Of a stretch of 64,000 bases of DNA, positions 1-64,000 are shown one piece after another. The notes beneath the pieces were generated by a model. That model searched no databases. It was not told where the DNA came from and saw nothing but the letters and a program-made list of their open reading frames with translations. The position numbers were made by a program, and so were the translations under genes. Numbering within the stretch: position 1 is the stretch's first letter; the number at the start of each line of letters is the position of its first letter. Origin of the DNA: Adhaeribacter pallidiroseus (lineage in GTDB: Bacteria > Bacteroidota > Bacteroidia > Cytophagales > Hymenobacteraceae); assembly GCF_003340495.1 (NCBI RefSeq), contig NZ_QASA01000001.1, forward strand, positions 3,534,001-3,598,000. Direction: 5' to 3'.

Positions 1-376
1 AAACCAGCCGTTTGTTGTCCAGTATCTTTTTAACGGAAAGTAAAATCTGATTCGGATTTAATGGTTTAATGAGGTAATCGGCGATTTTAGCCCCAATGGC
101 TTCTTCCATAATGTGCTCTTCCTCGCTCTTGGTAATCATTACCACTGGAATGGTGGGCTTAATGGCTTTAATTTCCGATAATGTTTCCAGACCCGAAATG
201 CCGGGCATATTTTCGTCCAGAAAAACCACATCGTAATTATTTTCCGAACATTTTTCAATAGCATCGGCCCCGCTGGGTACGGGCGTTATATCGTAGCCTT
301 TATCTTCCAGAAAAAGAATGTGCGGCTTCAATAAGTCTATCTCGTCATCGGCCCATAAAATATTATATCTTTGCAT
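1..376 (-). CDS. porX: PorX-type response regulator, partial (C terminus outside window)
   Basis: N-terminal 125 residues of a response regulator, starting at an ATG at 376 and running off the left edge. The receiver domain is complete: acidic pair in [13 protein letters not shown], phospho-acceptor Asp in [13 protein letters not shown], Thr in [10 protein letters not shown] and Lys in [10 protein letters not shown]. The wording of these motifs matches PorX, the Bacteroidota regulator that links an N-terminal receiver to a C-terminal PglZ phosphodiesterase domain and controls type IX secretion and gliding. The PglZ part is not visible, so the call rests on the receiver alone. An HD-hydrolase gene is divergent to it. 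Confidence 0.8.
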
Positions 377-567
377 AGTTTTATTTTTAAAACAAATCGT
401 GCTTTTTACTGGTTTTGGCCACTGCTGATTTTAAAAAAGTAATGGCGGTAATTATTATTTAACAGTGAATACGCGTAAACAGTTATTATTTCCGGAACGC
501 AGCACCGTTATTTACAAATATTTACTAGCTAAAATCGCCAACCATCAACGGTTAACTCCTTAATTCA

Positions 568-1797
568 TTGAATAAGAAAAAAATTTTTAATGACCCCGTA
601 TACGGATTTATTACCGTTCCGTCGGAGCTTTTATTTGATATTATTGAACATCCGTATTTTCAGCGCCTGCGCCGGATTAAACAATTAGGTTTAACGGACT
701 TTGTTTATCCGGGAGCCCTGCATACGCGGTTTCACCACGCGGTGGGTGCCATGCACCTCATGAACAATGCGTTACAAACTTTAAGCAGCAAAAATAACGA
801 AATTTCGGAGAAAGAATGCGAAGCTTCGCTGATAGCTATTTTGCTGCACGATGTGGGCCATGGCCCGTTTTCGCACGCGCTGGAAACTTCTATTTTTAAA
901 AATGTATCGCACGAACAGCTTTCGGTGCACATCATGCACCAGTTAAACGAAGTATTCGGCGGAAGATTGAGTTTGGCCATTAAAATTTTTACGGATACCT
1001 ATCCACGCCGCTTTTTTCACCAGTTAGTGTCGAGCCAACTCGATGTGGATCGCTTGGATTACCTGAACCGCGATTCGTTTTATACCGGTGTGCTGGAAGG
1101 TAAAATCGGGGCCGACCGCATTATTAAAATGCTGAACGTGCACGAAGACCAGTTGGTAGTAGAAGAAAAAGCGATTTACTCCATCGAGAATTTTCTGGTA
1201 AGCCGGCGGCTGATGTACTGGCAGGTGTATTTGCACAAAACGGTATTAAGCGCCGAACACATGCTGATTAAACTGGTACAACGAGCCCGCTTTTTGCATC
1301 AGTCCGGGGTAGAGATTCCGGCTAGCGCGGCGTTGCATTTTTTCTTGTCCGAAAATATCTCTCTGGCCGATTTTAAAGCCGAAAATAACATTCTGCAAAA
1401 ATTTACCGCCCTGGACGATTACGATATCTGGCTAGGAATTAAAACCTGGTGCGCGCATCCGGATAAAATATTAGCGCTTTTAGCTACCAGCCTGCTCGAA
1501 CGAAAATTATTTAAAATTTTAATTTCCAGTAAGCCTTTCGACGAAGATATGCTCCTGGGGATTGCCGAACTGGTGCAGGAACAATTTCGTGTAAATGAGT
1601 TTGAAGTACCTTATCTCATGATTTCGGGCAAAATCAGCAACAACGCTTACGAAGGTCATGGCAAATCTATTGATGTGCTTACCAAAATAGGCCACGTAGT
1701 AGACGTTGCCGATGCCTCGGATTTACCGAATATTCATGCCCTGAGCACTACCGTAGAAAAGTACTTTGTGTGTTACCCGAAGGAAATTGCGTTGTAA
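568..1797 (+). CDS. HD-domain metal-dependent phosphohydrolase (dNTPase-like)
   Basis: 409 aa. The HD metal-binding set is visible: His in TRFHHAVGAMHLM (about residues 53-65), the HD pair in LLHDVGHGPFSHALE (about 93-107), and a later Asp in SQLDVDRLDYLNRDS (about 155-170). This is the dGTPase/SAMHD1-like branch found as a single-copy gene in many Bacteroidota, often next to porX and the lpx genes; the substrate is not known. The TTG start gives MNKKKIFNDPVYGFI, a usual N terminus for the family. The intergenic space to the divergent porX (about 190 bp) probably holds both promoters. Confidence 0.85.
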   Translation: MNKKKIFNDPVYGFITVPSELLFDIIEHPYFQRLRRIKQLGLTDFVYPGALHTRFHHAVGAMHLMNNALQTLSSKNNEISEKECEASLIAILLHDVGHGPFSHALETSIFKNVSHEQLSVHIMHQLNEVFGGRLSLAIKIFTDTYPRRFFHQLVSSQLDVDRLDYLNRDSFYTGVLEGKIGADRIIKMLNVHEDQLVVEEKAIYSIENFLVSRRLMYWQVYLHKTVLSAEHMLIKLVQRARFLHQSGVEIPASAALHFFLSENISLADFKAENNILQKFTALDDYDIWLGIKTWCAHPDKILALLATSLLERKLFKILISSKPFDEDMLLGIAELVQEQFRVNEFEVPYLMISGKISNNAYEGHGKSIDVLTKIGHVVDVADASDLPNIHALSTTVEKYFVCYPKEIAL

Positions 1798-1889
1798 GTT
1801 TTTTAAATTTTTTAAAATCTTACAAGTCTTACATAAAAGGTACTTAATAGTTTTTAAGATAGGGAGGCGTTTAAACCTAAAATAATCTT

Positions 1890-1897
1890 TACTTTTG
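1890..1897 (+). promoter_or_regulatory. Bacteroidota -7 promoter element (TACTTTTG)
   Basis: Matches the TAnnTTTG -7 consensus of the Bacteroidota primary sigma factor. It ends 4 bases before the GTG at 1902 and 13 bases before the ATG at 1911. Transcription would then begin at about the GTG, which favours the ATG at 1911 as the real start. Confidence 0.5.
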
Positions 1898-1901
1898 CGC
1901 C

Positions 1902-2219
1902 GTGCACAAAATGGCTTTTCTTTTATCAGTACTGGTTCTGCTATTGGCAACAATTCCTTGTTGTTTAGCGGATAATTGCCTGAACGAAAAGCCCGCATCC
2001 GATAAAACCAAGAAAGATAAAGACGCTGGTCCGGAAGCGGAAGGTGGCCTTTGTTCCCCGTTTTTCCAATGCCAGAGTTGCCACACGTTAGCTTTTACCC
2101 CGCCAATGTCCCGGGTGGTGATGCTTTTTTTCCCGGAAGCCAGCTGTTACCCGGTTTACTCCCCAACCTTTTTTTATCAATTTCTTTCTACTATCTGGCA
2201 ACCGCCTAAAATTGCCTAA
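1902..2219 (+). CDS. Small Cys/His-containing protein, DUF6660-like
   Basis: 105 aa from GTG 1902, or 102 aa from ATG 1911, which is preferred from the promoter position. There is an N-terminal signal sequence (FLLSVLVLLLATIPCCLA), a charged linker (about 30-45), a CSPFFQCQSCHT cluster, and a C terminus ending FLSTIWQPPKIA. This arrangement matches the DUF6660 family of small exported proteins found beside TonB-dependent receptors or metal efflux genes in Bacteroidota. It lies 78 bp upstream of a TonB receptor. The Cys/His cluster suggests metal binding, but no function is established. Confidence 0.65.
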   Translation: MHKMAFLLSVLVLLLATIPCCLADNCLNEKPASDKTKKDKDAGPEAEGGLCSPFFQCQSCHTLAFTPPMSRVVMLFFPEASCYPVYSPTFFYQFLSTIWQPPKIA

Positions 2220-2297
2220 TCCTTTCTGAAAAGCCTTTCTGCTATTTACTAGTAGCAGTTATCAGTACTTTTTTAAATTTTTAATGGATTTAGAGCA

Positions 2298-4472
2298 ATG
2301 AAAAAGATAATGCTTTTTATAATAGCATTGGTTAGCACTTTGGTGGCCAATGGGCAAAACACCTTAACGGCTTATATTAAAGACGCCGAAAATCAATCGC
2401 CCTTAGTGGGAGCTACTGCTTTATTAAACAACTCGCCAATTGGTACTACCGCTGACGCTACCGGCCAGGTAGTTATTAAAAATATACCAAACGGATCGCA
2501 AACTTTCCGATTCTCTTTTGTGGGTTACCAGGAGCAGGTAGCGCACATTACCTTCCCCAGAACAACTGCCGAACCGATTATTATTTTACTGGAAGCAAGC
2601 GGCTCCGAGCTGGAAGCCGTGGAAATCACGTCCACCCGCAGCACCCGCACCATCCAAGATATACCTACCCGGGTAGAGTTTATGGCGGGCGAAGAACTGG
2701 AAGAAAAAGGCAACATGAAACCCGGCGACATCCGGATGATTTTAAGCGAAAGTACGGGCATTCAAACCCAGCAAACGTCGGCCACGTCGGCCAATGCCAG
2801 TATCCGGATTCAGGGTTTAGATGGCCGGTACACGCAAATTTTAAAAGATGGCTTTCCTTTGTATGCCGGTTACTCGGGTGGTTTGGGCTTGTTGCAAACG
2901 CCTCCGCTGGATTTAAAGCAAGTAGAAATCATAAAAGGCTCGGCTTCTACGTTGTACGGCGGTGGCGCCATTGCCGGGTTGGTAAACTTAATTTCGAAAA
3001 CTCCGCCGGAAAAGCCCGAGCTCCGTTTTTTGTTCAATGGCACCTCGGCGGGCGGCCTGGATTTAAATGGTTTTTATGGCCGGCGTTTTAAGAAAACCGG
3101 ACTAACTATTTATGGAGCCCGGAACAGTAATGCCGCATACGACCCTTCCGGAACCGATTTATCGGCGATTCCTCAATTTAGCCGGTATACTTTCAATCCG
3201 CGTTTGTTTTTTTACCCCACCCAGAAAACCCAACTAAACCTGGGCATTAACACCGTTTTTGAAAATCGCTTAGGGGGCGATATGCATTATATTAAAGGCG
3301 AACAACCAAACAATCATTCCTATTTTGAGCAAAACAAAACCCAACGGCTCTCTACGCAATTTGCCGGGAGTTATCACTTCAATAACTGTAGCCAGATAAA
3401 TTTAAAAAACAGCGTTAGTTATTTTAACCGGACACTTACGCTACCCCAATATGCCTTTGCAGGAGCGCAAGTAAGCACTTTCAGCGAAGCTACTTATTCG
3501 CGACAAGGAGAACAAGCCGACTGGGTTACGGGAGTTAACCTTTGGACGGAACAATTCCGGGAAAAACAGTTGCCAGCTACGCCGCTCCGGAATTATAACC
3601 AGACCACCGCAGGCGCTTTTGTGCAAAGTAGCATTAAAGCTACCGATTGGCTACATCTGGAAACTGGTCTTCGGTCGGATTACGTGGCAGATTATGGCTT
3701 TGCTTTTTTACCCCGCATTTCGGCTTTGTTTAAAATAAAGCCGAACTTAACTTCCAGGTTGGGCGGTGGCTTAGGCTACAAGGCTCCTACTATTTTTACC
3801 GAGGAAAGCGAACGCTTGCAATACCAAGGAGTTTTACCCATAAGCCCGGATAACAATAAATTAGAGCGTAGTTACGGGGGTAATCTGGATTTTACCTACC
3901 GGGCTACTTTGGCTAACGATGCCATTAGTTTTAATATTAACCACTTATTCTTTTATACTTTTCTGAAAAACCCTTTAACGCTGGTGCCTTCGGCGAACAA
4001 ATTATACCAGTTACAAAATCGCTTAGGGCACTTAGATACCGAAGGAACCGAAACCAATATAAAAATCGGTTACGAGGGCTTTAACTTATTTCTGGGTTAT
4101 ACCTTTACGGACACCAAAATTCACGAAGGTGAGGTTAAAACAATTAATCCCTTAACACCCAAACACCGGATAAATGCGGTATTGCTGTACGAAGTGGCAG
4201 AAAAATGGAAACTGGGATTAGAGTCGTATTACTTTAGCCGGCAAAAGCTTAGCGATAATACCACGGGCAAATCGTACGTAATTTCTGGCTTTATGGCAGA
4301 AAAGCGCTGGGAACAGTTTTCCGTTTATGTTAATTTTGAAAATTTCTTAGATGTCCGGCAAACCCGGTTTGATTCCATTTATACCGGTAGCATTACCAAT
4401 CCGGCTTTCCGGGATATTTATGCGCCCTTAGATGGTTTTATGGTGAATGGCGGCTTGAAACTTCGTTTGTAG
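2298..4472 (+). CDS. TonB-dependent outer-membrane receptor
   Basis: 724 aa. Signal peptide ending VANGQ; a carboxypeptidase-regulatory-like beta domain at about residues 22-100 (LTAYIKDAENQSPLVGATALL, IGTTADATGQVVI); a plug domain at about 115-235 with IRIQGLDGRYTQILKDG and VEIIKGSASTLYGGGAIAGLVNLI; then a 22-strand-type barrel ending in an aromatic/basic tail (GGLKLRL). The length is typical of siderophore, metal or cobalamin receptors, not of the longer SusC class. It is probably co-transcribed with the DUF6660-like gene. The substrate cannot be read from sequence; a metal is possible from the neighbour. Confidence 0.9.
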   Translation: MKKIMLFIIALVSTLVANGQNTLTAYIKDAENQSPLVGATALLNNSPIGTTADATGQVVIKNIPNGSQTFRFSFVGYQEQVAHITFPRTTAEPIIILLEASGSELEAVEITSTRSTRTIQDIPTRVEFMAGEELEEKGNMKPGDIRMILSESTGIQTQQTSATSANASIRIQGLDGRYTQILKDGFPLYAGYSGGLGLLQTPPLDLKQVEIIKGSASTLYGGGAIAGLVNLISKTPPEKPELRFLFNGTSAGGLDLNGFYGRRFKKTGLTIYGARNSNAAYDPSGTDLSAIPQFSRYTFNPRLFFYPTQKTQLNLGINTVFENRLGGDMHYIKGEQPNNHSYFEQNKTQRLSTQFAGSYHFNNCSQINLKNSVSYFNRTLTLPQYAFAGAQVSTFSEATYSRQGEQADWVTGVNLWTEQFREKQLPATPLRNYNQTTAGAFVQSSIKATDWLHLETGLRSDYVADYGFAFLPRISALFKIKPNLTSRLGGGLGYKAPTIFTEESERLQYQGVLPISPDNNKLERSYGGNLDFTYRATLANDAISFNINHLFFYTFLKNPLTLVPSANKLYQLQNRLGHLDTEGTETNIKIGYEGFNLFLGYTFTDTKIHEGEVKTINPLTPKHRINAVLLYEVAEKWKLGLESYYFSRQKLSDNTTGKSYVISGFMAEKRWEQFSVYVNFENFLDVRQTRFDSIYTGSITNPAFRDIYAPLDGFMVNGGLKLRL

Positions 4473-4602
4473 AAGAACACTACTCGCTTAAAAAAATCAG
4501 GTTTGAAATTACTAAAAAGCAGTTTTAAGCCTGATTTTTTAAATTTTTTAATTCCATCAGCCGACTTTGCAGTGTTTTTTTTCGCAATTACTAAAATACT
4601 GT

Positions 4603-4887
4603 TTATAAGCAATGGCGGTAATTAAGCAACTCGTCTTTTAAAGATTCTTCCCGTTCTTTAGCTTGGTTAATGTTATTTAATAAGGCAGTTCTATCCGCAC
4701 CCTGGCTGTTAGGCAACTGTGCTTCCAACAACAATATTTCTTTTTGAATGGCTTCTACCTGGGTAATTAAACCCGAAAGAAACGATGGGCTGGGGCATTC
4801 TACTAAAGGTTCATCATCATCGCCGGAGCAGCCAACTAGGCCGGAAAGTAACCCGGAAAGCAGTAAAAGCATTAAAAATTGTTTCAT
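4603..4887 (-). CDS. Small acidic surface lipoprotein with coiled-coil segment
   Basis: 94 aa from the ATG at 4887. A longer reading to 4911 adds eight residues in front of the signal peptide and is less likely. Lipobox LVGC; after the Cys come Ser, Gly and a run of acidic residues (CSGDDDEP), as in the surface-export signals of Bacteroidota lipoproteins. Residues about 45-90 (LITQVEAIQKEILLLEAQL and following) have heptad character and should form a coiled coil. It converges on the TonB receptor with a 130-bp gap. The family is not recognised. Confidence 0.65.
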   Translation of the reverse strand: MKQFLMLLLLSGLLSGLVGCSGDDDEPLVECPSPSFLSGLITQVEAIQKEILLLEAQLPNSQGADRTALLNNINQAKEREESLKDELLNYRHCL

Positions 4888-4911
4888 GCAAGTATTACAA
4901 ATAGCTTTCAA

Positions 4912-5295
4912 TCTAATTTTATTCGGGGTAATTTATAAAGATAAACTATTTAATAAGAAATCAGAATAGCATTTTACGAGCGGTTAACAGCTTGTCGAAC
5001 CTGCTTCAGCACCCATAATCTTATTTAAGGTTGGTTTTTAAAATTTATTGCTCTTAGTGGCTTTTTAAATGCATGTAATCCTACTTTAATTCTGCTGGCG
5101 TTTATATTCTCCATAATCTTCTAAACTAATGGGATCAGACTTAAAAGACAAGGGCTCCATTTTCAATTTTATAAAATATTAAAAATCAAACAATTAAAAA
5201 TAAACGCCCAGAAATCACCTGATTATTCTGGGCAATTTAACAACAATATTCCCGCGCCTATCTTAAAGAAATGGCACTTTAATTAAATTCTTTAT
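4912..5295. other. Intergenic region between lipoprotein and lpxD
   Basis: AT-rich with no gene I can support. It contains a short hairpin (GCCCAGAA at 5206-5213 with TTCTGGGC at 5226-5233, 12-base loop) and a 24-codon minus-strand ORF ending near 5086 that is too short to accept. Confidence 0.5.
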
Positions 5296-5303
5296 TATTT
5301 TTG
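5296..5303 (+). promoter_or_regulatory. -7 promoter element of lpxD (TATTTTTG)
   Basis: TAnnTTTG match ending only 4 bases before the lpxD ATG at 5308. With the usual spacing, transcription would start at or next to the A of the start codon, giving a leaderless or nearly leaderless mRNA. Confidence 0.55.
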
Positions 5304-5307
5304 GCGC

Positions 5308-6330
5308 ATGAAATTTACCGTCGGACAAATAGCTGAATTATTGGGAGGAACCGTAGAAGGCAGTGCAACAGCTTCCGTGTACAAACTGGAAAAGATTGAA
5401 GAAGCCCAGGAAGGCTCACTGGCGTTTTTATCCAACCTGAAATACGAAAACTTTTTATATACCACAGCCGCTTCGGCGGTAATTGTATCGCACCAACTAG
5501 AATTAAAACAAGCCACCCAAGCCGCGCTTATCCGGGTAGATGATCCGTACCTGAGTTTTACCCGTTTGTTAGAAGAATACCAAAAGCTAAAAGGCCGTTT
5601 GATGCAGGGAGTAGAAAACCCGAGCTTTATCGGCGAAAACGTAAGCATTGGCGAAGCGCATTACCGGGGCGCCTTTTCGTATATTGGCCATAATTGCCGC
5701 ATTGGCGATCAGGTGCGCATTTACCCGCAAGCTTACGTGGGCGATAATGTAACTATTGGCAATAACACCACTATTTTTGCCGGTGCCAAAATTTACGCCG
5801 ATTGTGTGATTGGCAATGACTGTATTATTCATGCGGGAGCCGTTATTGGTAGCCCGGGTTTTGGCTTTGCCCCCCAAAAAGACGGCACCTACCGCGATAT
5901 TCCGCAACTGGGCAATGTAATTCTGGAAGATAAGGTAAATATTGGCGCCAACACCACCATCGATTGCGCCACCATGGGCTCCACCATTGTGCGCGAAGGC
6001 ACTAAAATAGATAATTTAGTGATGTTGGCGCATAATGTAGAAGTGGGCCGGCATACCGTAATTGCGGCCCAAACCGGCATTTCGGGTTCTACTAAAATTG
6101 GTGACCATTGCGTTATTGCCGGCCAGGTGGGAATTGTGGGCCATATTGCGCTGGCTAATAAAACTACGGTGGGTGCCCAATCCGGGGTTTCTAAATCCAT
6201 CAAAGAAGAAGGTACTTTTATACAAGGTTCGCCGGCTTTTGATTATAAACAAAACTTACGCGCTTTAGCCGTACTGCGGCGCTTGCCGGAAATTGAAAAA
6301 CAAGTAAACGAACTGAAAGAAAAGATTTAA
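5308..6330 (+). CDS. lpxD: UDP-3-O-(3-hydroxyacyl)glucosamine N-acyltransferase
   Basis: 340 aa, normal length. LpxD transfers the second hydroxyacyl chain, from acyl-ACP to UDP-3-O-acyl-glucosamine, in lipid A synthesis. N-terminal uridine-binding domain at about residues 1-100; then hexapeptide repeats of a left-handed beta helix (VTIGNNTTIFAGAKIYADCVIG and others) at about 105-310; catalytic His in MLAHNVEVG; C-terminal helix ending EIEKQVNELKEKI. First of three consecutive lipid A genes; 120 bp separate it from lpxC-fabZ. Confidence 0.96.
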   Translation: MKFTVGQIAELLGGTVEGSATASVYKLEKIEEAQEGSLAFLSNLKYENFLYTTAASAVIVSHQLELKQATQAALIRVDDPYLSFTRLLEEYQKLKGRLMQGVENPSFIGENVSIGEAHYRGAFSYIGHNCRIGDQVRIYPQAYVGDNVTIGNNTTIFAGAKIYADCVIGNDCIIHAGAVIGSPGFGFAPQKDGTYRDIPQLGNVILEDKVNIGANTTIDCATMGSTIVREGTKIDNLVMLAHNVEVGRHTVIAAQTGISGSTKIGDHCVIAGQVGIVGHIALANKTTVGAQSGVSKSIKEEGTFIQGSPAFDYKQNLRALAVLRRLPEIEKQVNELKEKI

Positions 6331-6450
6331 CTTGCACCGGTAATTCGAAATAAAAGCTTAATTAATGGGGACATTAGTCAATCTTTTATTTATGAATTAA
6401 GATATTATAACGTAAAACGTACCACTTAACACGTTACGCGTACCTAGTAA

Positions 6451-7848
6451 ATGAACGATAAGCAACACACCATACAATCGCCGGTAACGGTTTCGGGCAT
6501 TGGCCTGCACACGGGCGTAATGGCCAACATGACTTTTTTACCCGCGCCGGTAAATCATGGGTATAAATTTCAGCGCATTGATTTACCGGGCCAGCCCATT
6601 GTAACTGCCGATGTAGATAACGTAGTTGATTTATCGCGGGGCACTACCATTGAACAAAACGGCGCCCGGGTAAACACCGTGGAGCACACTTTGGCCGCCG
6701 TGGTAGGTTTGCAAATCGATAATGTGCTGATTCAGCTGGATGGCCCGGAACCACCCATTATGGATGGTTCTTCTATTGAATTTATTCTGGCTTTAGAAGC
6801 CGCCGGTTTAGAAGAACAAAATGCCCTCCGCAATTATTTCGAAATTCCGCAGGGCATTCATTACCGGGATGGGGAACGTGAAGTAGAATTAGCGGCTTTA
6901 CCCCTAAACGACTACCGCGTTACCGTAATGGTAGATTATAATTCGCCGGTATTGGGTAGCCAGCACGCTTCTATCACTGATATTAATCAGTTCCGGGACC
7001 AGATTGCCTCGAGCCGCACTTTTTGCTTTTTGCACGAACTCGAAGCGCTTTACAAACAAAATTTAATTAAAGGTGGCGATTTAGCCAATGCTATTGTGGT
7101 AGTAGACCGGGTTGTTACCGAAGAAGAACTGACCAACTTAGCTACTCTGCTGAACAAACCCAAAGTAGCGGTAAAGAAAGAAGGAATTTTAAATAACGTA
7201 GAACTGCGTTATAAAAACGAACCCGCCCGCCACAAACTACTCGATTTAATTGGTGATTTAGCTTTAGTGGGCCGGCCTTTAAAAGGCCAGATTTTAGCGG
7301 CTCGTCCGGGCCACGCGGCTAACGTAGCTTTCGCCAAAAAAATTAAAAAACAAATGCAAGAAGCCGCTATTTCCAATGTGCCTACCTACGATCCTACCAA
7401 GGAACCCGTGATGGACATTAACAAAATAGCGCAAACGCTGCCGCACCGCTTTCCATTTCTGCTCATCGATAAAATCATTTACCTCGACGAAAATACCGTC
7501 ATCGGGGTGAAGAACGTTACCTTGAACGAGCCGCAATTTCAGGGGCATTTTCCGGCCAACCCGGTTTATCCGGGGGTTTACCTGATTGAATCCATGGCGC
7601 AAACCGGGGGAATCTTAGTACTCAGCACTGTACCCGATCCGGAAAATTACTGGACCTATTTCTTGGGCGTAGATAAGTGCCGCTTCCGGCGTAAAGTTAT
7701 TCCGGGAGATACCATTATTTTTAAATGCTGGCTACTGGCGCCAATTAAACGGGGTATTGCCAAAATGGAAGGCAAGGCTTTTGTAAACGGTAAAGTAGTT
7801 ATGGAAGCCGAAATGTCGGCAAGCATCGTCCGAAAGGAAGGGGTGTAA
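6451..7848 (+). CDS. lpxC-fabZ: Bifunctional LpxC deacetylase / FabZ 3-hydroxyacyl-ACP dehydratase
   Basis: 465 aa, the fusion typical of Bacteroidota. LpxC part (about residues 1-305): Zn ligands in VEHTLAAVVG, HKLLDLIGDLAL and PGHAANVAF, plus DGSSIEF; it removes acetate from UDP-3-O-acyl-GlcNAc, the committed step of lipid A synthesis. FabZ part (about 315-465): LPHRFPFLLIDKI with the catalytic His, and GHFPANPVYPGVYLIESMAQ with the catalytic Glu; it dehydrates hydroxyacyl-ACP for fatty acid elongation. One polypeptide thus couples the two uses of hydroxyacyl-ACP. Located between lpxD and lpxA. Confidence 0.97.
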   Translation: MNDKQHTIQSPVTVSGIGLHTGVMANMTFLPAPVNHGYKFQRIDLPGQPIVTADVDNVVDLSRGTTIEQNGARVNTVEHTLAAVVGLQIDNVLIQLDGPEPPIMDGSSIEFILALEAAGLEEQNALRNYFEIPQGIHYRDGEREVELAALPLNDYRVTVMVDYNSPVLGSQHASITDINQFRDQIASSRTFCFLHELEALYKQNLIKGGDLANAIVVVDRVVTEEELTNLATLLNKPKVAVKKEGILNNVELRYKNEPARHKLLDLIGDLALVGRPLKGQILAARPGHAANVAFAKKIKKQMQEAAISNVPTYDPTKEPVMDINKIAQTLPHRFPFLLIDKIIYLDENTVIGVKNVTLNEPQFQGHFPANPVYPGVYLIESMAQTGGILVLSTVPDPENYWTYFLGVDKCRFRRKVIPGDTIIFKCWLLAPIKRGIAKMEGKAFVNGKVVMEAEMSASIVRKEGV

Positions 7849-7851
7849 AAG

Positions 7852-7998
7852 AATTATGAATTAGAAATTAGGAGTTAGAAATTTTTATCGATGCCTTTAG
7901 CATCTTTTTTGATCTACTAATTCCTGTTAAAACTGTTGGAACCAAACGCATGAATTTTTCCGGCATTAAAATTTCTAATTTTTAATTCATAATTTTTA
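7852..7998. repeat. Inverted pair of degenerate AATTAGAAATT-type repeats
   Basis: The tract after lpxC-fabZ (about 7852-7886, words like AATTATGAATTAGAAATTAG) is repeated in reverse complement just before lpxA (about 7966-7998), with a seven-base insertion in the left arm. The arms enclose about 80 bp and could form a long stem. Between them lies a short hairpin (GATGC, five-base loop, GCATC, then TTTTTT, 7890-7910), a weak intrinsic terminator candidate on the plus strand. Confidence 0.6.
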
Positions 7999-8012
7999 AT
8001 TTAACAGAAAGA

Positions 8013-8807
8013 ATGAATCAACCATTAGCCTATATTCACCCGGAAGCTAAAATTGCGCAAAATGTAGTAGTAGAGCCTTTTTCTACCATCTACAAAAATG
8101 TAGAAATTGGCGAAGGCACCTGGGTTGGCCCCAATGTTACGATCATGGAGGGCGCCCGGATTGGTAAAAACTGCAAGTTATACCCGGGTTGTGTTATCTC
8201 GGCGGCTCCGCAAGATTTAAAGTACAAAGGCGAAGCCAGCACGGTACACATTGGGGATAATACCGTTATCCGGGAATGCGTTACCATTAACCGCGGTACG
8301 GCGATGGATAAAAATACCACTAATATCGGGGATAATTGTTTGGTAATGGCTTACGTGCACATTGCCCACGATTGTATTATCGGCAATAATGTAATTCTGG
8401 TAAACTCCGTACAATTGGCCGGCCACATTGAAATTCAGGATTTTGTGATTGTGGGGGGCACAACCGCTGTGCAGCAATTTGTAAAAATTGGGGCTCACGC
8501 CATGGTAGGTGGTGGCTCTTTGGTGCGGAAAGATGTGCCGCCTTTTGTAAAAGCCGCCCGCGAACCGCTAACCTACGCGGGTATAAATTCTATTGGCTTG
8601 CGACGCCGGGGTTTCTCGAACGAAAAAATTAACGAAATTCAGGATATTTACCGCACCTTATTCTTGGGTGGTTTAAATCATAGTAAAGCCCTGGATAAAA
8701 TTGAACTGGAAATGGTACCTAGCGACGAACGCGACGAGATCATTAATTTTTTCCGGACTTCGGAACGGGGCGTCATCCGGGGATATTCGCAGAAAGATGC
8801 AGATTAA
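8013..8807 (+). CDS. lpxA: UDP-N-acetylglucosamine O-acyltransferase
   Basis: 264 aa, normal length. LpxA performs the first acylation of UDP-GlcNAc in lipid A synthesis. Hexapeptide-repeat beta helix over about residues 5-190 (VEIGEGTWVGPNVTIMEGARIG); catalytic His in MAYVHIAHDC; C-terminal helical domain (LRRRGFSNEKINEIQDIYR) used in trimer and nucleotide binding. Its stop codon overlaps the start of the following ABC ATPase gene by 11 bp. Confidence 0.96.
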   Translation: MNQPLAYIHPEAKIAQNVVVEPFSTIYKNVEIGEGTWVGPNVTIMEGARIGKNCKLYPGCVISAAPQDLKYKGEASTVHIGDNTVIRECVTINRGTAMDKNTTNIGDNCLVMAYVHIAHDCIIGNNVILVNSVQLAGHIEIQDFVIVGGTTAVQQFVKIGAHAMVGGGSLVRKDVPPFVKAAREPLTYAGINSIGLRRRGFSNEKINEIQDIYRTLFLGGLNHSKALDKIELEMVPSDERDEIINFFRTSERGVIRGYSQKDAD

Positions 8808-9420
8808 GCTCCTGGGGCTCGGCAAACGCTACAATTACGATTGGATTTTTCGGCACCTTTCTTATGAGTTTATACCGGATAAAGCTTACGCCATTCTGGG
8901 GTATAACGGCTCCGGTAAATCCACTTTTATCAATACCTTATCGGGCAATTTAGTACCCAGCGAAGGCACCATTCAGTACCAAAATAATTCCCAAACAATA
9001 CTGGTCGAAGAAATTTACCGGTATTTATCTTTTTCAGCGCCCTACCTGGAATTGGTAGAAGAATTTACCTTAACCGAGTTACTGCAATTTCATACGCACT
9101 TTAAACCGCTGCGGCATCTTACTCCGAACCAGCTTATTGAGCGGATGTACCTGGAAAAAGCCCGGCATAAATACGTAAAAGATTTTTCGTCGGGTATGAA
9201 ACAACGGCTAAAATTGGGATTGGCTATTTACACCGATGCTCCCCTCCTGCTTTTGGATGAACCCACCACCAATTTAGACCAGGCCGGGATAAACTGGTAC
9301 CTCGAACACGTCAGCCAAAACCGGAAAGATCGCCTGGTAGTAGTTTGTTCCAATATTGCCCACGAATATCAATTCTGCGACGAAACGCTGGATATTACCC
9401 AATTTCATCCCGTTAAATAA
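8797..9420 (+). CDS. ABC transporter ATP-binding protein
   Basis: 207 aa from ATG 8797, inside the last codons of lpxA. A longer reading from 8701 would lie wholly over lpxA and lacks homology. Walker A GYNGSGKST, signature FSSGMKQRLKLGLA and Walker B LLLLDEPTTNLD are intact; the Q-loop region is less clear. It is a single NBD with no permease nearby, so its membrane partner is elsewhere or it acts as a stand-alone subunit. Overlap with lpxA implies translational coupling; a link to envelope lipid export is plausible but not shown. Confidence 0.88.
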   Translation: MQIKLLGLGKRYNYDWIFRHLSYEFIPDKAYAILGYNGSGKSTFINTLSGNLVPSEGTIQYQNNSQTILVEEIYRYLSFSAPYLELVEEFTLTELLQFHTHFKPLRHLTPNQLIERMYLEKARHKYVKDFSSGMKQRLKLGLAIYTDAPLLLLDEPTTNLDQAGINWYLEHVSQNRKDRLVVVCSNIAHEYQFCDETLDITQFHPVK

Positions 9421-9498
9421 TTACCAAATGAAGGGGGTTACGAGAGTTGGAGACCAGAAAAGAATGGGTTCTGAAAGGAGCTATTCTTCTCTATAGAT

Positions 9499-9553
9499 GT
9501 CATTCTGGAAGAATCTTATCGGTTACCTACTGGTTAGATTCTTCCAGAATGAC
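9499..9553. repeat. 18-bp perfect inverted repeat (REP-like hairpin)
   Basis: GTCATTCTGGAAGAATCT at 9499-9516 and its exact complement at 9536-9553, separated by 19 bases. It lies between convergent genes. There is no T run, so it is more like a dispersed palindromic element than a classical terminator. Confidence 0.8.
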
Positions 9554-9658
9554 CTCCGTAGACGGAAAGCAACAGGAGCACTGTCGTTTTATCGTTCTTA
9601 TTAGCAATGCTAGTAGTTGTTGGTAAAAGTAAGTGAGTAGGGCCAACTCCCGTTAGTT

Positions 9659-9698
9659 ATGTTTTCCGCAGGACAAGTTGATTGCCTGCAGAAAACAT
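9659..9698. terminator. Hairpin between convergent genes
   Basis: 14-bp arms at 9659-9672 and 9685-9698 with one mismatch and a 12-base loop. It lies between the ABC ATPase gene and the convergent Lys/Ala/Pro-rich gene, and may end transcription from both sides. Neither side has a strong U tract. The rest of 9421-9766 shows no gene. Confidence 0.4.
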
Positions 9699-9766
9699 AA
9701 AATTTAAAAATTTACTGTTAATGCAGCTATTTTGAGCTTCTCCAATACAATTTGCTTCTGCTATCC

Positions 9767-10330
9767 TTATTCCTGAGTAGTAGACTCCACCGAACTTGAC
9801 TGTGTTGGTACAGGGGCTGGAGTGGCATTGCTGGTACGAGCCGGTGTTGGTTTCTTGGCGGCTGGTGCCGGAGCAGCTTTCGGGCTTGCCGGACGAGCCA
9901 CCGACCGAACAGGCGCTGGTTTTACGGCCGGGGCTGGGGTTTGTGGAGCTGTTTCAGCCGGAGCCGCTTCGTTCGAAGTATTTTCAGTAGCATTACTTTC
10001 GGCGGCTTTCGCCTTTTTGCCGGCTTTTTTCTCTTTCTTATCTTTTTTGCCGGTTACTGCTTCTTCTACATTTTCTACGGTAGATACAATCGAGTTCAAT
10101 ACGTCGTTCATCACAAACTCCGAGCCTTCGTTAATTTTGCGTTTGGCTTCTTTCAGCACGTTTTTAATGGTAGCCTCGGTTTCTTTTTTAATGTCGCGCA
10201 CCAATACTTTCATGCGTTTATTAAAATCCCGTTGTAAGTCCTTGGAAGGTAATTTGTTCGTGGTACCGGCAGTTGGCTTTTTCTTGCCTGTTTTTTCCTT
10301 ATCCGTTTTTTTCTTTTCTGTTTTTTTCAT
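9767..10330 (-). CDS. Lys/Ala/Pro-rich protein, histone-H1-like composition
   Basis: 187 aa. Three parts are visible: a Lys-rich N terminus (MKKTEKKKTDKEKTGKKK), a predicted amphipathic helical region at about residues 28-95 (DLQRDFNKRMKVLVRDIKK; VMNDVLNSIVSTVENVEEAV), and a low-complexity Lys then Pro/Ala/Thr tail with repeated KPAP, PAPAAKKP-type segments. No catalytic domain. The composition suggests nucleic-acid or polymer contact, as in bacterial H1-like proteins, but this is inference. The long plus-strand ORF over it is a shadow caused by the codon bias. Confidence 0.7.
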   Translation of the reverse strand: MKKTEKKKTDKEKTGKKKPTAGTTNKLPSKDLQRDFNKRMKVLVRDIKKETEATIKNVLKEAKRKINEGSEFVMNDVLNSIVSTVENVEEAVTGKKDKKEKKAGKKAKAAESNATENTSNEAAPAETAPQTPAPAVKPAPVRSVARPASPKAAPAPAAKKPTPARTSNATPAPVPTQSSSVESTTQE

Positions 10331-10541
10331 AATAGTGAAAGCGCTAAAATTATTCCTTTATAGTAGCAATTTAAACCTGGGATTGAACCACAAAATATCG
10401 CTTTAATTTATACTTATAAAATAGCTTATTAGATATTAAATTACTGTTATTTTTTATAAGTGCTATGCGCAATATATACTTGGGGAACTTGCTTTTGTTT
10501 TAGTATCAAAAGAGCTTCGGCAAAATCACGAAGCAATTTTC

Positions 10542-10549
10542 TATATTTG
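10542..10549 (+). promoter_or_regulatory. -7 promoter element of metG (TATATTTG)
   Basis: TAnnTTTG match 18 bases before the metG ATG, followed by the frequent CACCCC context. No purine-rich ribosome binding site is seen between it and the start. Confidence 0.6.
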
Positions 10550-10567
10550 CACCCCAACTTGTAAAAA

Positions 10568-12607
10568 ATGAATACTGCATATAAACGCTATACCATTACT
10601 GCCGCTTTGCCTTACGCTAATGGGCCGGTGCACATTGGCCATTTAGCCGGGGTATATATACCCGCCGATATTTACGCGCGCTACCTACGCTCGAAAGGAG
10701 CCGACGTAAAGTTTGTTTGCGGCTCCGACGAACACGGCGTACCCATTACCATCCGTGCCCAAAAAGAAGGCATTACCCCACAAGAAATTGTAGACAAGTA
10801 CCACAACCAGATTAAAAATTCGTTCGCCGACTTTCATATTTCCTTTGATATTTATTCCCGCACTTCCAACGAAACGCACCGCGAAACCGCTTCCGGCTTT
10901 TTCACCAATTTACACGAAAAAGGCGTATTCGAAGAAAAAACGTCGCAGCAGTATTTCGACGAAAAAAGCCAGCAGTTCCTCGCCGATCGCTACATTGTAG
11001 GAACCTGTCCGCGCTGCGGCAACGAAAACGCGTACGGCGACCAATGCGAAAAATGCGGTTCTTCACTGAGCCCGACAGAGCTAATTAACCCCAAAAGTAT
11101 GCTAAGCGGCGAACCGCCGGTATTAAAAGAAACCAAACACTGGTATTTGCCCCTGGATAAATACGAAGACTGGCTGCGCGAATGGATTGTAGAGGGTCAT
11201 AAAAACGATTGGAAAACCAACGTATACGGCCAGTGTAAATCCTGGATCGACGGTGGTTTGCAGCCCCGCGCCGTAACCCGCGATCTGGATTGGGGCGTAC
11301 CCGTGCCGCTCGAAGAAGCCCAGGGTAAAGTATTGTACGTGTGGTTCGATGCGCCGATTGGTTATATTTCGGCTACCAAAGATTTAACGCCGGATTGGAA
11401 AACGTACTGGCAAGACCCGGAAACCAAGCTGGTGCATTTTATCGGGAAAGATAATATTGTATTCCATTGCATTATTTTTCCGGTAATGTTAAAGGCGCAC
11501 GGCGATTATATTTTACCAGACAACGTGCCGGCTAACGAATTTTTAAATTTAGAAGGCGATAAGATTTCTACGTCGCGCAACTGGGCGGTTTGGCTACACG
11601 AGTACCTGCAAGATTTCCCGGGCAAAGGCGATGTATTGCGTTACGTACTGTGCGCGAATGCCCCTGAAAACAAAGACAATGATTTTACCTGGAAAGACTT
11701 TCAGGCCCGTAATAATAACGAGTTACTGGCCATTTTCGGTAATTTCGTAAACCGGGCATTGGTGCTCACCCATAAGTATTTTAACGGTCAGGTTCCCGAG
11801 AAAGGAGCCTTAACCGATTTAGATCGGGAAGTCTTAAGTCAGTTCGAAACGTATCCGGATAAGGTGGCCGCCGCTCTGGAACAATACCGGTTTAAAGAAG
11901 CTTTACAGGAAGTAATGAATCTGGCCCGATTAGGCAATAAGTACCTGGCCGATACCGAACCCTGGAAAATCATTAAAACCGACGAAACCCGCGTTAAAAC
12001 GATTTTAAATATTGCCCTGCAAATTGCCGGTTCTTTAAGTATTCTGATTGAACCGTTTTTACCAACGTCGGCGCAAAAACTGGCCGACATGCTGAACATT
12101 CATTTAGGTAAGTGGTACGAAGCCGGCATGACCGAGTTTATTATTCCGGGCCACTCGATTGGCGAAGCGAAGTTGTTGTTTGAGAAGATAGAAGATGCTA
12201 CGGTAGAAGCCCAGGTGCAAAAACTGCTCGATACCAAACAAGCTAATATACTCGCCAACTCGGTAGCCGCACCGGCTAAAGAAAACATTTCTTTCGATGA
12301 TTTTTCCCGAATGGACATCCGTATCGGTACCATTCTGGAAGCCGAAAAAGTAGCGAAAACCAAAAAATTACTCAAATTAAAGATTGATACGGGCCTGGAC
12401 CAACGCACCATTGTGAGTGGCATTGCCGAATACTTTATTCCGGAAGCAATTATCGGGCAGCAAGTAGCCGTGTTGGTAAACTTAGCCCCTCGCGAGATTA
12501 AAGGCATCCAGAGCCAAGGCATGATTCTGATGGCCGAAAACGCCGACGGTTCCCTGGCCTTCGTACAACCTTCGGCAGTAGTGAAAAACGGCGGTACGGT
12601 ATCGTAA
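10568..12607 (+). CDS. metG: Methionine--tRNA ligase
   Basis: 679 aa. It charges tRNA-Met with methionine. Class I signature [14 protein letters not shown] (about residues 16-29), zinc-knuckle cysteines [18 protein letters not shown] (about 146-163), KMSKS-type loop in [10 protein letters not shown] (about 333-342), anticodon-binding helices at about 390-540, and a C-terminal EMAP-like tRNA-binding OB fold at about 575-679 ([17 protein letters not shown]). The zinc-containing, C-terminally extended form is usual in Bacteroidota. Monocistronic, with its own promoter and a strong downstream hairpin. Confidence 0.98.
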
Positions 12608-12652
12608 TTACAGGTTAAACTGATTTTAACATTACATTAAATTTTACATAAA

Positions 12653-12708
12653 AATAAAGAAGTTGTACCTACTTTAGAATTATTTGAAGTAGATACAACT
12701 TCTTTATT
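12653..12708. terminator. Intrinsic terminator after metG
   Basis: 22-bp arms at 12653-12674 and 12687-12708 with one mismatch and a 12-base loop; the left arm starts A-rich and the right arm ends T-rich, so it can work in both directions. It separates metG from the low-GC nuclease gene. Confidence 0.8.
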
Positions 12709-12810
12709 CTTTACACTACTTATTTTGCAATTGTAAAAAACACACAGTTAAGTGTTAAAAACAACAAGACATTAGTTCTTCTATTAGGATATTTAAAAAT
12801 TATTTAAAAA

Positions 12811-14832
12811 ATGGAACAAACTCAGTCAATAAAAGACCTCATAGTTGACATTGATGAAAAAAAAGTCTATTTACCCGAATTTCAAAGGGACTTTGTTTGG
12901 GAAATATCTAAAACTTACGACTTGTTTGACTCACTTATAAAAGATATTTTCATTGGTGCTATAATTTTTGGCATCCCTTCCTTTGACATAGCTATCCGAG
13001 AAATTGATAATAGGAAAAAAATTGCAAAAGGCAGGAGAAGGCCTTCCCTTGTAGTTAAGACTATAACTAAAAAAGAAATTGAAGATATAAATAAAGTTGG
13101 TGGAAATTTTAGATTAATACTTGATGGACAACAGAGGACCACTTCAATTTATAGAGCCTTAAAGGGAACCGATGAAGTTTGGTTCATCTCAAAAAATGAG
13201 GATGAAATAGAGGCAGGCAGCTTTGAAAATGCAAAGCTTGAAGAATTACTTGAAGAGATATCTGGTGAGCAAGATCCTGAGAGGCTTTCAATTAGGCTTT
13301 CAGATGTTTGGGATATTGAACAAAATGACTATGATGAAGATGAAATTCGAGATAAGTTCTTTTATACTACCGCTTATTATAAGATGTATTCAAGTGATGA
13401 AGAATTTGACAGAAAAGCTGAATTTAAGAAGTTCCGTAACTTAAGAAAAAAGATTGCAGATCTATTTAAATCAGAAAAACTACTTTCTTATTATCTTCTT
13501 GACATGAATCTGGAAAAGTTTGTTGTCTTTTTTGAAAGAAGTAATACAAGAGGTGTACAGTTAAATTTTATTGATATTCTAGCAGCAAAGCTTTATACTG
13601 GAAATTTCAATCTTAAAGAAAAGATTAAAGAATTTGAGATTCAAAATCCAAACATATATTTAATTCCTGAGATAATAGTCCGTTCAATTGCATTTATAAA
13701 GAGTTCTCCAAAGGAGATTGATCGAAATTATATTTTAACTTCATTGAATGCTGACGATTTTAAAAGATGGTGGGATAGTGCTTGCAAATTATATAAAGTT
13801 ACTTTAGATTTTCTATATCAGAATAATTTTATAATATCCCAAGAATGGATGCCATATGATAATATGATAATTCCTTTAATGAATTTTTTACAAGAGGTGG
13901 GTGGTGATTTCCATAGAATGAATCTTAATCAAAAAAAGTTTATAGAATACTGGTATTGGAATTCTATCTTCTCACTTAGGTATTCAGGTTCATCAAATGA
14001 AAGAATTATTGAAGATTCAAATATATTGATTCAAATAGCTAGAGAGAAAAAGATAAATTCTTCAAGTTATTTTAATAGGTTATCCAAAATTCAAACGCTT
14101 TCTACAGATGACATTTACTCGTTTGACAAGAAGGCAAATGCTGTTTATAAGGGTATATTAAATCTAATTAATTACGAAAAATCTGGCTTAATAAATTGGA
14201 ATAATGATGCTAAACTTTCATTAAATTCCTCATTAGAAGATCATCATATTTATCCAAAGAACTATTTAAATCAATTATTAACTACTGAAAATGAAAAAGA
14301 TTTAATTGATTGCGTAGCTAACAGGACTTTAATGCCAAAAATTCAAAACATTAAAATTAGCGACCAAGCGCCTTCCAAATATCTCAACGAAATTAAAGAT
14401 TTAAATAAAAATATAGAGAAATCCTTAGATAATCATTTAATAACAACAGATCTGTTAAATGGTGAGTATGATAATGAATTTAGTTTCTTTATAGAATTAA
14501 GAGCGAACTCCATCTTTGAAATTATTAAAAAGAGGCTAATTGACACAAGAGATTTGATTAAAGATGAATTTTATGAAGAAATAAAGTATGATGAAGCAGT
14601 TAATATAAATGTTTATAGTACTTATAAAGGTAAAAAGGCAGAAGCAACATTTAATCCAGCAACAGCAAAAGTATTTTTTAAAGGTAAATTATACGCAAGC
14701 CCGAGTGCAGCAGCAATTGCGGTAAAGATTGAAAATGGCGCAAGCGATACTGCCACAGAAAATGGATGGACATTTTGGAAATTTACTGACGAGAACGGAA
14801 TAGAGAAAAGAATTAATGATTTGAGGAAATAG
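12811..14832 (+). CDS. DUF262/HNH nuclease (GmrSD-like) with RAMA-like C-terminal domain
   Basis: 673 aa. N-terminal DUF262 (ParB-like) domain with YLPEFQRDFVWE (about residues 17-28) and LILDGQQRTTSIYRAL (about 102-117); a long helical middle; a DUF1524-type HNH motif with LEDHHIYPKNYLNQ (about 475-488) and CVANRTLMP; and a C-terminal module from about 605 with SPSAAAIAV, NGWTFWKF and a final LR, which fits the RAMA/DUF4357 class linked to modified-DNA restriction. DUF262-DUF1524 proteins include the type IV GmrSD enzymes, which cut glucosylated 5hmC phage DNA. The codons are far more AT-rich than those of the neighbours, a sign of transfer. It stands alone, without methylase or helicase partners. 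Confidence 0.82.
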   Translation: MEQTQSIKDLIVDIDEKKVYLPEFQRDFVWEISKTYDLFDSLIKDIFIGAIIFGIPSFDIAIREIDNRKKIAKGRRRPSLVVKTITKKEIEDINKVGGNFRLILDGQQRTTSIYRALKGTDEVWFISKNEDEIEAGSFENAKLEELLEEISGEQDPERLSIRLSDVWDIEQNDYDEDEIRDKFFYTTAYYKMYSSDEEFDRKAEFKKFRNLRKKIADLFKSEKLLSYYLLDMNLEKFVVFFERSNTRGVQLNFIDILAAKLYTGNFNLKEKIKEFEIQNPNIYLIPEIIVRSIAFIKSSPKEIDRNYILTSLNADDFKRWWDSACKLYKVTLDFLYQNNFIISQEWMPYDNMIIPLMNFLQEVGGDFHRMNLNQKKFIEYWYWNSIFSLRYSGSSNERIIEDSNILIQIAREKKINSSSYFNRLSKIQTLSTDDIYSFDKKANAVYKGILNLINYEKSGLINWNNDAKLSLNSSLEDHHIYPKNYLNQLLTTENEKDLIDCVANRTLMPKIQNIKISDQAPSKYLNEIKDLNKNIEKSLDNHLITTDLLNGEYDNEFSFFIELRANSIFEIIKKRLIDTRDLIKDEFYEEIKYDEAVNINVYSTYKGKKAEATFNPATAKVFFKGKLYASPSAAAIAVKIENGASDTATENGWTFWKFTDENGIEKRINDLRK

Positions 14833-15028
14833 GAGTAATGAATTAAAGAAATGTTTTATAGGTTAAGTTTATGTAAGAAGTTTCTAATTAGTTTTATACA
14901 ATTTTGCTTAGCATTTGTGTAAGCAGGCTCTACGCATTTTAGGACAGTCAATCTCCAGGTTGGTGTAACTGGTAATTAGGAATGCCTGCTAAACTTAAAA
15001 TATTACTTAAAAGCCCCCAAACTAACCC

Positions 15029-15319
15029 ATGCTCTCCTCCGAAGAAATAGAACAAAAGATTAAAGACATTAAACCTTTTCTTCAAAAGGAATATTTGATC
15101 GACCAAATTGGTTATTTTGGATCTTTTGCCAGAGGCGATTACCGGGAAGATTCGGATGTGGATATTCTGGTGGCGTGTAAAAGAGGCATTGGCTGGAAGT
15201 TTTTTGATTTAAAAGATTACTTAGAATCGGTGCTTGGCAGAAAGGTGGACCTAGTTACCGAAAACTCTCTGAGAAAGCAGTGGAAGGAAAATATTCTGAG
15301 CCAAGTGAAATACTTATGA
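15029..15319 (+). CDS. mntA: MntA-type minimal nucleotidyltransferase antitoxin
   Basis: 96 aa. The nucleotidyltransferase motif GSFARGDYREDSDVD fits GSx10DxD exactly, with the third carboxylate in KVDLVTE. In characterised MntA/HepT pairs this enzyme AMPylates a Tyr of the HepT toxin and so neutralises it. The stop codon overlaps the start of the HEPN gene (ATGA at 15316-15319), which is the standard operon form of this system. Confidence 0.88.
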   Translation: MLSSEEIEQKIKDIKPFLQKEYLIDQIGYFGSFARGDYREDSDVDILVACKRGIGWKFFDLKDYLESVLGRKVDLVTENSLRKQWKENILSQVKYL

Positions 15320-15678
15320 AAAAAGAAGAACGGAGTTTTCGAGAATATATGGAAGACATGATCGAATCTATAGACAAGATTTTGAAATACATTGGAACAA
15401 TCTCCAGCGTAAATGATTTTTTAAATAATGATTTGGTAATAGATGCGGTAACTAGGAATTATGAGATTATTGGAGAAGCAGCAAACAAGATACCTTTAGA
15501 GATCAGAGCCAAATACCCGGAAGTTCCTTGGAAACAAATGTATGGCTTGCGGAATTTTGCTGTTCATGATTATCACAAAATAGACCATATAATTCTTTGG
15601 GAGATAGCACAGGACCATCTTTTAAAAAATAAAACTATGTTGGAGAGTATCCTTAAAACAGAGAGCAGCCAAGACTAG
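15316..15678 (+). CDS. hepT: HepT-like HEPN ribonuclease toxin (DUF86)
   Basis: 120 aa from the ATG overlapping the mntA stop; a reading from 15280 lies inside mntA and is rejected. All-helical DUF86 protein with the RNase motif RNFAVHDY, an exact Rx4HxY: Arg and His for RNA cleavage, Tyr as the AMPylation target of the partner. NYEIIGEAANKIP, conserved in the family, precedes it. The toxin and antitoxin motifs are both intact, so the pair should be active. Confidence 0.88.
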   Translation: MKKEERSFREYMEDMIESIDKILKYIGTISSVNDFLNNDLVIDAVTRNYEIIGEAANKIPLEIRAKYPEVPWKQMYGLRNFAVHDYHKIDHIILWEIAQDHLLKNKTMLESILKTESSQD

Positions 15679-15800
15679 TTATACCTGTTTGATTTTGTTT
15701 TAAGATTTAACTTAACTTCCTTCACTTTGGTATGCGGAGAGTTGGCAAAGTAGTTTCTCCACATAGCAAATTATTATATCACTGGCGTTGAGCCAGTTGT

Positions 15801-17111
15801 ATGATAAAAATTAAAAAAAACATGCGCATCCTCAAAGACCTGCCCGAACTCCTGCAAGCCGAGGTTATTACCCCCGATACTGCCGATAAGATCCGGGATT
15901 ATTATAAAAGCAAAAGCCGTTCATCTACCTCTACCAACCCGCTTTTTATTGTTTTCGGTATTTTAGGCGCTTTATTAATCGGGCTCGGGATCATTCTTAT
16001 CATGGCGCATAATTGGGATGAGCTTTCGCGGTCTACCAAAACAATTCTCTCCTTCTTACCCCTACTGATTGGCCAAGGAATTTGCGCTTATGTACTAATC
16101 AAAAAACAGGATAGTAGGGCTTGGCGAGAAAGTGGATCCGCCTTTTTGTTTTTTGCCGTAGGTGCCAGCATCGCGCTGGTCAGTCAGATTTATAATATTC
16201 CGGGTGGTAGCGGTACTTTCTTATTCACCTGGATGTTGCTTTGTCTCCCTTTGGTTTATATTTTAAAGTCTTCCATTACTTCTTTACTTTACATCAGCGG
16301 GAGTACGTATTATGCCACACAAATCGGTTATTGGTCCAACTTTACAGTTCCTTATTTATATTGGTTGCTACTGATTGGCGTTCTGCCCCACTACTACCAA
16401 TTATACCAACTAAAACCCAACAGCAATTTTACGACTTTCCATCATTGGCTGGCTCCGGTTTCTTTAACGATTGCTTTGGGAACAGTAGCGCAAAAAGCCG
16501 ATGAATTATTATTTATTGCTTATTTCGGCCTTTTCAGCTCTTTTTATATGTTCGGAGATTTAAAATTTTTAGCGCCGCATAAACTACGAAACAATGGTTA
16601 TAAAGTAATAGGTACCCTTGGTACTATGGCATTATTACTCGTCTTAAGTTTTAACTGGCTTTGGGATGATTTACAAAGTCGGCCCTTTCCTTTTAATCAA
16701 TTGGCAAAAGCACCGGAATTCTATGCCTCGGTTATTACTTCTTTAGTAGCAACCGGGCTTCTTTACTTTTCTTTTAAAAATAAACCGCTGAGCCGCATCC
16801 AACCCCTTGCACCGGGGTTTCTGTTTTTCATATTCCTGTTCGTTTTGGGGCATTTTTCCCCGGCTGCAGTGGTGTTGATCAATGTCTATATTTTATTAAT
16901 CGGCGTGTTAACCGTTAAATCCGGAGTCCGGCAAAACCATTTAGGGCTACTTAACCTGGGTTTGTTGTTGATTACCGCTTTGGTAGTTTGCCGGTTTTTC
17001 GATACCGATCTCAGCTTTGTTATCAGAGGCATTTTGTTTGTTTTGGTGGGTTTGGGATTTTTTATGGCAAATTATTGGCTGCTTCAGAAAAGAAAGACGC
17101 ATGAATACTAA
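15801..17111 (+). CDS. DUF2157 multi-pass membrane protein
   Basis: 436 aa from ATG 15801; the ATG at 15822 (MRILKDLPELL) is an equally good start. A short soluble N-terminal segment (DLPELLQAEVITPDTADKIRDYY) is followed by about twelve hydrophobic helices, beginning with FIVFGILGALLIGLGIILI. This is the layout of DUF2157 (predicted membrane protein) families, whose function is unknown. It overlaps the next gene by 11 bp; in other genomes DUF2157 and GDYXXLXY proteins are commonly adjacent or fused, which suggests one complex. Confidence 0.82.
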   Translation: MIKIKKNMRILKDLPELLQAEVITPDTADKIRDYYKSKSRSSTSTNPLFIVFGILGALLIGLGIILIMAHNWDELSRSTKTILSFLPLLIGQGICAYVLIKKQDSRAWRESGSAFLFFAVGASIALVSQIYNIPGGSGTFLFTWMLLCLPLVYILKSSITSLLYISGSTYYATQIGYWSNFTVPYLYWLLLIGVLPHYYQLYQLKPNSNFTTFHHWLAPVSLTIALGTVAQKADELLFIAYFGLFSSFYMFGDLKFLAPHKLRNNGYKVIGTLGTMALLLVLSFNWLWDDLQSRPFPFNQLAKAPEFYASVITSLVATGLLYFSFKNKPLSRIQPLAPGFLFFIFLFVLGHFSPAAVVLINVYILLIGVLTVKSGVRQNHLGLLNLGLLLITALVVCRFFDTDLSFVIRGILFVLVGLGFFMANYWLLQKRKTHEY

Positions 17112-17676
17112 AAAAATCGCCCTTTTTACCTTTCTGCTGGTGGCTCTGGCTCAGGTATATGTTCCGGCCAGCATGATCTTGAACCAGGAAAAAGTTTGGC
17201 GTACCGGCAAAGAGTATAAATTTAAAACGGCCCCAATTGATCCGAGTGATCCTTTCCAGGGAAAATATATTACGCTCAGTTTCGCCGAAAACCGTATTAA
17301 GATTCCAAAAAATGAAAACTGGCTCCCCGGAGAATTTGCTTATGTTTCGGTGATAACCGATTCGGCCGGTTTTGCTAAAATAAAAGCGATTTCTAAAAAA
17401 GAGCCGGCTACCAACGCGGATTACTTTAAGGCCACGGTGAGTTATGTAACGGAAGATGAACCCAACCAGGTGATTATTGATTTTCCGTTCGACCGCTATT
17501 ACCTGGAAGAATCAAAGGCGGCCGATGCCGAGCAGTTATACCGCCAAGCGCAGAACGACACGACCCAAACAGCCTATGCGCTGGTAAGTATAAAAAACGG
17601 TAGGGCGGTTATAAAGGATGTTCTGGTTGGCGAAACGACCATCCGGGAGCTAGTTAAAGCACATCAGAAAAAATAA
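17101..17676 (+). CDS. GDYXXLXY-domain membrane-anchored protein
   Basis: 191 aa from ATG 17101; the longer reading from 17017 is an out-of-frame copy of the DUF2157 end. One N-terminal helix (KIALFTFLLVALAQVYVPASMI) acts as a membrane anchor. The family motif appears as PFQGKYITLSF, with further conserved DFPFDRYYLEESKA and ALVSIKNGRAVIKDVLVG. Partner of the DUF2157 protein; biochemical role unknown. Confidence 0.82.
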   Translation: MNTKKIALFTFLLVALAQVYVPASMILNQEKVWRTGKEYKFKTAPIDPSDPFQGKYITLSFAENRIKIPKNENWLPGEFAYVSVITDSAGFAKIKAISKKEPATNADYFKATVSYVTEDEPNQVIIDFPFDRYYLEESKAADAEQLYRQAQNDTTQTAYALVSIKNGRAVIKDVLVGETTIRELVKAHQKK

Positions 17677-17824
17677 CGCCTATTTGCTAGTAAGGCAAAA
17701 CATAACCAAGCTCCGGGTTTAGTTTTCGGGTTTGATTTTACCTGTAATGTTTGTTACAAACCTGAATTTTTAAATTTTTATTGCGGAAGTTACCTTATTT
17801 TAAGGTTAGCACGCTCTCTATTAC

Positions 17825-19105
17825 TCAAATTTTAACTTTTAAAATTTCTTTCCAATGCGTAGAATAGCGCGGACTTTTTTGAGAAAGAGTCATTTTCCAG
17901 TTTTTCTCAATGCCTCCCGCGGCGTAACTAATCATATTCTCGGCCCACTCGTTCTTGCCCATTTTTAAATTTAATTTGTCCAGGGCAGCCATCAGCTTCT
18001 TACTTTTATCCCGGTCGGTGGTATCGAACAAATTAGTTTGTACCTGATTTTCCGGCGTAAATTCCGATAAAATAACGCCGGCTTTTTTGTATGAGTATCC
18101 ATTTTGGAATATCTGCCGCAACCCTTGCCAAGCGTACCGGATTAATTCACCCGTATCGGCGGAGGCAACGGGCAAGCAAATAGTGGTGGCTCGGTGATAC
18201 TGCGGTGCCTGCACCGAAAATTTATTGGTCCGGATAAAAACACTAATGGCTTTGGCCGCGCTGCATTGCCCACGGAGCTTTTCGGCCGCGCGGGTGGTGT
18301 AAGTAGCCACAGCTTCCTGGAGTTCGTCCAGGGTGGTAATGTAGCGCGAAAACGAACGGGTACAGGCAATATTCTTGCGCGTGATGTCTTCGGTTATATC
18401 CAGTTCCTGGCACGGATTACCTAATAATTCTTGCCGGAGCCGTACGCCTACGACCCCACCCAAGTGCTTGTATACCCAAGCGGCGCTGCGGTCTACTAAA
18501 TCAGCGGCGGTATATACCTGGTGTTGATGCAATTTTATAGCGTAGCGGCGACCTATGCCCCAGATATTCTCTACGGCTAAATGCCGGCGGGTAGCGGCTT
18601 GTTTCTCCGGCGTATCGAGTAAAGCTACTCCGTTATAAGCAGCGTTTTTTTTCGCCAAGTGGTTGGCTACCTTTGCCAACGTTTTAGTGGGAGCCACCCC
18701 AACACATACGGGCAAGTTTAAATACTGCCCAATAGTTTCCCGAATGGTTCTAGCTTGTTCTTCCAGCTTTGCGGCCGGAATATGGTCCAGATTAACAAAA
18801 GCTTCGTCGATGGAGTAAACTTCTACCTCGCCAAACATTTTTAAAATTTGCATCACGCGCCGCGACATATCGCCGTACAGCATAAAATTCGACGAGAATA
18901 CCCGGATTCCTTCGCGCTCGATGAGCGGCTTCGCCTGAAATAAAGGTTCGCCCATTTTAATGCCTAAATCTTTTGCTTCCTGCGATCGGGAAATAATGCA
19001 GCCATCGTTATTGGATAACACTACTACGGGTTTACCATTCAGCCAGGGTTCAAACACCCGCTCGCACGATACAAAAAAGTTATTGCAATCAATCAGCGCG
19101 ATCAT
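17825..19105 (-). CDS. umuC: Y-family DNA polymerase V catalytic subunit
   Basis: 426 aa from ATG 19105 (MIALIDCNNFFVSCERVFEP), the usual UmuC N terminus; a reading to 19129 adds eight unsupported residues. The catalytic carboxylates are in ALIDCNNFF and YSIDEAFVNLD, and the finger and HhH regions are recognisable. UmuC with cleaved UmuD forms the error-prone polymerase that bypasses DNA lesions. It overlaps umuD by 17 bp, so the two are translated from one message. Confidence 0.94.
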   Translation of the reverse strand: MIALIDCNNFFVSCERVFEPWLNGKPVVVLSNNDGCIISRSQEAKDLGIKMGEPLFQAKPLIEREGIRVFSSNFMLYGDMSRRVMQILKMFGEVEVYSIDEAFVNLDHIPAAKLEEQARTIRETIGQYLNLPVCVGVAPTKTLAKVANHLAKKNAAYNGVALLDTPEKQAATRRHLAVENIWGIGRRYAIKLHQHQVYTAADLVDRSAAWVYKHLGGVVGVRLRQELLGNPCQELDITEDITRKNIACTRSFSRYITTLDELQEAVATYTTRAAEKLRGQCSAAKAISVFIRTNKFSVQAPQYHRATTICLPVASADTGELIRYAWQGLRQIFQNGYSYKKAGVILSEFTPENQVQTNLFDTTDRDKSKKLMAALDKLNLKMGKNEWAENMISYAAGGIEKNWKMTLSQKSPRYSTHWKEILKVKI

Positions 19106-19538
19106 GACCGTATAGTTTATGTAATACATGAATCACTACTCCCCACACCACAAAATCCATTTCAGAAGTTATTTCCAGAAGTTGGTATTTCTCATTTTCT
19201 GGTCGTAAGAATAGTCTTTCACCCACATAATGCAGCCGTTTTACAGTAAACTCCCCTTGTACCAGGGCCAGCACAATATTACCGTGTACCGCTCGCAACG
19301 ACTTATCTACCACAATTATATCCTTGTTATAAATGCCGGCATTTTGCATGGAATCGCCGCTCACTTCTACAAAAAAAGTAGCGGAAGGGCGTTTTACAAT
19401 AAACTCGTTTAAATCTAAAGTACGTTCGGTAAAATCAGCAGCTGGCGAAGGAAAACCAGCGGGTACCTGGTGTTCGTAAAGTTGCACCGCTACCGAGTTG
19501 GTGAGACTAGTTGGAGAATAAGTAGCAAGTATCTGCAT
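19089..19538 (-). CDS. umuD: Self-cleaving polymerase V subunit, LexA/S24 peptidase family
   Basis: 149 aa. The cleavage site is in PAGFPSPAADF (Ala-Gly) at about residues 26-36; the catalytic Ser is in VSGDSMQNAGI and the Lys in GEFTVKRLHYV. RecA-stimulated self-cleavage turns UmuD into the active partner of UmuC. It heads the umuDC operon and is preceded by a palindromic operator candidate. Confidence 0.93.
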   Translation of the reverse strand: MQILATYSPTSLTNSVAVQLYEHQVPAGFPSPAADFTERTLDLNEFIVKRPSATFFVEVSGDSMQNAGIYNKDIIVVDKSLRAVHGNIVLALVQGEFTVKRLHYVGERLFLRPENEKYQLLEITSEMDFVVWGVVIHVLHKLYGHDRAD

Positions 19539-19542
19539 AAGG

Positions 19543-19574
19543 ATTTAGCAAATAGAGTTTTTTATTTGCTAAAT
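19543..19574. promoter_or_regulatory. Palindromic operator candidate upstream of umuDC
   Basis: ATTTAGCAAATA at 19543-19554 and its exact complement TATTTGCTAAAT at 19563-19574, with an 8-base spacer, starting 5 bases upstream of the umuD start codon. A related CTAAATATTTTAG sits at about 19610-19622. Position and symmetry fit a repressor site controlling damage-induced expression; the regulator is not in this window. Confidence 0.65.
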
Positions 19575-19647
19575 ATACTAGCATATTCTACATTATGTTT
19601 ATTATTTTACTAAATATTTTAGTTTTAAATATAGATTAACCTTTTAC

Positions 19648-20571
19648 TTACACCTGGGAGGCTAATAAATACAAAACGGCCATGCGGATAGCTACGCCAT
19701 TTTCTACTTGGTTTAGAATGATAGCTTGCTTGGAATCAGCGGCATCGCTGCTGAGCTCTACACCCCGGTTTATGGGACCCGGGTGCATAATCACGATTTC
19801 TTTATCCAGGCTATCCAGCAGCTTTTTGTTGATGCCGTAGTACAATGTGTATTCGCGCAACGAAGGAAAATACTTCATCTGCTGCCGCTCTAGCTGAATG
19901 CGCAATACGTTGGCCACATCGCACCACTCCAGGGCCTTGCGCACGTTTAGCTCTACTTTTACACCTAAAGCGCTAATGTACCGGGGCAATAAAGTTACCG
20001 GGCCGCACACCATAACTTCGGCGCCCAGCTTTTGTAAAGCAAAAATATTGGATAGCGCTACCCGCGAATGCAAGATATCGCCGATAATGGCTACTTTTTT
20101 TCCGGCCACCTCGCCTAAACGCTCCCGGATGGAAAAAGCATCCAATAAAGCTTGGGTAGGATGCTCGTGGGTACCGTCGCCGGCATTTACAATGTTGGCT
20201 TTTATGTGTTTCGATAAAAAGTGCGGTGCCCCGGCGCTGGCGTGACGCATCACGATCATATCTACTTTCATGGCCAGAATGTTATTGACGGTATCCAGCA
20301 AGGTTTCGCCTTTTTTTACGGAACTGCCGCTCGCCGAAAAATTGACAATATCGGCAGATAAGCGTTTTTGGGCTAGCTCAAACGATAGCCGGGTGCGGGT
20401 AGAATTTTCAAAAAAAACGTTGGCAATGGTAATGTCGCGCAGCGAAGGTACTTTTTTAATCGGGCGGTTCAGAACTTCTTTAAAATTATCGGCCGTTTCA
20501 AAAATTAACTGAATATCGGCGGGTGTAATGTCTTTAATTCCTAAAAGATGCCTAACGCTGAGTGCTTGCAT
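19648..20571 (-). CDS. pyrB: Aspartate carbamoyltransferase, catalytic subunit
   Basis: 307 aa, normal length. It condenses aspartate and carbamoyl phosphate in pyrimidine synthesis. The carbamoyl-phosphate loop is FFENSTRTRLSFELAQKRL (about residues 53-71); MRHASAGAPHFL and DGTHEHPTQALLDAFSI hold the conserved His and Gln; HPGPINRGVEL lies near the C terminus. The start follows pyrR by 3 bp, so pyrRB is one operon. No pyrI is present. Confidence 0.96.
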   Translation of the reverse strand: MQALSVRHLLGIKDITPADIQLIFETADNFKEVLNRPIKKVPSLRDITIANVFFENSTRTRLSFELAQKRLSADIVNFSASGSSVKKGETLLDTVNNILAMKVDMIVMRHASAGAPHFLSKHIKANIVNAGDGTHEHPTQALLDAFSIRERLGEVAGKKVAIIGDILHSRVALSNIFALQKLGAEVMVCGPVTLLPRYISALGVKVELNVRKALEWCDVANVLRIQLERQQMKYFPSLREYTLYYGINKKLLDSLDKEIVIMHPGPINRGVELSSDAADSKQAIILNQVENGVAIRMAVLYLLASQV

Positions 20572-20574
20572 GGA

Positions 20575-21126
20575 TTACTTTTCTTCGGTTTTGGTAATGA
20601 GCCAAATGTTATCTTCGGTGCTTTCGGCCGTACGCCATTCTACCAGTACCCGCTGCGACGATAACGAATTTACGGACTGCCCCACGTAGGTGGCTTCAAT
20701 GGGTAAATCGCGGCTATAACGCCGGTCAATTAAAACCAGTAATTCTACTTTCTGCGGCCGGCCGTAGGCAATCATGGCGTCCAGGGCGGCGCGTACGGAG
20801 CGGCCGGTATATAATACATCGTCCACCAGAATTACCTGCTGGTTTTCAATGATAAAATCAATTTGGGTGGCATTAGCGGTAAGCGGGCTTTCGCGGCGGC
20901 GGAAATCATCGCGGTGAAAAGTAATATCCAGGCGACCTGTGCGGATGGGCTTGCCAATAATTCTTTGCAGGGTTCTCTGGAGGCGTTCGGCCACAAATAC
21001 ACCGCGGGGCTGTAAACCCAGGATAACCGAATTCGAAAAATCATGGTGATTTTCGATCAGTTGCTGCGCCAGGCGTTCCAACATCATTTCGAGCAACTGA
21101 CTACTAACGATTAATCTTTTCTGCAT
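20575..21126 (-). CDS. pyrR: PyrR bifunctional pyrimidine regulator / uracil phosphoribosyltransferase
   Basis: 183 aa. The PRPP-binding motif VILVDDVLYTGRSVRAALDA (about residues 94-113) and GRLDITFHRDD, ILGLQPRGVFVAERL are typical PyrR segments. In Firmicutes PyrR binds pyr mRNA to cause attenuation; whether it does so here is not known, and the leader is only about 20 bases, too short for an attenuator. First gene of pyrRB. Confidence 0.92.
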   Translation of the reverse strand: MQKRLIVSSQLLEMMLERLAQQLIENHHDFSNSVILGLQPRGVFVAERLQRTLQRIIGKPIRTGRLDITFHRDDFRRRESPLTANATQIDFIIENQQVILVDDVLYTGRSVRAALDAMIAYGRPQKVELLVLIDRRYSRDLPIEATYVGQSVNSLSSQRVLVEWRTAESTEDNIWLITKTEEK

Positions 21127-21146
21127 TTTCGACCAGAGATATCGGA

Positions 21147-21154
21147 CAAAGATA
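21147..21154 (-). promoter_or_regulatory. -7 promoter element of pyrRB (TATCTTTG)
   Basis: Exact TAnnTTTG match on the minus strand, 20 bases before the pyrR start codon. The short implied leader leaves no room for an attenuation structure. Confidence 0.6.
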
Positions 21155-21438
21155 GGTAATTAGTCGATAGCCCATAGTCGATGATCTATAGAATTTTTGT
21201 TAGTCCATAATCAATGGCCCATGGTTCACAGTTTAGCTTATTTGTAAAAAGGTATTGGGAGGAACTAATTAGGAATACTTATAAAAGCAAAAATTTTAAC
21301 CATTTAATTTAATCCCGCTGCTATAGTTTGTAAACTATTACCACCAGCCATCAACCACTAATCACGAACTGTAATCTGGGATTATCAGTTAAACGAGAAA
21401 AGGTTTAAATACTTGTTAATTGCTTTTTGGAAAAGTGT
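21155..21438. other. Intergenic region with degenerate short-word repeats
   Basis: No gene seen. It holds imprecise repeats of words such as ATAGTCGATAGCCCATAGTCGATG (in pieces, 21170-21190), TCAATGGCCCATGG (21211-21224) and, in the opposite sense near 21340-21380, CCACCAGCCATCAACCACTAATCACG. The style is the same as in the clearer inverted word-repeat pairs elsewhere in the window, but the arms match poorly. Confidence 0.4.
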
Positions 21439-21779
21439 TCAATTCACTCCTTCAATTTGATTTTCGTAAATGGTAACTAATTTATGATTCTCAATTAAGT
21501 GTAAAACCTCTTGCCAGCATTTGTCTACTATCCGATAAAACTCCTTCATACTTTTGTTACCAATCCGAACATGAATAACCTTGGGCGGCGGTATCGAAAG
21601 AAGTACTCTGTTGGAGAAGTCACTATCTTTAGTGATAATGATCAGGTTTTGCCCCCGAGCATAATTCCAAATATTTTTATCTTTTGCTTTTGGGTCTATG
21701 TCTATTTGATGAATGTAGTCTGCCGTATTCACAAGCTAAAATAATAGGGCAAATTAACATCAATTAAATATTTAGGCAT
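21439..21779 (-). pseudogene. DUF5615 PIN-like toxin, frameshifted
   Basis: The ORF from a GTG at 21732 lacks the family N terminus. That N terminus is present just upstream in another frame: ATG at 21779 gives MPKYLIDVNLPYYFSL and then a TGA. Adding one base at about 21728-21732 joins the two as ...YYFSLWNTADYIHQID..., a 113-aa DUF5615 protein with the PIN-like Asp residues (LIDVN, ITKDSDF) intact. The gene begins 2 bp after the DUF433 gene, the usual antitoxin-toxin order. Either the toxin is inactivated or one base is missing from the assembly. Confidence 0.82.
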
Positions 21780-21781
21780 AA

Positions 21782-22018
21782 TTACGCCGCCATTTCCCGG
21801 AGGGTATATTTCCGCTCCATTAATTGAATTGCGAACTGCTTACATGCTTCTAAATCTTCTTTTTCCAATACCGGATATTGATGCAATATTTCTTCTTCAC
21901 TCGTTCCTGTCAATAAAAATTCGAGTATCGTCTGGACTGTAATTCGTAAACCTCTGATGGTAGGTCTCCCATTGCATAACTCGTCGTCAATCGTTATTCT
22001 TTTTAATATAGTGTTCAT
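21782..22018 (-). CDS. DUF433 antitoxin
   Basis: 78 aa. Helix-turn-helix type DUF433 protein with the motif ELCNGRPTIRGLRITVQTILEFL and the conserved EEILHQYPVLEKEDLEACKQFA. DUF433 proteins act as antitoxins to DUF5615 PIN-like proteins and probably repress their own operon. The partner lies directly downstream and carries a frameshift. Confidence 0.88.
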   Translation of the reverse strand: MNTILKRITIDDELCNGRPTIRGLRITVQTILEFLLTGTSEEEILHQYPVLEKEDLEACKQFAIQLMERKYTLREMAA

Positions 22019-22090
22019 AGATTTAAATTGATTATGGTTTGCTTATTTATTTACAGCAACACTTATTTACAACAACTATAGATTAAAAGA

Positions 22091-23578
22091 CTACTTAAAC
22101 ACCACTTTATTTAAATAAAACACATTGCGAGCCGGGCCTTTGGCTGGCCGCACACGCTGGTAACCGTAAGCAATAAAAACATTGTTGTACCACGATAACA
22201 AGCCGGTTTTTTCCGCTTCGGTTACTTTTTCGCTCGGGTCGTTGGCCAGTACGGCAACTTTGCTGTTATCTTGGGTAACGCTGTCTTGCTGAATAATTTT
22301 GTAGCGGATGTTTTTTTCGTCGCTGTAAGCCATGATAATTTTATCGCCACTCCGGATCAGCTGGGTATTTTCTACCAGGTTTTCCTGCATGGCATCCCGT
22401 AGGGTAAAACTGTTATCCCAAACTAATTTACCTTCTTTATCAAAGGCACAGGCAATGGTGTGGGTATAGCGGTAGCCATCGAACACCCGGGCCAAAGGCG
22501 TTAAGCCGTAACTATACGTACTGGAACTGCTGTATTGCGGGTAATACGCTTCGGCCACCAGCAACATGCCTTTTTCGTAATAAATAATGTCGTGCAACAA
22601 AATACGGTAGCGCAGCCGGAATTCTTTATCCTTGGCTTTAAAACGAGCGGCTTTGCGGTAAAGCCGCTCGCGCCGGCCTTTACGCATGTAATCGAAGAAA
22701 TGCCGGAAACTTTTAAAATCGTAGTAAATAATATCGTTTTGGTCGTTAAACAACTGGCTGGTAAAAATGCCCTGCGCGTAGCGCATGTCGCGCAAGGAAT
22801 AAGTACCCACTAAGGTTTTGGCAATGCTGTCGCCGGGACTTAACTGACCGGTGATTAAACTGCGGTTGAGTTTAGATTGCAAAATTTTAATGCTGTGCAG
22901 GTTGCCTTCCGGCGAAAACCGTTTTACCTGCAATCGGCCAATCTTGCCATTCGATTCTGAGAGCACAAACTCGGCGCGTTGCGTGGCGGTGTCGGCGTTA
23001 AAAGTGGCCAGGGCATCTGGTTTATCGTACAGCGCCGGGATGGTCCGAATCTGGTCGTTTTGTAAATCCAGATTTAATACGATTAAATGACGCAAGTCAT
23101 AGGCTATAAAATAAGCATTGTTATCCAGCACTTTAAACCGGTCTATTTTTAAATCAGCGGGTAAATCGTATTCGCGCAAATCGTAGGTAACTTCGGAGTA
23201 AGACGCGTTTAAATTGTTAATTTTTAAAAAAACAAACTCCCAGGGCCGGTACGTTAGGAATAGCAGGTAAATGTAATTTTGGTCGGCGTAAATATGCTGC
23301 AAAGAGTAATCGTCCTGAATAGGTATTTGGCCGGACCAGATTTTATTTAAATTCTGATCGAAGCGGGAAAAAACAAATTTTTCGCGGGAGCTTATACCCG
23401 AGTAATCGTGGGCGTACACAAATAAAGTACTGTCTTGCAGCGGAAATACTTCGAAGTGAGAATCCGAGATAGTAGCTTCAAATTCCACGCGGTTCGGCTG
23501 AACCGGCTCTTGACTATAAGCAATGGACGACTGAAAAATTAAAAAAACGACTAGTAAAAACCACCTAGCTTGCAACAT
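22091..23578 (-). CDS. Exported protein of unknown family
   Basis: 495 aa from ATG 23578, which places a clean signal peptide (WFLLVVFLIFQSSIAYSQ) at the N terminus; the reading from 23620 adds 14 residues in front of it. The rest alternates short beta segments and polar loops, with many Tyr (DRFKVLDNNAYFIAYDLRHL; DKIIMAYSDEKNIRYKIIQQ), resembling a beta-propeller-like periplasmic or surface protein. No catalytic motif or named domain recognised. Monocistronic by position. Confidence 0.75.
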   Translation of the reverse strand: MLQARWFLLVVFLIFQSSIAYSQEPVQPNRVEFEATISDSHFEVFPLQDSTLFVYAHDYSGISSREKFVFSRFDQNLNKIWSGQIPIQDDYSLQHIYADQNYIYLLFLTYRPWEFVFLKINNLNASYSEVTYDLREYDLPADLKIDRFKVLDNNAYFIAYDLRHLIVLNLDLQNDQIRTIPALYDKPDALATFNADTATQRAEFVLSESNGKIGRLQVKRFSPEGNLHSIKILQSKLNRSLITGQLSPGDSIAKTLVGTYSLRDMRYAQGIFTSQLFNDQNDIIYYDFKSFRHFFDYMRKGRRERLYRKAARFKAKDKEFRLRYRILLHDIIYYEKGMLLVAEAYYPQYSSSSTYSYGLTPLARVFDGYRYTHTIACAFDKEGKLVWDNSFTLRDAMQENLVENTQLIRSGDKIIMAYSDEKNIRYKIIQQDSVTQDNSKVAVLANDPSEKVTEAEKTGLLSWYNNVFIAYGYQRVRPAKGPARNVFYLNKVVFK

Positions 23579-23766
23579 TAAAACCCTATTACCTGGACTT
23601 AGTGAGACGAGAAACAACAAACAATATTTAATGTATAACTTATACGGCAGTTATGCAAAGGATGCAGAATAGTTTGAAAAATTATTTAAAAAAGCCAAAT
23701 CTAACTCGTAAAGTAAACTAAATTTTTTATTGAAGATTTCGTATATTCACTAAAATAAACCACCAC

Positions 23767-23994
23767 ATGCAAAAAATTGAAGTTACCGGCAGGATTGATA
23801 ATATGGGAATTTTACGATTAGATGACCCTCTAAAAGTTAAAGAAAAAAAAGTAAAAGTAATTATTTTCCTACCAGAAGAGGAAGAAGATACTTTATGGCT
23901 AAAATCCATAACTCATAATGCCGCTTTCGACTTTCTACATAATGAATCAGAAGATATCTATCGTTTAACAGACGGACAACCATTTAATGATTAG
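23767..23994 (+). CDS. Antitoxin-like partner of MazF/PemK-type toxin
   Basis: 75 aa. The N-terminal half (MQKIEVTGRIDNMGILRLDDPL, KVKVIIFLP) looks like the short beta-rich start of antitoxins related to DUF2281/AbrB-like proteins; the C-terminal half (DTLWLKSITHNAAFDFLHNE) is helical and acidic, fit to wrap a toxin. It overlaps the following toxin gene by 8 bp. Assignment rests mainly on this context. Confidence 0.65.
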   Translation: MQKIEVTGRIDNMGILRLDDPLKVKEKKVKVIIFLPEEEEDTLWLKSITHNAAFDFLHNESEDIYRLTDGQPFND

Positions 23995-24331
23995 AGGTAA
24001 AATAGTTCTGGTACCTTTTCCATTTGATGATTTTAGCGGAACAAAAGTAAGACCGGCCATCTGTTTGACAAATGAAATAGGATTTTATAATCATATTGTA
24101 ATTGCCTTTATAAGCAGCCAAGTACCAGATATTTTCGATCAGTCAGATTTCATTTTAGAGAAAACCGATAAAGATTTTGCAACAACCGGACTTACTGTTA
24201 GATCTGTTATCAAATTGCACAGGTTAGTAACTATCCCTAAAAACCTCATAAAAAGACAATTAGGCACATTACCTTCTAAGTGGCAGATGGCAATAGACAA
24301 GAACTTAAAAGTTTTATTTAACTTAAAATAA
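23987..24331 (+). CDS. MazF/PemK-family mRNA endoribonuclease toxin
   Basis: 114 aa. Typical PemK-like start, RGKIVLVPFPFDDFSGTKVRPAICL, with the conserved RPAI/V element, and a later TGLTVRSVIKLHRLVTI strand set. These enzymes cut mRNA at short sequences when the antitoxin is degraded. Overlap with the 75-aa gene supports a toxin-antitoxin operon. AT-rich compared with the flanking core genes. Confidence 0.82.
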   Translation: MIRGKIVLVPFPFDDFSGTKVRPAICLTNEIGFYNHIVIAFISSQVPDIFDQSDFILEKTDKDFATTGLTVRSVIKLHRLVTIPKNLIKRQLGTLPSKWQMAIDKNLKVLFNLK

Positions 24332-24413
24332 TTTTAAAAGTAGTTAAACAGCAAATATTTAAAGCTACTTTACTTACAGATCAAAATCAACGCAATCTGC
24401 GTAAATCAGCGAT

Positions 24414-24818
24414 CTAATTACCTAAACCCAGAATAATATCGTATTCCTCCGACTTTAAAGGCAATACCGATAAGCGCGATTGCCGCAACAAAGCCAGATT
24501 TTCTAAGCGTTGGTCTTTTTTAATTTGATCCAGGGTTACCGGTTCTTTAAAATCACGGGTGGGTACCAGATCTACGGCTTGCCAGCGGGCATCGTCGGTA
24601 GTTGGGTCGGGGTAAGCTTCGCGTTCTACGGTAGCCAGGCCCACTACGGCTTTTTCCGATACACTGTGGTAAAATAAAACCGGGTCGCCAGCTTTCATTA
24701 AAGCTAAATTGTTACGCGCCTGAAAGTTACGAACCCCCGTCCAGGCGGTTTTTCCATCTTTTACTAAATCGGCCCAGGAATAAGCCTCCGGTTCTGATTT
24801 TACGAGCCAGTACTGCAT
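24414..24818 (-). CDS. EVE-domain protein
   Basis: 134 aa, the whole protein being one EVE domain (PUA-like fold). Conserved features: MQYWLVKSEPEAYSWADL, GVRNFQARNNLALMKAGDPVLFYHS, and AVVGLATVEREAYPDPT. EVE domains bind modified bases in RNA or DNA; this single-domain form is similar to human THYN1 and is widespread, so a defence role is not implied. It has its own promoter (next entry) and is divergent to polX. Confidence 0.9.
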   Translation of the reverse strand: MQYWLVKSEPEAYSWADLVKDGKTAWTGVRNFQARNNLALMKAGDPVLFYHSVSEKAVVGLATVEREAYPDPTTDDARWQAVDLVPTRDFKEPVTLDQIKKDQRLENLALLRQSRLSVLPLKSEEYDIILGLGN

Positions 24819-24853
24819 GAATTTTTAAATTTTTATAATAGAAGTTACCGCGC

Positions 24854-24861
24854 CAAAGATA
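24854..24861 (-). promoter_or_regulatory. -7 promoter element of the EVE gene (TATCTTTG)
   Basis: TAnnTTTG match on the minus strand, 35 bases before the ATG at 24818. A second match on the plus strand at 24970-24977 serves polX, so the 175-bp gap holds two divergent promoters. Confidence 0.5.
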
Positions 24862-24969
24862 ATTTTATTTCTTTTATTTCGGCAAGAGTGCCCGCCGACA
24901 AGCACCAGCAGAGCAAATGAAGCAGTGGCAAATTGCTTTTTTTTGACCGCTGCCGGTACCAGAAAAGTG

Positions 24970-24977
24970 TATCTTTG
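24970..24977 (+). promoter_or_regulatory. -7 promoter element of polX (TATCTTTG)
   Basis: TAnnTTTG match 16 bases before the TTG start of the PolX-like gene. Confidence 0.55.
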
Positions 24978-24993
24978 TAAAAAATAAGCAGCC

Positions 24994-26709
24994 TTGAAAA
25001 ATAAAGATATTATCCGGAGCTTTCGTTTAGTGGTTTCGTTGTTGGAACTACACGACGAAAATCCTTTCAAAATTCGCACTTACAGCAATGCCGTAGCGAA
25101 CCTCGAACGTTTAGAAATTCCGCTGGCGGGTTTACGGGTAATTGATCTGGAACAACTGGAAGGTATTGGTAAATCCATCGCGAGTAAAATTTTTGAGTTA
25201 AACCAGACGGGCAGCTTTCCGGAATTGGATGCTTTGCTAACGGCAACGCCACCCGGAGTAGTAAAAATGTTGCAAATAAAAGGCATTGGCCCGAAAAAAA
25301 TACGCGCGATCTGGAAAGAATTAGGCGTAGAAACTTCCGAAGATTTGCTGCAATCCTGCGAAAACAACCAGATTGCCGCCCTAAAAGGTTTTGGTGCCAA
25401 AACCCAGGAAACAATAAAAAACGCGTTGCTTTATTCCGAGTCGAGCAAGGGCAAAGCACATTACGCTACCGTAGAGAAATACACCGACGAACTGGCAATT
25501 TTTTTAAAAAATAACTTAAAAACAGAGCTAGTAGCCATAGCCGGCGAGGTACGGCGGCGTCTGGAAATCATCGAAACCATGCTGTTTGTGGTAGGCACCG
25601 ATCAGCCTTTACAAGTACCCGTTGTGCTGCAACAACGCCCGGAATTGCAACCAGATCCGGTAAAATCCGGGCCTTTCGTGTGGCGCGGCCTCGAATCGCA
25701 AACTGGCGTGCCCGTAGAAGTAAGAATAGTCGCTCCCCAAAATTTCTACAATGCCTTGTTTCTACACACGGGCGCTCCGGCTCACCTGAATACCAGCTAT
25801 AACGAAACGGCTAGTCTGCTGCAATTAGCGAATCAGCAAACATTTACTTCCGAAAAAGAAATTTACGAGAAAGCCGGCTTAGCCTACATTGAGCCCGAAA
25901 TGCGCGAAGGCACCCAGGAAATTGCATTGGCCCGCGAAAACCGGCTGCCGGTATTAGTAACCAACGACGATTTACAAGGCATCCTGCATAACCATACTAC
26001 GTACAGCGACGGAGCCAATACTTTAGCCACCATGGCCACCTATTGCCGTGACCATGGTTACCAATACCTGGGCATTTGCGACCATTCCAAAGCCGCTTTT
26101 TACGCCAACGGTTTGGTGGAGCATAGAGTAAAAGAACAACACCGCGAAATAGATTCTTTAAACCGCGAACTGGCCCCGTTTAAAATATTTAAAGGCATTG
26201 AGGCCGATATTCTGGCCGATGGCTCCCTGGATTACAACAACGAAGTACTGAGTACTTTTGATTTTGTGGTCGCCTCGATCCATAGTAATTTAAAAATGGA
26301 AGAGAAAAAAGCCACGGAACGTTTATTGGGCGCTATTCAGAATCCGTTTACTACCATTCTGGGCCACCCCACCGGCCGATTACTTTTACAGCGCGAAGGG
26401 TACCCCATCGATTATAAAACCATTATTGATGCCTGTGCTTTTTACAAGGTTATTATTGAAATAAATGCCAACCCCTGGCGGCTGGATTTAGATTGGCGGT
26501 GGGTAGAATATGCCTTGAGCCAAGGAGTATTGCTGAGCATTAACCCGGATGCCCACAGTACTGCTGGTTACCACGACATGCATTACGGCGTGCAGGTAGC
26601 CCGCAAAGGCGGTTTAACCAAAGAAATGACGTTTAATGCTTGGCCCCAGGAGAAAGTAGCGAGCTATTTTGAAGATCGCCGGATAAAAGCGCTGGCAGAA
26701 GTGAAATGA
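24994..26709 (+). CDS. PolX-like protein: HhH/pol-beta-like region with PHP phosphoesterase domain
   Basis: 571 aa from a TTG. Order: N-terminal 8-kDa/HhH region (LEGIGKSIASKIFELNQTG, KGIGPKKIRAIWKELG, about residues 50-115); pol-beta-like palm at about 160-320; C-terminal PHP domain at about 330-560. The PHP metal residues are complete (LHNHTTYSDG, CDHSKAA, GIEADIL, ASIHSN, GHPTGR, NPDAHS), so 3'-5' exonuclease or phosphatase activity is likely. The palm keeps AGEVRRR, but the DxD that normally follows reads ETM and the third Asp is replaced in PVEVRIV, so polymerase activity is doubtful. The stop overlaps the next start by 4 bp. Confidence 0.88.
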   Translation: MKNKDIIRSFRLVVSLLELHDENPFKIRTYSNAVANLERLEIPLAGLRVIDLEQLEGIGKSIASKIFELNQTGSFPELDALLTATPPGVVKMLQIKGIGPKKIRAIWKELGVETSEDLLQSCENNQIAALKGFGAKTQETIKNALLYSESSKGKAHYATVEKYTDELAIFLKNNLKTELVAIAGEVRRRLEIIETMLFVVGTDQPLQVPVVLQQRPELQPDPVKSGPFVWRGLESQTGVPVEVRIVAPQNFYNALFLHTGAPAHLNTSYNETASLLQLANQQTFTSEKEIYEKAGLAYIEPEMREGTQEIALARENRLPVLVTNDDLQGILHNHTTYSDGANTLATMATYCRDHGYQYLGICDHSKAAFYANGLVEHRVKEQHREIDSLNRELAPFKIFKGIEADILADGSLDYNNEVLSTFDFVVASIHSNLKMEEKKATERLLGAIQNPFTTILGHPTGRLLLQREGYPIDYKTIIDACAFYKVIIEINANPWRLDLDWRWVEYALSQGVLLSINPDAHSTAGYHDMHYGVQVARKGGLTKEMTFNAWPQEKVASYFEDRRIKALAEVK

Positions 26710-27689
26710 CGAAAATATTAGTCTTGCGTTTTTCTTCCATTGGTGATATTGTACTTACTACGCCGGTGGTGCGCGCCCTGAAACAACAATTGCCCGGCGC
26801 CCAGATTCATTACGCCACCAAATATAACTTCCGCAGCCTGGTCGAGTCTAATCCGTACATCGACCAGGCGCATTACCTGCGTAATAACTTAGGCGAGTTA
26901 ATTAAAGAATTGCAAGCGGAAAAATTTGATTACGTTGTAGATTTGCACCGCAACCTGCGCACCAGCCTTTTAAAATTTAAATTAGGCGTACCGGCCAAAA
27001 GCTTCGATAAGTTAAATTTTAAAAAATGGCTGCTGGTGCGTTTTAAAATAAACAAGTTACCGAATATACACATTGTAGAGCGTTACTTAGCCGCCGCAAC
27101 GCACCTGGGAGTAACCAACGATGGTCAAGGACTTGATTATTTTATCCCGGCAGCCGATGAAGTAGCTCTAACCAGTTTACCCGTAACGCACCAAAATGGA
27201 TATTATGCATTTGCCATTGGCGCACAGCATTATACCAAACGCTTGCCCACCGAGCGTATCATTGAGCTTTGTGCCCAAATAAATGCTCCTGTTATTTTGC
27301 TGGGCGGCAAAGAAGACCAAGCCGCAGCCGCAGAAATCACCAATTATTTTAAAAATCGATCAACAACTAACGAACAACGAACAACGATTTACAACGCCTG
27401 CGGTCAGTATAATTTAAATCAATCCGCTTCGCTGGTAAAACAAGCCCAGGCTGTTTTCAGTCACGATACCGGCTTAATGCATATTGCGGCGGCTTTTCAG
27501 AAGAAAATTTTTTCTATTTGGGGAAATACGGTACCCGAGTTTGGTATGTACCCTTATAAAACCGAATTTAAAGTGTGGGAGCGCCCCAATCTGTATTGCC
27601 GGCCTTGTTCTAAAATTGGTTATAGCAAATGCCCACAAGGACATTTTAAATGCATGCGCGAAATAAATTTTGATATTACCCTTACTTAG
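26706..27689 (+). CDS. Glycosyltransferase family 9 (heptosyltransferase-like)
   Basis: 327 aa. N-terminal nucleotide-sugar fold begins KILVLRFSSIGDIVLTTPVVRAL; the C-terminal sugar-nucleotide motif is VFSHDTGLMHIAAAFQKKIFSIWG (in parts, about residues 252-275), followed by YPYKTEFKVWERP. The C terminus has four Cys (YCRPCSKIGYSKCPQGHFKC), common in this Bacteroidota branch. Likely adds a sugar to the lipopolysaccharide core. Translationally coupled to polX. Residues about 218-230 (NRSTTNEQRTTIY) are encoded by a short AACGAACAACG-type tandem repeat. Confidence 0.88.
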   Translation: MTKILVLRFSSIGDIVLTTPVVRALKQQLPGAQIHYATKYNFRSLVESNPYIDQAHYLRNNLGELIKELQAEKFDYVVDLHRNLRTSLLKFKLGVPAKSFDKLNFKKWLLVRFKINKLPNIHIVERYLAAATHLGVTNDGQGLDYFIPAADEVALTSLPVTHQNGYYAFAIGAQHYTKRLPTERIIELCAQINAPVILLGGKEDQAAAAEITNYFKNRSTTNEQRTTIYNACGQYNLNQSASLVKQAQAVFSHDTGLMHIAAAFQKKIFSIWGNTVPEFGMYPYKTEFKVWERPNLYCRPCSKIGYSKCPQGHFKCMREINFDITLT

Positions 27690-27831
27690 CCCTGCTGCAT
27701 TTTTTCAGATTTTTAAAATTTTTGTCTTTTTCCGAACCAAAAGTTAGATGCAAAAGTAGGTTCTTGTGGCTATTCCTCTCCTATTTTCTAAAAATATGCT
27801 TACCTTAATCTAACTGTTAAAGTAAAGCCTC

Positions 27832-28131
27832 ATGAAACAATATGATACTCTGGTAGATGCCTTGCGGGATTTGGAAAACCGGGGCTACAACGTAAACTTT
27901 AACGTAGCTCAGGATTGCCTGGAATGCGCGGAAATTAATTTAAAATTATACCCCGAAGATTTTGAAGTAGTTGAGTTTTACCGCTTCGAGGGGCCCACTG
28001 ACCCTGCCGATAGTTCGATTCTGTACGCCATTACGGGTAAAAACGGCACCAAAGGCGTGCTTGTAAATGCGTATGGCGTTTATTCCGATTCTGGTTCTGA
28101 AGCTTTAATGGCAAAACTAAATCTGGTGTAA
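27832..28131 (+). CDS. Small conserved Bacteroidota protein
   Basis: 99 aa, acidic. Starts MKQYDTLVDALRDLENRGYNVNF and holds the conserved-looking FEVVEFYRFEGPTDPADSSILYAI and KGVLVNAYGVYSDSGS. Similar proteins in Bacteroidota are sometimes labelled phosphoribosylpyrophosphate synthetase, but the length and motifs do not support that. Function unknown; predicted soluble. Confidence 0.75.
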   Translation: MKQYDTLVDALRDLENRGYNVNFNVAQDCLECAEINLKLYPEDFEVVEFYRFEGPTDPADSSILYAITGKNGTKGVLVNAYGVYSDSGSEALMAKLNLV

Positions 28132-28247
28132 ACTTCTACCCGGATCAGAAAAAACGCCTTAACCCGCACTAAAATTTAAAAAATAAATTGCATTACCAAG
28201 CATCTGGTAGCTTTTAACCGGTACCATACAAGCAAAAATTTAAAAAA

Positions 28248-28517
28248 ATGAACAGAAAACTTTGCTCGCACTTACAAACGCTGGAAGAAATAAAACCAGC
28301 CGATAAATATTTTTGCGAAGAATGCGTGAAAACCAATTCTAGCTGGGTGCATTTGCGGGTTTGCCAAACCTGCGGCAAAGTGCATTGCTGCGACGACTCG
28401 CCTAACCAGCACGCCACCAAACACTACCAAGCCACCGACCACCCAGTCGTCATTTCGGCGGAACCCGGCGAACAATGGCTCTGGTGCTTCCCCGATGAGC
28501 AGTTTGCCACTTATTAA
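28248..28517 (+). CDS. UBP-type zinc-finger protein
   Basis: 89 aa. Zinc ligands in the UBP order: CSHL, CEECV, VCQTCGKVHCCD, HATKHYQATDHPVV. In eukaryotes this fold binds ubiquitin C termini; bacterial stand-alone copies are common and their role is not known. The start lies just after an AAAAATTTAAAAAAATG element and no Shine-Dalgarno is visible. Confidence 0.88.
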   Translation: MNRKLCSHLQTLEEIKPADKYFCEECVKTNSSWVHLRVCQTCGKVHCCDDSPNQHATKHYQATDHPVVISAEPGEQWLWCFPDEQFATY

Positions 28518-28791
28518 ATCTGATGCTCTCGTGTCTGGAATAATATAGCATTAACCAACTTACAACTGATTTTGTACAGGAATATTCTGGCAGCCCAAGT
28601 ACTCGGAAAATCGTCTGGCTCCAGGTAAATTCTTCGCCTGCCCGACTCTTACAGATAAACTTTAGCGATCCGGGCTAATTAATCCAACCTTTTTTGCTAA
28701 TCATAGTATCACACCTATATACCGGTTGGTTTTGTTAATTGGGCAAGCTACTCGGGTATAAAAATCCAACTATTTACCTTAACCTACTACT

Positions 28792-28971
28792 ATGAAAAGT
28801 TTCAGATACTATTTTTCGATATTGCTTATATTCCTAACCCTTACCATAACTAGTTGCGAAGTGGTTGGTGATATTTTTAAAGCCGGCATGTGGACCGCCG
28901 TTATCGGTATTATTATAGTTGTATTATTTGTGCTCTGGATCGTCCGCAAAATCCGGGGGCCGCGTTTGTAG
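28792..28971 (+). CDS. Small lipoprotein with one transmembrane helix
   Basis: 59 aa. N-terminal signal YYFSILLIFLTLTITSC with lipobox-like TSC, then a second hydrophobic stretch (MWTAVIGIIIVVLFVLWIV) and a basic tail (RKIRGPRL). It is followed closely by an intrinsic terminator, which supports it as a transcribed gene. Family not recognised; many Bacteroidota carry proteins of this size and layout. Confidence 0.65.
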   Translation: MKSFRYYFSILLIFLTLTITSCEVVGDIFKAGMWTAVIGIIIVVLFVLWIVRKIRGPRL

Positions 28972-28996
28972 TTTACAACCTTTATTTCAGCCGTTA

Positions 28997-29032
28997 AAAC
29001 AAAAAAGCTCCTCTACAGGAGCTTTTTTGTTT
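28997..29032. terminator. Strong bidirectional intrinsic terminator
   Basis: 16-bp perfect arms at 28997-29012 and 29017-29032 with loop CTAC; A tract at the start and T tract at the end of the stem. It lies between the small lipoprotein gene and the convergent fatty acid hydroxylase gene. Confidence 0.92.
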
Positions 29033-29061
29033 CGGGCACTTACCAAAAACCTCAGTAAGTG

Positions 29062-29673
29062 TTATTTTGACTTCTCCGGCGGCATAGTTCCCAGAATCCA
29101 GTCCCACAGCGGCGAAGAAACGCCGTAAGCTTTATCGTCGTGCTTGTAATGATGAATGCTGTGGTGGATCCACAATATTTTTAAAAAATTCTTAGGTGGA
29201 GCGTAGGCATGTACCGCGTAATGCACGAACAAGTAAATGGCGTAGCCAAACAAAAACCCGGACAAAATGCCAAATACCGCCGAACCAAAAATAAGCTTAA
29301 ACACAAAAAAGAAAAACGAGGCCAGAAACAAGCTCACGATGGGGGGCATGGCTAAACGCGATTTATCTTTCGGGTAATCGTGGTGGTTGCCATGAAAGGT
29401 ATACTGGATGTTTTTCTTTACTTCGGTATCGGTATCCATGTGAAACAAGTGCCGGTGCGCCATGTACTCCACGAACGTAAACAAAAACCAACCCACCAGA
29501 AAAAGTGCCACCGCCGATAGAACGGTAATAAAGCCGTGGAGCAGCCCGTAATAAATTAGAGCTACGGCGATAACCATAAAAATAGCAATGGGTAATGCAA
29601 TGTGCGTACGGGTAAGCCGCTCTAAAACGGGATTCTTAAAAATTTGGGCCGTGCCTTTATGATTTGGTTTCAT
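29062..29673 (-). CDS. Fatty acid hydroxylase / sterol desaturase family protein
   Basis: 203 aa integral membrane di-iron enzyme. His boxes: HRHLFH, HGNHHDYPKD, HYAVHAY and HHSIHHYKHD, between four hydrophobic segments. The compact size and box pattern are like fatty-acid 2-hydroxylases acting on sphingolipids (FA2H family); Bacteroidota make sphingolipids, so ceramide acyl chains are a reasonable substrate guess. The aroK gene is 77 bp upstream in the same direction. Confidence 0.88.
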   Translation of the reverse strand: MKPNHKGTAQIFKNPVLERLTRTHIALPIAIFMVIAVALIYYGLLHGFITVLSAVALFLVGWFLFTFVEYMAHRHLFHMDTDTEVKKNIQYTFHGNHHDYPKDKSRLAMPPIVSLFLASFFFFVFKLIFGSAVFGILSGFLFGYAIYLFVHYAVHAYAPPKNFLKILWIHHSIHHYKHDDKAYGVSSPLWDWILGTMPPEKSK

Positions 29674-29750
29674 CTGTTTTAAACAATTGTTTAAATTTAG
29701 TTCTACAATAAGTAAGATTAGTTTTAATAAATTAAGGTTGCAAAGCTTTA

Positions 29751-30284
29751 TTATTCTTTTTTAACCAGATATTGGTCTATTAACTGGCATAATTCGCCGG
29801 CATTGGGGTTTGCGCTAGCATACGTGATGGTTGCTTTAGCATAAAACTGTTTGCGGTGGCTTAATGTTTCAGAAAAAAACCGATATAGCTGTTCATCGCT
29901 TTTCCCGGCTAATAACGGTCGAACGGCAATACCTTCGGCTTTCATCCGCGACAGGATCTCGGTAATGGGTACTTCAATGTAAATGCTAACGCCATGCCGG
30001 TTGATAAAATCCATGTTTCCTTCGAAGCAAGGAGTACCGCCGCCGGTTGCAATGACGCCCTGCTCGTATTCCTCGGTAGCTTGCCGCAAAGCGATTGCTT
30101 CCGTTTTTCGGAACCACGATTCGCCGGTTTTTTCAAATATTCTCCGCACGCTTTTTCCTTCTTTGCGCTCAATGTAATGATCGAGGTCCGTGAACGGTAC
30201 GTGCAAGTGCGTAGCCAGCTGCCGACCCAAGGTAGTTTTACCCGAACCCGGCATTCCGACTAAAAAAATACGATTATCCAGCAC
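29751..30284 (-). CDS. aroK: Shikimate kinase
   Basis: 177 aa. Walker A in FLVGMPGSGKTTLGRQLA (about residues 7-24), shikimate-binding DLDHYIERKEGKSV and ESWFRKTE, then VIATGGGTPC, and the lid Arg in GIAVRPLLAG. It phosphorylates shikimate in aromatic amino acid synthesis. Length normal. Confidence 0.95.
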   Translation of the reverse strand: MLDNRIFLVGMPGSGKTTLGRQLATHLHVPFTDLDHYIERKEGKSVRRIFEKTGESWFRKTEAIALRQATEEYEQGVIATGGGTPCFEGNMDFINRHGVSIYIEVPITEILSRMKAEGIAVRPLLAGKSDEQLYRFFSETLSHRKQFYAKATITYASANPNAGELCQLIDQYLVKKE

Positions 30285-30770
30285 AAAACAGCATTAAATA
30301 CAGCGGTAAAAGTATTAAGACTTTCGGTAGCATGCCAGAAAGAACGTTATTAGTTTTATTTTTTAGGGTTAAGTAGCTTTTTTAGTGATTGTTACACTTT
30401 CATTATTTGATTGTCACGCCTTCATTAATAGATGTAATTAAGTGTAATTTTTTAAATTTAAGGTATTATTTGGAGCCTTTTCAAGTCTCCAGGCATGGGT
30501 GCTATCTAACTGGCTAGCTACAAGTTGGCTCACGGCCGCTTGGCCCCGTTTGGCTCTTCCGCACTCGCTAGCCTTCCTTTCCTCGCTCCGCTACGGAATA
30601 CTGCTGCGCAGTACCGGAACCCTAGCAGGTGCTCCACAGCCAAACTAGCGTCATTTATTCTTGGCTACGGCTTTTCTGGTTGGCAAGGCATTGTATGCGG
30701 CACTAATTAAAATTAGGATGCTTAATGAAGAGGTTGAAATTAAAAAATTTTAAAAATCAACTTTGCTTAA
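30285..30770. other. Long non-coding stretch with a GC-rich block
   Basis: No gene recognised. 30490-30715 differs from its AT-rich surroundings: it is GC-rich, with nested small palindromes (GGCTAGCT, ACTGC-TGC-GCAGT at about 30599-30613). A 61-codon ORF across it has no family and reads like translated repeat. It could be a dispersed repeat or remnant of a mobile element. Confidence 0.4.
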
Positions 30771-30943
30771 CCATTTTACCAAGTACCATTTACCACTTTA
30801 GGGCACGAGTTTACTTGTGGGCATTGCTAAAATTTTCTTAAAAATTGCTATTTCCTAGTTGTATATTCTAAGTAGTCACGGCGGTAAATACGTGCTCTAA
30901 CAATATGTTATTTGCTACCTGGTAACTGGTACTTGGTAAATGG
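30771..30943. repeat. 173-bp inverted-repeat element (MITE-like)
   Basis: Outer arms about 30771-30795 and 30918-30943 (words TACCAAGTACCATTTACCA and its complement, one-base differences), and inner arms TAGGGCACGAGTTTA (30799-30813) and TAAATACGTGCTCTA (30885-30899). No ORF inside. It lies in the spacer downstream of the convergent permease gene. Confidence 0.7.
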
Positions 30944-31011
30944 TAAATGTAAAAAGCCACCTCTCCTTCCCTGTTTTTAGGGAAAGTGCCCTTCAGGGCG
31001 GAAGGATTAAG

Positions 31012-32070
31012 CTATAGCTTCACCCGTGGATCAACAAAAGCATATAGCATATCTACCAGAATATTAATCAGGACAAATAAAAAGGCAACCAGAAGAGTAG
31101 CGCCAATTACTACCGGAAAATCCAGGTTCTCGACGGCGTGTAGGGTAACGGAACCCAAGCCTTTCCAGTTAAAAATATACTCAATAAAGAAAGCACCGGC
31201 CATCAGTGAAGCCAACCATCCGGAAACCGCCGTTATCACGGGGTTTAGCGCATTTTTTAAAGCATGCCGCCAGATCACCTGGCGGTAAGACAAGCCTTTG
31301 GCCCGGGCCGTCCGGATAAAATCTTGCGCAAGTACATCAATCATGGAAGCGCGGGTAAGCTGCATAATCACCGCCAGGGGCCGGATGCCGAGTGCAAAAG
31401 CGGGTAAAATTAAATTTTGCCAAACCAGGTGCCTACCCGTAAAAGCATCAATTTCGTAGAGCTGGCCGGTGAGGCTCAGGCCGGTAAAATTGCTCCAGTA
31501 AAAACCAAAGGTAATGGCAATTACAATGGCCGCTACAAACGAGGGTACCGAAATTCCCAACACCGATGTGGTAACTAAGGCATGATCCAGAATACTATGC
31601 GGTTTCAATGCCGCTACCATGCCTAAGAATATACCCAGAATAGTAGCCAACACCATAGCTGCTCCCGCCAGCCACAAAGTACCCACTAAATGGTCCAGCA
31701 AAATAGCGGTAACGGGTTTATTACTCTGGAAGGAGCGCCGTAAATAAGGCACTTTCAGTACAACCACTTTATTGGTTAAGGTAAATAAACGTTGATAGTG
31801 ATACTTCTGCTGGTTATCCGGCGTATGCGGGTGGATGGAAACGGGCGAAATATCGTTGAGGTAGTAGAGTAGCTGCGCGGGCAATGGTTTATCTAAACCT
31901 AAATCTACCATGATGGCTTCACGGGTGGCAATGTCGTTGCGCTGCCCGGCCAACATAGCTACCGGATCGCCGGGCAAAACGTTAAACAAAAAAAAGACCG
32001 TTACTACCACGCCCATCATAATCAGCAGGCCGTGTAACAGTCTTTGCCCCACGAAGCGCAGCAAACTCAT
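31012..32070 (-). CDS. ABC transporter permease, DppB/OppB family
   Basis: 352 aa with six hydrophobic segments, beginning LHGLLIMMGVVVTVFFLFNVLPGDP, a hallmark of DppB/OppB/NikB permeases. The coupling (EAA) region is RTARAKGLSYRQVIWRHALKNALNPV. Expected to pass peptides or nickel. Partner permease, ATPases and binding protein are not in the window. The start overlaps the BT_3928-type gene by ATGA, an unusual operon partner. Confidence 0.93.
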   Translation of the reverse strand: MSLLRFVGQRLLHGLLIMMGVVVTVFFLFNVLPGDPVAMLAGQRNDIATREAIMVDLGLDKPLPAQLLYYLNDISPVSIHPHTPDNQQKYHYQRLFTLTNKVVVLKVPYLRRSFQSNKPVTAILLDHLVGTLWLAGAAMVLATILGIFLGMVAALKPHSILDHALVTTSVLGISVPSFVAAIVIAITFGFYWSNFTGLSLTGQLYEIDAFTGRHLVWQNLILPAFALGIRPLAVIMQLTRASMIDVLAQDFIRTARAKGLSYRQVIWRHALKNALNPVITAVSGWLASLMAGAFFIEYIFNWKGLGSVTLHAVENLDFPVVIGATLLVAFLFVLINILVDMLYAFVDPRVKL

Positions 32071-33164
32071 AATTGCTGCTCTATTGTTTGAATATCCGGC
32101 GTATCGTTATAATGCCATTTACCAACTACTTGTCCGTTTTTAAGCAGCATAATACCGGGGTTGGAGCGCATCATGGTTTTTAAAACCGTAGCATCGCCAA
32201 AGTAATAAGGCGCACTTAAATTAGTTTCGTGCCGGAATACATCATAGTCCTGACTGCTGCTGGCCGTAATGACTACCGGTTTAATGTTTTTACTGGATTT
32301 TTCGGCGGCGGCAATCAAGGGATTTATTTGCGTAAATACCTTCTGGTCGGCTTTGCTGGCATCTTGCACCAAAATAATTAACTTATTGCCGGTAAACACT
32401 TCCTGCGTAAAATCACCGGTATCGTTCCACACGTTGAAATCCGTGATTTTAGGACCATCCTGAGGGTTAAGTGGTACCATTTTTTTAAATTTCCAGGTCG
32501 AATCGGTGGGATAATCGGTAAATTCTTTCTCTTCCCCGTTCTTAGCCATAATGTATTTGTAGCGCAACGGTGCCGAAGGTTTCATGAGCGTCGGAATGTT
32601 GTTGCCCACTTTATACGCCCGGAAATCTACGAATGGCTCGTGATTATAGGCGTAAATGCCAATGCCAAACGAGATTACTGCCGTAATAGCCACCAGTACG
32701 CTGGCTACTTTAGCCGTTCTGGTCTCGGGTAAATACCGGCGCGTTGCCAGTAAGATGAAGATTAATAGTAGGAGTACCATGTCTTTCGAGAACGATTGCC
32801 AAGGCGTTAATTTAATGGCATCGCCGAAACAGCCGCAATCCGTAACTTTGTTAAAATACGCCGAGTAGAACGTGAGAAAGGTAAAGAAAACCATTAGCAC
32901 GAGTAAGCTCGCCAGAATCTGCCGCAAACGCCAGCGCAGCAGCAAAGCCACGCCCAGTATAATTTCTAAAGCACTCAACAGAATAGATAAGTAGAGCGCA
33001 TACGGTTTAAAAATTAAAAAAACCGAGGAAAAATCGGTGGCGAACACTTCAAAGTATTCTTCGAGCTTAATGGCGGTGCCCACCGGGTCGTTAATTTTAA
33101 TTAATCCCGAAAAAATAAACAGGCCACCCACAAAGAGCCAGCTTAATTTGCTAATTACTTTCAT
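32067..33164 (-). CDS. BT_3928-type membrane protein: DoxX-like domain plus thioredoxin-like domain
   Basis: 365 aa from ATG 33164; a TTG three codons upstream is possible. N-terminal DoxX/MauE-like four-helix membrane part (about residues 5-150; GGLFIFSGLIKINDPVGTAIKLEEYF, CGCF near TDCGCFGDAIKL), followed by a further helix and a periplasmic thioredoxin-like domain (about 245-365; NKLIILVQDASKAD, NPGIMLLKNGQVVGKW). No CxxC remains in the latter, so disulfide chemistry is unlikely there. The start overlaps the DUF1599 stop. Confidence 0.85.
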   Translation of the reverse strand: MKVISKLSWLFVGGLFIFSGLIKINDPVGTAIKLEEYFEVFATDFSSVFLIFKPYALYLSILLSALEIILGVALLLRWRLRQILASLLVLMVFFTFLTFYSAYFNKVTDCGCFGDAIKLTPWQSFSKDMVLLLLIFILLATRRYLPETRTAKVASVLVAITAVISFGIGIYAYNHEPFVDFRAYKVGNNIPTLMKPSAPLRYKYIMAKNGEEKEFTDYPTDSTWKFKKMVPLNPQDGPKITDFNVWNDTGDFTQEVFTGNKLIILVQDASKADQKVFTQINPLIAAAEKSSKNIKPVVITASSSQDYDVFRHETNLSAPYYFGDATVLKTMMRSNPGIMLLKNGQVVGKWHYNDTPDIQTIEQQL

Positions 33165-33708
33165 CGGCGGCAAAGTTTAATTTTATAAGCGCAAAAACGG
33201 CATAGTTAATCATGTCGCGGTAATTAGCTTCTACCCCTTCCGAAATTAAGGTGTGGCCCTGGTTGTCTTCTATTTGCTTGGTGCGGTACAGCTTCATCAG
33301 AATAATATCGGTAATCGAAGATACCCGCATATCGCGCCAGGCTTCGCCGTAATCGTGGTTCTTGGCCAGCAGCAGTTCGATGTTTTTATCAATGTGCGCA
33401 TTATACTGTTCGGCCACTTGGGGGGCCGGAATTTCCAGCTCGGTGTGGCCGGTTAAATCCATTTGCATTAAAGCAATTACGCAGTAGTTCACAATACCCA
33501 CAAACTCCGAGGTAATATCTTCCGCAATCTTCTGCACGCCTTTTTCCTGAATGGAGCGGATGCGCTGGGCTTTGATGAAAATCTGGTCGGTAATAGACGG
33601 CAAACGCAAAATGCGCCAAGCGGTACCGTAATCAATGGTTTTTTTTAAAAATATTCCGTGGCAGGCGCTTATTACCCGTTTATATTCCGACAGCGTTTGA
33701 TTAATCAA
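33151..33708 (-). CDS. DUF1599 protein with internal duplication
   Basis: 185 aa. Two copies of one module: KTIDYGTAWRILRLPSITDQ (about residues 24-43) and KNHDYGEAWRDMRVSSITDI (about 117-136). DUF1599 is also called nucleotide modification associated domain 1. It is common in Bacteroidota next to folP and BT_3928-type genes, as here. Catalytic role not proven. Divergent from folP with a 43-bp gap. Confidence 0.87.
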   Translation of the reverse strand: MINQTLSEYKRVISACHGIFLKKTIDYGTAWRILRLPSITDQIFIKAQRIRSIQEKGVQKIAEDITSEFVGIVNYCVIALMQMDLTGHTELEIPAPQVAEQYNAHIDKNIELLLAKNHDYGEAWRDMRVSSITDIILMKLYRTKQIEDNQGHTLISEGVEANYRDMINYAVFALIKLNFAADESN

Positions 33709-33751
33709 CTTTTTAGGCTTATTTTAGAGATTCGTAAACAGATATCCCGGT

Positions 33752-34636
33752 TTGAAGGCGAAAGATACGTTTTTTTACAAAAAGAGTACGCTCAACTGCC
33801 ACGGAAAAATCCTTTCGCTGGCAACCCCGGTAGTAATGGGGATATTAAACGTAACTCCCGATTCTTTTTACGATGGCAACCAATACACCACTATCGATAA
33901 AATAGTGGCGCAAGCCGAAAAAATGCTGGCCGAAGGAGCCACCATCCTGGACATTGGCGGTTACTCGTCCAGGCCGGGAGCAACCGATATTTCGGTGGAA
34001 GAAGAAAAAGCCCGGGTAGTACCGGCCATTGCAGCTATCCGGAAAGCTTTTCCGGGTACTATTCTATCGATTGATACGTTCCGGGCCGACGTAGCCGAAG
34101 CGGCCGTACAAGCGGGGGCCTCGATTATCAACGATATTGCGGGAGGTACTCTGGACGAAAACATGTTTGCCAAAGTGGGCAAGCTCCAGGTGCCTTATAT
34201 TTTAATGCACCTGCGCGGTACGCCGCAAACCATGAAACACTTAACCAGTTACGATAATTTAATTGTAGAGCTGGTTACGTATTTTGAGCAGAAAATAGCG
34301 CAACTCCGGGCGGCCGGCGTAGTAGATATTATAATAGATCCCGGTTTTGGGTTTGCTAAAAACACTGAGCAAAATTTCACGCTGCTGCGTTCTTTACCCG
34401 ATTTCGACTTGTTGGAGTTGCCGGTTTTAGTGGGTTTATCGCGTAAATCGATGACCTATAAAACCTTGGGCATAGAAGCTCCGGAAGCCTTGCCGGGTAC
34501 CATTGCGTTAAACACCATTGCGTTGCTACAAGGCGCCAGCATCTTGCGGGTACACGATGTAAAAGAAGCCGTACAGACCATAAAACTGGTAAATAGGTTG
34601 CAAGTTACAGGTTACAGGTTGCAGGTTAGCAAATAA
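33752..34636 (+). CDS. folP: Dihydropteroate synthase
   Basis: 294 aa from a TTG. It joins p-aminobenzoate to dihydropterin pyrophosphate in folate synthesis. Motifs: VVMGILNVTPDSFYDG, DIGGYSSRPGATDI, SIDTFRADVA, INDIAGG, IIDPGFGFAKN, and GLSRKSM. The last dozen residues (NRLQVTGYRLQVSK) are encoded by a GTTACAGGTT-type repeat and do not belong to the family core; the original stop was probably lost when the repeat arose. Confidence 0.95.
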   Translation: MKAKDTFFYKKSTLNCHGKILSLATPVVMGILNVTPDSFYDGNQYTTIDKIVAQAEKMLAEGATILDIGGYSSRPGATDISVEEEKARVVPAIAAIRKAFPGTILSIDTFRADVAEAAVQAGASIINDIAGGTLDENMFAKVGKLQVPYILMHLRGTPQTMKHLTSYDNLIVELVTYFEQKIAQLRAAGVVDIIIDPGFGFAKNTEQNFTLLRSLPDFDLLELPVLVGLSRKSMTYKTLGIEAPEALPGTIALNTIALLQGASILRVHDVKEAVQTIKLVNRLQVTGYRLQVSK

Positions 34637-34900
34637 TTATTTGGTTGATTGCTTTACTGCTTGCATTTGCGACTTTTAATAATTTTAAAGTTGGGCAAAT
34701 TTTAAAATAAAGAGCTTACAACAACATGCAGAAATAAATATTAAAAATAGACGTTACCTAATTTTTTAATTAAAAATCATATTGAATAAAAATTTAAAAA
34801 TAAACCTTCAACCTGTAACTAATTACAACTTGTAACTTGCAACTTAATATAACTTGCAACTAAACACAACTTGTAACTTGCAACCTTTAACCTGTAACTA
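34596..34900. repeat. Inverted pair of GTTACAGGTTGCAAG-type word repeats
   Basis: Left tract 34596-34628 (GGTTGCAAGTTACAGG and further copies) lies in the end of folP; right tract about 34808-34898 has the complementary words (AACCTGTAAC, ACTTGTAACTTGCAACC) in several copies. About 180 bp of AT-rich sequence without a gene separate them, and cdaA starts directly after the right tract. Confidence 0.75.
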
Positions 34901-34903
34901 AAT

Positions 34904-35749
34904 TTGATACCGTTATTTACCATTGGATTTTTGGAAATAAACTGGCTCGATATCGCGGATATCTTGTTGGTAACGGTATTGCTGTACCAGTTATACAAAG
35001 TGCTTACCGGCAGCGTAGCCCTTAAAATATTCGTGGGTTTGCTTTCGGTTTACTTATTGTATTTAGTGGTAAAAGCAGCGGGCATGGAGCTGCTTACCAT
35101 TATCCTGGGGCAGTTTATGGGCGTGGGCGTGCTGGCCATGATTATTTTGTTTCAGCAGGAAATCCGGCGATTTCTGATGATGATTGGCAAAAGCTCGCCT
35201 TTTAACAAAGACAACTTTTTCCTGGGATTTCCGTGGCGCAAAGCCGAAACCGAAAACCGCATTAATCTCACGCCTTTTATCGAAGCGGCCAAATCGTTGG
35301 CCGGTAAAAATACCGGGGCCTTAATTGTATTTGCCCGTAGTTCCGAGCTTAAATTTTACGCTGAATCCGGCGATTTAATTGATGCCGTAGTCTCCAAACG
35401 TTTATTACTTTCTATTTTTAATAAAACCAGCCCTTTGCACGATGGTGCCGTAATTATCGCCAATAACCGTATTAAAGCGGCCCGCTGTATTTTACCCGTT
35501 ACCGAAAACAACGATGTACCGGCCTCGATGGGTTTGCGCCACCGGGCGGCCATTGGTTTAAGCGAAGTAACGGATAGCGTGGTGCTGGTAGTATCGGAAG
35601 AAACCGGGCAAATTTCGTTGGTACGGAACGGCGAAGTGTACCGCAACCTCGCCGCCGCTGATTTACGTTCCAAACTCAACCACTTCCTCTTCGACATCGA
35701 ACCAAAATCTACCACTCCGGCCGGCGAAAAATCGGTATCGGTGGCGTAG
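34904..35749 (+). CDS. cdaA: Diadenylate cyclase (c-di-AMP synthase), CdaA type
   Basis: 281 aa from a TTG that follows the repeat tract. Three N-terminal transmembrane helices at about residues 8-85 (WLDIADILLVTVLLYQLYKVL), then the DAC domain with SPLHDGAVII (about 175-184) and GLRHRAAIGLSE (about 206-217), the DGA and RHR motifs needed for c-di-AMP formation. Located after folP, the common order in Bacteroidota. The C-terminal tail is polar and short. Confidence 0.94.
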   Translation: MIPLFTIGFLEINWLDIADILLVTVLLYQLYKVLTGSVALKIFVGLLSVYLLYLVVKAAGMELLTIILGQFMGVGVLAMIILFQQEIRRFLMMIGKSSPFNKDNFFLGFPWRKAETENRINLTPFIEAAKSLAGKNTGALIVFARSSELKFYAESGDLIDAVVSKRLLLSIFNKTSPLHDGAVIIANNRIKAARCILPVTENNDVPASMGLRHRAAIGLSEVTDSVVLVVSEETGQISLVRNGEVYRNLAAADLRSKLNHFLFDIEPKSTTPAGEKSVSVA

Positions 35750-35850
35750 GTTTCAACTTTTTATCTTTATTTTAAAGCATAAATATTACCTGAACCAGCT
35801 ACTATTTATGTCGGCAATTTGGTACACATGCGTACTAAATTAAGAAATGA

Positions 35851-36852
35851 TTGATAACTAATGCGTATTATCCCAACAGAAAACGGGCTTCTGCCGGCCG
35901 TAAAGAGATTATCATTCAGGCTAAAAATTTAGCTTTTAAAAACAGCAATTCTATTTTACTCCAGATGTACTGGCAAATAGGCCAACTGATTGTAGAAGAT
36001 GAACAGCAAGGTAAAGCTAAAGCTGCCTACGGCAAAGAAGTGCTCCAGAACCTCTCCCGGCAGCTTACCCTGTAATTTGGCAAAGGTTTCGACGAAAGTA
36101 ACTTGCGTAATATCCGTGTTTTTTATCTGGCTTTCCCCATTCGTGACGCGCTGCGTCACGAATTAAGTTGGACGCATTACCGCATTTTAAATCGAATTGA
36201 TAATGCATGACCTTCGGCAGCAATAGGCAAAGGATGCCATAGAAGGGAACCGGAATACGCGTACCTTACAACGTAATATCGCCAGCCCATATTTGGGACG
36301 CACACTCGAAATACCTAAAACAAACAATAACGCAACTGAAACAAAAACTTTATTAAAGATCCGTACATTTTTGAGTTTTTAGGGTTTCCTAATGATATAG
36401 ATGTAAGTGAAAGTAAAATCGAAACGGCTCTTATTAATCATTTACAGCAGTTTTTAATGGAACTGGGCAAAGGCTTTGCCTTTGTAGCCCGGCGGCAGCA
36501 TATTGTAACGGACACTTCCGATTTTTACATTGATCTGGTTTTTTATAACTATTATCTTAAATGCTTTGTGCTGATTGATCTTAAAACGGACAAACTCACG
36601 CATGCCGCCATTGGCCAAATGAATATGTACGTGCGCATGTACAACGATCTGAAACGCAGTGAAGACGATAATCCTACGATTGGTATTATTTTGTGCACCG
36701 AAAAAGACGAAACAATTGTAAAATATTCCGTATTAGCCGAAAACGAACAGTTTTTTGCCAGTAGATACCGATTATACTTACCTAAAGAAGAAGATCTAAA
36801 GCAATTAATAGAAACTAGCCGGATATATTTGGAGCTAAAGCAACAATATTAA
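35851..36852 (+). pseudogene. Decayed DUF1016 (YhcG-type PD-(D/E)XK nuclease) gene
   Basis: Pieces of one DUF1016 protein lie in order: the N-terminal part (IIQAKNLAFKNSNSILLQMYWQIGQLI) to a stop at 36073, then in frame FGKGFDESNLRNIRVFYLAF to a stop near 36208, fragments (NRNTRTLQRNIASPY; DPYIFEFLGFPNDIDV) with shifted frames, and an open C-terminal nuclease part from 36457 (FYIDLVFYNYYLKCFVLIDLKT, with PD-ExK-like residues). At least two stops and one or more frameshifts are needed, so this is a true remnant and not a single base error. Confidence 0.85.
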
Positions 36853-36916
36853 ACCAACTTCCATGATTCTTATTATAATCAATAGCCAACATTAACTGGT
36901 TAGCAAAAGTACATTC

Positions 36917-37420
36917 ATGCTGCAAACCGAAAGATTACATATTGAACTGGCTAATCCGGGGGACAAAGAATTCATCTTCCGGCTACTCAATAGTCCAAAC
37001 TGGCTAAAATACATTGGCGACCGGGGCATAAAAACCCTTGAGGATGCCGAAAACTACATCCGAAATGCTTTAATTAAAAATTATCACGAAAAAGGCTTTG
37101 GATTATATAAGTTAGTACTAAAAGCAGATAAAACGCCTATTGGTATTTGCGGATTTCTAAAAAGAGATTATCTGGATTCGGTAGATATTGGCTACGCCGT
37201 TTTACCCGCTTATGAAGAAAAAGGGTATACGCTGGAAGCTGCCGCGGCTGTTATGGATTACGGTAAAACTTACTTAAGCTTGCAAACTGTTTATGGTATT
37301 ACCACCGAAGCCAATCTGGCTTCGCGACACATTCTCGAAAAGCTGGGTTTGCAGTTAACCCATAAGAGACCTGACCCCGAATCCAAGTACGAATGGCTGG
37401 TATATGCAACTAAAAAATAA
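36917..37420 (+). CDS. GNAT-family N-acetyltransferase (RimJ/RimL type)
   Basis: 167 aa. Starts MLQTERLHIELANPGDKEFIFRLLN; the acetyl-CoA region is GICGFLKRDYLDSVDIGYAVLPAYEEKGYTLEAA (in parts, about residues 75-108) and ITTEANLASRHILEKLGL (about 135-152), typical of the RimJ/RimL branch that acetylates protein N termini or small amines. Substrate unknown. Stands alone. Confidence 0.88.
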   Translation: MLQTERLHIELANPGDKEFIFRLLNSPNWLKYIGDRGIKTLEDAENYIRNALIKNYHEKGFGLYKLVLKADKTPIGICGFLKRDYLDSVDIGYAVLPAYEEKGYTLEAAAAVMDYGKTYLSLQTVYGITTEANLASRHILEKLGLQLTHKRPDPESKYEWLVYATKK

Positions 37421-37462
37421 CTAGTAATCAGGAGTAATTTAAAAAATTTAAAAAATGAACTC

Positions 37463-38275
37463 ATGCCATACCATTACTTGCCGCCACCTGAGCCGCTGAA
37501 AAATTATATCCGCTTTTTCTGGATCCTGGAAAACAAGGATTCTAGTGCTGATCTTAAAACTTTTACCATCATGGCGGATGGTTGCCCGGGGCTAATTTTT
37601 CAAAAAACAGAGAGCCAACCATTTTACCAGAACGGCAAAGTACTCCCTACCACTTTTTTATACGGGCAAGCCACCACGCACGCGCAAATTGCTTTAAGCC
37701 GGTCCACTACCATTGGCATTTACTTTTACCCGCACGTTTTTCCGGAAATTTTCGGGTTTAACGCCCACGAACTTACGAATACCTGTCTGAACGTAGATGA
37801 ATTAGCCTCCAGCCGGCATTTTTATCTTACAGAGCAATTAATGCAAGCTACCTCCGCAACAGAACAAATCAAATTATTATCGGCTTACTTACTGTCGCAA
37901 ATTAATTGCCACCACCGGCTAGGCAATGGTTTAATAAACGAGGCAGTAGCCCAAATTGTGAAAACCAAAGGCAATATTGCGGTAAAAGATTTGCAGAAAA
38001 ACTTACGCCTAACCGAACGCAGCCTGGAACGGAAGTTTAAACAAAATGTAGGTATTTCCCCCAAAATGTTTAGCCGGATTTGCCGTTTCCAAGCCGCTTT
38101 AAGCCAGGTAAAAAACTATACCGGTAATAAGCTTTCGGATATTGCCTACGAAAACGAATATGCCGACCAATCGCATTTTATTCGGGAATTCAAGGAGTTT
38201 GCTGGTTTCACGCCTTATCAGTTTCAAAAACAACCCAGCTCCGACTTTATTAGCTTACCCGAATTAATCCGGTAA
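37463..38275 (+). CDS. AraC-family transcriptional regulator
   Basis: 270 aa. N-terminal sensing region (PPEPLKNYIRFFWILE; DUF6597-like, about residues 1-150) and C-terminal double helix-turn-helix (about 165-255: KDLQKNLRLTERSLERKFKQ; LSDIAYENEYADQSHFIREFKEFAGFTPYQF in parts). Probably controls the oxidoreductase gene that begins 73 bp downstream in the same direction; the inducer is unknown. Confidence 0.92.
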   Translation: MPYHYLPPPEPLKNYIRFFWILENKDSSADLKTFTIMADGCPGLIFQKTESQPFYQNGKVLPTTFLYGQATTHAQIALSRSTTIGIYFYPHVFPEIFGFNAHELTNTCLNVDELASSRHFYLTEQLMQATSATEQIKLLSAYLLSQINCHHRLGNGLINEAVAQIVKTKGNIAVKDLQKNLRLTERSLERKFKQNVGISPKMFSRICRFQAALSQVKNYTGNKLSDIAYENEYADQSHFIREFKEFAGFTPYQFQKQPSSDFISLPELIR

Positions 38276-38348
38276 TTAATGTCGGTTTTGTTCTATTTTC
38301 AGAAAACCTGCTCCTCTATTTTTGTTTTGAACTTAAATAGAACACGTT

Positions 38349-38984
38349 ATGAAAATTGTAATTTTTGGCGCTACCGGTGGTACGGGCCGCCACTTAGTGG
38401 AACAAGCTTTAGCCGATGGGCATTCCGTTACCGCCTTTGTCCGTGATCCGGCCAAGCTCCCTTTGAATCACAAAAATTTAAAAATAGTACCCGGCGATGT
38501 GCTCCATTATTCTACCGTAGAACCCGCGGTAGTCGGCCAGGAAGCGGTATTATCTGCGCTGGGCTCCGGCACCCAAAAAGATACTTTACGATCCACCGGC
38601 ACGCGCCACATTATTCAGGCGATGGAAAAGCTCGGCGTAAAACGCTTGGTCTGCGAAACATCCTTGGGTTACGGCGATAGCCGCCAGGTACTCGACCGCA
38701 CCCCGTTTTATTTTAAATATTTGATTGTACCCTTGCTGCTCCGGCACGGCTTTGCCGACCACGAATTACAGGAAAGCTACATTAAACAAAGCACCTTAGA
38801 TTGGATTATTGCCCGCCCCGGCAACTTAACCGATGGCCAACGCACGGGCGTGTACCGGCACGGCTTTCCGGCGAATGATCAAAAAATTACCGTTAAAATT
38901 TCGCGGGCCGATGTCGCTGATTTTATGCTCAAGCAACTAACGGATAATACTTATTTGCGCCAAACTCCGGGTTTGTCTTATTGA
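38349..38984 (+). CDS. NAD(P)-binding oxidoreductase (NmrA/SDR-like)
   Basis: 211 aa. Rossmann motif MKIVIFGATGGTGRHLVEQAL, then VTAFVRDPAKLPL and GDVLHYSTV, ALGSGTQKDTLR. Atypical SDR of the NAD(P)H-binding (NmrA-like) group; some of these act as biliverdin/flavin reductase-like enzymes, others as redox sensors. Paired with an AraC regulator directly upstream. Confidence 0.9.
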   Translation: MKIVIFGATGGTGRHLVEQALADGHSVTAFVRDPAKLPLNHKNLKIVPGDVLHYSTVEPAVVGQEAVLSALGSGTQKDTLRSTGTRHIIQAMEKLGVKRLVCETSLGYGDSRQVLDRTPFYFKYLIVPLLLRHGFADHELQESYIKQSTLDWIIARPGNLTDGQRTGVYRHGFPANDQKITVKISRADVADFMLKQLTDNTYLRQTPGLSY

Positions 38985-39058
38985 TGAGTATTGGCTTAGT
39001 GCTGCTGAATGGCTATATTACTTACCGAAAACTACGGCGTTATTAAGTTTTATTTAAA

Positions 39059-39096
39059 GATAAAACGTAGCGATTACGTTTATCCACAAGTTAGGC
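39059..39096 (+). other. Hairpin plus GTTAGGC element upstream of orphan lipoprotein
   Basis: GATAAAACGTA (39059-39069) pairs with TACGTTTATC (39075-39084) with one bulged base and a five-base loop; GTTAGGC follows at 39090-39096, 11 bases before the ATG. This resembles the right end of an integron attC site. Reading as an attachment site is tentative. Confidence 0.35.
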
Positions 39097-39107
39097 GCAA
39101 TAAAATA

Positions 39108-39749
39108 ATGAAAAGAGTATTACTTATATTTTTATCCTTTTTCCTGGTTTTTATGGCTTGTAATCAATCAACTAAAAATATTAGGAGAAACTCCTCATTA
39201 AGCGACTATCCTGAACTAGTAGAAAGATTAGGAAAAAAAGAATTTACACCTCAAAATAATTTCTTTCTTCTGAACAAAGCATCTAATTCAACATGCAAAA
39301 TTACTTGGGGAAATAGCAGTGGAATAAGAAGCAGTAAAGAGAAGATTGACTTCTACTTAGCTAGAAGATTATATTTCCAATGGGAAAACTCTCAATATTT
39401 AATACTTAAAGGTGGGACAGGTTCAGGAGTATGGATTAATTTGGTGTTACCATTCGACAAATTAGAGAAAGTAAAAACCTTTGATAATATGTTGTGCTTT
39501 GACGCTGAAAACAATCTAGTTGCTTCTCAATATTACAATGATACCGTTTTAGTGGTTCAAAATTTAAAATCTGACCAAAAGCAGTATATAATCCTTGAAG
39601 ATACTCCTTGCGGAGCTGCTTCTAATCTTTATTGTATTGACAGTGTAGGTATAAGGAACAAAGAACTTTATCTAAAGTGGACAACTGCAAATCTAGCTAA
39701 AGATTCAAGCAGGATATATGAAGAAAAAAGATTCCAAATAAAAATATAA
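39108..39749 (+). CDS. Orphan lipoprotein, AT-rich
   Basis: 213 aa from ATG 39108, which gives a proper lipoprotein signal (RVLLIFLSFFLVFMAC); the reading from 39009 adds 33 residues before it. Mature part is mixed beta-type with GGTGSGVWINLVLPFDK and EDTPCGAASNLYC. Family not recognised. Base and codon use are much more AT-rich than those of its neighbours, as is common for cassette or recently gained genes. Confidence 0.7.
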   Translation: MKRVLLIFLSFFLVFMACNQSTKNIRRNSSLSDYPELVERLGKKEFTPQNNFFLLNKASNSTCKITWGNSSGIRSSKEKIDFYLARRLYFQWENSQYLILKGGTGSGVWINLVLPFDKLEKVKTFDNMLCFDAENNLVASQYYNDTVLVVQNLKSDQKQYIILEDTPCGAASNLYCIDSVGIRNKELYLKWTTANLAKDSSRIYEEKRFQIKI

Positions 39750-39756
39750 TTACATC

Positions 39757-39815
39757 GCCTAATAAGGTATATATAAAACCCTTGCTGCGCTTCGAGCTTT
39801 GCATATACTAACCGT
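39757..39815 (+). repeat. Imperfect palindrome after orphan lipoprotein (attC-like)
   Basis: GCCTAAT at 39757-39763, the near-complement of the GTTAGGC found before the gene, is followed by an imperfect hairpin: GGTATATATAAAACCC (39766-39781) against GCATATACTAACC (39801-39813), with CTGCGC/GCTTCGAG sequences at its tip. Similar to a cassette recombination site, but the right-hand GTTRRRY is not canonical. Confidence 0.35.
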
Positions 39816-39853
39816 TACAATCAGTAATCTATAGTGCTTTATAAACGTATTGC

Positions 39854-40930
39854 ATGCACCTACCGGATATTGCCCACAATCGGCTCACTAACCAGCAAAT
39901 TGCCGGCACCAATTGTACTACTCCGCCGGAAATAGTGCAGTGGTTGGGAGCGATACAGGCGCAGGATTATGGCATGGCCAAATGGGCGGTTGGGGTGCGG
40001 CTCCCCGGCAGCACCCACCAACACATAGAAGCCGCGCTGGATAATGGCCAAATAATCCGGATGCATATTTTGCGGCCTACCTGGCATTTCGTAGCGGCCC
40101 GCGATATCCGGTGGATGCTGGAACTCACGGCACCGCATTTAAAAAGAATGGCGGCTTCTATGAACCGGAAATTAGAGCTGGAAACTGGTGTATTTTTTAA
40201 AATTTTTGCTTTGTTAACCCAGGCTCTGGCGGGAGGCCAGCAACTTACCCGCCCGGAAATAATGGCTATTTTGAATCAGGCGGGTATTCGCACGGATGAT
40301 TTCCGAAGTTCGCATATTATGTTTCAGGCGGAGTTAGAAGGTTTGGTATGTAACGGTGCCCGGCGCGAAAAGCAATTGACGTATGCTTTACTAGACGAAA
40401 AAGTACCAACAAGCACCCACTCTTTTACCCGACCTGAAGCTTTAGCCGAACTGGCCAGTCGCTATTTTACCAGTCACGGACCAGCCACTCTGCCGGATTT
40501 TGCCTGGTGGAGCGGTTTAAACTTAACGGATGCCCGGTTGGGTTTAGAAGCCATAAAAGCGCAACTCATGTCCGAAACTATAGCGGATCAAACGTATTGG
40601 TTTACAGATGCCGCTATTAACCAAAACCCCGCACGGGAGAGCCTTTATTTACTACCCGCATTCGACGAATTTATGGTGAGTTATAAAGACCGGAGTGCTT
40701 CCCTGGATTATACTTACGCGAAAGCAGCCATAACGGGTAACGGCATTTTTAAGCCTATTGTGGTGGTAGATGGCAAAGTAGTGGGCACCTGGAAACCCAT
40801 AATTAAAAAACAGCAGGTATCTTTTGCCTTCCAGTTGTTCAATCCCAGCGATATACTAAACCCAGAACTAGTGCGGCACGCTCAGCAAAAGTTTTTAACT
40901 TTCCTGGAATGTGATTCCGTTAAAATTTAA
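39854..40930 (+). CDS. Winged-helix DNA-binding domain protein (HTH_42 family)
   Basis: 358 aa. Family features: RLTNQQIAGTNCTTPPEIVQWLGAIQAQDYGMAKWAVGVRL (in parts, residues 9-50), MHILRPTWHFVAARDIRWML, and the C-terminal YLLPAFDEFMVSYKDR and VVVDGKVVGTWK. HTH_42 proteins are related to AlkX/YcaQ-type DNA glycosylases that act on bulky or crosslinked bases; enzyme activity is not shown for this branch. Stands alone. Confidence 0.88.
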   Translation: MHLPDIAHNRLTNQQIAGTNCTTPPEIVQWLGAIQAQDYGMAKWAVGVRLPGSTHQHIEAALDNGQIIRMHILRPTWHFVAARDIRWMLELTAPHLKRMAASMNRKLELETGVFFKIFALLTQALAGGQQLTRPEIMAILNQAGIRTDDFRSSHIMFQAELEGLVCNGARREKQLTYALLDEKVPTSTHSFTRPEALAELASRYFTSHGPATLPDFAWWSGLNLTDARLGLEAIKAQLMSETIADQTYWFTDAAINQNPARESLYLLPAFDEFMVSYKDRSASLDYTYAKAAITGNGIFKPIVVVDGKVVGTWKPIIKKQQVSFAFQLFNPSDILNPELVRHAQQKFLTFLECDSVKI

Positions 40931-41141
40931 GTATTTAATCAGGTAAAATTTAAAAAATAATCTATCAATGTGTGTTTCGAACTTCCGGGGTCTTTATGGC
41001 TCTTTTATTTTTTAACTCCAATGCATTAACAGCACCATGTTTTCCGAAGCCGGACTAACAGACGAACAATTTTAAAAACAGAAGAAATAAACTCGCGTTA
41101 GTTTACGCGAAATACCAACTTTTAACCAGCTTTAAAACCAG

Positions 41142-41546
41142 ATGACTTTTCGGCCAACTACCTTTAGTACGTTCATGCTCACTCAGCTATGGATTGCCCT
41201 GGCTTTTTTAGGGAGTGTACTTACTTTTTCGGGAGAGGCTACGGTTTCCACTGTTATTCCGGTATCTGGTCCACTTTCCGGGTTAGTAGTTCCGGAATAC
41301 ATTAGCAGCAAAAAAGCCATTTCTTACCGGCAAGCCGTTTTTTTAACAAGTTATCAGGCAGTATTTTCTTACTGCTTTTGCCAATACCAACCAGCCCAAA
41401 CGGTATTCCGGCATCTTCAATTAAGCTTAATTAAATTAAAATTGGTTACGCGGCTTTACCACCAACTCAAAGCCCAAAATCAGTGTATTTTTTTAAATTT
41501 TTCTCTTTCCTATCCCGAAGAGGAAGTACTCGCCCGATTGGCTTAG
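41142..41546 (+). CDS. Hypothetical exported protein
   Basis: 134 aa from ATG 41142, or 123 aa from the Met at 41175. An N-terminal hydrophobic stretch (LTQLWIALAFLGSVLTFSG) may be a signal or anchor. The remainder has several aromatic and Cys residues (YQAVFSYCFCQYQPAQ) but no known domain. Small plus-strand gene without recognised relatives; acceptance is cautious. Confidence 0.45.
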   Translation: MTFRPTTFSTFMLTQLWIALAFLGSVLTFSGEATVSTVIPVSGPLSGLVVPEYISSKKAISYRQAVFLTSYQAVFSYCFCQYQPAQTVFRHLQLSLIKLKLVTRLYHQLKAQNQCIFLNFSLSYPEEEVLARLA

Positions 41547-41557
41547 TACTCCTGTAG

Positions 41558-42060
41558 GTTAGTTCATCTGGTCGGGGATTCGTAATTCTGCCCGCGTCCG
41601 TAACCGGCATTAAGCTCACTCACCCCAAAGAGTACGGCTTGCTCCTGTCAAGTTCAGGGTTTTTATTTCTTGTAGTCCTGGTAGGGTTGCTTCTGGTGCT
41701 ACTTACCCCTACGGAAGCAATTCTCTTATTTCTAAACCATGAAAAATTAAAAAAAACGATAAAATATTTGGTATTAAGTAAAAGGACCAATTGAAAGCTA
41801 CATTCCAATATTGAAAATACAAGGTTAAATTACTGCTATTTAATTTATTATATTTTATTTTGTCTTGATACTGGTGTCTTACTACTTGTGTCCATTTACT
41901 TATTTGCCTGATTTTTCTAGCCTCTCTGGGTGTTGGTCTCGGAGGGGCCGCTCCTATTTTACCAAAGAATAGATTCCGGTTTATAGATACCATTGCCAAA
42001 ATTGAGTTAGTGGAAGTACAAACAGCTACCCCAGAAGATCAAGGAGAATTTAAAAACTAA
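41558..42060 (+). other. Possible remnant of small membrane protein gene(s)
   Basis: Hydrophobic open segments without an ATG: GFLFLVVLVGLLLVLLTPTE up to a stop at 41792, then in the same frame LDTGVLLLVSIYLFA to a stop near 41933, then in another frame LIFLASLGVGLGG continuing to RFRFIDTIAKIELVEVQ and a stop at 42058. The last piece looks like a true C terminus. Could be a decayed gene; a minus-strand 96-codon ORF here is less convincing. Confidence 0.3.
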
Positions 42061-42073
42061 CATGATAGCTGGT

Positions 42074-42115
42074 AAACTAAAAAGCCGTTCCTTAGAAGAA
42101 ACGGCTTTTTAGTTT
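42074..42115. terminator. Bidirectional intrinsic terminator
   Basis: 16-bp arms at 42074-42089 and 42100-42115 with a 10-base loop; core AAAAAGCCGTT and its complement with flanking A and T tracts. It ends the minus-strand ScyD/ScyE gene and any transcription from the left. Confidence 0.9.
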
Positions 42116-42137
42116 TGAATGAAATTTAGCCGGATTT

Positions 42138-43151
42138 TTAAAAATTAACTTTCTCAATGGTACCGTCGAAAGTTTCGGCAATGAAAAATGTTTTTAAACC
42201 ACTTTTCTCAATGGAGTTCGGGAAGTTTAAATTATTAACTAAGGCTACATTTTTGTTGGGAGTAGATAAAACCATGCGGCCCGTGTTCGGGATAAATGTT
42301 TCGCCGGTCCAGGTTCCGTATTCCAACACTACGGGCTTCCCATCCACTCCTAACTCCATGTCGGTTAAAATAGATAAGCCGGTTTGGTAAACCGACGTTT
42401 TCCCGGTTAAGTCAATCTGATAAATCGTTGCTTTTTTAGCCGGGTAAGGATAGCCGGTAAACGTACAAACCAGGAATTTTTCGCCGTCGAAGGTAATGCC
42501 GGTAGGTACGGCTTCTACTTGCGCGGGTTCACCTCCCGGATTATTAATTGGGGGAATGGTGGCAAACACACTTAACTTCTTGGTTTTACTATCCCGGCGA
42601 ATAATGGCGTTAGCGGCCGCATCGGCAATAAATATGTCACCTTCCGGACCAACGGTTAAATTAAAAATATCGGTTTCCTCGGTTTTTAAATGTTTCTTTA
42701 CCCAAGATCCCACATCTTCATACGCCAGATCGGCGGCTTGCAAGGGTTTATCACCCGGCTGGTAATTCGTAATATCCAGTTTATACAGCCTGCCTTCCAC
42801 CCCATGCAGCATATACAAAATATTATCTTTCAGGAGCAAGTGATTTAACCCAAAAATAGCGCCTTCGGGGCTCGCCAACGAAGAAAAGCCTTGTACCACG
42901 GGGTACACAACGCCCTGTGCGTTAATAAAAACAAGTTCACCGTCGTTTTTGGTGCCGGTACCCGCCTCGGTAACCCACAGTTGCTCCAAAGCGTCGCTTT
43001 CTACACCCAATGGAGCCGTTAATCCGGTAACAAAAACATTAGACTTAGGCGACCGCGGCTTAATTTCTTCCACAATGTCGTAAAACTCTTCGCAAGCCGT
43101 AGTGCCTAATAACAGAAGTAATACAAATAGGTAAGTAATTTTACTGTGCAT
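42138..43151 (-). CDS. ScyD/ScyE-family beta-propeller lipoprotein
   Basis: 337 aa. Lipobox in LLLLLGTTACEEF, then repeated propeller blades (VFVTGLTAPLGVESDALEQLWVTEAG; FNLTVGPEGDIFIADAAANAIIRRD in parts; VPTGITFDGEKFLVCTFTGYPYP). The ScyD/ScyE name comes from cyanobacterial scytonemin genes, but Bacteroidota homologues are general six-bladed NHL-like propellers on the cell surface or in the periplasm. Substrate unknown. Confidence 0.82.
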   Translation of the reverse strand: MHSKITYLFVLLLLLGTTACEEFYDIVEEIKPRSPKSNVFVTGLTAPLGVESDALEQLWVTEAGTGTKNDGELVFINAQGVVYPVVQGFSSLASPEGAIFGLNHLLLKDNILYMLHGVEGRLYKLDITNYQPGDKPLQAADLAYEDVGSWVKKHLKTEETDIFNLTVGPEGDIFIADAAANAIIRRDSKTKKLSVFATIPPINNPGGEPAQVEAVPTGITFDGEKFLVCTFTGYPYPAKKATIYQIDLTGKTSVYQTGLSILTDMELGVDGKPVVLEYGTWTGETFIPNTGRMVLSTPNKNVALVNNLNFPNSIEKSGLKTFFIAETFDGTIEKVNF

Positions 43152-43542
43152 AGCTATATTTATTTAAGTGAGAGATTAACTCGAAACAGGAAAATGCTAC
43201 CGAAAAAATGTAAGTACAACTGGCCGTAAGCAAAGCTTAACTGGTCTTAGCCAAGAAAGTCAGTTTACAAGCCGACTTTTTTAAATTTTAAGATGGGTAT
43301 AATAAGAATCGCTAAAATTTTCTTCTTTTCACCAGAAGTATGGCACCGCTAAATTAAGTCCGGTACTAAATGGAAGAATGTGGGAACAAATTAAACGTTT
43401 ATTCCAAGATACTTTAATTTTGCAGGTTAAATTATTCTATGATTCTGAGACAAGCAGGCTCAGGATTTAAAAAACACTAATTTTATTCAAAAATAATAGC
43501 TTGGTGGTACCAGAATCCAGGTTTAGGAAGTAGGAAATAACC
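43152..43542. other. Non-coding spacer
   Basis: About 390 bp between the ScyD/ScyE gene and the kbl terminator. No ORF or clear signal other than AT-rich runs (TTTTTTAAATTTTAAG near 43277). Confidence 0.4.
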
Positions 43543-43582
43543 AAACAAAAAGCCGTTTTGGTAGAAAATCGGCTTTTTGTTT
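43543..43582 (-). terminator. Intrinsic terminator of kbl
   Basis: 13-bp arms at 43543-43555 and 43570-43582 (AAACAAAAAGCCG and complement), directly after the kbl stop on the minus strand. Confidence 0.88.
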
Positions 43583-43598
43583 AGTTTATAGAGAAATC

Positions 43599-44788
43599 TT
43601 ATTTCAATACGCCTAATTCTTTACCTACTTCGGTAAAAGCCAGAATAGCTTTATCTAGGTGCTCTTGGGTGTGCGCGGCCGATAATTGTACCCGGATGCG
43701 GGACTTGCCTTGTGGTACTACCGGGTAGTAAAAGCCAATGACGTAAATGCCTTTATCCAGCAAGCGGGCCGCAAACTCCTGCGCTAGTTTGGCTTCGTAC
43801 AACATAATGGGTACAATGGGGTGTTCGCCGGGGCGAATATCAAAACCAGCCGCCGTCATGTTTTCGCGGAAGTATCTGGTATTCCATTCCAGTTTATCGC
43901 GCAGTTCAGTGGTTTGCGAAAGCATATCCAGCACCGCGATGGAAGCGCCTACAATAGCCGGTGTCAGCGAGTTAGAGAATAAATACGGCCGTGAGCGCTG
44001 CCGCAGCATTTGAATAATTTCTTTCCGGCCCGAAGTAAAACCGCCCATCGCACCACCCAACGCTTTGCCCAGCGTACCGGTAATAATATCAATGCGGCCT
44101 ATTACGTTGCGGTATTCGTGCGTGCCCCGGCCGGTTTTGCCAATAAACCCCGACGAATGACATTCATCCACCATTACCAAAGCTTTATACTGGTCAGCGA
44201 GATCACAGATTTTATCCAGTTGGGCAATCGTACCATCCATGGAAAAAGAACCATCGGTTACAATAATGCGGTGTTTGGCCCCTTGGGCTGCCTGCAGCTT
44301 TAATTCCAGGTCGACCATATCGTTGTGGTTATAGCGGAAGCGTTGCGCTTTGCACAACCGCACCCCATCGATAATAGAAGCATGGTTTAAAGCATCCGAA
44401 ATGATAGCGGAATCTTCGCCAAAAAGAGGCTCAAAAACGCCCCCGTTGGCATCAAAAGCAGCCGCGTACAGAATGGTATCTTCGGTGCCTAAAAACTCGG
44501 CCAGTTTTTGTTCCAGTTCCTTATGAATATCCTGGGTACCGCAAATAAACCGTACCGATGATAAACCGTAACCGTGCGTTTCAATGGCGCGTTTAGCCGC
44601 TTCAATCACTACCGGGTGCGACGATAAACCCAGGTAATTATTCGCGCAAAAATTTAAAACTTCTTTGCCTTCGGTGGTGGCTATGGCAGCCCCTTGCGGG
44701 GTAGTTATAATGCGTTCTTTTTATATAAACCGGCTTCTTCTATTTCGGCCAGTTGTTTTTCCAGGTCAGGTTTTAAGGTATCGTACAT
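43599..44788 (-). CDS. kbl: Glycine C-acetyltransferase (2-amino-3-ketobutyrate CoA ligase), frameshifted
   Basis: PLP enzyme that splits 2-amino-3-ketobutyrate with CoA into glycine and acetyl-CoA, the second step of threonine breakdown. The long ORF begins only at a GTG at 44609 ([15 protein letters not shown]). Upstream, ATG 44788 gives [20 protein letters not shown] and then leaves frame at a run of five T (44718-44722 on the plus strand). One extra base gives ...[20 protein letters not shown]... and a 396-aa protein of normal length. The PLP Lys is in [13 protein letters not shown] and [10 protein letters not shown] holds the cofactor Asp/His. The partner tdh is at 46373. Confidence 0.9.
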
Positions 44789-44831
44789 AGCAGACTCTTG
44801 TTCTAAATAGGTAATAAAGATTGGTAATCAA

Positions 44832-46166
44832 CTATTCGGCAGCGGGTTTGTTTTCGGGTGATTCCGTATTTGGCTCCGGTTTTGCCGGTTTTTTAAAAAT
44901 TGGTCGTGGCCGGGGCGTTTTGGGCACCAAAAGCTCCGCCTTTATTTCCGTTGAACCTGGTGTTCTCTCCGCGGCAGGTAGCGTTACATTTAACGGTTGC
45001 TCCTGATTCTTATTTTCCAAATCAACGCTTGCCGGAGCAGCATTTTCATTTGTTGGTGAATTTACAATTGGGGTTTCCAATGCTTGAGATTCGGTGTTAG
45101 CAACCGGACGTTTTATCACCGGGCGAGGCCGGGGAAACTTAGGTGTTTCGGCAGCTGGCGCGGGTTCCGGGGCATTTTCCGGTTGTATTTCTTCTGGTTT
45201 TTTCTCCGGTTCTGGCGCTGCACTGGCGGTAGCTGGGCGTTTAAAAATAGGCCTCGGTCGCGGAGGTTTAACAGCATCCACAGCACCTTCTGCTTCTTCT
45301 GGTTTTTCTGCCACAGTTGCGGGCTGGCTAATGATACCAGCTGAATTTTCCGGAGTTGCTACCGATTTTTCAGGTTCCGGAGCTGTAGTTGCGGGCCGCT
45401 TAAATACTGGTCTGGGCCGGGGTGGTTTAGGTGCTTCGGTTGCCGCCGGATCGGGATTACTATGATCTGGTAAGGCGGTAGGTTCTGCTTCGTCCGGAAT
45501 ACTTTTAATTTCCTCTCCTGCTGCGTTAGTTATCGGGGTGTTTGGTTTCCGGAATACCGGCCGCGGCCGGGCTGGTTTAGGCGGCTCTGCCGAAGTATTT
45601 GTGGTATCGGGAGTTACCGGGGCATTGGTCTCTTTTTCCTCTTTACTTTCCGGCGAAGCATTAGCCTCCGCTTCTGCAATTGGTCGGCGAAATACGGGTC
45701 GGGCGCGCCCTGGTTTGGAAGCTTCCGGATTAGTAGATTCATTTGCTGCGCCAAGTGCTGGTTCTTGGGTTATATCTTTTTCTGCTGGCGTTTCTGCATT
45801 AGCAGCAGGGGCTGGTCGGCGAATAACAGCTCTTCCACGCGGCGCTGAGGCTGGTTCTGGGGTACGATCTACCGAAGGCGATGGTTCATCGGGAATTGCC
45901 GAAGCAGTACTGGGTACAGGAGCCGGGGCCCGCCGAATCACTGGTTTGGCCGTAGCCGGAGCTGTTGCCACGGCCGCTTGCTTGGGTGCTTCGGATAACC
46001 AAAACCGCCGCCGCACATCGTTAATAACCATTTTCACCGCTGTGTAAAAAGCATTCGGATGCACCTGTTGGTACAAAGATCGCCAGGCGGCATATCTTTC
46101 CGGATCGTCGGCAGCAAAAGCCGTTACATCAATGCGGCGTTTAGTCAGATCTTCCTCGAACGTCAT
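44832..46166 (-). CDS. Pro/Ala/Glu-rich protein with eight Arg/Pro repeats
   Basis: 444 aa. Residues 1-60 form a folded-looking domain (MTFEEDLTKRRIDVTAFAAD; INDVRRRFWL) typical of small Hymenobacteraceae proteins of unknown role. The remainder is disordered, with about eight copies of a basic block of form KPPRPRPVFKRPA (variants KPVIRRAPA, RGRAVIRRPAP, KPGRARPVFRRP, KPARPRPVFRKP, KFPRPRPVIKRP, KTPRPRPIFKKP) separated by acidic Glu/Pro/Ala linkers of 25-45 residues. The alternating charge suggests a flexible cytoplasmic scaffold or nucleic-acid binder; no signal peptide. Plus-strand ORFs over it are shadows. Confidence 0.78.
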   Translation of the reverse strand: MTFEEDLTKRRIDVTAFAADDPERYAAWRSLYQQVHPNAFYTAVKMVINDVRRRFWLSEAPKQAAVATAPATAKPVIRRAPAPVPSTASAIPDEPSPSVDRTPEPASAPRGRAVIRRPAPAANAETPAEKDITQEPALGAANESTNPEASKPGRARPVFRRPIAEAEANASPESKEEKETNAPVTPDTTNTSAEPPKPARPRPVFRKPNTPITNAAGEEIKSIPDEAEPTALPDHSNPDPAATEAPKPPRPRPVFKRPATTAPEPEKSVATPENSAGIISQPATVAEKPEEAEGAVDAVKPPRPRPIFKRPATASAAPEPEKKPEEIQPENAPEPAPAAETPKFPRPRPVIKRPVANTESQALETPIVNSPTNENAAPASVDLENKNQEQPLNVTLPAAERTPGSTEIKAELLVPKTPRPRPIFKKPAKPEPNTESPENKPAAE

Positions 46167-46288
46167 ACGTGGCAGAATTACAGAATTTTAAAAAAACGGT
46201 ACTATAAAGGTGGTAGTTACTTAACCGTAAGCAAATTCGCCAGCTAAAGCTAGCGCAAACTTTTTATACCAGCCGAGTTTACTTTTTG

Positions 46289-46296
46289 CAAAGATA
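46289..46296 (-). promoter_or_regulatory. -7 promoter element (TATCTTTG) for the repeat protein
   Basis: TAnnTTTG match on the minus strand, 122 bases before the start of the 444-aa gene, in the gap shared with the divergent tdh gene. Confidence 0.4.
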
Positions 46297-46372
46297 CAAA
46301 TCGCGCCTAACTTTGAATCGTGTTTCGGCTACCAGTTTTCCGGAGTGGAGGCATGATGATCTAAAAATAGGC

Positions 46373-47341
46373 ATGAACACTATAAACGAAAAAATACTGG
46401 TTATTGGTGCCTGCGGCCAGTTAGGTACGGAACTTACCCTGGAACTACGTAAGTTATATGGCAACGCCCAGGTAATTGCCGCGGATATTGCTATTTCGCA
46501 ACATACCGCGTTAGCAGAATCGGGCCCTTTTGAAATTCTGGATGTGCTCGACCGGCATCACCTGGCTGATTTAGCGTACAAGTACGAATTTACCCAGATT
46601 TACCACTTAGCGGCGGTTTTATCGGCTACCGGCGAAAAGCGTCCGAAGTTTACCTGGAAAATAAATATGAAGGGTCTGGAGAACATTCTGGATTTAACTC
46701 TGGAAAAAGGCATTGCTAAAGTTTACTGGCCCAGTTCTATTGCGGTTTTCGGCCCGAATACGCCCCGCCACTACACGCCGCAGCATACAATTATGGACCC
46801 GAATACCGTATACGGCATTAGCAAACTAACCGGCGAACGCTTTTGCGAATACTACGCCAACCGGTATAAACTAGATATTCGCAGTTTGCGGTATCCGGGC
46901 TTAATTGGTTATAAAGCTTTGCCCGGCGGGGGCACCACCGATTATGCCGTAGATATTTTCCATAAAGCGGTAGAAGGCCAGCCTTACGAGTGCTACCTCG
47001 CCGAAAACACCTACTTACCGATGATGTACATGCCCGATGCCTTAAAAGCAACGCTGGACCTGATGCACGCGCCCGCCGAAAAGATAAAAATTCGGTCGTC
47101 GTATAATGTAACGGCCATGAGTTTTTCGCCGGCCGAAGTGGCGGCTTCTATCCGGAGCAGTATTCCAAATTTTGAAATAACTTATAAACCAGATTATCGG
47201 CAACAAATAGCGGCATCCTGGCCCGAATCTATTAACGACTCCGTAGCGCAACAAGATTGGAACTGGCAACCGGATTATGATTTACCCCGCATGACGCAGG
47301 ATATGTTGGAAAACTTACAGAAACAGAAAGCGGGCCTGTAA
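46373..47341 (+). CDS. tdh: L-threonine 3-dehydrogenase, epimerase-like (SDR) type
   Basis: 322 aa from ATG 46373; the longer reading from 46286 adds 29 unlikely residues. NAD-binding ILVIGACGQLGTELTLEL, catalytic Tyr/Lys in VYGISKLTGERF, then RYPGLIGYKALPGGGTTDYA and MYMPDALKATL, matching the short-chain threonine dehydrogenases of Bacteroidota (not the zinc type of E. coli). It oxidises threonine to 2-amino-3-ketobutyrate for Kbl, encoded 1.6 kb away on the other strand. The stop codon lies in the loop of its own terminator. Confidence 0.9.
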   Translation: MNTINEKILVIGACGQLGTELTLELRKLYGNAQVIAADIAISQHTALAESGPFEILDVLDRHHLADLAYKYEFTQIYHLAAVLSATGEKRPKFTWKINMKGLENILDLTLEKGIAKVYWPSSIAVFGPNTPRHYTPQHTIMDPNTVYGISKLTGERFCEYYANRYKLDIRSLRYPGLIGYKALPGGGTTDYAVDIFHKAVEGQPYECYLAENTYLPMMYMPDALKATLDLMHAPAEKIKIRSSYNVTAMSFSPAEVAASIRSSIPNFEITYKPDYRQQIAASWPESINDSVAQQDWNWQPDYDLPRMTQDMLENLQKQKAGL

Positions 47342-47353
47342 GCCCGCTTTTTT
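47327..47353 (+). terminator. Intrinsic terminator overlapping the tdh stop codon
   Basis: AAAGCGGGC, loop, GCCCGCTTTTTTT; the tdh TAA (47339-47341) sits in the loop. It also lies just downstream of the small minus-strand gene. Confidence 0.9.
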
Positions 47354-47357
47354 AAAT

Positions 47358-47507
47358 TTATTGCTGTGTTCCGACGTTGTCGGTTGGAGTTGAGTGCCAC
47401 GACACTTGTTTGCTATCCGGCAAGGCTTCGGCTTTAATGTAGCGGGCCGTAAAAGCCGCCGTAATCATTAGTAATACCACAAATAGAATATTTAACAACC
47501 ACCGCAT
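47358..47507 (-). CDS. Small single-helix membrane protein
   Basis: 49 aa. Starts MRWLLNILFVVLLMITAAFTARYIKAEALPDS: one hydrophobic helix followed by a polar tail. ATG at 47507, TAA at 47358-47360, next to the tdh terminator. Short and without known family, but composition and codon use fit a real gene. Confidence 0.5.
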   Translation of the reverse strand: MRWLLNILFVVLLMITAAFTARYIKAEALPDSKQVSWHSTPTDNVGTQQ

Positions 47508-47892
47508 GTTCTTCTCATCATTAATTTGAATACTTTTTTCTAAGACCTCTCCTCCGCGTAAATGGTTGCATCACTCATGCAAAGCAAAACCACTTACGCG
47601 TCTTTCTCCACTTTACTGACTGTAAAAGAACGAATTAGGTTACTAAAAATTTTACTTCCCGTACTAATTACCTGATAGCGCGGAAGACAAAAAAGGAAAA
47701 ACCGTATTTGCTGTAACTGCTTACGGTAAATTAGCATTTGATAAGAATATAGTTTGAATAATTGGCAGTTGTAGATAATAGTCTGTTATATATTATAGTA
47801 CGCCATATATTGTCTACTATTCGGTATATTAATATCATAAGAAAAGCAACTACTGCATTTCTGCTTAGTAATTAAGTTAGATAGCGCTTACT
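47508..47892. other. Non-coding spacer
   Basis: About 385 bp with no gene. Contains an AT-rich run with TATTATAGTACGCCATATATTGTC and ATTCGGTATATTAATATC near 47790-47840, a candidate for regulatory sequence but without a clear box. Confidence 0.35.
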
Positions 47893-50800
47893 TTATCTGG
47901 CCCCATTTATTTTATACGCCAGCACCGATTGTTGATTGCGGCCAAAAAGCAACACTTGCTTTAAACTTAAAATACTTCGAACATCGCCTTTCACTTGCAA
48001 TCCCGATTGGGTTTGCGGTACATACGTAAAGGTTCCTTTGCCGTTTCCTTGCAGCAAGGTACCGTAATTCGCATCGGACTTACCAAAACGCAGGCGAGCC
48101 TGGTTGTTGTTTCCGGCTAAGAGTAAATCCAGGTGGCCGTCGTGGTTATAATCCAGGGAAGTAACGGCATAGACGGGAGCAAACTGCGCTTCTATAGGCA
48201 AGGCTTTCTCTACAAATTTACCCGTGGCATTCATCTCAAAAAAAGCGGTGGCCAGGTAATTGGCCGATAAGTGTTTGGCGCCTTGCATCTCTTCCGGGGT
48301 AAAAATATCTTGTAAGGTAGCATCGGCGTAGCTTTTGTAATCCGGAAAACGGGTGCGCATCATACTTATCTGGTCGAGTAGTTCGTCGCGGCTTACATAG
48401 GGGTAGCTTTTGCCTTGCATGTAAAAACACAGAATAGGGTCTACGGAGCCGTTATCGTCAAAGTCTTTGTAAATTAAGTCGGCGGGTTGTTTGTCAGTAG
48501 CTTTGCACTGAGAGTTCAGGCCGGTATTACCAATTACTACATCCGGCTTGGTGTCGTGGTTAAAATCATCGACCCAGATTTTATTCCACCAACCCCGGTA
48601 ATTTTTTGTAAAGTAAGTAGCCGTAGCTTCTTGTAATTTGCCCTTGTTAATTTTAAACACAGTTACCGGCATCCACTCGCCTACCACCAACAGCTCAGGA
48701 ATTTTATCCTGATTTAAATCGTGCCAGGCAGCATCGGTAACCATGCCTATTTGCTGCAAAGCAGGTGCTACCGTGGCAGTTTGGTCGGTAAATTTGCCTG
48801 TTCCGTCGTTTAGCAACACGTAACTGCGGGGAGTTTCGGGATAGCGGCCCGGCACTACCCGACCACCTACAAATAAATCTAAAAACCCGTCCTGGTTAAT
48901 ATCCGTGGCCCGCACGCAACTGGTACTGGTAAGCATCTTTGGCAAAGCAGCGGTATTTTTTAAAAAATTACCTTTGCCGTCGCCCAAATAAAGCCGGTCC
49001 TGGAGCAAAGAGTCTTCGGGCATAAAATTGCCGTAACCGCCGCTGCATACGTATAAATCTGGTTTGTTGTCTTGGTTCGCATCAAAAAACAGCGCGTCTA
49101 CATCTTCACTCTTTTTATCAGCGGTAAAAGCAGTATTTTCTTTTTGCATAAACCTACCGCCTGGTTGCTGCAGGTATAACTTACCCGCTTGGCCCGCACT
49201 GCCCCCGGCGTACACATCTTCCAGACCATCCTGATTTACATCGCCTTTAATTAAGCATGGCCCGGCAAACGACTGTGGATTTACGAGTAAAGGCTGCCGT
49301 TTAAAGTCGTTGTGGTTTTGTTTTTGGTGGGCGAAGGTTACCGGTGTTTTTATCTCGGCAAAAGCGGGAGCGGCTCTTTTTACCGGTTTTTTTAAATTTT
49401 CGGCATCCTGCTCCTTTAAAGTTATCATTTGATTGGCTTTTACCTGACGTAGTACCTGCTGCTTGCCACCTGGCCAGCGAATTTGCACAGAGTCAACTAC
49501 CATAGCCGTACCTAAACCAAAATGTAAGACCGGTAACACACTCGATTGAAAACCCCGCGTGGGCATTTGTTCCAGGTACTGCTGTTGGCCCTGGTTGTAA
49601 AGCGTAACTTTAGCTCCCAAGCCTTGCGTGTTTTTGCCATCGCCTTGCAGTTTAACCTGTAAAAATTGGTTTTTTAACTGCTGCTTCGCTTGGTTTTGGT
49701 AAATAGAAGCCGGTTGGTTAATATTATTGACGATTAAGTCCAGATCGCCATCGTTATCTAAATCGGCGTAAGCGGCGCCATTACTGTTAGAAACATGTTT
49801 TAAGCCCCAGTTGGCACTTTCATCCCGAAAAACCGCATTGCCGGTGTTCTTAAAAGCATAATTAGTAACGTTAGACGAAGGCATCTGGTGCACTAATTTT
49901 AACACATCATCGCGCATTAAATGGCCTTCGCGTTGCTTCATATAATCGCCCATGTATTTCATAAAATCCAGGTTGGTAAAGTCGCGCACGTAGCCATTCG
50001 TCACGTACAAATCTTTCCAGCCGTCGTTATCGTAATCGGCAAACAAAGGCGCCCAGCTCCAATCGGTGTTAGAAATACCAGCCAGTTGCCCTACTTCGCT
50101 AAAAGTACCGTCGCCATTATTTAGCTGCAACATGTTGCGCATGTATTGGTAGTAAAAACCGGAGCGCAGGTTTAAATCAAATTTCTCGTAATTATCCGGG
50201 GCAAACAAAAGTTTCTGCCGACGGTTATCTTCCGGCAACATATCCAGGGTTAAAATATCCGGCAGGGCATCGTTGTTAATATCGGCTACTTCGTTCCCCA
50301 TCGAAAACTGAGACGTGTGTCCTACACTAGTTGGTAATTTATTCGTAAAAGTACCGTTGTGATTATTGATGTACAGAAAATCCGGAATAGCGTAATCGTT
50401 AGAAATATACAAATCCGGCCAGCCATCCGTATTTACATCCGAAATAGCTATCCCTAAACCATAGGTTAATACCGAGCTATGCAAACCGGTCTGTTGGGTT
50501 ACATCTTTAAAAAAGTTTTTATCGTTCCGGAATAGTCGTACGCCACTCTGGGTATCTTCTTTTTTTAACATGTCGGCGGTTAAGGCTTCGTCCAGCGCCG
50601 GTAATTGGGTGGGACTGTGATTGAGTAAAAACAGATCCAGGTCGCCGTCGCGGTCATAATCAAAAAAACTAGCGTTGGTGCTATAAGCTGGCTGCGTTAA
50701 TCCGTATTGGGCTGCCTGATCACGGAATCGGGGTACTCCATTGCTATCGGGACCTTGATTAATAAATAGCTGGGGCAAGCGTTTCTCGGGGCGCACATTC

Positions 50801-51251
50801 CCGGAATAGCAAACTAGAATATCAAGAAGTTTGTCGCCGTTCACATCGGCCATGGTAACACCCGTTTTCCAGGGGCCTTCGCGGCCGGTAACGCCGGCGG
50901 CATCAGTAATATCGGTAAACTGCAGATTGCCTTTATTCAAGTAAAGGCGGTTAGTGGCCATGTTCGCGGTAAAATAAATATCCGGCAGGCCATCCTGGTT
51001 CACATCGCCAACAGCTACCCCACCCCCATTATAAAAGTACTCGTACATTAACACGTTGGTATTCAGTCCTTCATTTAAAGCATTGGCAAAAGTTACCCCG
51101 GTTTGTTCGGGGGTAATAACCGAAAGAGGGTCTCGGCTGGTGGTGCCAAGGAGGTATTTTCTACTTCAGGAGAAGCTTTCTGCTGGCAAGCGGAAAAAGT
51201 TACAGCTAATGATAGTAAGCGAATGAGGTACTTAATTCTGGTTGGTAACAA
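47893..51251 (-). CDS. FG-GAP/VCBS-repeat lipoprotein with ASPIC/UnbV domain, frameshifted
   Basis: Very large surface lipoprotein. The open part (1053 aa) starts inside the protein at MLMYEYFYNGGGVAVGDVNQ. The true N terminus lies upstream in another frame: a TTG near 51251, signal and lipobox IRLLSLAVTFSACQQKAS, up to ETLFRLLPP; one base added to the run of five G at 51109-51113 joins it to EQTGVTFANALNEGLNTNVL. Many FG-GAP blades with Ca-binding DxNxDG (DVNQDGLPD, DVNTDGWPD, DYDRDGDLDLF) and one ASPIC/UnbV segment (FGLGTAMVVDSVQIRWPGG). CRTAC1-like proteins of this kind often follow SusCD genes. Confidence 0.88.
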
Positions 51252-51346
51252 GGTGGTAATCCGATTTAGATTTTATTAAAAATAAAAAAATCTATGCCGG
51301 TAAAAAAATAACCAGCATAGATTTTTAACGGCAGATAAGCTTTATC

Positions 51347-53230
51347 TTATTGGTAACCGGGGTTTTGAACTAATTTGTTATTTCGATTTATTTCGTCGCG
51401 ATGAATCGGCATAAAGTAAAGTTTGTCGTCCCACTTCCGATTTTCCACTCCTGGGTCAATTTCTTGCACCGTGTAGGTATAATTATAATCGTCTTTGCTG
51501 TAGCGGTAAACCGGTACAGTTTTACCCGGTTTTAAGGTTGCGGTTACTTTCATAATCCGCACTTTTTCACCTTGGTTTTGCGGTGCTGTCATCCAGCGGC
51601 GGGTATCATAGAAGCGTTGTTCTTCAAACAACATTTCGATATTACGTTCATTATGGTAACGTTCTACTAGTGCCTGATTAGATTCATTGATAGCCGGCAT
51701 CCCGGAGCGAAAACGAATTTTGTTTAACCAAGCAAGAGCTTCTGCTTCCTGCCCTAAAGCCAAACTAGCCTCTATGTAATTAAATACCACTTCAGTAAAT
51801 TTGATTTGCGGTGATGGAACTTCCTGACGAGTCACCTGGTCTTCAATCGCTGGGTTTGGATCAATAAATTTTCGGATTGCATAACCTGTACGGGTTCCGT
51901 TCCAGTTTTCAATGGAACTGTTGCGGGTATCTAATCCGAAATAAGTAGTAGGGCTGCTAGCATTCCCTATCTGGTATTGTCCCATTTGAATCTGGCTAAA
52001 AGGATCTGTACCAGCCGCATCAGCAGTACGAGGTTTCCAGGGAGCGCCATCGTATAAAATAGAGGCGTAGAAACGCGGATCGCGATTATCATACGGAGCA
52101 GCTTTATGTTCCGCATTATTCCAATCGAATTTAGTACCATCCATCATTTCGTAATCATCCACTAGATTCTGAGTAGGTTCGCTGGAAGTCCAGCCATGAT
52201 AACCGTTAGGCCCATTATTACGCGGATACCAGGCGCCCCATTCATCTTTGGCATTGATAAACTGACGCATGAAAATGGCATCTTTTTCTCCACCGTTTCG
52301 GGATAAGTACAAGTTAACATAATTATTTTTACCTTCTTCCGGAGTTACCGGGGCCGATAAATCGAGGTTATAACCATAGAAACCTAAATCTATCACGGCT
52401 CTGGCTGCGTCTTGAGCTGCCTTCCACCGCGCTGTCCGATCGCCAGCCGGATAGCCCAGTAGTGCTACATTTTCTGGCTTAGAAAAAAATAAATCACCCG
52501 CAATATTCCGATTAGTGCTCTTTTGTAAATTATTTATATAAGTTGGCATGTGGTGTAGGTCACTGGCAGCATACAGCAGTACCCGCGATTTTAAAGCCAG
52601 AGCTGCTCCCTGAGTGGCCCGGCCTAACGTCAAGGATTTACCATTTAAAAGTAAAGCAGCCGAATCCAAATCGCTAACTATAAAATTTACGCATTCTTCG
52701 TACGTATTCCGGGCAATGGTAAAATCAGTACTGGTTAACTCATAAGGTGATTTAATGATAGGAACACCACCATAGTACCGCACCATCTGGTTATAAAAAT
52801 AAGCTCGCATAAAATAAGTTTCGCCCTTTAACCGCTCCACAATACCATTAGTATTTTCAAATTCAGGTGCAGCTAATTTCTTCAAAGCAATGTTGGCCGC
52901 CCGGATTCTCCGGTACATTTCGCCCCATTCGTAGGTATGGTGTACCCAGCCCGTATTAGACGGACTTATGTTGGCTTCCATAATATCCTGCTTTCCGAAG
53001 TTGTACAAGGCATTGTCAGTAATGCAGTCCATATTTTCCTGGTTTAACATGCCTTCAAATAAACCGTTATACAGTTCCGTTACGGCAGATTCGGCCAGTG
53101 CCGCATCACTCCAAACCAGTTCTCCCGGTGCTTTATCTAAAGGCTGCGTATCTAAAAAATCTTCTTTACACGCCGAAAGCAGTATTCCAGAAATTACAAA
53201 AATTGAAATATATTTAAATGTTCTCTTCAT
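51347..53230 (-). CDS. SusD/RagB-family surface nutrient-binding lipoprotein
   Basis: 627 aa. Lipobox in FVISGILLSACKEDFLDTQPLDKAPG; TPR-type SusD fold with RAANIALKKL, GETYFMRAYFYNQMVRYYGGVP and the C-terminal MPIHRDEINRNNKLVQNPGYQ. It binds the nutrient at the cell surface and caps its SusC partner, which is 11 bp upstream. No glycoside hydrolase or peptidase gene is near, so the substrate class is unknown. Confidence 0.95.
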   Translation of the reverse strand: MKRTFKYISIFVISGILLSACKEDFLDTQPLDKAPGELVWSDAALAESAVTELYNGLFEGMLNQENMDCITDNALYNFGKQDIMEANISPSNTGWVHHTYEWGEMYRRIRAANIALKKLAAPEFENTNGIVERLKGETYFMRAYFYNQMVRYYGGVPIIKSPYELTSTDFTIARNTYEECVNFIVSDLDSAALLLNGKSLTLGRATQGAALALKSRVLLYAASDLHHMPTYINNLQKSTNRNIAGDLFFSKPENVALLGYPAGDRTARWKAAQDAARAVIDLGFYGYNLDLSAPVTPEEGKNNYVNLYLSRNGGEKDAIFMRQFINAKDEWGAWYPRNNGPNGYHGWTSSEPTQNLVDDYEMMDGTKFDWNNAEHKAAPYDNRDPRFYASILYDGAPWKPRTADAAGTDPFSQIQMGQYQIGNASSPTTYFGLDTRNSSIENWNGTRTGYAIRKFIDPNPAIEDQVTRQEVPSPQIKFTEVVFNYIEASLALGQEAEALAWLNKIRFRSGMPAINESNQALVERYHNERNIEMLFEEQRFYDTRRWMTAPQNQGEKVRIMKVTATLKPGKTVPVYRYSKDDYNYTYTVQEIDPGVENRKWDDKLYFMPIHRDEINRNNKLVQNPGYQ

Positions 53231-53240
53231 GTTAATCCTA

Positions 53241-56200
53241 TTAAAAAGTTACACTTACACCAGTATTAATGATTCTGGCTTGTGGATAATATTGGGCATT
53301 ACCGCCAGTTGCTTCTGGATCAAAAATATCGGTTTTATCCCAGGTGATTAGATTTAACCCGTTAACATATACCCGTAAATTACTCATGCCAATGCGTTGA
53401 CCTAAATTAACGGGCAGGTTGTAACCAATTTCAAAATTTTTAAGACGGAGGTAATCTGTATTTCTCAGCCAGTAAGTATTAGCATTTGAAAAATACTGGT
53501 TGCTGCGGTCTACGGTGCGGGGATGCTCTGTACTCGGATTATCAACCGTCCAGCGGTTTTCATAGCTCCAGGCCAGGAAATTACCAATAGTACCAGATTC
53601 GGTCTGCACAAAGACTTCACCACCAGTAGCGCCCTGGAATAAGATGGCTAAATCAAACCCTTTGTACTTGGCTCCGATATTAAGACCACCCTGGAAAGTA
53701 GGCTGATTCGTTTTATCTCTTCTTACCCGATCATCACCATTAAGCTTACCATCATTGTTTACATCCTTGAATTTCATATCGCCGGGCCGTAAAGTACTAG
53801 CACCTACACCACTGTAATCCAAAGAATTAGCATCGATATCAGCTTGCGTAGTAAAAATACCATCGTAAATATAGAACGTATTGGTGTTCATGGGGTGACC
53901 AGTTGATTTCTGCCAATCCGGAGCCCCCGGTGTTTCATCCCAAAACTCAATTTTGTTCTTGGCAAAACCACCGTTTACACTCACATTAAAGCTAACATCA
54001 CCAAAATTGTTATTGTGACCTACCTTAAATTCCCACCCCTTGTTAATAACTATACCAATATTCTCGGGTGGTAAAATCATACCTGTGGTTTGGGGTATAG
54101 AAGCACTTCTCCGCCATAGTATATTCGAACGTTTGTTACGGAAAACATCAAATTCGAAGAAGATTTTACCTTGTAATAATTGTCCTTCTAATCCAATATC
54201 AGCATTGTTAGCCACTTCCCAAGTCATGTTCTTATTAGGAACCTCATCTGCTCTTAACGTTTGCGCTAGTTGTCCGGCTAATGGATAAGTGTCATAAGTA
54301 TACAATTCAAAGTATTTGTATTCTTGCAAATCCAAAGTTCCATCATTATTCGTATCATAATAGACTTGATCGTTACCCATTTGTCCCCAAGAGCCCCGTA
54401 TTTTAAGGTCATTTACAAATGGCAAGGCTTTCTTAAAGAATCCTTCTTCAGAGACACGATAGCCTACCATTACGCCCGGGAAAAAGCCCCAACGCGTATC
54501 AGTAGGAAACATGTAAGAAGCATCGTACCGGCCTAAAAATTCAGCCAGGTATTTTTCTTTATAATTATAAGCCAAACGGCCAAAATAGCTCATACGAGCG
54601 CGTTCCCAGGCGCTGCCACGGTTATCTTTTTCGCGGCTGCCGCCCGCAAACATTTGGTCTATAGCGGTAGAACTAAAATACCGGCGGTTGGCACCAAAAC
54701 TACTCTGATTAGAAGTTTCTTTTGTTATCCCAACAAGGGCCGTAATAGCGTGTCCTGCAAAGGTTTGATCATACGATAAGATTCCAGAAAGCAATACATT
54801 TAGTTGATCCTCGGAACCCTGATTAAGAGTGGACTGATCAGGCCCACGTTTTACTTTCTGCAATTTAGGTGTGGTACCATCGGCTTCAAAAGAAGTATTA
54901 TCCCAAGAATACACATACCAAGGGGTTTGCCAGACTTTTGTTTGCTTTAAGAACTTATCAACTGCGGCGCTACCAGTTAGCTTTAAACCTTTTATCCAAG
55001 GTTGGGTAATTTCAATCTTGCCGTTGGATTGTAAATAATAGCGGGTATCCCGGTCGTAACCGGTGTTATTAGTAGTTATAACAACTGGTTGTTCCCCATT
55101 TTCAATATCCGGGCCTGGTAAGCCGTTTGGCCAGTAAGCCGGACGGTACGGATAACCGCGCATCAGCATCCGAAAAATAGCACCTGCTGATTTTGTAGGG
55201 AAAAACCTATTCTCCTGCCGGCCAGTTACACCCAAAGAAGTAGTAACGTATTTATTAACATTAGCATCTAGGTTTAAGCGCAAGTCATATTGCTTATAAC
55301 CAGTGGCCGCGTTACGATAGTAGGCATCCTGATTTTGATAACCTATTGAAGCCAAATATCTCAAATTTTCAGAACCACCGCTTAGTTGCAAATTGTGGCG
55401 TGATTGTGGGGACCACGGTTTCAAAGCTGCATCAAACCAATCCGTATTCGGGTGGCCCCAGGGGTCAGATCCATCCCGTAATTTCTGCATGTCTTCCGGT
55501 TTAAACGTGGCGTTTGTAACAGCACCGTTATCCGGACGGGTAAAGCTGCCGGTAGTTTTAAAAGCATCTGAAGCTGCTTTCCAATACTGAGCTGGTAAAT
55601 TATACACATCAATTTCGTTAACCATTTCGGCATACTGGGCAGCAGTAGCCATTTTGGGCACAACAGTAGGCTGAGACCAACCTTGGTTATAAGAATAGGA
55701 CAGTTCAGGTTTACCATTTTTACCCCGTTTAGTTGTAATTAAAATAACACCATTAGCGGCACGGGAACCATAAATAGCAGCTGAGGCATCTTTTAGTACG
55801 GAAATATTCTCAATATCAGCTGGGTTTAAACGTTCAAAACCACCCGCCCGTGCTGGTACACCATCAATTACAATCAGCGCGTCGTTATTTCCTAAGGTAT
55901 TAGAACCCCGAATCCGGATAGTAGAACCGTCATACCCAGGCTCACCGCTACCGTTAGTAGCAATAACACCGGGCATACGACCAGCAATGGAATTAGAAAG
56001 GTTTACAGCCGGCGATTTTTGCAGTTCAGCTCCTTTAACGGTAGCAACAGAACCAGTTACTGTCTCTTTTTTCTGGGTACCATAACCCACTACTACCACT
56101 TCTTCCAGGGCTTTTGTATCCGGAGCTAGCGCTAAATCAATGGAATTTCGGTTATTAACCGATACTTCTTGGGTTTGATAGCCGATAAAAGATACAACGA

Positions 56201-56429
56201 GGGTACCACTTCCATTCGGTAAATTCAAGGAATAATTACCATTCGGATCAGTCGTTGCGCCGGTAGAGGTGCCTTTTAACAAAACGGTTACGCCAGGCAA
56301 TCCTTCGCCGGTCTCACCTTTTATTCGACCCTTCACCGCAAATCCTTGCGCCCAAGAATCAGTAAAAGTGAAAACTAAGAGTTGAAGCATTAGAAAATAC
56401 TTCCAATTTTTAAGTAATACTTGCTGCAT
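53241..56429 (-). CDS. SusC/RagA-family TonB-linked outer-membrane transporter
   Basis: 1062 aa. Signal peptide ending TDSWAQ; carboxypeptidase-like domain (VKGRIKGETGEGLPGVTVLLKG; GATTDPNGNYSLNL); the SusC motif EEVVVVGYGTQKKETVTGSV at about residues 110-128; plug with NLSNSIAGRMPGV and IRIRGSNTLGNNDALIVIDG; then the barrel ending INTGVSVTF. First gene of a SusC-SusD-FG-GAP operon. No sigma/anti-sigma pair or other regulator lies beside it. Confidence 0.96.
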   Translation of the reverse strand: MQQVLLKNWKYFLMLQLLVFTFTDSWAQGFAVKGRIKGETGEGLPGVTVLLKGTSTGATTDPNGNYSLNLPNGSGTLVVSFIGYQTQEVSVNNRNSIDLALAPDTKALEEVVVVGYGTQKKETVTGSVATVKGAELQKSPAVNLSNSIAGRMPGVIATNGSGEPGYDGSTIRIRGSNTLGNNDALIVIDGVPARAGGFERLNPADIENISVLKDASAAIYGSRAANGVILITTKRGKNGKPELSYSYNQGWSQPTVVPKMATAAQYAEMVNEIDVYNLPAQYWKAASDAFKTTGSFTRPDNGAVTNATFKPEDMQKLRDGSDPWGHPNTDWFDAALKPWSPQSRHNLQLSGGSENLRYLASIGYQNQDAYYRNAATGYKQYDLRLNLDANVNKYVTTSLGVTGRQENRFFPTKSAGAIFRMLMRGYPYRPAYWPNGLPGPDIENGEQPVVITTNNTGYDRDTRYYLQSNGKIEITQPWIKGLKLTGSAAVDKFLKQTKVWQTPWYVYSWDNTSFEADGTTPKLQKVKRGPDQSTLNQGSEDQLNVLLSGILSYDQTFAGHAITALVGITKETSNQSSFGANRRYFSSTAIDQMFAGGSREKDNRGSAWERARMSYFGRLAYNYKEKYLAEFLGRYDASYMFPTDTRWGFFPGVMVGYRVSEEGFFKKALPFVNDLKIRGSWGQMGNDQVYYDTNNDGTLDLQEYKYFELYTYDTYPLAGQLAQTLRADEVPNKNMTWEVANNADIGLEGQLLQGKIFFEFDVFRNKRSNILWRRSASIPQTTGMILPPENIGIVINKGWEFKVGHNNNFGDVSFNVSVNGGFAKNKIEFWDETPGAPDWQKSTGHPMNTNTFYIYDGIFTTQADIDANSLDYSGVGASTLRPGDMKFKDVNNDGKLNGDDRVRRDKTNQPTFQGGLNIGAKYKGFDLAILFQGATGGEVFVQTESGTIGNFLAWSYENRWTVDNPSTEHPRTVDRSNQYFSNANTYWLRNTDYLRLKNFEIGYNLPVNLGQRIGMSNLRVYVNGLNLITWDKTDIFDPEATGGNAQYYPQARIINTGVSVTF

Positions 56430-56975
56430 AATTTAAGTAGTTAAAGTGACGGTAAAAACAGATAAATGGTATGCAATAAAAAATTACCAACCTGAAAGGC
56501 AGGGAATGGAAAGAATAAACCTACTCTTATTTTGCAAGACAAGCAACATAGCTTTCAAAAAATAGTATAATTTCAATATTAACTTTAGATCATTTTAATA
56601 TATTTAATAAGTGTCGAAAATACTTATATCATTTTCAACAACTTTGTTACTCAGTAGGCGTACATATTAGTTGCTTTAACCTTTAAGCACGCTACAATAT
56701 CCGGAATTTAGCCCGATTAGTATTAGTTTAAGTACATTTAGTATTATATATTTGGTTTTATCAAATGAATAACTTACTCAAAGTTTCTTTATAATTCTCC
56801 TTCAGATCTCATCAGTAATATCCCTTTTTCCATCATCTTTCTATAATAAAATACAAGCTCTAACTTTAGCGCGTAAATAAAATTAGTGTATTCCTAAAAA
56901 TTAAACAGGTAAGCGGCTAAACCTTCCGATCTCCAGTTAAGTTAAACAATCCAGACTTATACTTACTACTGGATT
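56430..56975. other. Divergent promoter region of susC and the DUF3891 gene
   Basis: About 545 bp, very AT-rich, without a gene. It must carry the promoter of the SusC operon; no convincing TAnnTTTG box was found for it, nor any repeat. Confidence 0.4.
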
Positions 56976-57701
56976 ATGATTGTGAACTTGGTGCAGGAAG
57001 GCTGGGAAATTATTTACCAACAAGCCCACGCTTTACTAGCGGCGCAGATTGCTTTTGCGTGGCGCGAAGCTGACCGCCCCACGCGCTGGGTAGATACCCT
57101 AGCGGCCATTGCGCAGCACGATGATGGCCAACGCTACTGGGCTGGTAAGCATGGTTTAACTACCGCAGGGGCACCCGCTAATTTTACCATGTTACCTTTT
57201 TCGCTGGATCAGGCGCACCAGGTTATGGAAGAGGCTCGTTTTCAGGGACAATGGCGTTCTTTGCTGACTTCCATGCACCTTTCTTTTTTGTACGAAGAGT
57301 TGCGCGGTAAAGACCGGAGTACCGATAATTTCCTGGATGAACAAATTCAAAGCCAGGCAAACTGGCGTAAATTTTTAAAAATTACAAAAAAAGAAGCGCA
57401 AAAAGCCTACGATTTAATGCAATGGTGCGACCGCTTATCGCTGATTTTGTGCCGTCGGGAATTGCCCGAAGCCGAGCGGGCCTTGGAGATAAGCATTGGG
57501 CCGGATGGGAGCCGCTACGATGTGTGGCAGTTAAATAGCGGTGTTATTCAAGTAGCGCCTTGGCCTTTTGAGTTCCATAATTTCTCTGTTTCCATAGAAG
57601 CTTCGTACCTCGCGCAACTGCAGTTTGCATCAGAAGAGGAATTAACAGCGGCCTTACGCCAGGCACCCATTCACACGAAGCACTGGGAACTGTCTAAATA
57701 A
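56976..57701 (+). CDS. DUF3891 family protein
   Basis: 241 aa. MIVNLVQEGWEIIYQQAHALLAAQIAFAW (in parts), AAIAQHDDGQRYW with a conserved HDDG, SMHLSFLY, MQWCDRLSLILCRRELP and VAPWPFEF. DUF3891 proteins resemble the HD fold in the arrangement of His and Asp residues, but their reaction is unknown. Stands alone; predicted cytoplasmic. Confidence 0.88.
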   Translation: MIVNLVQEGWEIIYQQAHALLAAQIAFAWREADRPTRWVDTLAAIAQHDDGQRYWAGKHGLTTAGAPANFTMLPFSLDQAHQVMEEARFQGQWRSLLTSMHLSFLYEELRGKDRSTDNFLDEQIQSQANWRKFLKITKKEAQKAYDLMQWCDRLSLILCRRELPEAERALEISIGPDGSRYDVWQLNSGVIQVAPWPFEFHNFSVSIEASYLAQLQFASEEELTAALRQAPIHTKHWELSK

Positions 57702-57957
57702 CACTTATAATTTTTTAAAATTCCAATTTAGTTGTACTAAACTCAGAAAACAGCTAAATTTTAATACTTTGCTAAAGATCTCACCAACACGTGTAAATTT
57801 TAATAATTGTATTTTAACCGTAATTTTTAGAGCTAAATACCCGCCAGATTTAAAAAAAACGAAGCTTGATTCCTAGGTTCTAACGAGTAAAACTAAACTA
57901 TCCCTATTCCCCACGCGTTACAGCCTTGATCTAGAAGTTAATTGTCCGAAAGAATTT

Positions 57958-57965
57958 TAACTTTG
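57958..57965 (+). promoter_or_regulatory. -7 promoter element of the DUF4403 gene (TAACTTTG)
   Basis: TAnnTTTG match 19 bases before the ATG at 57985; between them lies a TTTTTTTAAATTTT run and no Shine-Dalgarno. Confidence 0.55.
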
Positions 57966-57984
57966 CTGCGTTTTTTTAAATTTT

Positions 57985-59439
57985 ATGATGCTTTCTCTTT
58001 TTAATACTTATAACCGGTTAATCTTTTTTTTAAACTGCGTTTTATTCTTGTCGGCTTGCCAGGAAACGGCTACTATTAAAGCCACGGCTCCTAGCTTGCC
58101 GGTAACCGCAGCGCCTGCTTTTAAACGCAAGCTGTCTACGGTTACCGTTCCGGTTTCTTTTCAAACGGCCAGCCTCGAGAACAAACTCAACCAAGAACTA
58201 AACGGCATATTATACAAAGACGATAATCTGGAAGGTGATAATCTGGCGGTTACCGTAAGTAAAACCGGTCGGTTAGGCATAAGGGCAGAACAAAACAGAA
58301 TTTATTTTACGGTACCTTTACACATTTTTGCGAAAGGCCGGTGGCAATGGGAACCCTGTAAAATATGCCCCAAAATAGATAAAAGCGAAAGCACCGAGTT
58401 TGACGTAGTGGTAAAAACCGAAAGCTTGCTCTCGTTTACCGAAGATTATAAGGTAAAAACCGTTACTACCGGCGATTTTGACTGGGGCGCCACCAAACCT
58501 ACTCTAACCATTGGTCCGTTGCAAATTGGATTAGCCCGATTTGTAGAACCTGCCATGCAGAACCAGATGGCCCGTTTGTCGGGTATGCTGGACCAGGAAA
58601 TTCAAAACCGCCTTAATATTAAACAGTATGTGCAAGAAGCTTGGTTAAAGTTACAACAACCTATTCAGCTGGACAAAACATATAATGCCTGGCTAACGGT
58701 TACGCCTCAGGATATTCGTATTTCGCCGTTACAAGCCGCGAATGGGCAATTAAACCTGCGCATTGGGTTTAACTCTTTTATTGAAACCGTTACTAACGGC
58801 AAACCCCAGGCAAAAGTAAATCCTAATCTTCCTAAACTAATAACCGACAATCGTTTAACGGATAACGTGCAAATAGGCTTAATTGGCGAGGTACCTTACG
58901 CTCACGCTACCCAGCTTTTAAAAGAACAAGTAACCGGTAAAACGTATCATTTCGAAAATGGAAAGCAACAAATTACGGTAAATAACGCCGAAATAAGTGG
59001 CAGTGGGGATAAACTGGTGGTAATGCTGGATGTAAACGGCCAGGCCAAAACCGGTTTGTTTACCAAGAAAATTGTAGGTAAAGTGTTTTTAAAAGCTATC
59101 CCGTACTACGATGCCGCCACCAGCAGTATCCGGGTCCGTGACGTGGATTACGATTTAAAAACCAAAGACCAATTGCTAAAAACGGCTAGCTGGCTGGCCA
59201 AAGGCCGGTTTATTCATAACCTACAAGAACAAATTAATTTTCCGGTAAAAACGCAATTAGAGCAGGCCCGCAGTATGCTGCAAAAATCCCTGGATCAATC
59301 GGCCCGCATCAACGACAATGTATTACTAAAAGGTACTATCCGCTCCTTTACGCCCGATAATATCTATCTTACGCCTACTTCTATTAAAGCGGTAGTAAAC
59401 GCCCAAGGCAATTTAATGGTGCAGATTGTAAAAATTTAA
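57985..59439 (+). CDS. DUF4403 family lipoprotein
   Basis: 484 aa. Lipobox in LIFFLNCVLFLSACQET; family features VPVSFQTASLENKLNQELNGILYKDD (in parts), a two-Cys PCKICPK segment, and DFDWGATKPTLTIGPLQIGLA. The C-terminal half repeats a beta-rich LBP/BPI-like unit (IRSFTPDNIYLTPTSIKAVVNAQG). DUF4403 proteins are thought to be tubular lipid-binding-like proteins of the envelope; this is inferred from fold. Confidence 0.88.
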   Translation: MMLSLFNTYNRLIFFLNCVLFLSACQETATIKATAPSLPVTAAPAFKRKLSTVTVPVSFQTASLENKLNQELNGILYKDDNLEGDNLAVTVSKTGRLGIRAEQNRIYFTVPLHIFAKGRWQWEPCKICPKIDKSESTEFDVVVKTESLLSFTEDYKVKTVTTGDFDWGATKPTLTIGPLQIGLARFVEPAMQNQMARLSGMLDQEIQNRLNIKQYVQEAWLKLQQPIQLDKTYNAWLTVTPQDIRISPLQAANGQLNLRIGFNSFIETVTNGKPQAKVNPNLPKLITDNRLTDNVQIGLIGEVPYAHATQLLKEQVTGKTYHFENGKQQITVNNAEISGSGDKLVVMLDVNGQAKTGLFTKKIVGKVFLKAIPYYDAATSSIRVRDVDYDLKTKDQLLKTASWLAKGRFIHNLQEQINFPVKTQLEQARSMLQKSLDQSARINDNVLLKGTIRSFTPDNIYLTPTSIKAVVNAQGNLMVQIVKI

Positions 59440-59537
59440 AAATTAATGGCCTGAGAAGCATAACTGGGTAGTGCGGACAACTGCGGGTACAAAGGGTAGC
59501 TGGGTGACTTACGTTTTATAGGTGGTTTTCAGTTGTT

Positions 59538-60637
59538 TTAAATGTTACTGGCGTGGGGCATAGGCGTTCCCGCCGGCAGAATTGCTTTATCTTCGTAAGA
59601 CTGCCTTAATTCTTTGATTTGTTGATGGCTATACGTTACGAGTAAGGCACCTGCCATTATGAAAAAGAACCGTCCGCTGCTGGTAGTTGCCAGGTAAGAG
59701 GGCAACGAGGCCCCAAACAACCGGATGTAATAAACAAAAATAATATGCCAGAAATAAACCCAGGCGGAGTTTCTGGAAAGAAATATAATGAGCTGGCTGT
59801 TGCCAAATTTTTTAAAAAAAGTATAATCCAGCAACCGGTAAAGCAGAAAACTCACAAACAACCCGTACGACAGGTAATACAATTGGGGCGGATACTTGAA
59901 CGCCTGAACTGTTGAAAAATCATTTTGATAACTCAGGAACAGAAAAAGGCCTAAAAACCCCAGGCAAGCGCCGGTAACTTCCCGCTGACTTAGTTTGGTA
60001 AGCCGGATCCCTAACGCTACAATAAAACTATAACTTACGCCGTAGATAATAACTTCGGCATACAGGGTTCGGGCCACGCCGTCCAGGTAATGGTTTATAT
60101 TATCTAAGGCCTTGTACACCACCGGCAAAGCATCGTGTACATACAATAACAGGGCGTAACCCGCATAGCTGCCCGCGATTAACAAATAATAAAGCAAATT
60201 GCTCTTTACCCGCTTACTTATTTTTAAAATAAACGGGCTTAACAAGGCCACCAAAAAAGATATTTTAATAATCCAAACGTAGCCAATACCATTGGTTAGA
60301 GCGTACGATTGCATTATTTTAGCCCCACTGAAGTAATACTTTTGGCCGGTAGCCACCGCAACGAAGTAAAAAAGAATAAAAAATAAAGTCAGGAAGGTCC
60401 AGGCCGGCACTACCAACCGCTGAAACCGCTTTTTTACGTATTGGGGGTAAGAGATATTTTTTTCAGCGCTACTTAAGTAAAAAGAATGACCTAGTAAGAG
60501 CATCATCAAAACCACGTTAAAATTACGTATTTCAAAGATTCCACTATGGGGTTTACTATGGCCTAAAATAATACATGTAATGGCGATGGCCCGTAATAGG
60601 TCTATTTTAGGGTCTCTTTTTTTATATTTGTTTTCAA
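59538..60637 (-). CDS. Acyltransferase family 3 membrane protein, frameshifted
   Basis: About ten hydrophobic segments. The open part from 60515 (MVLMMLLLGHSFYLSS) lacks the family N terminus, but continues upstream in frame as KRDPKIDLLRAIAITCIILG, with the LRAIAI...GHS motif of acyltransferase-3 proteins, and has no start codon there. A TTG at 60637 gives MKTNIKK in another frame; one more base in the run of seven T (60617-60623) joins them to a 366-aa protein. Such enzymes O-acylate surface sugars or lipids. Confidence 0.82.
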
Positions 60638-60658
60638 ATTACCTCCAGATTTGAAGTA

Positions 60659-60732
60659 CAAATTTATAAACAATTATTTATATTATTTATAAAATATATA
60701 TTAAAATTTATATATAATATTAACTTGTTCCT
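60659..60732. other. Extremely AT-rich tract
   Basis: Over 70 bases made almost only of A and T (TTATATTATTTATAAAATAT and similar) between the acyltransferase and the HMA gene. No DnaA boxes or iterons are seen. Probably low-melting promoter-region DNA. Confidence 0.5.
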
Positions 60733-60960
60733 CCTGGTTTAAGTTTTCCGTCGTTTTGGCTTTGAATAAAGAAATGTTACCAAGCGATGTCTTAGGTATT
60801 ACCAACCCAAAAGTACCCTTTGAATATTAATTAAGGAATTAAAAGCTTTCTATTTAAAAAGCCCGATGTGCATGTGCCTGTAATAAGGGTACCTGGTGGG
60901 TGATTGAAATTTTACACAATTCTGTAAAAACCTTGTAACTGGTAACAGCTAGCTACTCCT

Positions 60961-60968
60961 TATTTTTG
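60961..60968 (+). promoter_or_regulatory. -7 promoter element (TATTTTTG) of the HMA/MBL operon
   Basis: TAnnTTTG match 21 bases before the ATG at 60990, with a TTG triplet near 60934 as possible -33 element. Confidence 0.55.
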
Positions 60969-60989
60969 CCGGATAAAAATTTAAAAATC

Positions 60990-61226
60990 ATGAAAACTTT
61001 AAAATTTAAAACCAATATTAACTGCGCCAATTGTGTGGCAACCGCTAAACCCTACCTGGATGCTTTACCCGCTCCAACTACTTGGGAAGTAGATACCGCC
61101 AATCCCGAGAAAATATTAACCGTGCAAGGAGAAGCTGTTTCGGTGCCCGATGTTATTGAAAAAGTAAAGCAGGCCGGCTTTAAAATAGAAGAACAAAAAA
61201 GCTTATTCGGCAAATTATTTTCGTAA
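60990..61226 (+). CDS. Heavy-metal-associated (HMA) domain protein
   Basis: 78 aa from ATG 60990; the reading from 60966 adds eight residues. One HMA fold with the metal-binding NCANCVATAKPYL (CxxC) near the N terminus and VPDVIEKVKQAGFKIEE near the end. Such proteins carry Cu(I) or other soft metals, or act in thiol/sulfur transfer. It is 38 bp upstream of an MBL-rhodanese gene in the same direction, so a role with sulfane sulfur is possible. Confidence 0.87.
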   Translation: MKTLKFKTNINCANCVATAKPYLDALPAPTTWEVDTANPEKILTVQGEAVSVPDVIEKVKQAGFKIEEQKSLFGKLFS

Positions 61227-61264
61227 ATCGTTAACTTGCGGCCCTTACTTTAATTAGATATGGT

Positions 61265-62599
61265 ATGCGCATAGAGCAGTTCGAAGATAAAGGCTTGGCC
61301 CATTTCTCTTATGTAATCAGCAGCGAAGGGCAAATGGCGGTAATAGATCCGGCCCGTAATCCGCAGCCTTACTACGATTACGCCAACCTGCACGATTTGT
61401 GTTTAATAGCCGTGATTGAAACCCACCCGCACGCGGATTTTGTGAGCAGCCACCAGGAAATTGCCCATACCAAAGAAGCAACCATTTACGCCAGCAAACT
61501 TACCGGTGCGGCCTATGCGCATAAAACCTTCGACGAAGGCGACAGCCTCCAAATTGGCGAGATTACCCTGCACGCCCTAAATACCCCGGGGCACTCGCCG
61601 GATAGCATTTCGGTGCTGGTGAAAGACGAAAACAACCAGGCAGTGGCGCTTTTCTCCGGCGACACCTTGTTTATCGGCGATGTAGGCCGCCCTGACTTAC
61701 GGGAAAACACTGGTAGCATTACTGCCAAACGCGAAGAACTGGCCCGGCAAATGTATTATTCTATTCGCGAAAAAATTATGGCATTGCCTGATACTGTTAC
61801 CGTATACCCCGCCCACGGGGCAGGCTCTTTGTGCGGCAAAGGCATGAGTGAAGCCAAACAAAGCTCCATTGGAGCCGAAAAAAAAAGCAATCCGGCGTTG
61901 CAACCCATGTCGGAAACCGATTTTTTAAAATATTTACTCGCCGACCAGCCTTTTGTACCCAAATATTTTCCGTTTGCCGTGGACCTGAACAAACACGGCG
62001 CGCCATCTTACCGGCAAAGCCTGGCGCAGGTACCTTATTTACCGCCGCACAGTGCGTTTGATAAAAACACGCTACTCATCGATACCCGACCGCAGCAATT
62101 ATTTAAGCAAGGGCATATACCCGGGGCCATTAATTTGCAGGATGGTTTAAAGTTTGAAACTTGGCTAGGGTCGGTTGTTGGGCCCCAGGAAAAATTTTAC
62201 GTAATCGCGGAATCAGAAGAAGCTTTAGAAACCATAATTGCCAAAACAGCTAAAATCGGGTACGAACGCCAAATAAAAGGCGGTTTGATAAATCCGGCTA
62301 ACCAAACCGAGAAATCAGCCTTAGTTGATGTGGATGTATTTAAAAACAATCCGGATGCCTATACCATTATTGACATCCGAAACCACAACGAAGTAAAAGA
62401 AGGTAAGTTTTTCCCTACTGCCCTAGTTATTCCTTTACCGGAATTGCGCGAAGCCGTAAACGCTATTCCCACCAACAAACCAATTCTGGTGCATTGCGCC
62501 GGTGGTTATCGTTCGGCCGCTGGGGCCTCTATCATCGCCCGTAAAATTAAAGATCAACCGGTGTACGATTTAAGCGAAGCTGTTAAAGATTTTTCCTAA
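61265..62599 (+). CDS. MBL-fold hydrolase with two rhodanese domains (persulfide dioxygenase-like)
   Basis: 444 aa. N-terminal metallo-beta-lactamase domain with IETHPHADFVSSHQ (HxHxD type), NTPGHSPDSISVLV, FSGDTLFIGDVGRPDL and VYPAHGAGSLCG, the set of ETHE1-like persulfide dioxygenases. Two rhodanese domains follow: the first (LLIDTRPQQLFKQGHIPGAIN, about residues 275-350) has lost its Cys; the second has the active loop LVHCAGGYRSAAG (about 405-425). It likely oxidises glutathione persulfide or related sulfane sulfur to sulfite. Likely operon with the HMA gene. Confidence 0.92.
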   Translation: MRIEQFEDKGLAHFSYVISSEGQMAVIDPARNPQPYYDYANLHDLCLIAVIETHPHADFVSSHQEIAHTKEATIYASKLTGAAYAHKTFDEGDSLQIGEITLHALNTPGHSPDSISVLVKDENNQAVALFSGDTLFIGDVGRPDLRENTGSITAKREELARQMYYSIREKIMALPDTVTVYPAHGAGSLCGKGMSEAKQSSIGAEKKSNPALQPMSETDFLKYLLADQPFVPKYFPFAVDLNKHGAPSYRQSLAQVPYLPPHSAFDKNTLLIDTRPQQLFKQGHIPGAINLQDGLKFETWLGSVVGPQEKFYVIAESEEALETIIAKTAKIGYERQIKGGLINPANQTEKSALVDVDVFKNNPDAYTIIDIRNHNEVKEGKFFPTALVIPLPELREAVNAIPTNKPILVHCAGGYRSAAGASIIARKIKDQPVYDLSEAVKDFS

Positions 62600-62771
62600 G
62601 GTAGTTTCGGGAAAACGAAAAAAGAAAACAATTAAGGCGCAGCATTTTTAAGCAGAGCCGGTAGCAGAAGCATGGCTGGTCTGGCTTTTATTTTTTCCTC
62701 GTTCGTCGATACATTTTGCTTTTTTACCGATACTTAAAAGCGGCTTATCCTGCAATTCTGTTCTTTTACTT

Positions 62772-63896
62772 ATGTTTCGTTCGAAGGCGTTTACGCTGTT
62801 TACCCATGCTTTATGTTGGCTGCTTTTTTTTAGCCTGCCTTTACTTTTTTTAAATCAGCGGTCCGAAACGGAGCAGTTTACCGCTATTATTCAAACACTG
62901 GCTTACTGGCTGTTTTACGGGTGTTATATTGGGCTTTTTTACCTACACGGCTACGTGCTCCTGCCCCGTTTTTTCCTGCAAAAAAAATATTTTGCCTACG
63001 CAGGCTTGCTGCTATTACTTTTTACCGCGGTGTACTTTCTCCGGCCTTTCGATAATTTAATCTCACATGTATCGCGAATCGCCCCCGCGAAGCCCGTGAC
63101 CGGTCCTTTTTCGGACAAACGACCCGTTCCTCCGTTAAACCAACCACCGCCCCCACCTTTTCATAATCCGGACCGCCCTAACCCACCCCGTAACGGAGCA
63201 CCGGTACGATTAGATATTGTGAGTATCTTTTTGTTTATCATGATTGTAACTTTAAGCATGGCCGTAGAAATAACCCAACAATGGCGCACTACGCAACAAC
63301 GAGCCTTGCTGGCCGAAACCGATAAAGCCAAGGCCGAGCTATCGTTTTTAAAAGCGCAGATTAATCCGCATTTTTTATTTAATATTTTAAATAATATTTA
63401 TTCCTTAGCCATTACCCAGAACGAAAACACCGCCGAGGCGATTCTGAAACTATCGAATTTGATGCGGTATTTAACGGATGAAGTAACCGCCGATTTTGTA
63501 GATTTAAAAGCCGAAGTAGCTTGCATGCAGGATTATATTGCTTTGCAACAGCTGCGTTTAAGCAAAAAAGTAAAGGTCAACTTTACAGTAACGGGTAATC
63601 TGGCCGAAAAAAAAATTGCGCCGCTGGTGCTTATTCCTTTTATCGAAAACGTTTTTAAATACGGGGTTAGTAACCGCGAAGAATCAAACATAGCTATTAG
63701 CTTACGAGCCGAAGAGCAAACAATTACTTTTTACTGCCAAAACCCGATTTTTCTGCACCAAACCAATCGGGAACGAACCGGCATTGGCCTGGCAAACACC
63801 CGCGAACGCCTGCAGCACTTATACCCGGATAATTACCAGTTAACCATTACCAGCGAAAACCAGCTTTTTACCGTAAGCCTTATTTTACCGGTTTAG
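62772..63896 (+). CDS. LytS/YehU-type sensor histidine kinase
   Basis: 374 aa. Four hydrophobic segments in residues 5-170, with a Pro-rich extracytoplasmic loop (about 100-145; PPLNQPPPPPFHNPDRPNPP). The His-kinase part has KAQINPHFLFNILNNIYSLA with the phospho-acceptor His (about 200), and the ATP N box LIPFIENVFKYGVSNREE; the G box is TGIGLANTRERLQHLYP. Partner of the LytTR response regulator that starts 38 bp downstream. Confidence 0.93.
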   Translation: MFRSKAFTLFTHALCWLLFFSLPLLFLNQRSETEQFTAIIQTLAYWLFYGCYIGLFYLHGYVLLPRFFLQKKYFAYAGLLLLLFTAVYFLRPFDNLISHVSRIAPAKPVTGPFSDKRPVPPLNQPPPPPFHNPDRPNPPRNGAPVRLDIVSIFLFIMIVTLSMAVEITQQWRTTQQRALLAETDKAKAELSFLKAQINPHFLFNILNNIYSLAITQNENTAEAILKLSNLMRYLTDEVTADFVDLKAEVACMQDYIALQQLRLSKKVKVNFTVTGNLAEKKIAPLVLIPFIENVFKYGVSNREESNIAISLRAEEQTITFYCQNPIFLHQTNRERTGIGLANTRERLQHLYPDNYQLTITSENQLFTVSLILPV

Positions 63897-63934
63897 CTTA
63901 CCCACTCTTGCTTAAAAAAAATTTAAAAATAGCC

Positions 63935-64000
63935 TTGAAAAGTGCACCCGTAAGATGTGTCGCGGTAGACGATGAACCATTAGCCTTAGATATTATAACG
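63935..64000 (+). CDS. LytTR-type response regulator, partial (cut by window end)
   Basis: First 22 residues from a TTG: MKSAPVRCVAVDDEPLALDI, the receiver start with the acidic DDE triplet typical of LytTR regulators paired with LytS/YehU kinases. The rest lies outside the window. TTG is the only start that fits the motif. Confidence 0.8.
   Translation, partial: MKSAPVRCVAVDDEPLALDIIT

Follow-up and report, generated by a model that had tools for sequence, protein, structure and literature searches.

The gene at positions 12811 to 14832 of the window (the whole 64,000-nucleotide stretch of DNA that was analysed) encodes a 673-aa protein in which a DUF262 domain is followed by a divergent HNH nuclease region and a C-terminal domain of the RAMA fold. 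On balance, we favour the reading that this gene encodes by itself a restriction enzyme with the GmrSD/BrxU/DndI fold and has spread horizontally; the RAMA-fold tail would serve as an extra DNA clamp. The gene is sporadic in its distribution, AT-rich and without a constant neighbour, and a one-gene restriction enzyme is therefore its best reading. The features of the gene and its product are the following.

12811 to 14832, forward strand: gene for the 673-aa DUF262-HNH-RAMA protein, with ATG start and intact frame
12811 to 13620, forward strand: N-terminal GmrSD_N/DUF262 (ParB/Srx-like NTPase) region, residues ~1-270 (PF03235 over residues 7-261)
13123 to 13137, forward strand: DGQQR motif, residues 105-109, kept in 35 of 35 aligned rows
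14131 to 14535, forward strand: divergent HNH nuclease region, residues ~441-575, with H479, P482, N504 and N513 kept in 35 of 35 rows
14239 to 14256, forward strand: DHHIYP motif, residues 477-482 (DHIYP in BrxU)
14605 to 14829, forward strand: RAMA-fold tail, residues ~599-673 (PF18755, AlphaFold2, and Foldseek match to 7ydw)
14698 to 14706, forward strand: S-P-S, residues 630-632, aligned with MPND S113/S115
14761 to 14778, forward strand: NGWTFW, residues 651-656, where N651/W653 correspond to CcrM N330/W332 and W653 to MPND W135

All four peptides quoted in the earlier, sequence-only reading of this DNA are present, DGQQR starting at residue 105, DHHIYPK at 477, SPSAAAIAV at 630 and NGWTFWKF at 651. 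The gene is also as AT-rich as had been noticed: its GC content is 29.5%, compared with 43.0% in the rest of the window, and values as low as this were found in 10 of 1240 sampled stretches of 2022 bp. Furthermore, the gene was lower in GC than its flanks in all 10 gene-and-flank pairs of homologues, the window's own pair included.

Distribution

Within the genus, a full-length match was detected in one of eight genomes, the gene's own. Some DUF262 match was present in 12 of the 204 family genomes, full-length in the own genome only, and in the phylum sample some match was found in 42 of 395 genomes, extending through the tail in three of them (the own genome, G301 and G379). The three-domain order nevertheless does occur elsewhere, in four close copies (L002-L005) that are 76-83% identical and come from Niastella, Ferruginibacter, Mucilaginibacter and another Bacteroidota bin; G301 apparently corresponds to L004. 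This high identity across families, together with the patchy presence, suggests horizontal transfer.

More distant relatives were also found. A 51% copy (L067, the same as L088) is located on an IMG/VR contig, preceded by portal and head genes and followed by a homing-endonuclease-like ORF. Herpetosiphon L048 has a divergent RAMA tail (E 8.9e-5), recognised by reading the ORF, and the genome collection also yielded a GIY-YIG + RAMA protein (L006; RAMA, 54.7 bits). The single-protein scan of viral contigs returned no relative, and the phage collection gave four records, none of which matched the tail. For plasmids, no alignment went past residue 590 among the matches listed (20 of 212 records), and the plasmid relatives L084-L086 stop after the HNH region, at 557-573 aa.

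The enzyme body

The DUF262 sensor with DGQQR that had been proposed from the sequence is borne out, the motif lying at residue 105 and the GmrSD_N/DUF262 model PF03235 matching with an E-value of 1.2e-25 and 91.2 bits against a Pfam cut-off of 33.2. The proposed DUF1524-type HNH domain held in part: the DHHIYPK motif at residue 477 and the BrxU fold agree with it, but PF07510 (DUF1524, GmrSD_C) had no match to the 673-aa protein at E ≤ 1, and the label is therefore one of motif and fold rather than of Pfam. The PADLOC candidate-defence model HEC-05 covers residues 2-576 (E 4.7e-25); our literature search found no paper on this model.

A first AlphaFold2 model, made from 6 rows, had too low a pLDDT in the body, with pLDDT 83-90 over residues 601-670. 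A second model was built on a 35-row alignment to which viral relatives had been added, that is, the protein itself, L002-L005 and 30 viral proteins (30 of the 31 non-redundant viral ORFs, L103 being left out, were used in the alignment and in the tree described below). This model reached a mean pLDDT of 86.4 and a pTM of 0.72. Foldseek returned four PDB matches for it at E ≤ 0.001, namely three BrxU chains and DndI, with best E-values of 1.7e-15 for BrxU (7p9k) and 4.9e-4 for DndI (9jfl). Identity to BrxU in the structural alignment was ~14-16%, and the 587-residue BrxU chain aligned by sequence to residues 6-259 only. TM-scores to BrxU were merely 0.36-0.43, with rmsd 17-20, and we therefore claim the domains but not their arrangement.

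Residues Q25, R26, D105-R109, F241, N245, H479, P482, N504 and N513 are invariant in all 35 rows, and S41 is kept in 34. The motifs that Machnicka et al. 2015 (PMC4619093) list for GmrSD are QR, DGQQR and FxxxN, together with E/D-H-N-N nuclease residues. The first three are all present here (Q25, R26, D105-R109, F241, N245), as are H479, N504 and N513, while the acidic nuclease residue is found in part: the residue before H479 (H478) is H in 29 rows and D in 6, and E or D is common one or two places ahead of residue 478. In BrxU, defence is reported to be abolished by changing S42, Q101, R102 or H475 (PMC8565348). These positions match S41, Q108, R109 and H479 here, and BrxU D474 corresponds to H478. 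The motifs and the predicted structure support a GmrSD-type enzyme body of the BrxU/DndI fold.

The RAMA-fold tail

PF18755 (RAMA) matched the tail alone with E 3.8e-8 (33.7 bits) and the whole protein with E 1e-6 (29.1 bits). Since the score lies under the curated Pfam cut-off of 35.2, we speak of a RAMA fold. The objection that residues ~600-673 might have no match to RAMA thus falls away. Of the RAMA/DUF4357 resemblance suggested earlier, the RAMA half stood, with a fold match to MPND, but the DUF4357 half did not: a tail that is DUF4357 proper was rejected, its E-value being just 0.036. The tail of the close relative L002 matched PF18755 with E 4.4e-8, that of L067/L088 scored 19.6 bits with the Pfam RAMA model, and that of L051 had no Pfam RAMA match at E ≤ 1.

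With the 6-row model, the best PDB match found by Foldseek was the MPND RAMA-DNA complex (probability 1.00, E 0.19). The same complex was sixth among the matches of the 35-row model (probability 1.00, E 0.45), and this entry, 7ydw, was the top single-domain PDB match in both. In a PDB profile search with the tail, CcrM (E 0.77) and MPND (E 1.3) were both weak and were outranked by an unrelated pilus protein (E 0.23), and the pairing of residues given next therefore leans on the fold match. MPND S113, S115 and W135 align to S630, S632 and W653 of the tail, and CcrM N330, G331, W332, L349 and R350 to N651, G652, W653, L671 and R672 (chain and published residue numbers differ by constant offsets of 1 and 8 for MPND and CcrM, respectively). 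By eye, S-P-S and N-G-W occur in each of the three kinds of GmrSD tail, being shared with the tails of two unrelated RAMA-bearing GmrSD proteins. The models and the profile match point to a real, folded RAMA-fold domain.

Clamp or reader

In MPND, the serines and the tryptophan of the RAMA domain are described as binding the DNA backbone with no base contact; alanine changes almost abolish DNA binding, and binding is unaffected by 6mA, for which there is no preference (PMC9963953). Likewise, the C-terminal domain of CcrM is described as binding phosphates of the non-target strand with no base contacts, and is named a nonspecific DNA-binding domain (PMC6787082). According to a 2024 paper, it was not possible to confirm that RAMA prefers 6mA; RAMA fusions are named there as a subject for later study (PMC11037411). 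Because the tail residues that are kept correspond to backbone contacts, and because MPND is blind to 6mA, we put a clamp before a reader.

In the preferred reading, the DUF262 domain would bind and hydrolyse NTP through a pocket made of S41 and D105-R109, and this step would let the HNH domain (H479, N504, N513) cut invading DNA, presumably in a dimer that serves in defence. The tail would grip the sugar-phosphate backbone next to the cleft through S630, S632, N651, W653 and R672, a hold that could either raise affinity or fix the cut position. The choice of target would be made mostly by the enzyme body, the target probably being modified phage DNA, as in BrxU. BrxU is reported to cut 5mC, 5hmC and glc-5hmC DNA (PMC8565348), and modification sensing in GmrSD/BrxU enzymes needs no RAMA-type tail.

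The sequence-only reading had instead made the tail the enzyme's own reader of modified bases, a hypothesis that we mildly disfavour. A true reader function of the tail, for 6mA or for a bulkier phage base, by which it would set the specificity of the enzyme, seems possible though rather unlikely. RAMA accompanies methylases and nucleases of modification systems and has been suggested as a reader in such settings (PMC12839542, PMC11037411), its repeated joining to GmrSD bodies is what would be expected of a plug-in sensor, and the GIY-YIG enzyme CMoRE is presented as an example of a C-terminal domain that can be a sensor (PMC12923530). Against this stand the backbone contacts and the indifference of MPND RAMA to 6mA. 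Moreover, the host has at least one HsdM-kind N6-methylase (PF02384 E 2.9e-74), a candidate by sequence, and a general 6mA reader could therefore endanger the host.

Independent origins of RAMA tails on GmrSD bodies

Other GmrSD bodies carry RAMA tails as well. Our own profile detected RAMA in at least two of 51 viral relatives, L088 (= L067) and L136, which is a lower bound because six of the 51 ORFs are shorter than 500 aa and may be cut. L136 is a GmrSD_N + GmrSD_C + RAMA protein (RAMA, 39.0 bits), and L071/L141 has the order GmrSD_N + GmrSD_C + RAMA + DUF4268 (RAMA, 67.3 bits); both scores are above the Pfam cut-off. The tail of L136 had no match in plasmids. A RAMA search of a phylum sample (296 genomes) gave 12 matches, comprising the own genome, G301, nine loci that were examined and L080, which was left out; from the nine loci, seven ORFs were run against Pfam, L075 and L079 giving none. 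In L136, L077 and L078 the hits of the DUF4357 model and of the RAMA model cover overlapping residues.

A quick tree was made of 42 bodies with their tails removed, in which L141 forms a very long branch. On this tree, 3 changes suffice to explain the 10 RAMA rows, compared with a mean of 9.2 after shuffling, and none of 500 shuffles was as low. A single clade of RAMA-bearing bodies was rejected (p-AU 0.000345), and L136 grouped with the tail-less L137 and L138 with support 100. We conclude firmly that RAMA tails joined GmrSD bodies independently at least twice; a third joining is probable, given the very long branch of L141. The three changes may include losses, but the nesting of L136 favours gain. 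A bolder version, in which RAMA tails are interchangeable sensors of phage base modification, acquired at least three times by GmrSD enzymes, and the present lineage is a self-contained one-gene type IV system, mobile across phyla, whose specificity resides in the tail, strikes us as doubtful.

Two further loci may be recorded here. On plasmid pMTS1 of Cupriavidus sp. P-10 (L139), an ORF at 3491-4252 has a RAMA tail (PF18755 E 5.8e-5) and overlaps the patatin-like ORF directly downstream, at 4249-4629 (PF01734 E 2.2e-15), possibly forming a RAMA + patatin pair. At 4123-12001 of L141 (G346), the gene for the GmrSD + RAMA + DUF4268 protein is followed on the same strand by ORFs of 323 aa and 948 aa and by a further ORF.

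Gene neighbourhood

The gene is separated from metG by a repeat found in a repeat search.

12650 to 12711, forward strand: inverted repeat with 25-nt arms, 92% complementary, and a 12-nt loop, between metG and the gene

A scan for consensus terminators did not list this repeat, which likely ends metG transcription; the DUF262-HNH-RAMA gene would therefore be a unit of its own. On its other side, the MntA/HepT neighbours reported earlier are indeed there, with an NTP_transf_2 match at 15029 (7.2e-15) and a HepT-like match at 15316 (4.8e-25), but the pair was absent by eye from all seven homologue flanks (L002, L003, L004, L005, L051, L048 and L049). MntA/HepT as part of the system was rejected since the pair is not conserved beside homologues; it is an accidental neighbour. 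The pair itself, at 15029-15678 of the window, is intact, with a 4-base overlap (ATGA at 15316-15319); its scores of 49.7 and 46.3 bits do not reach the NCBIfam cut-offs of 60 bits.

No neighbour recurs among the homologues. Unrelated genes surround L003, L004 and L051, whereas L005 has Hachiman hamA (8.2e-115) and hamB (E 0) 663 bp downstream (PADLOC was run on eight neighbours, from L005, L048 and L049). The notion of a one-gene enzyme therefore survives: the homologues with a tail do not all belong to one larger operon and have no constant partner gene. Two homologues are not clearly lone genes. In Niastella populi (L002), the gene begins 55 bp after two same-strand ORFs, radical-SAM-like by eye, so that co-transcription is possible there, and the tail-less Deinococcus relative L049 has an N6-methylase gene 4 bp upstream.

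Several observations were made on these surroundings. At 6024-9945 of L002, a histidine/serine-rich ORF, a 124-aa ORF and the two radical-SAM-like ORFs lie upstream of the homologue on the same strand, an arrangement that may resemble a His-Xaa-Ser cassette. In Herpetosiphon pHAU01 (L048, 10744-17740 and 356-7823), the genes ahead of the homologue code for a GajB-like helicase and for a 1525-aa protein that matches a PADLOC candidate model.

The 3′ flank of metG (window 12608-15800) varies within the genus, holding different small defence-like cargo or nothing. Among four genus genomes, G000 has the DUF262-HNH-RAMA gene with MntA/HepT, G003 a 416-aa ORF with a PIN-like ORF, G007 a different ORF and G004 nothing. 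Between the gene and mntA, positions 14905-14966 form a short dispersed repeat with a match in six of the eight genus genomes; one copy, 81% identical, lies next to the metG-side insert in G003, and other partial copies are 79-91% identical. An integron or folded site at 14895-15005 was rejected, the single-strand fold being no better than that of shuffled sequences (z 0.02).

These surroundings bear on whether the gene is one of defence in the strict sense, rather than a selfish or element-maintenance nuclease, a degenerate enzyme or a part of a larger MntA/HepT system. The L067 copy, between phage head/tail-like genes and the homing-endonuclease-like ORF, would fit the former kind of nuclease, and the window copy lies 196 bp from mntA. 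Such readings are nonetheless improbable, given that the frames are intact, that the motif residues are conserved throughout the 35 rows and that MntA/HepT was not seen beside other copies in the seven flanks read.

Comparison with known systems

It is very improbable that the protein works as do SspE and DndI, phosphorothioate-sensing DUF262-HNH nickases, by sensing a mark on host DNA that then licenses it to attack phage: it shares the fold of DndI and its order of DUF262 and HNH domains, as these are described in PMC11662687, but phosphorothioate sensing was rejected, as the sensing tyrosine (DndI Y25 in the same source) is replaced by F24 and dndC is absent from the own genome at E ≤ 0.001 (the search covered dndC alone). 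Position 24 is F in 23, I in 6 and M in 6 of the 35 rows, the tyrosine of P-x-Y-Q being absent, and those flanks of tailed homologues that were read showed no modification genes. The tail is a further difference from DndI/SspE.

The preferred reading, a restriction enzyme with a clamp, places the protein closest to the GmrSD-family type IV enzymes BrxU (7p9k, 7p9m) and Eco94GmrSD, with which it shares the DUF262 motifs QR, DGQQR and FxxxN and the HNH motif, and in the case of BrxU the fold. It differs from both in an HNH region too divergent for PF07510 and in the added C-terminal tail. The combination of GmrS, GmrD and a small C-terminal domain is also that of the DUF4357-bearing GmrSD homologues of Machnicka et al. 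2015, although RAMA fits the present tail better and the DUF4357 match falls short of significance. Their survey of 1119 GmrSD homologues names DUF4268, DUF4357 and DNA_binding_1 as added domains (PMC4619093). In view of this survey and of the overlap between the DUF4357 and RAMA models, the architecture is in substance already in print. The GIY-YIG-RAMA protein L006 has a like tail on a different nuclease. L136 and L071/L141 likewise join a GmrSD body to RAMA, but their bodies are distantly related to the present one (L136 is 21% identical) and the fusions have a separate origin. A 2025 review (PMC12707154) refers, in an author biography, to work on fusions of RAMA with HNH endonucleases, and we found no test of a RAMA-bearing GmrSD enzyme in the open-licence literature. 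What is added here is that GmrSD bodies have gained RAMA independently, at least twice and probably three times.

The finding turns the vague question of whether RAMA reads modified DNA into a clean test, with one protein, a tail of 75 residues and named contact residues. Natural controls exist in the tail-less relatives with a like body, such as the Deinococcus protein L049, and in L137/L138 beside L136. If specificity resides in the tail, GmrSD enzymes would form a family whose readers can be plugged in; if the tail is a clamp, the label of modified-base reader that RAMA commonly bears would need correction.
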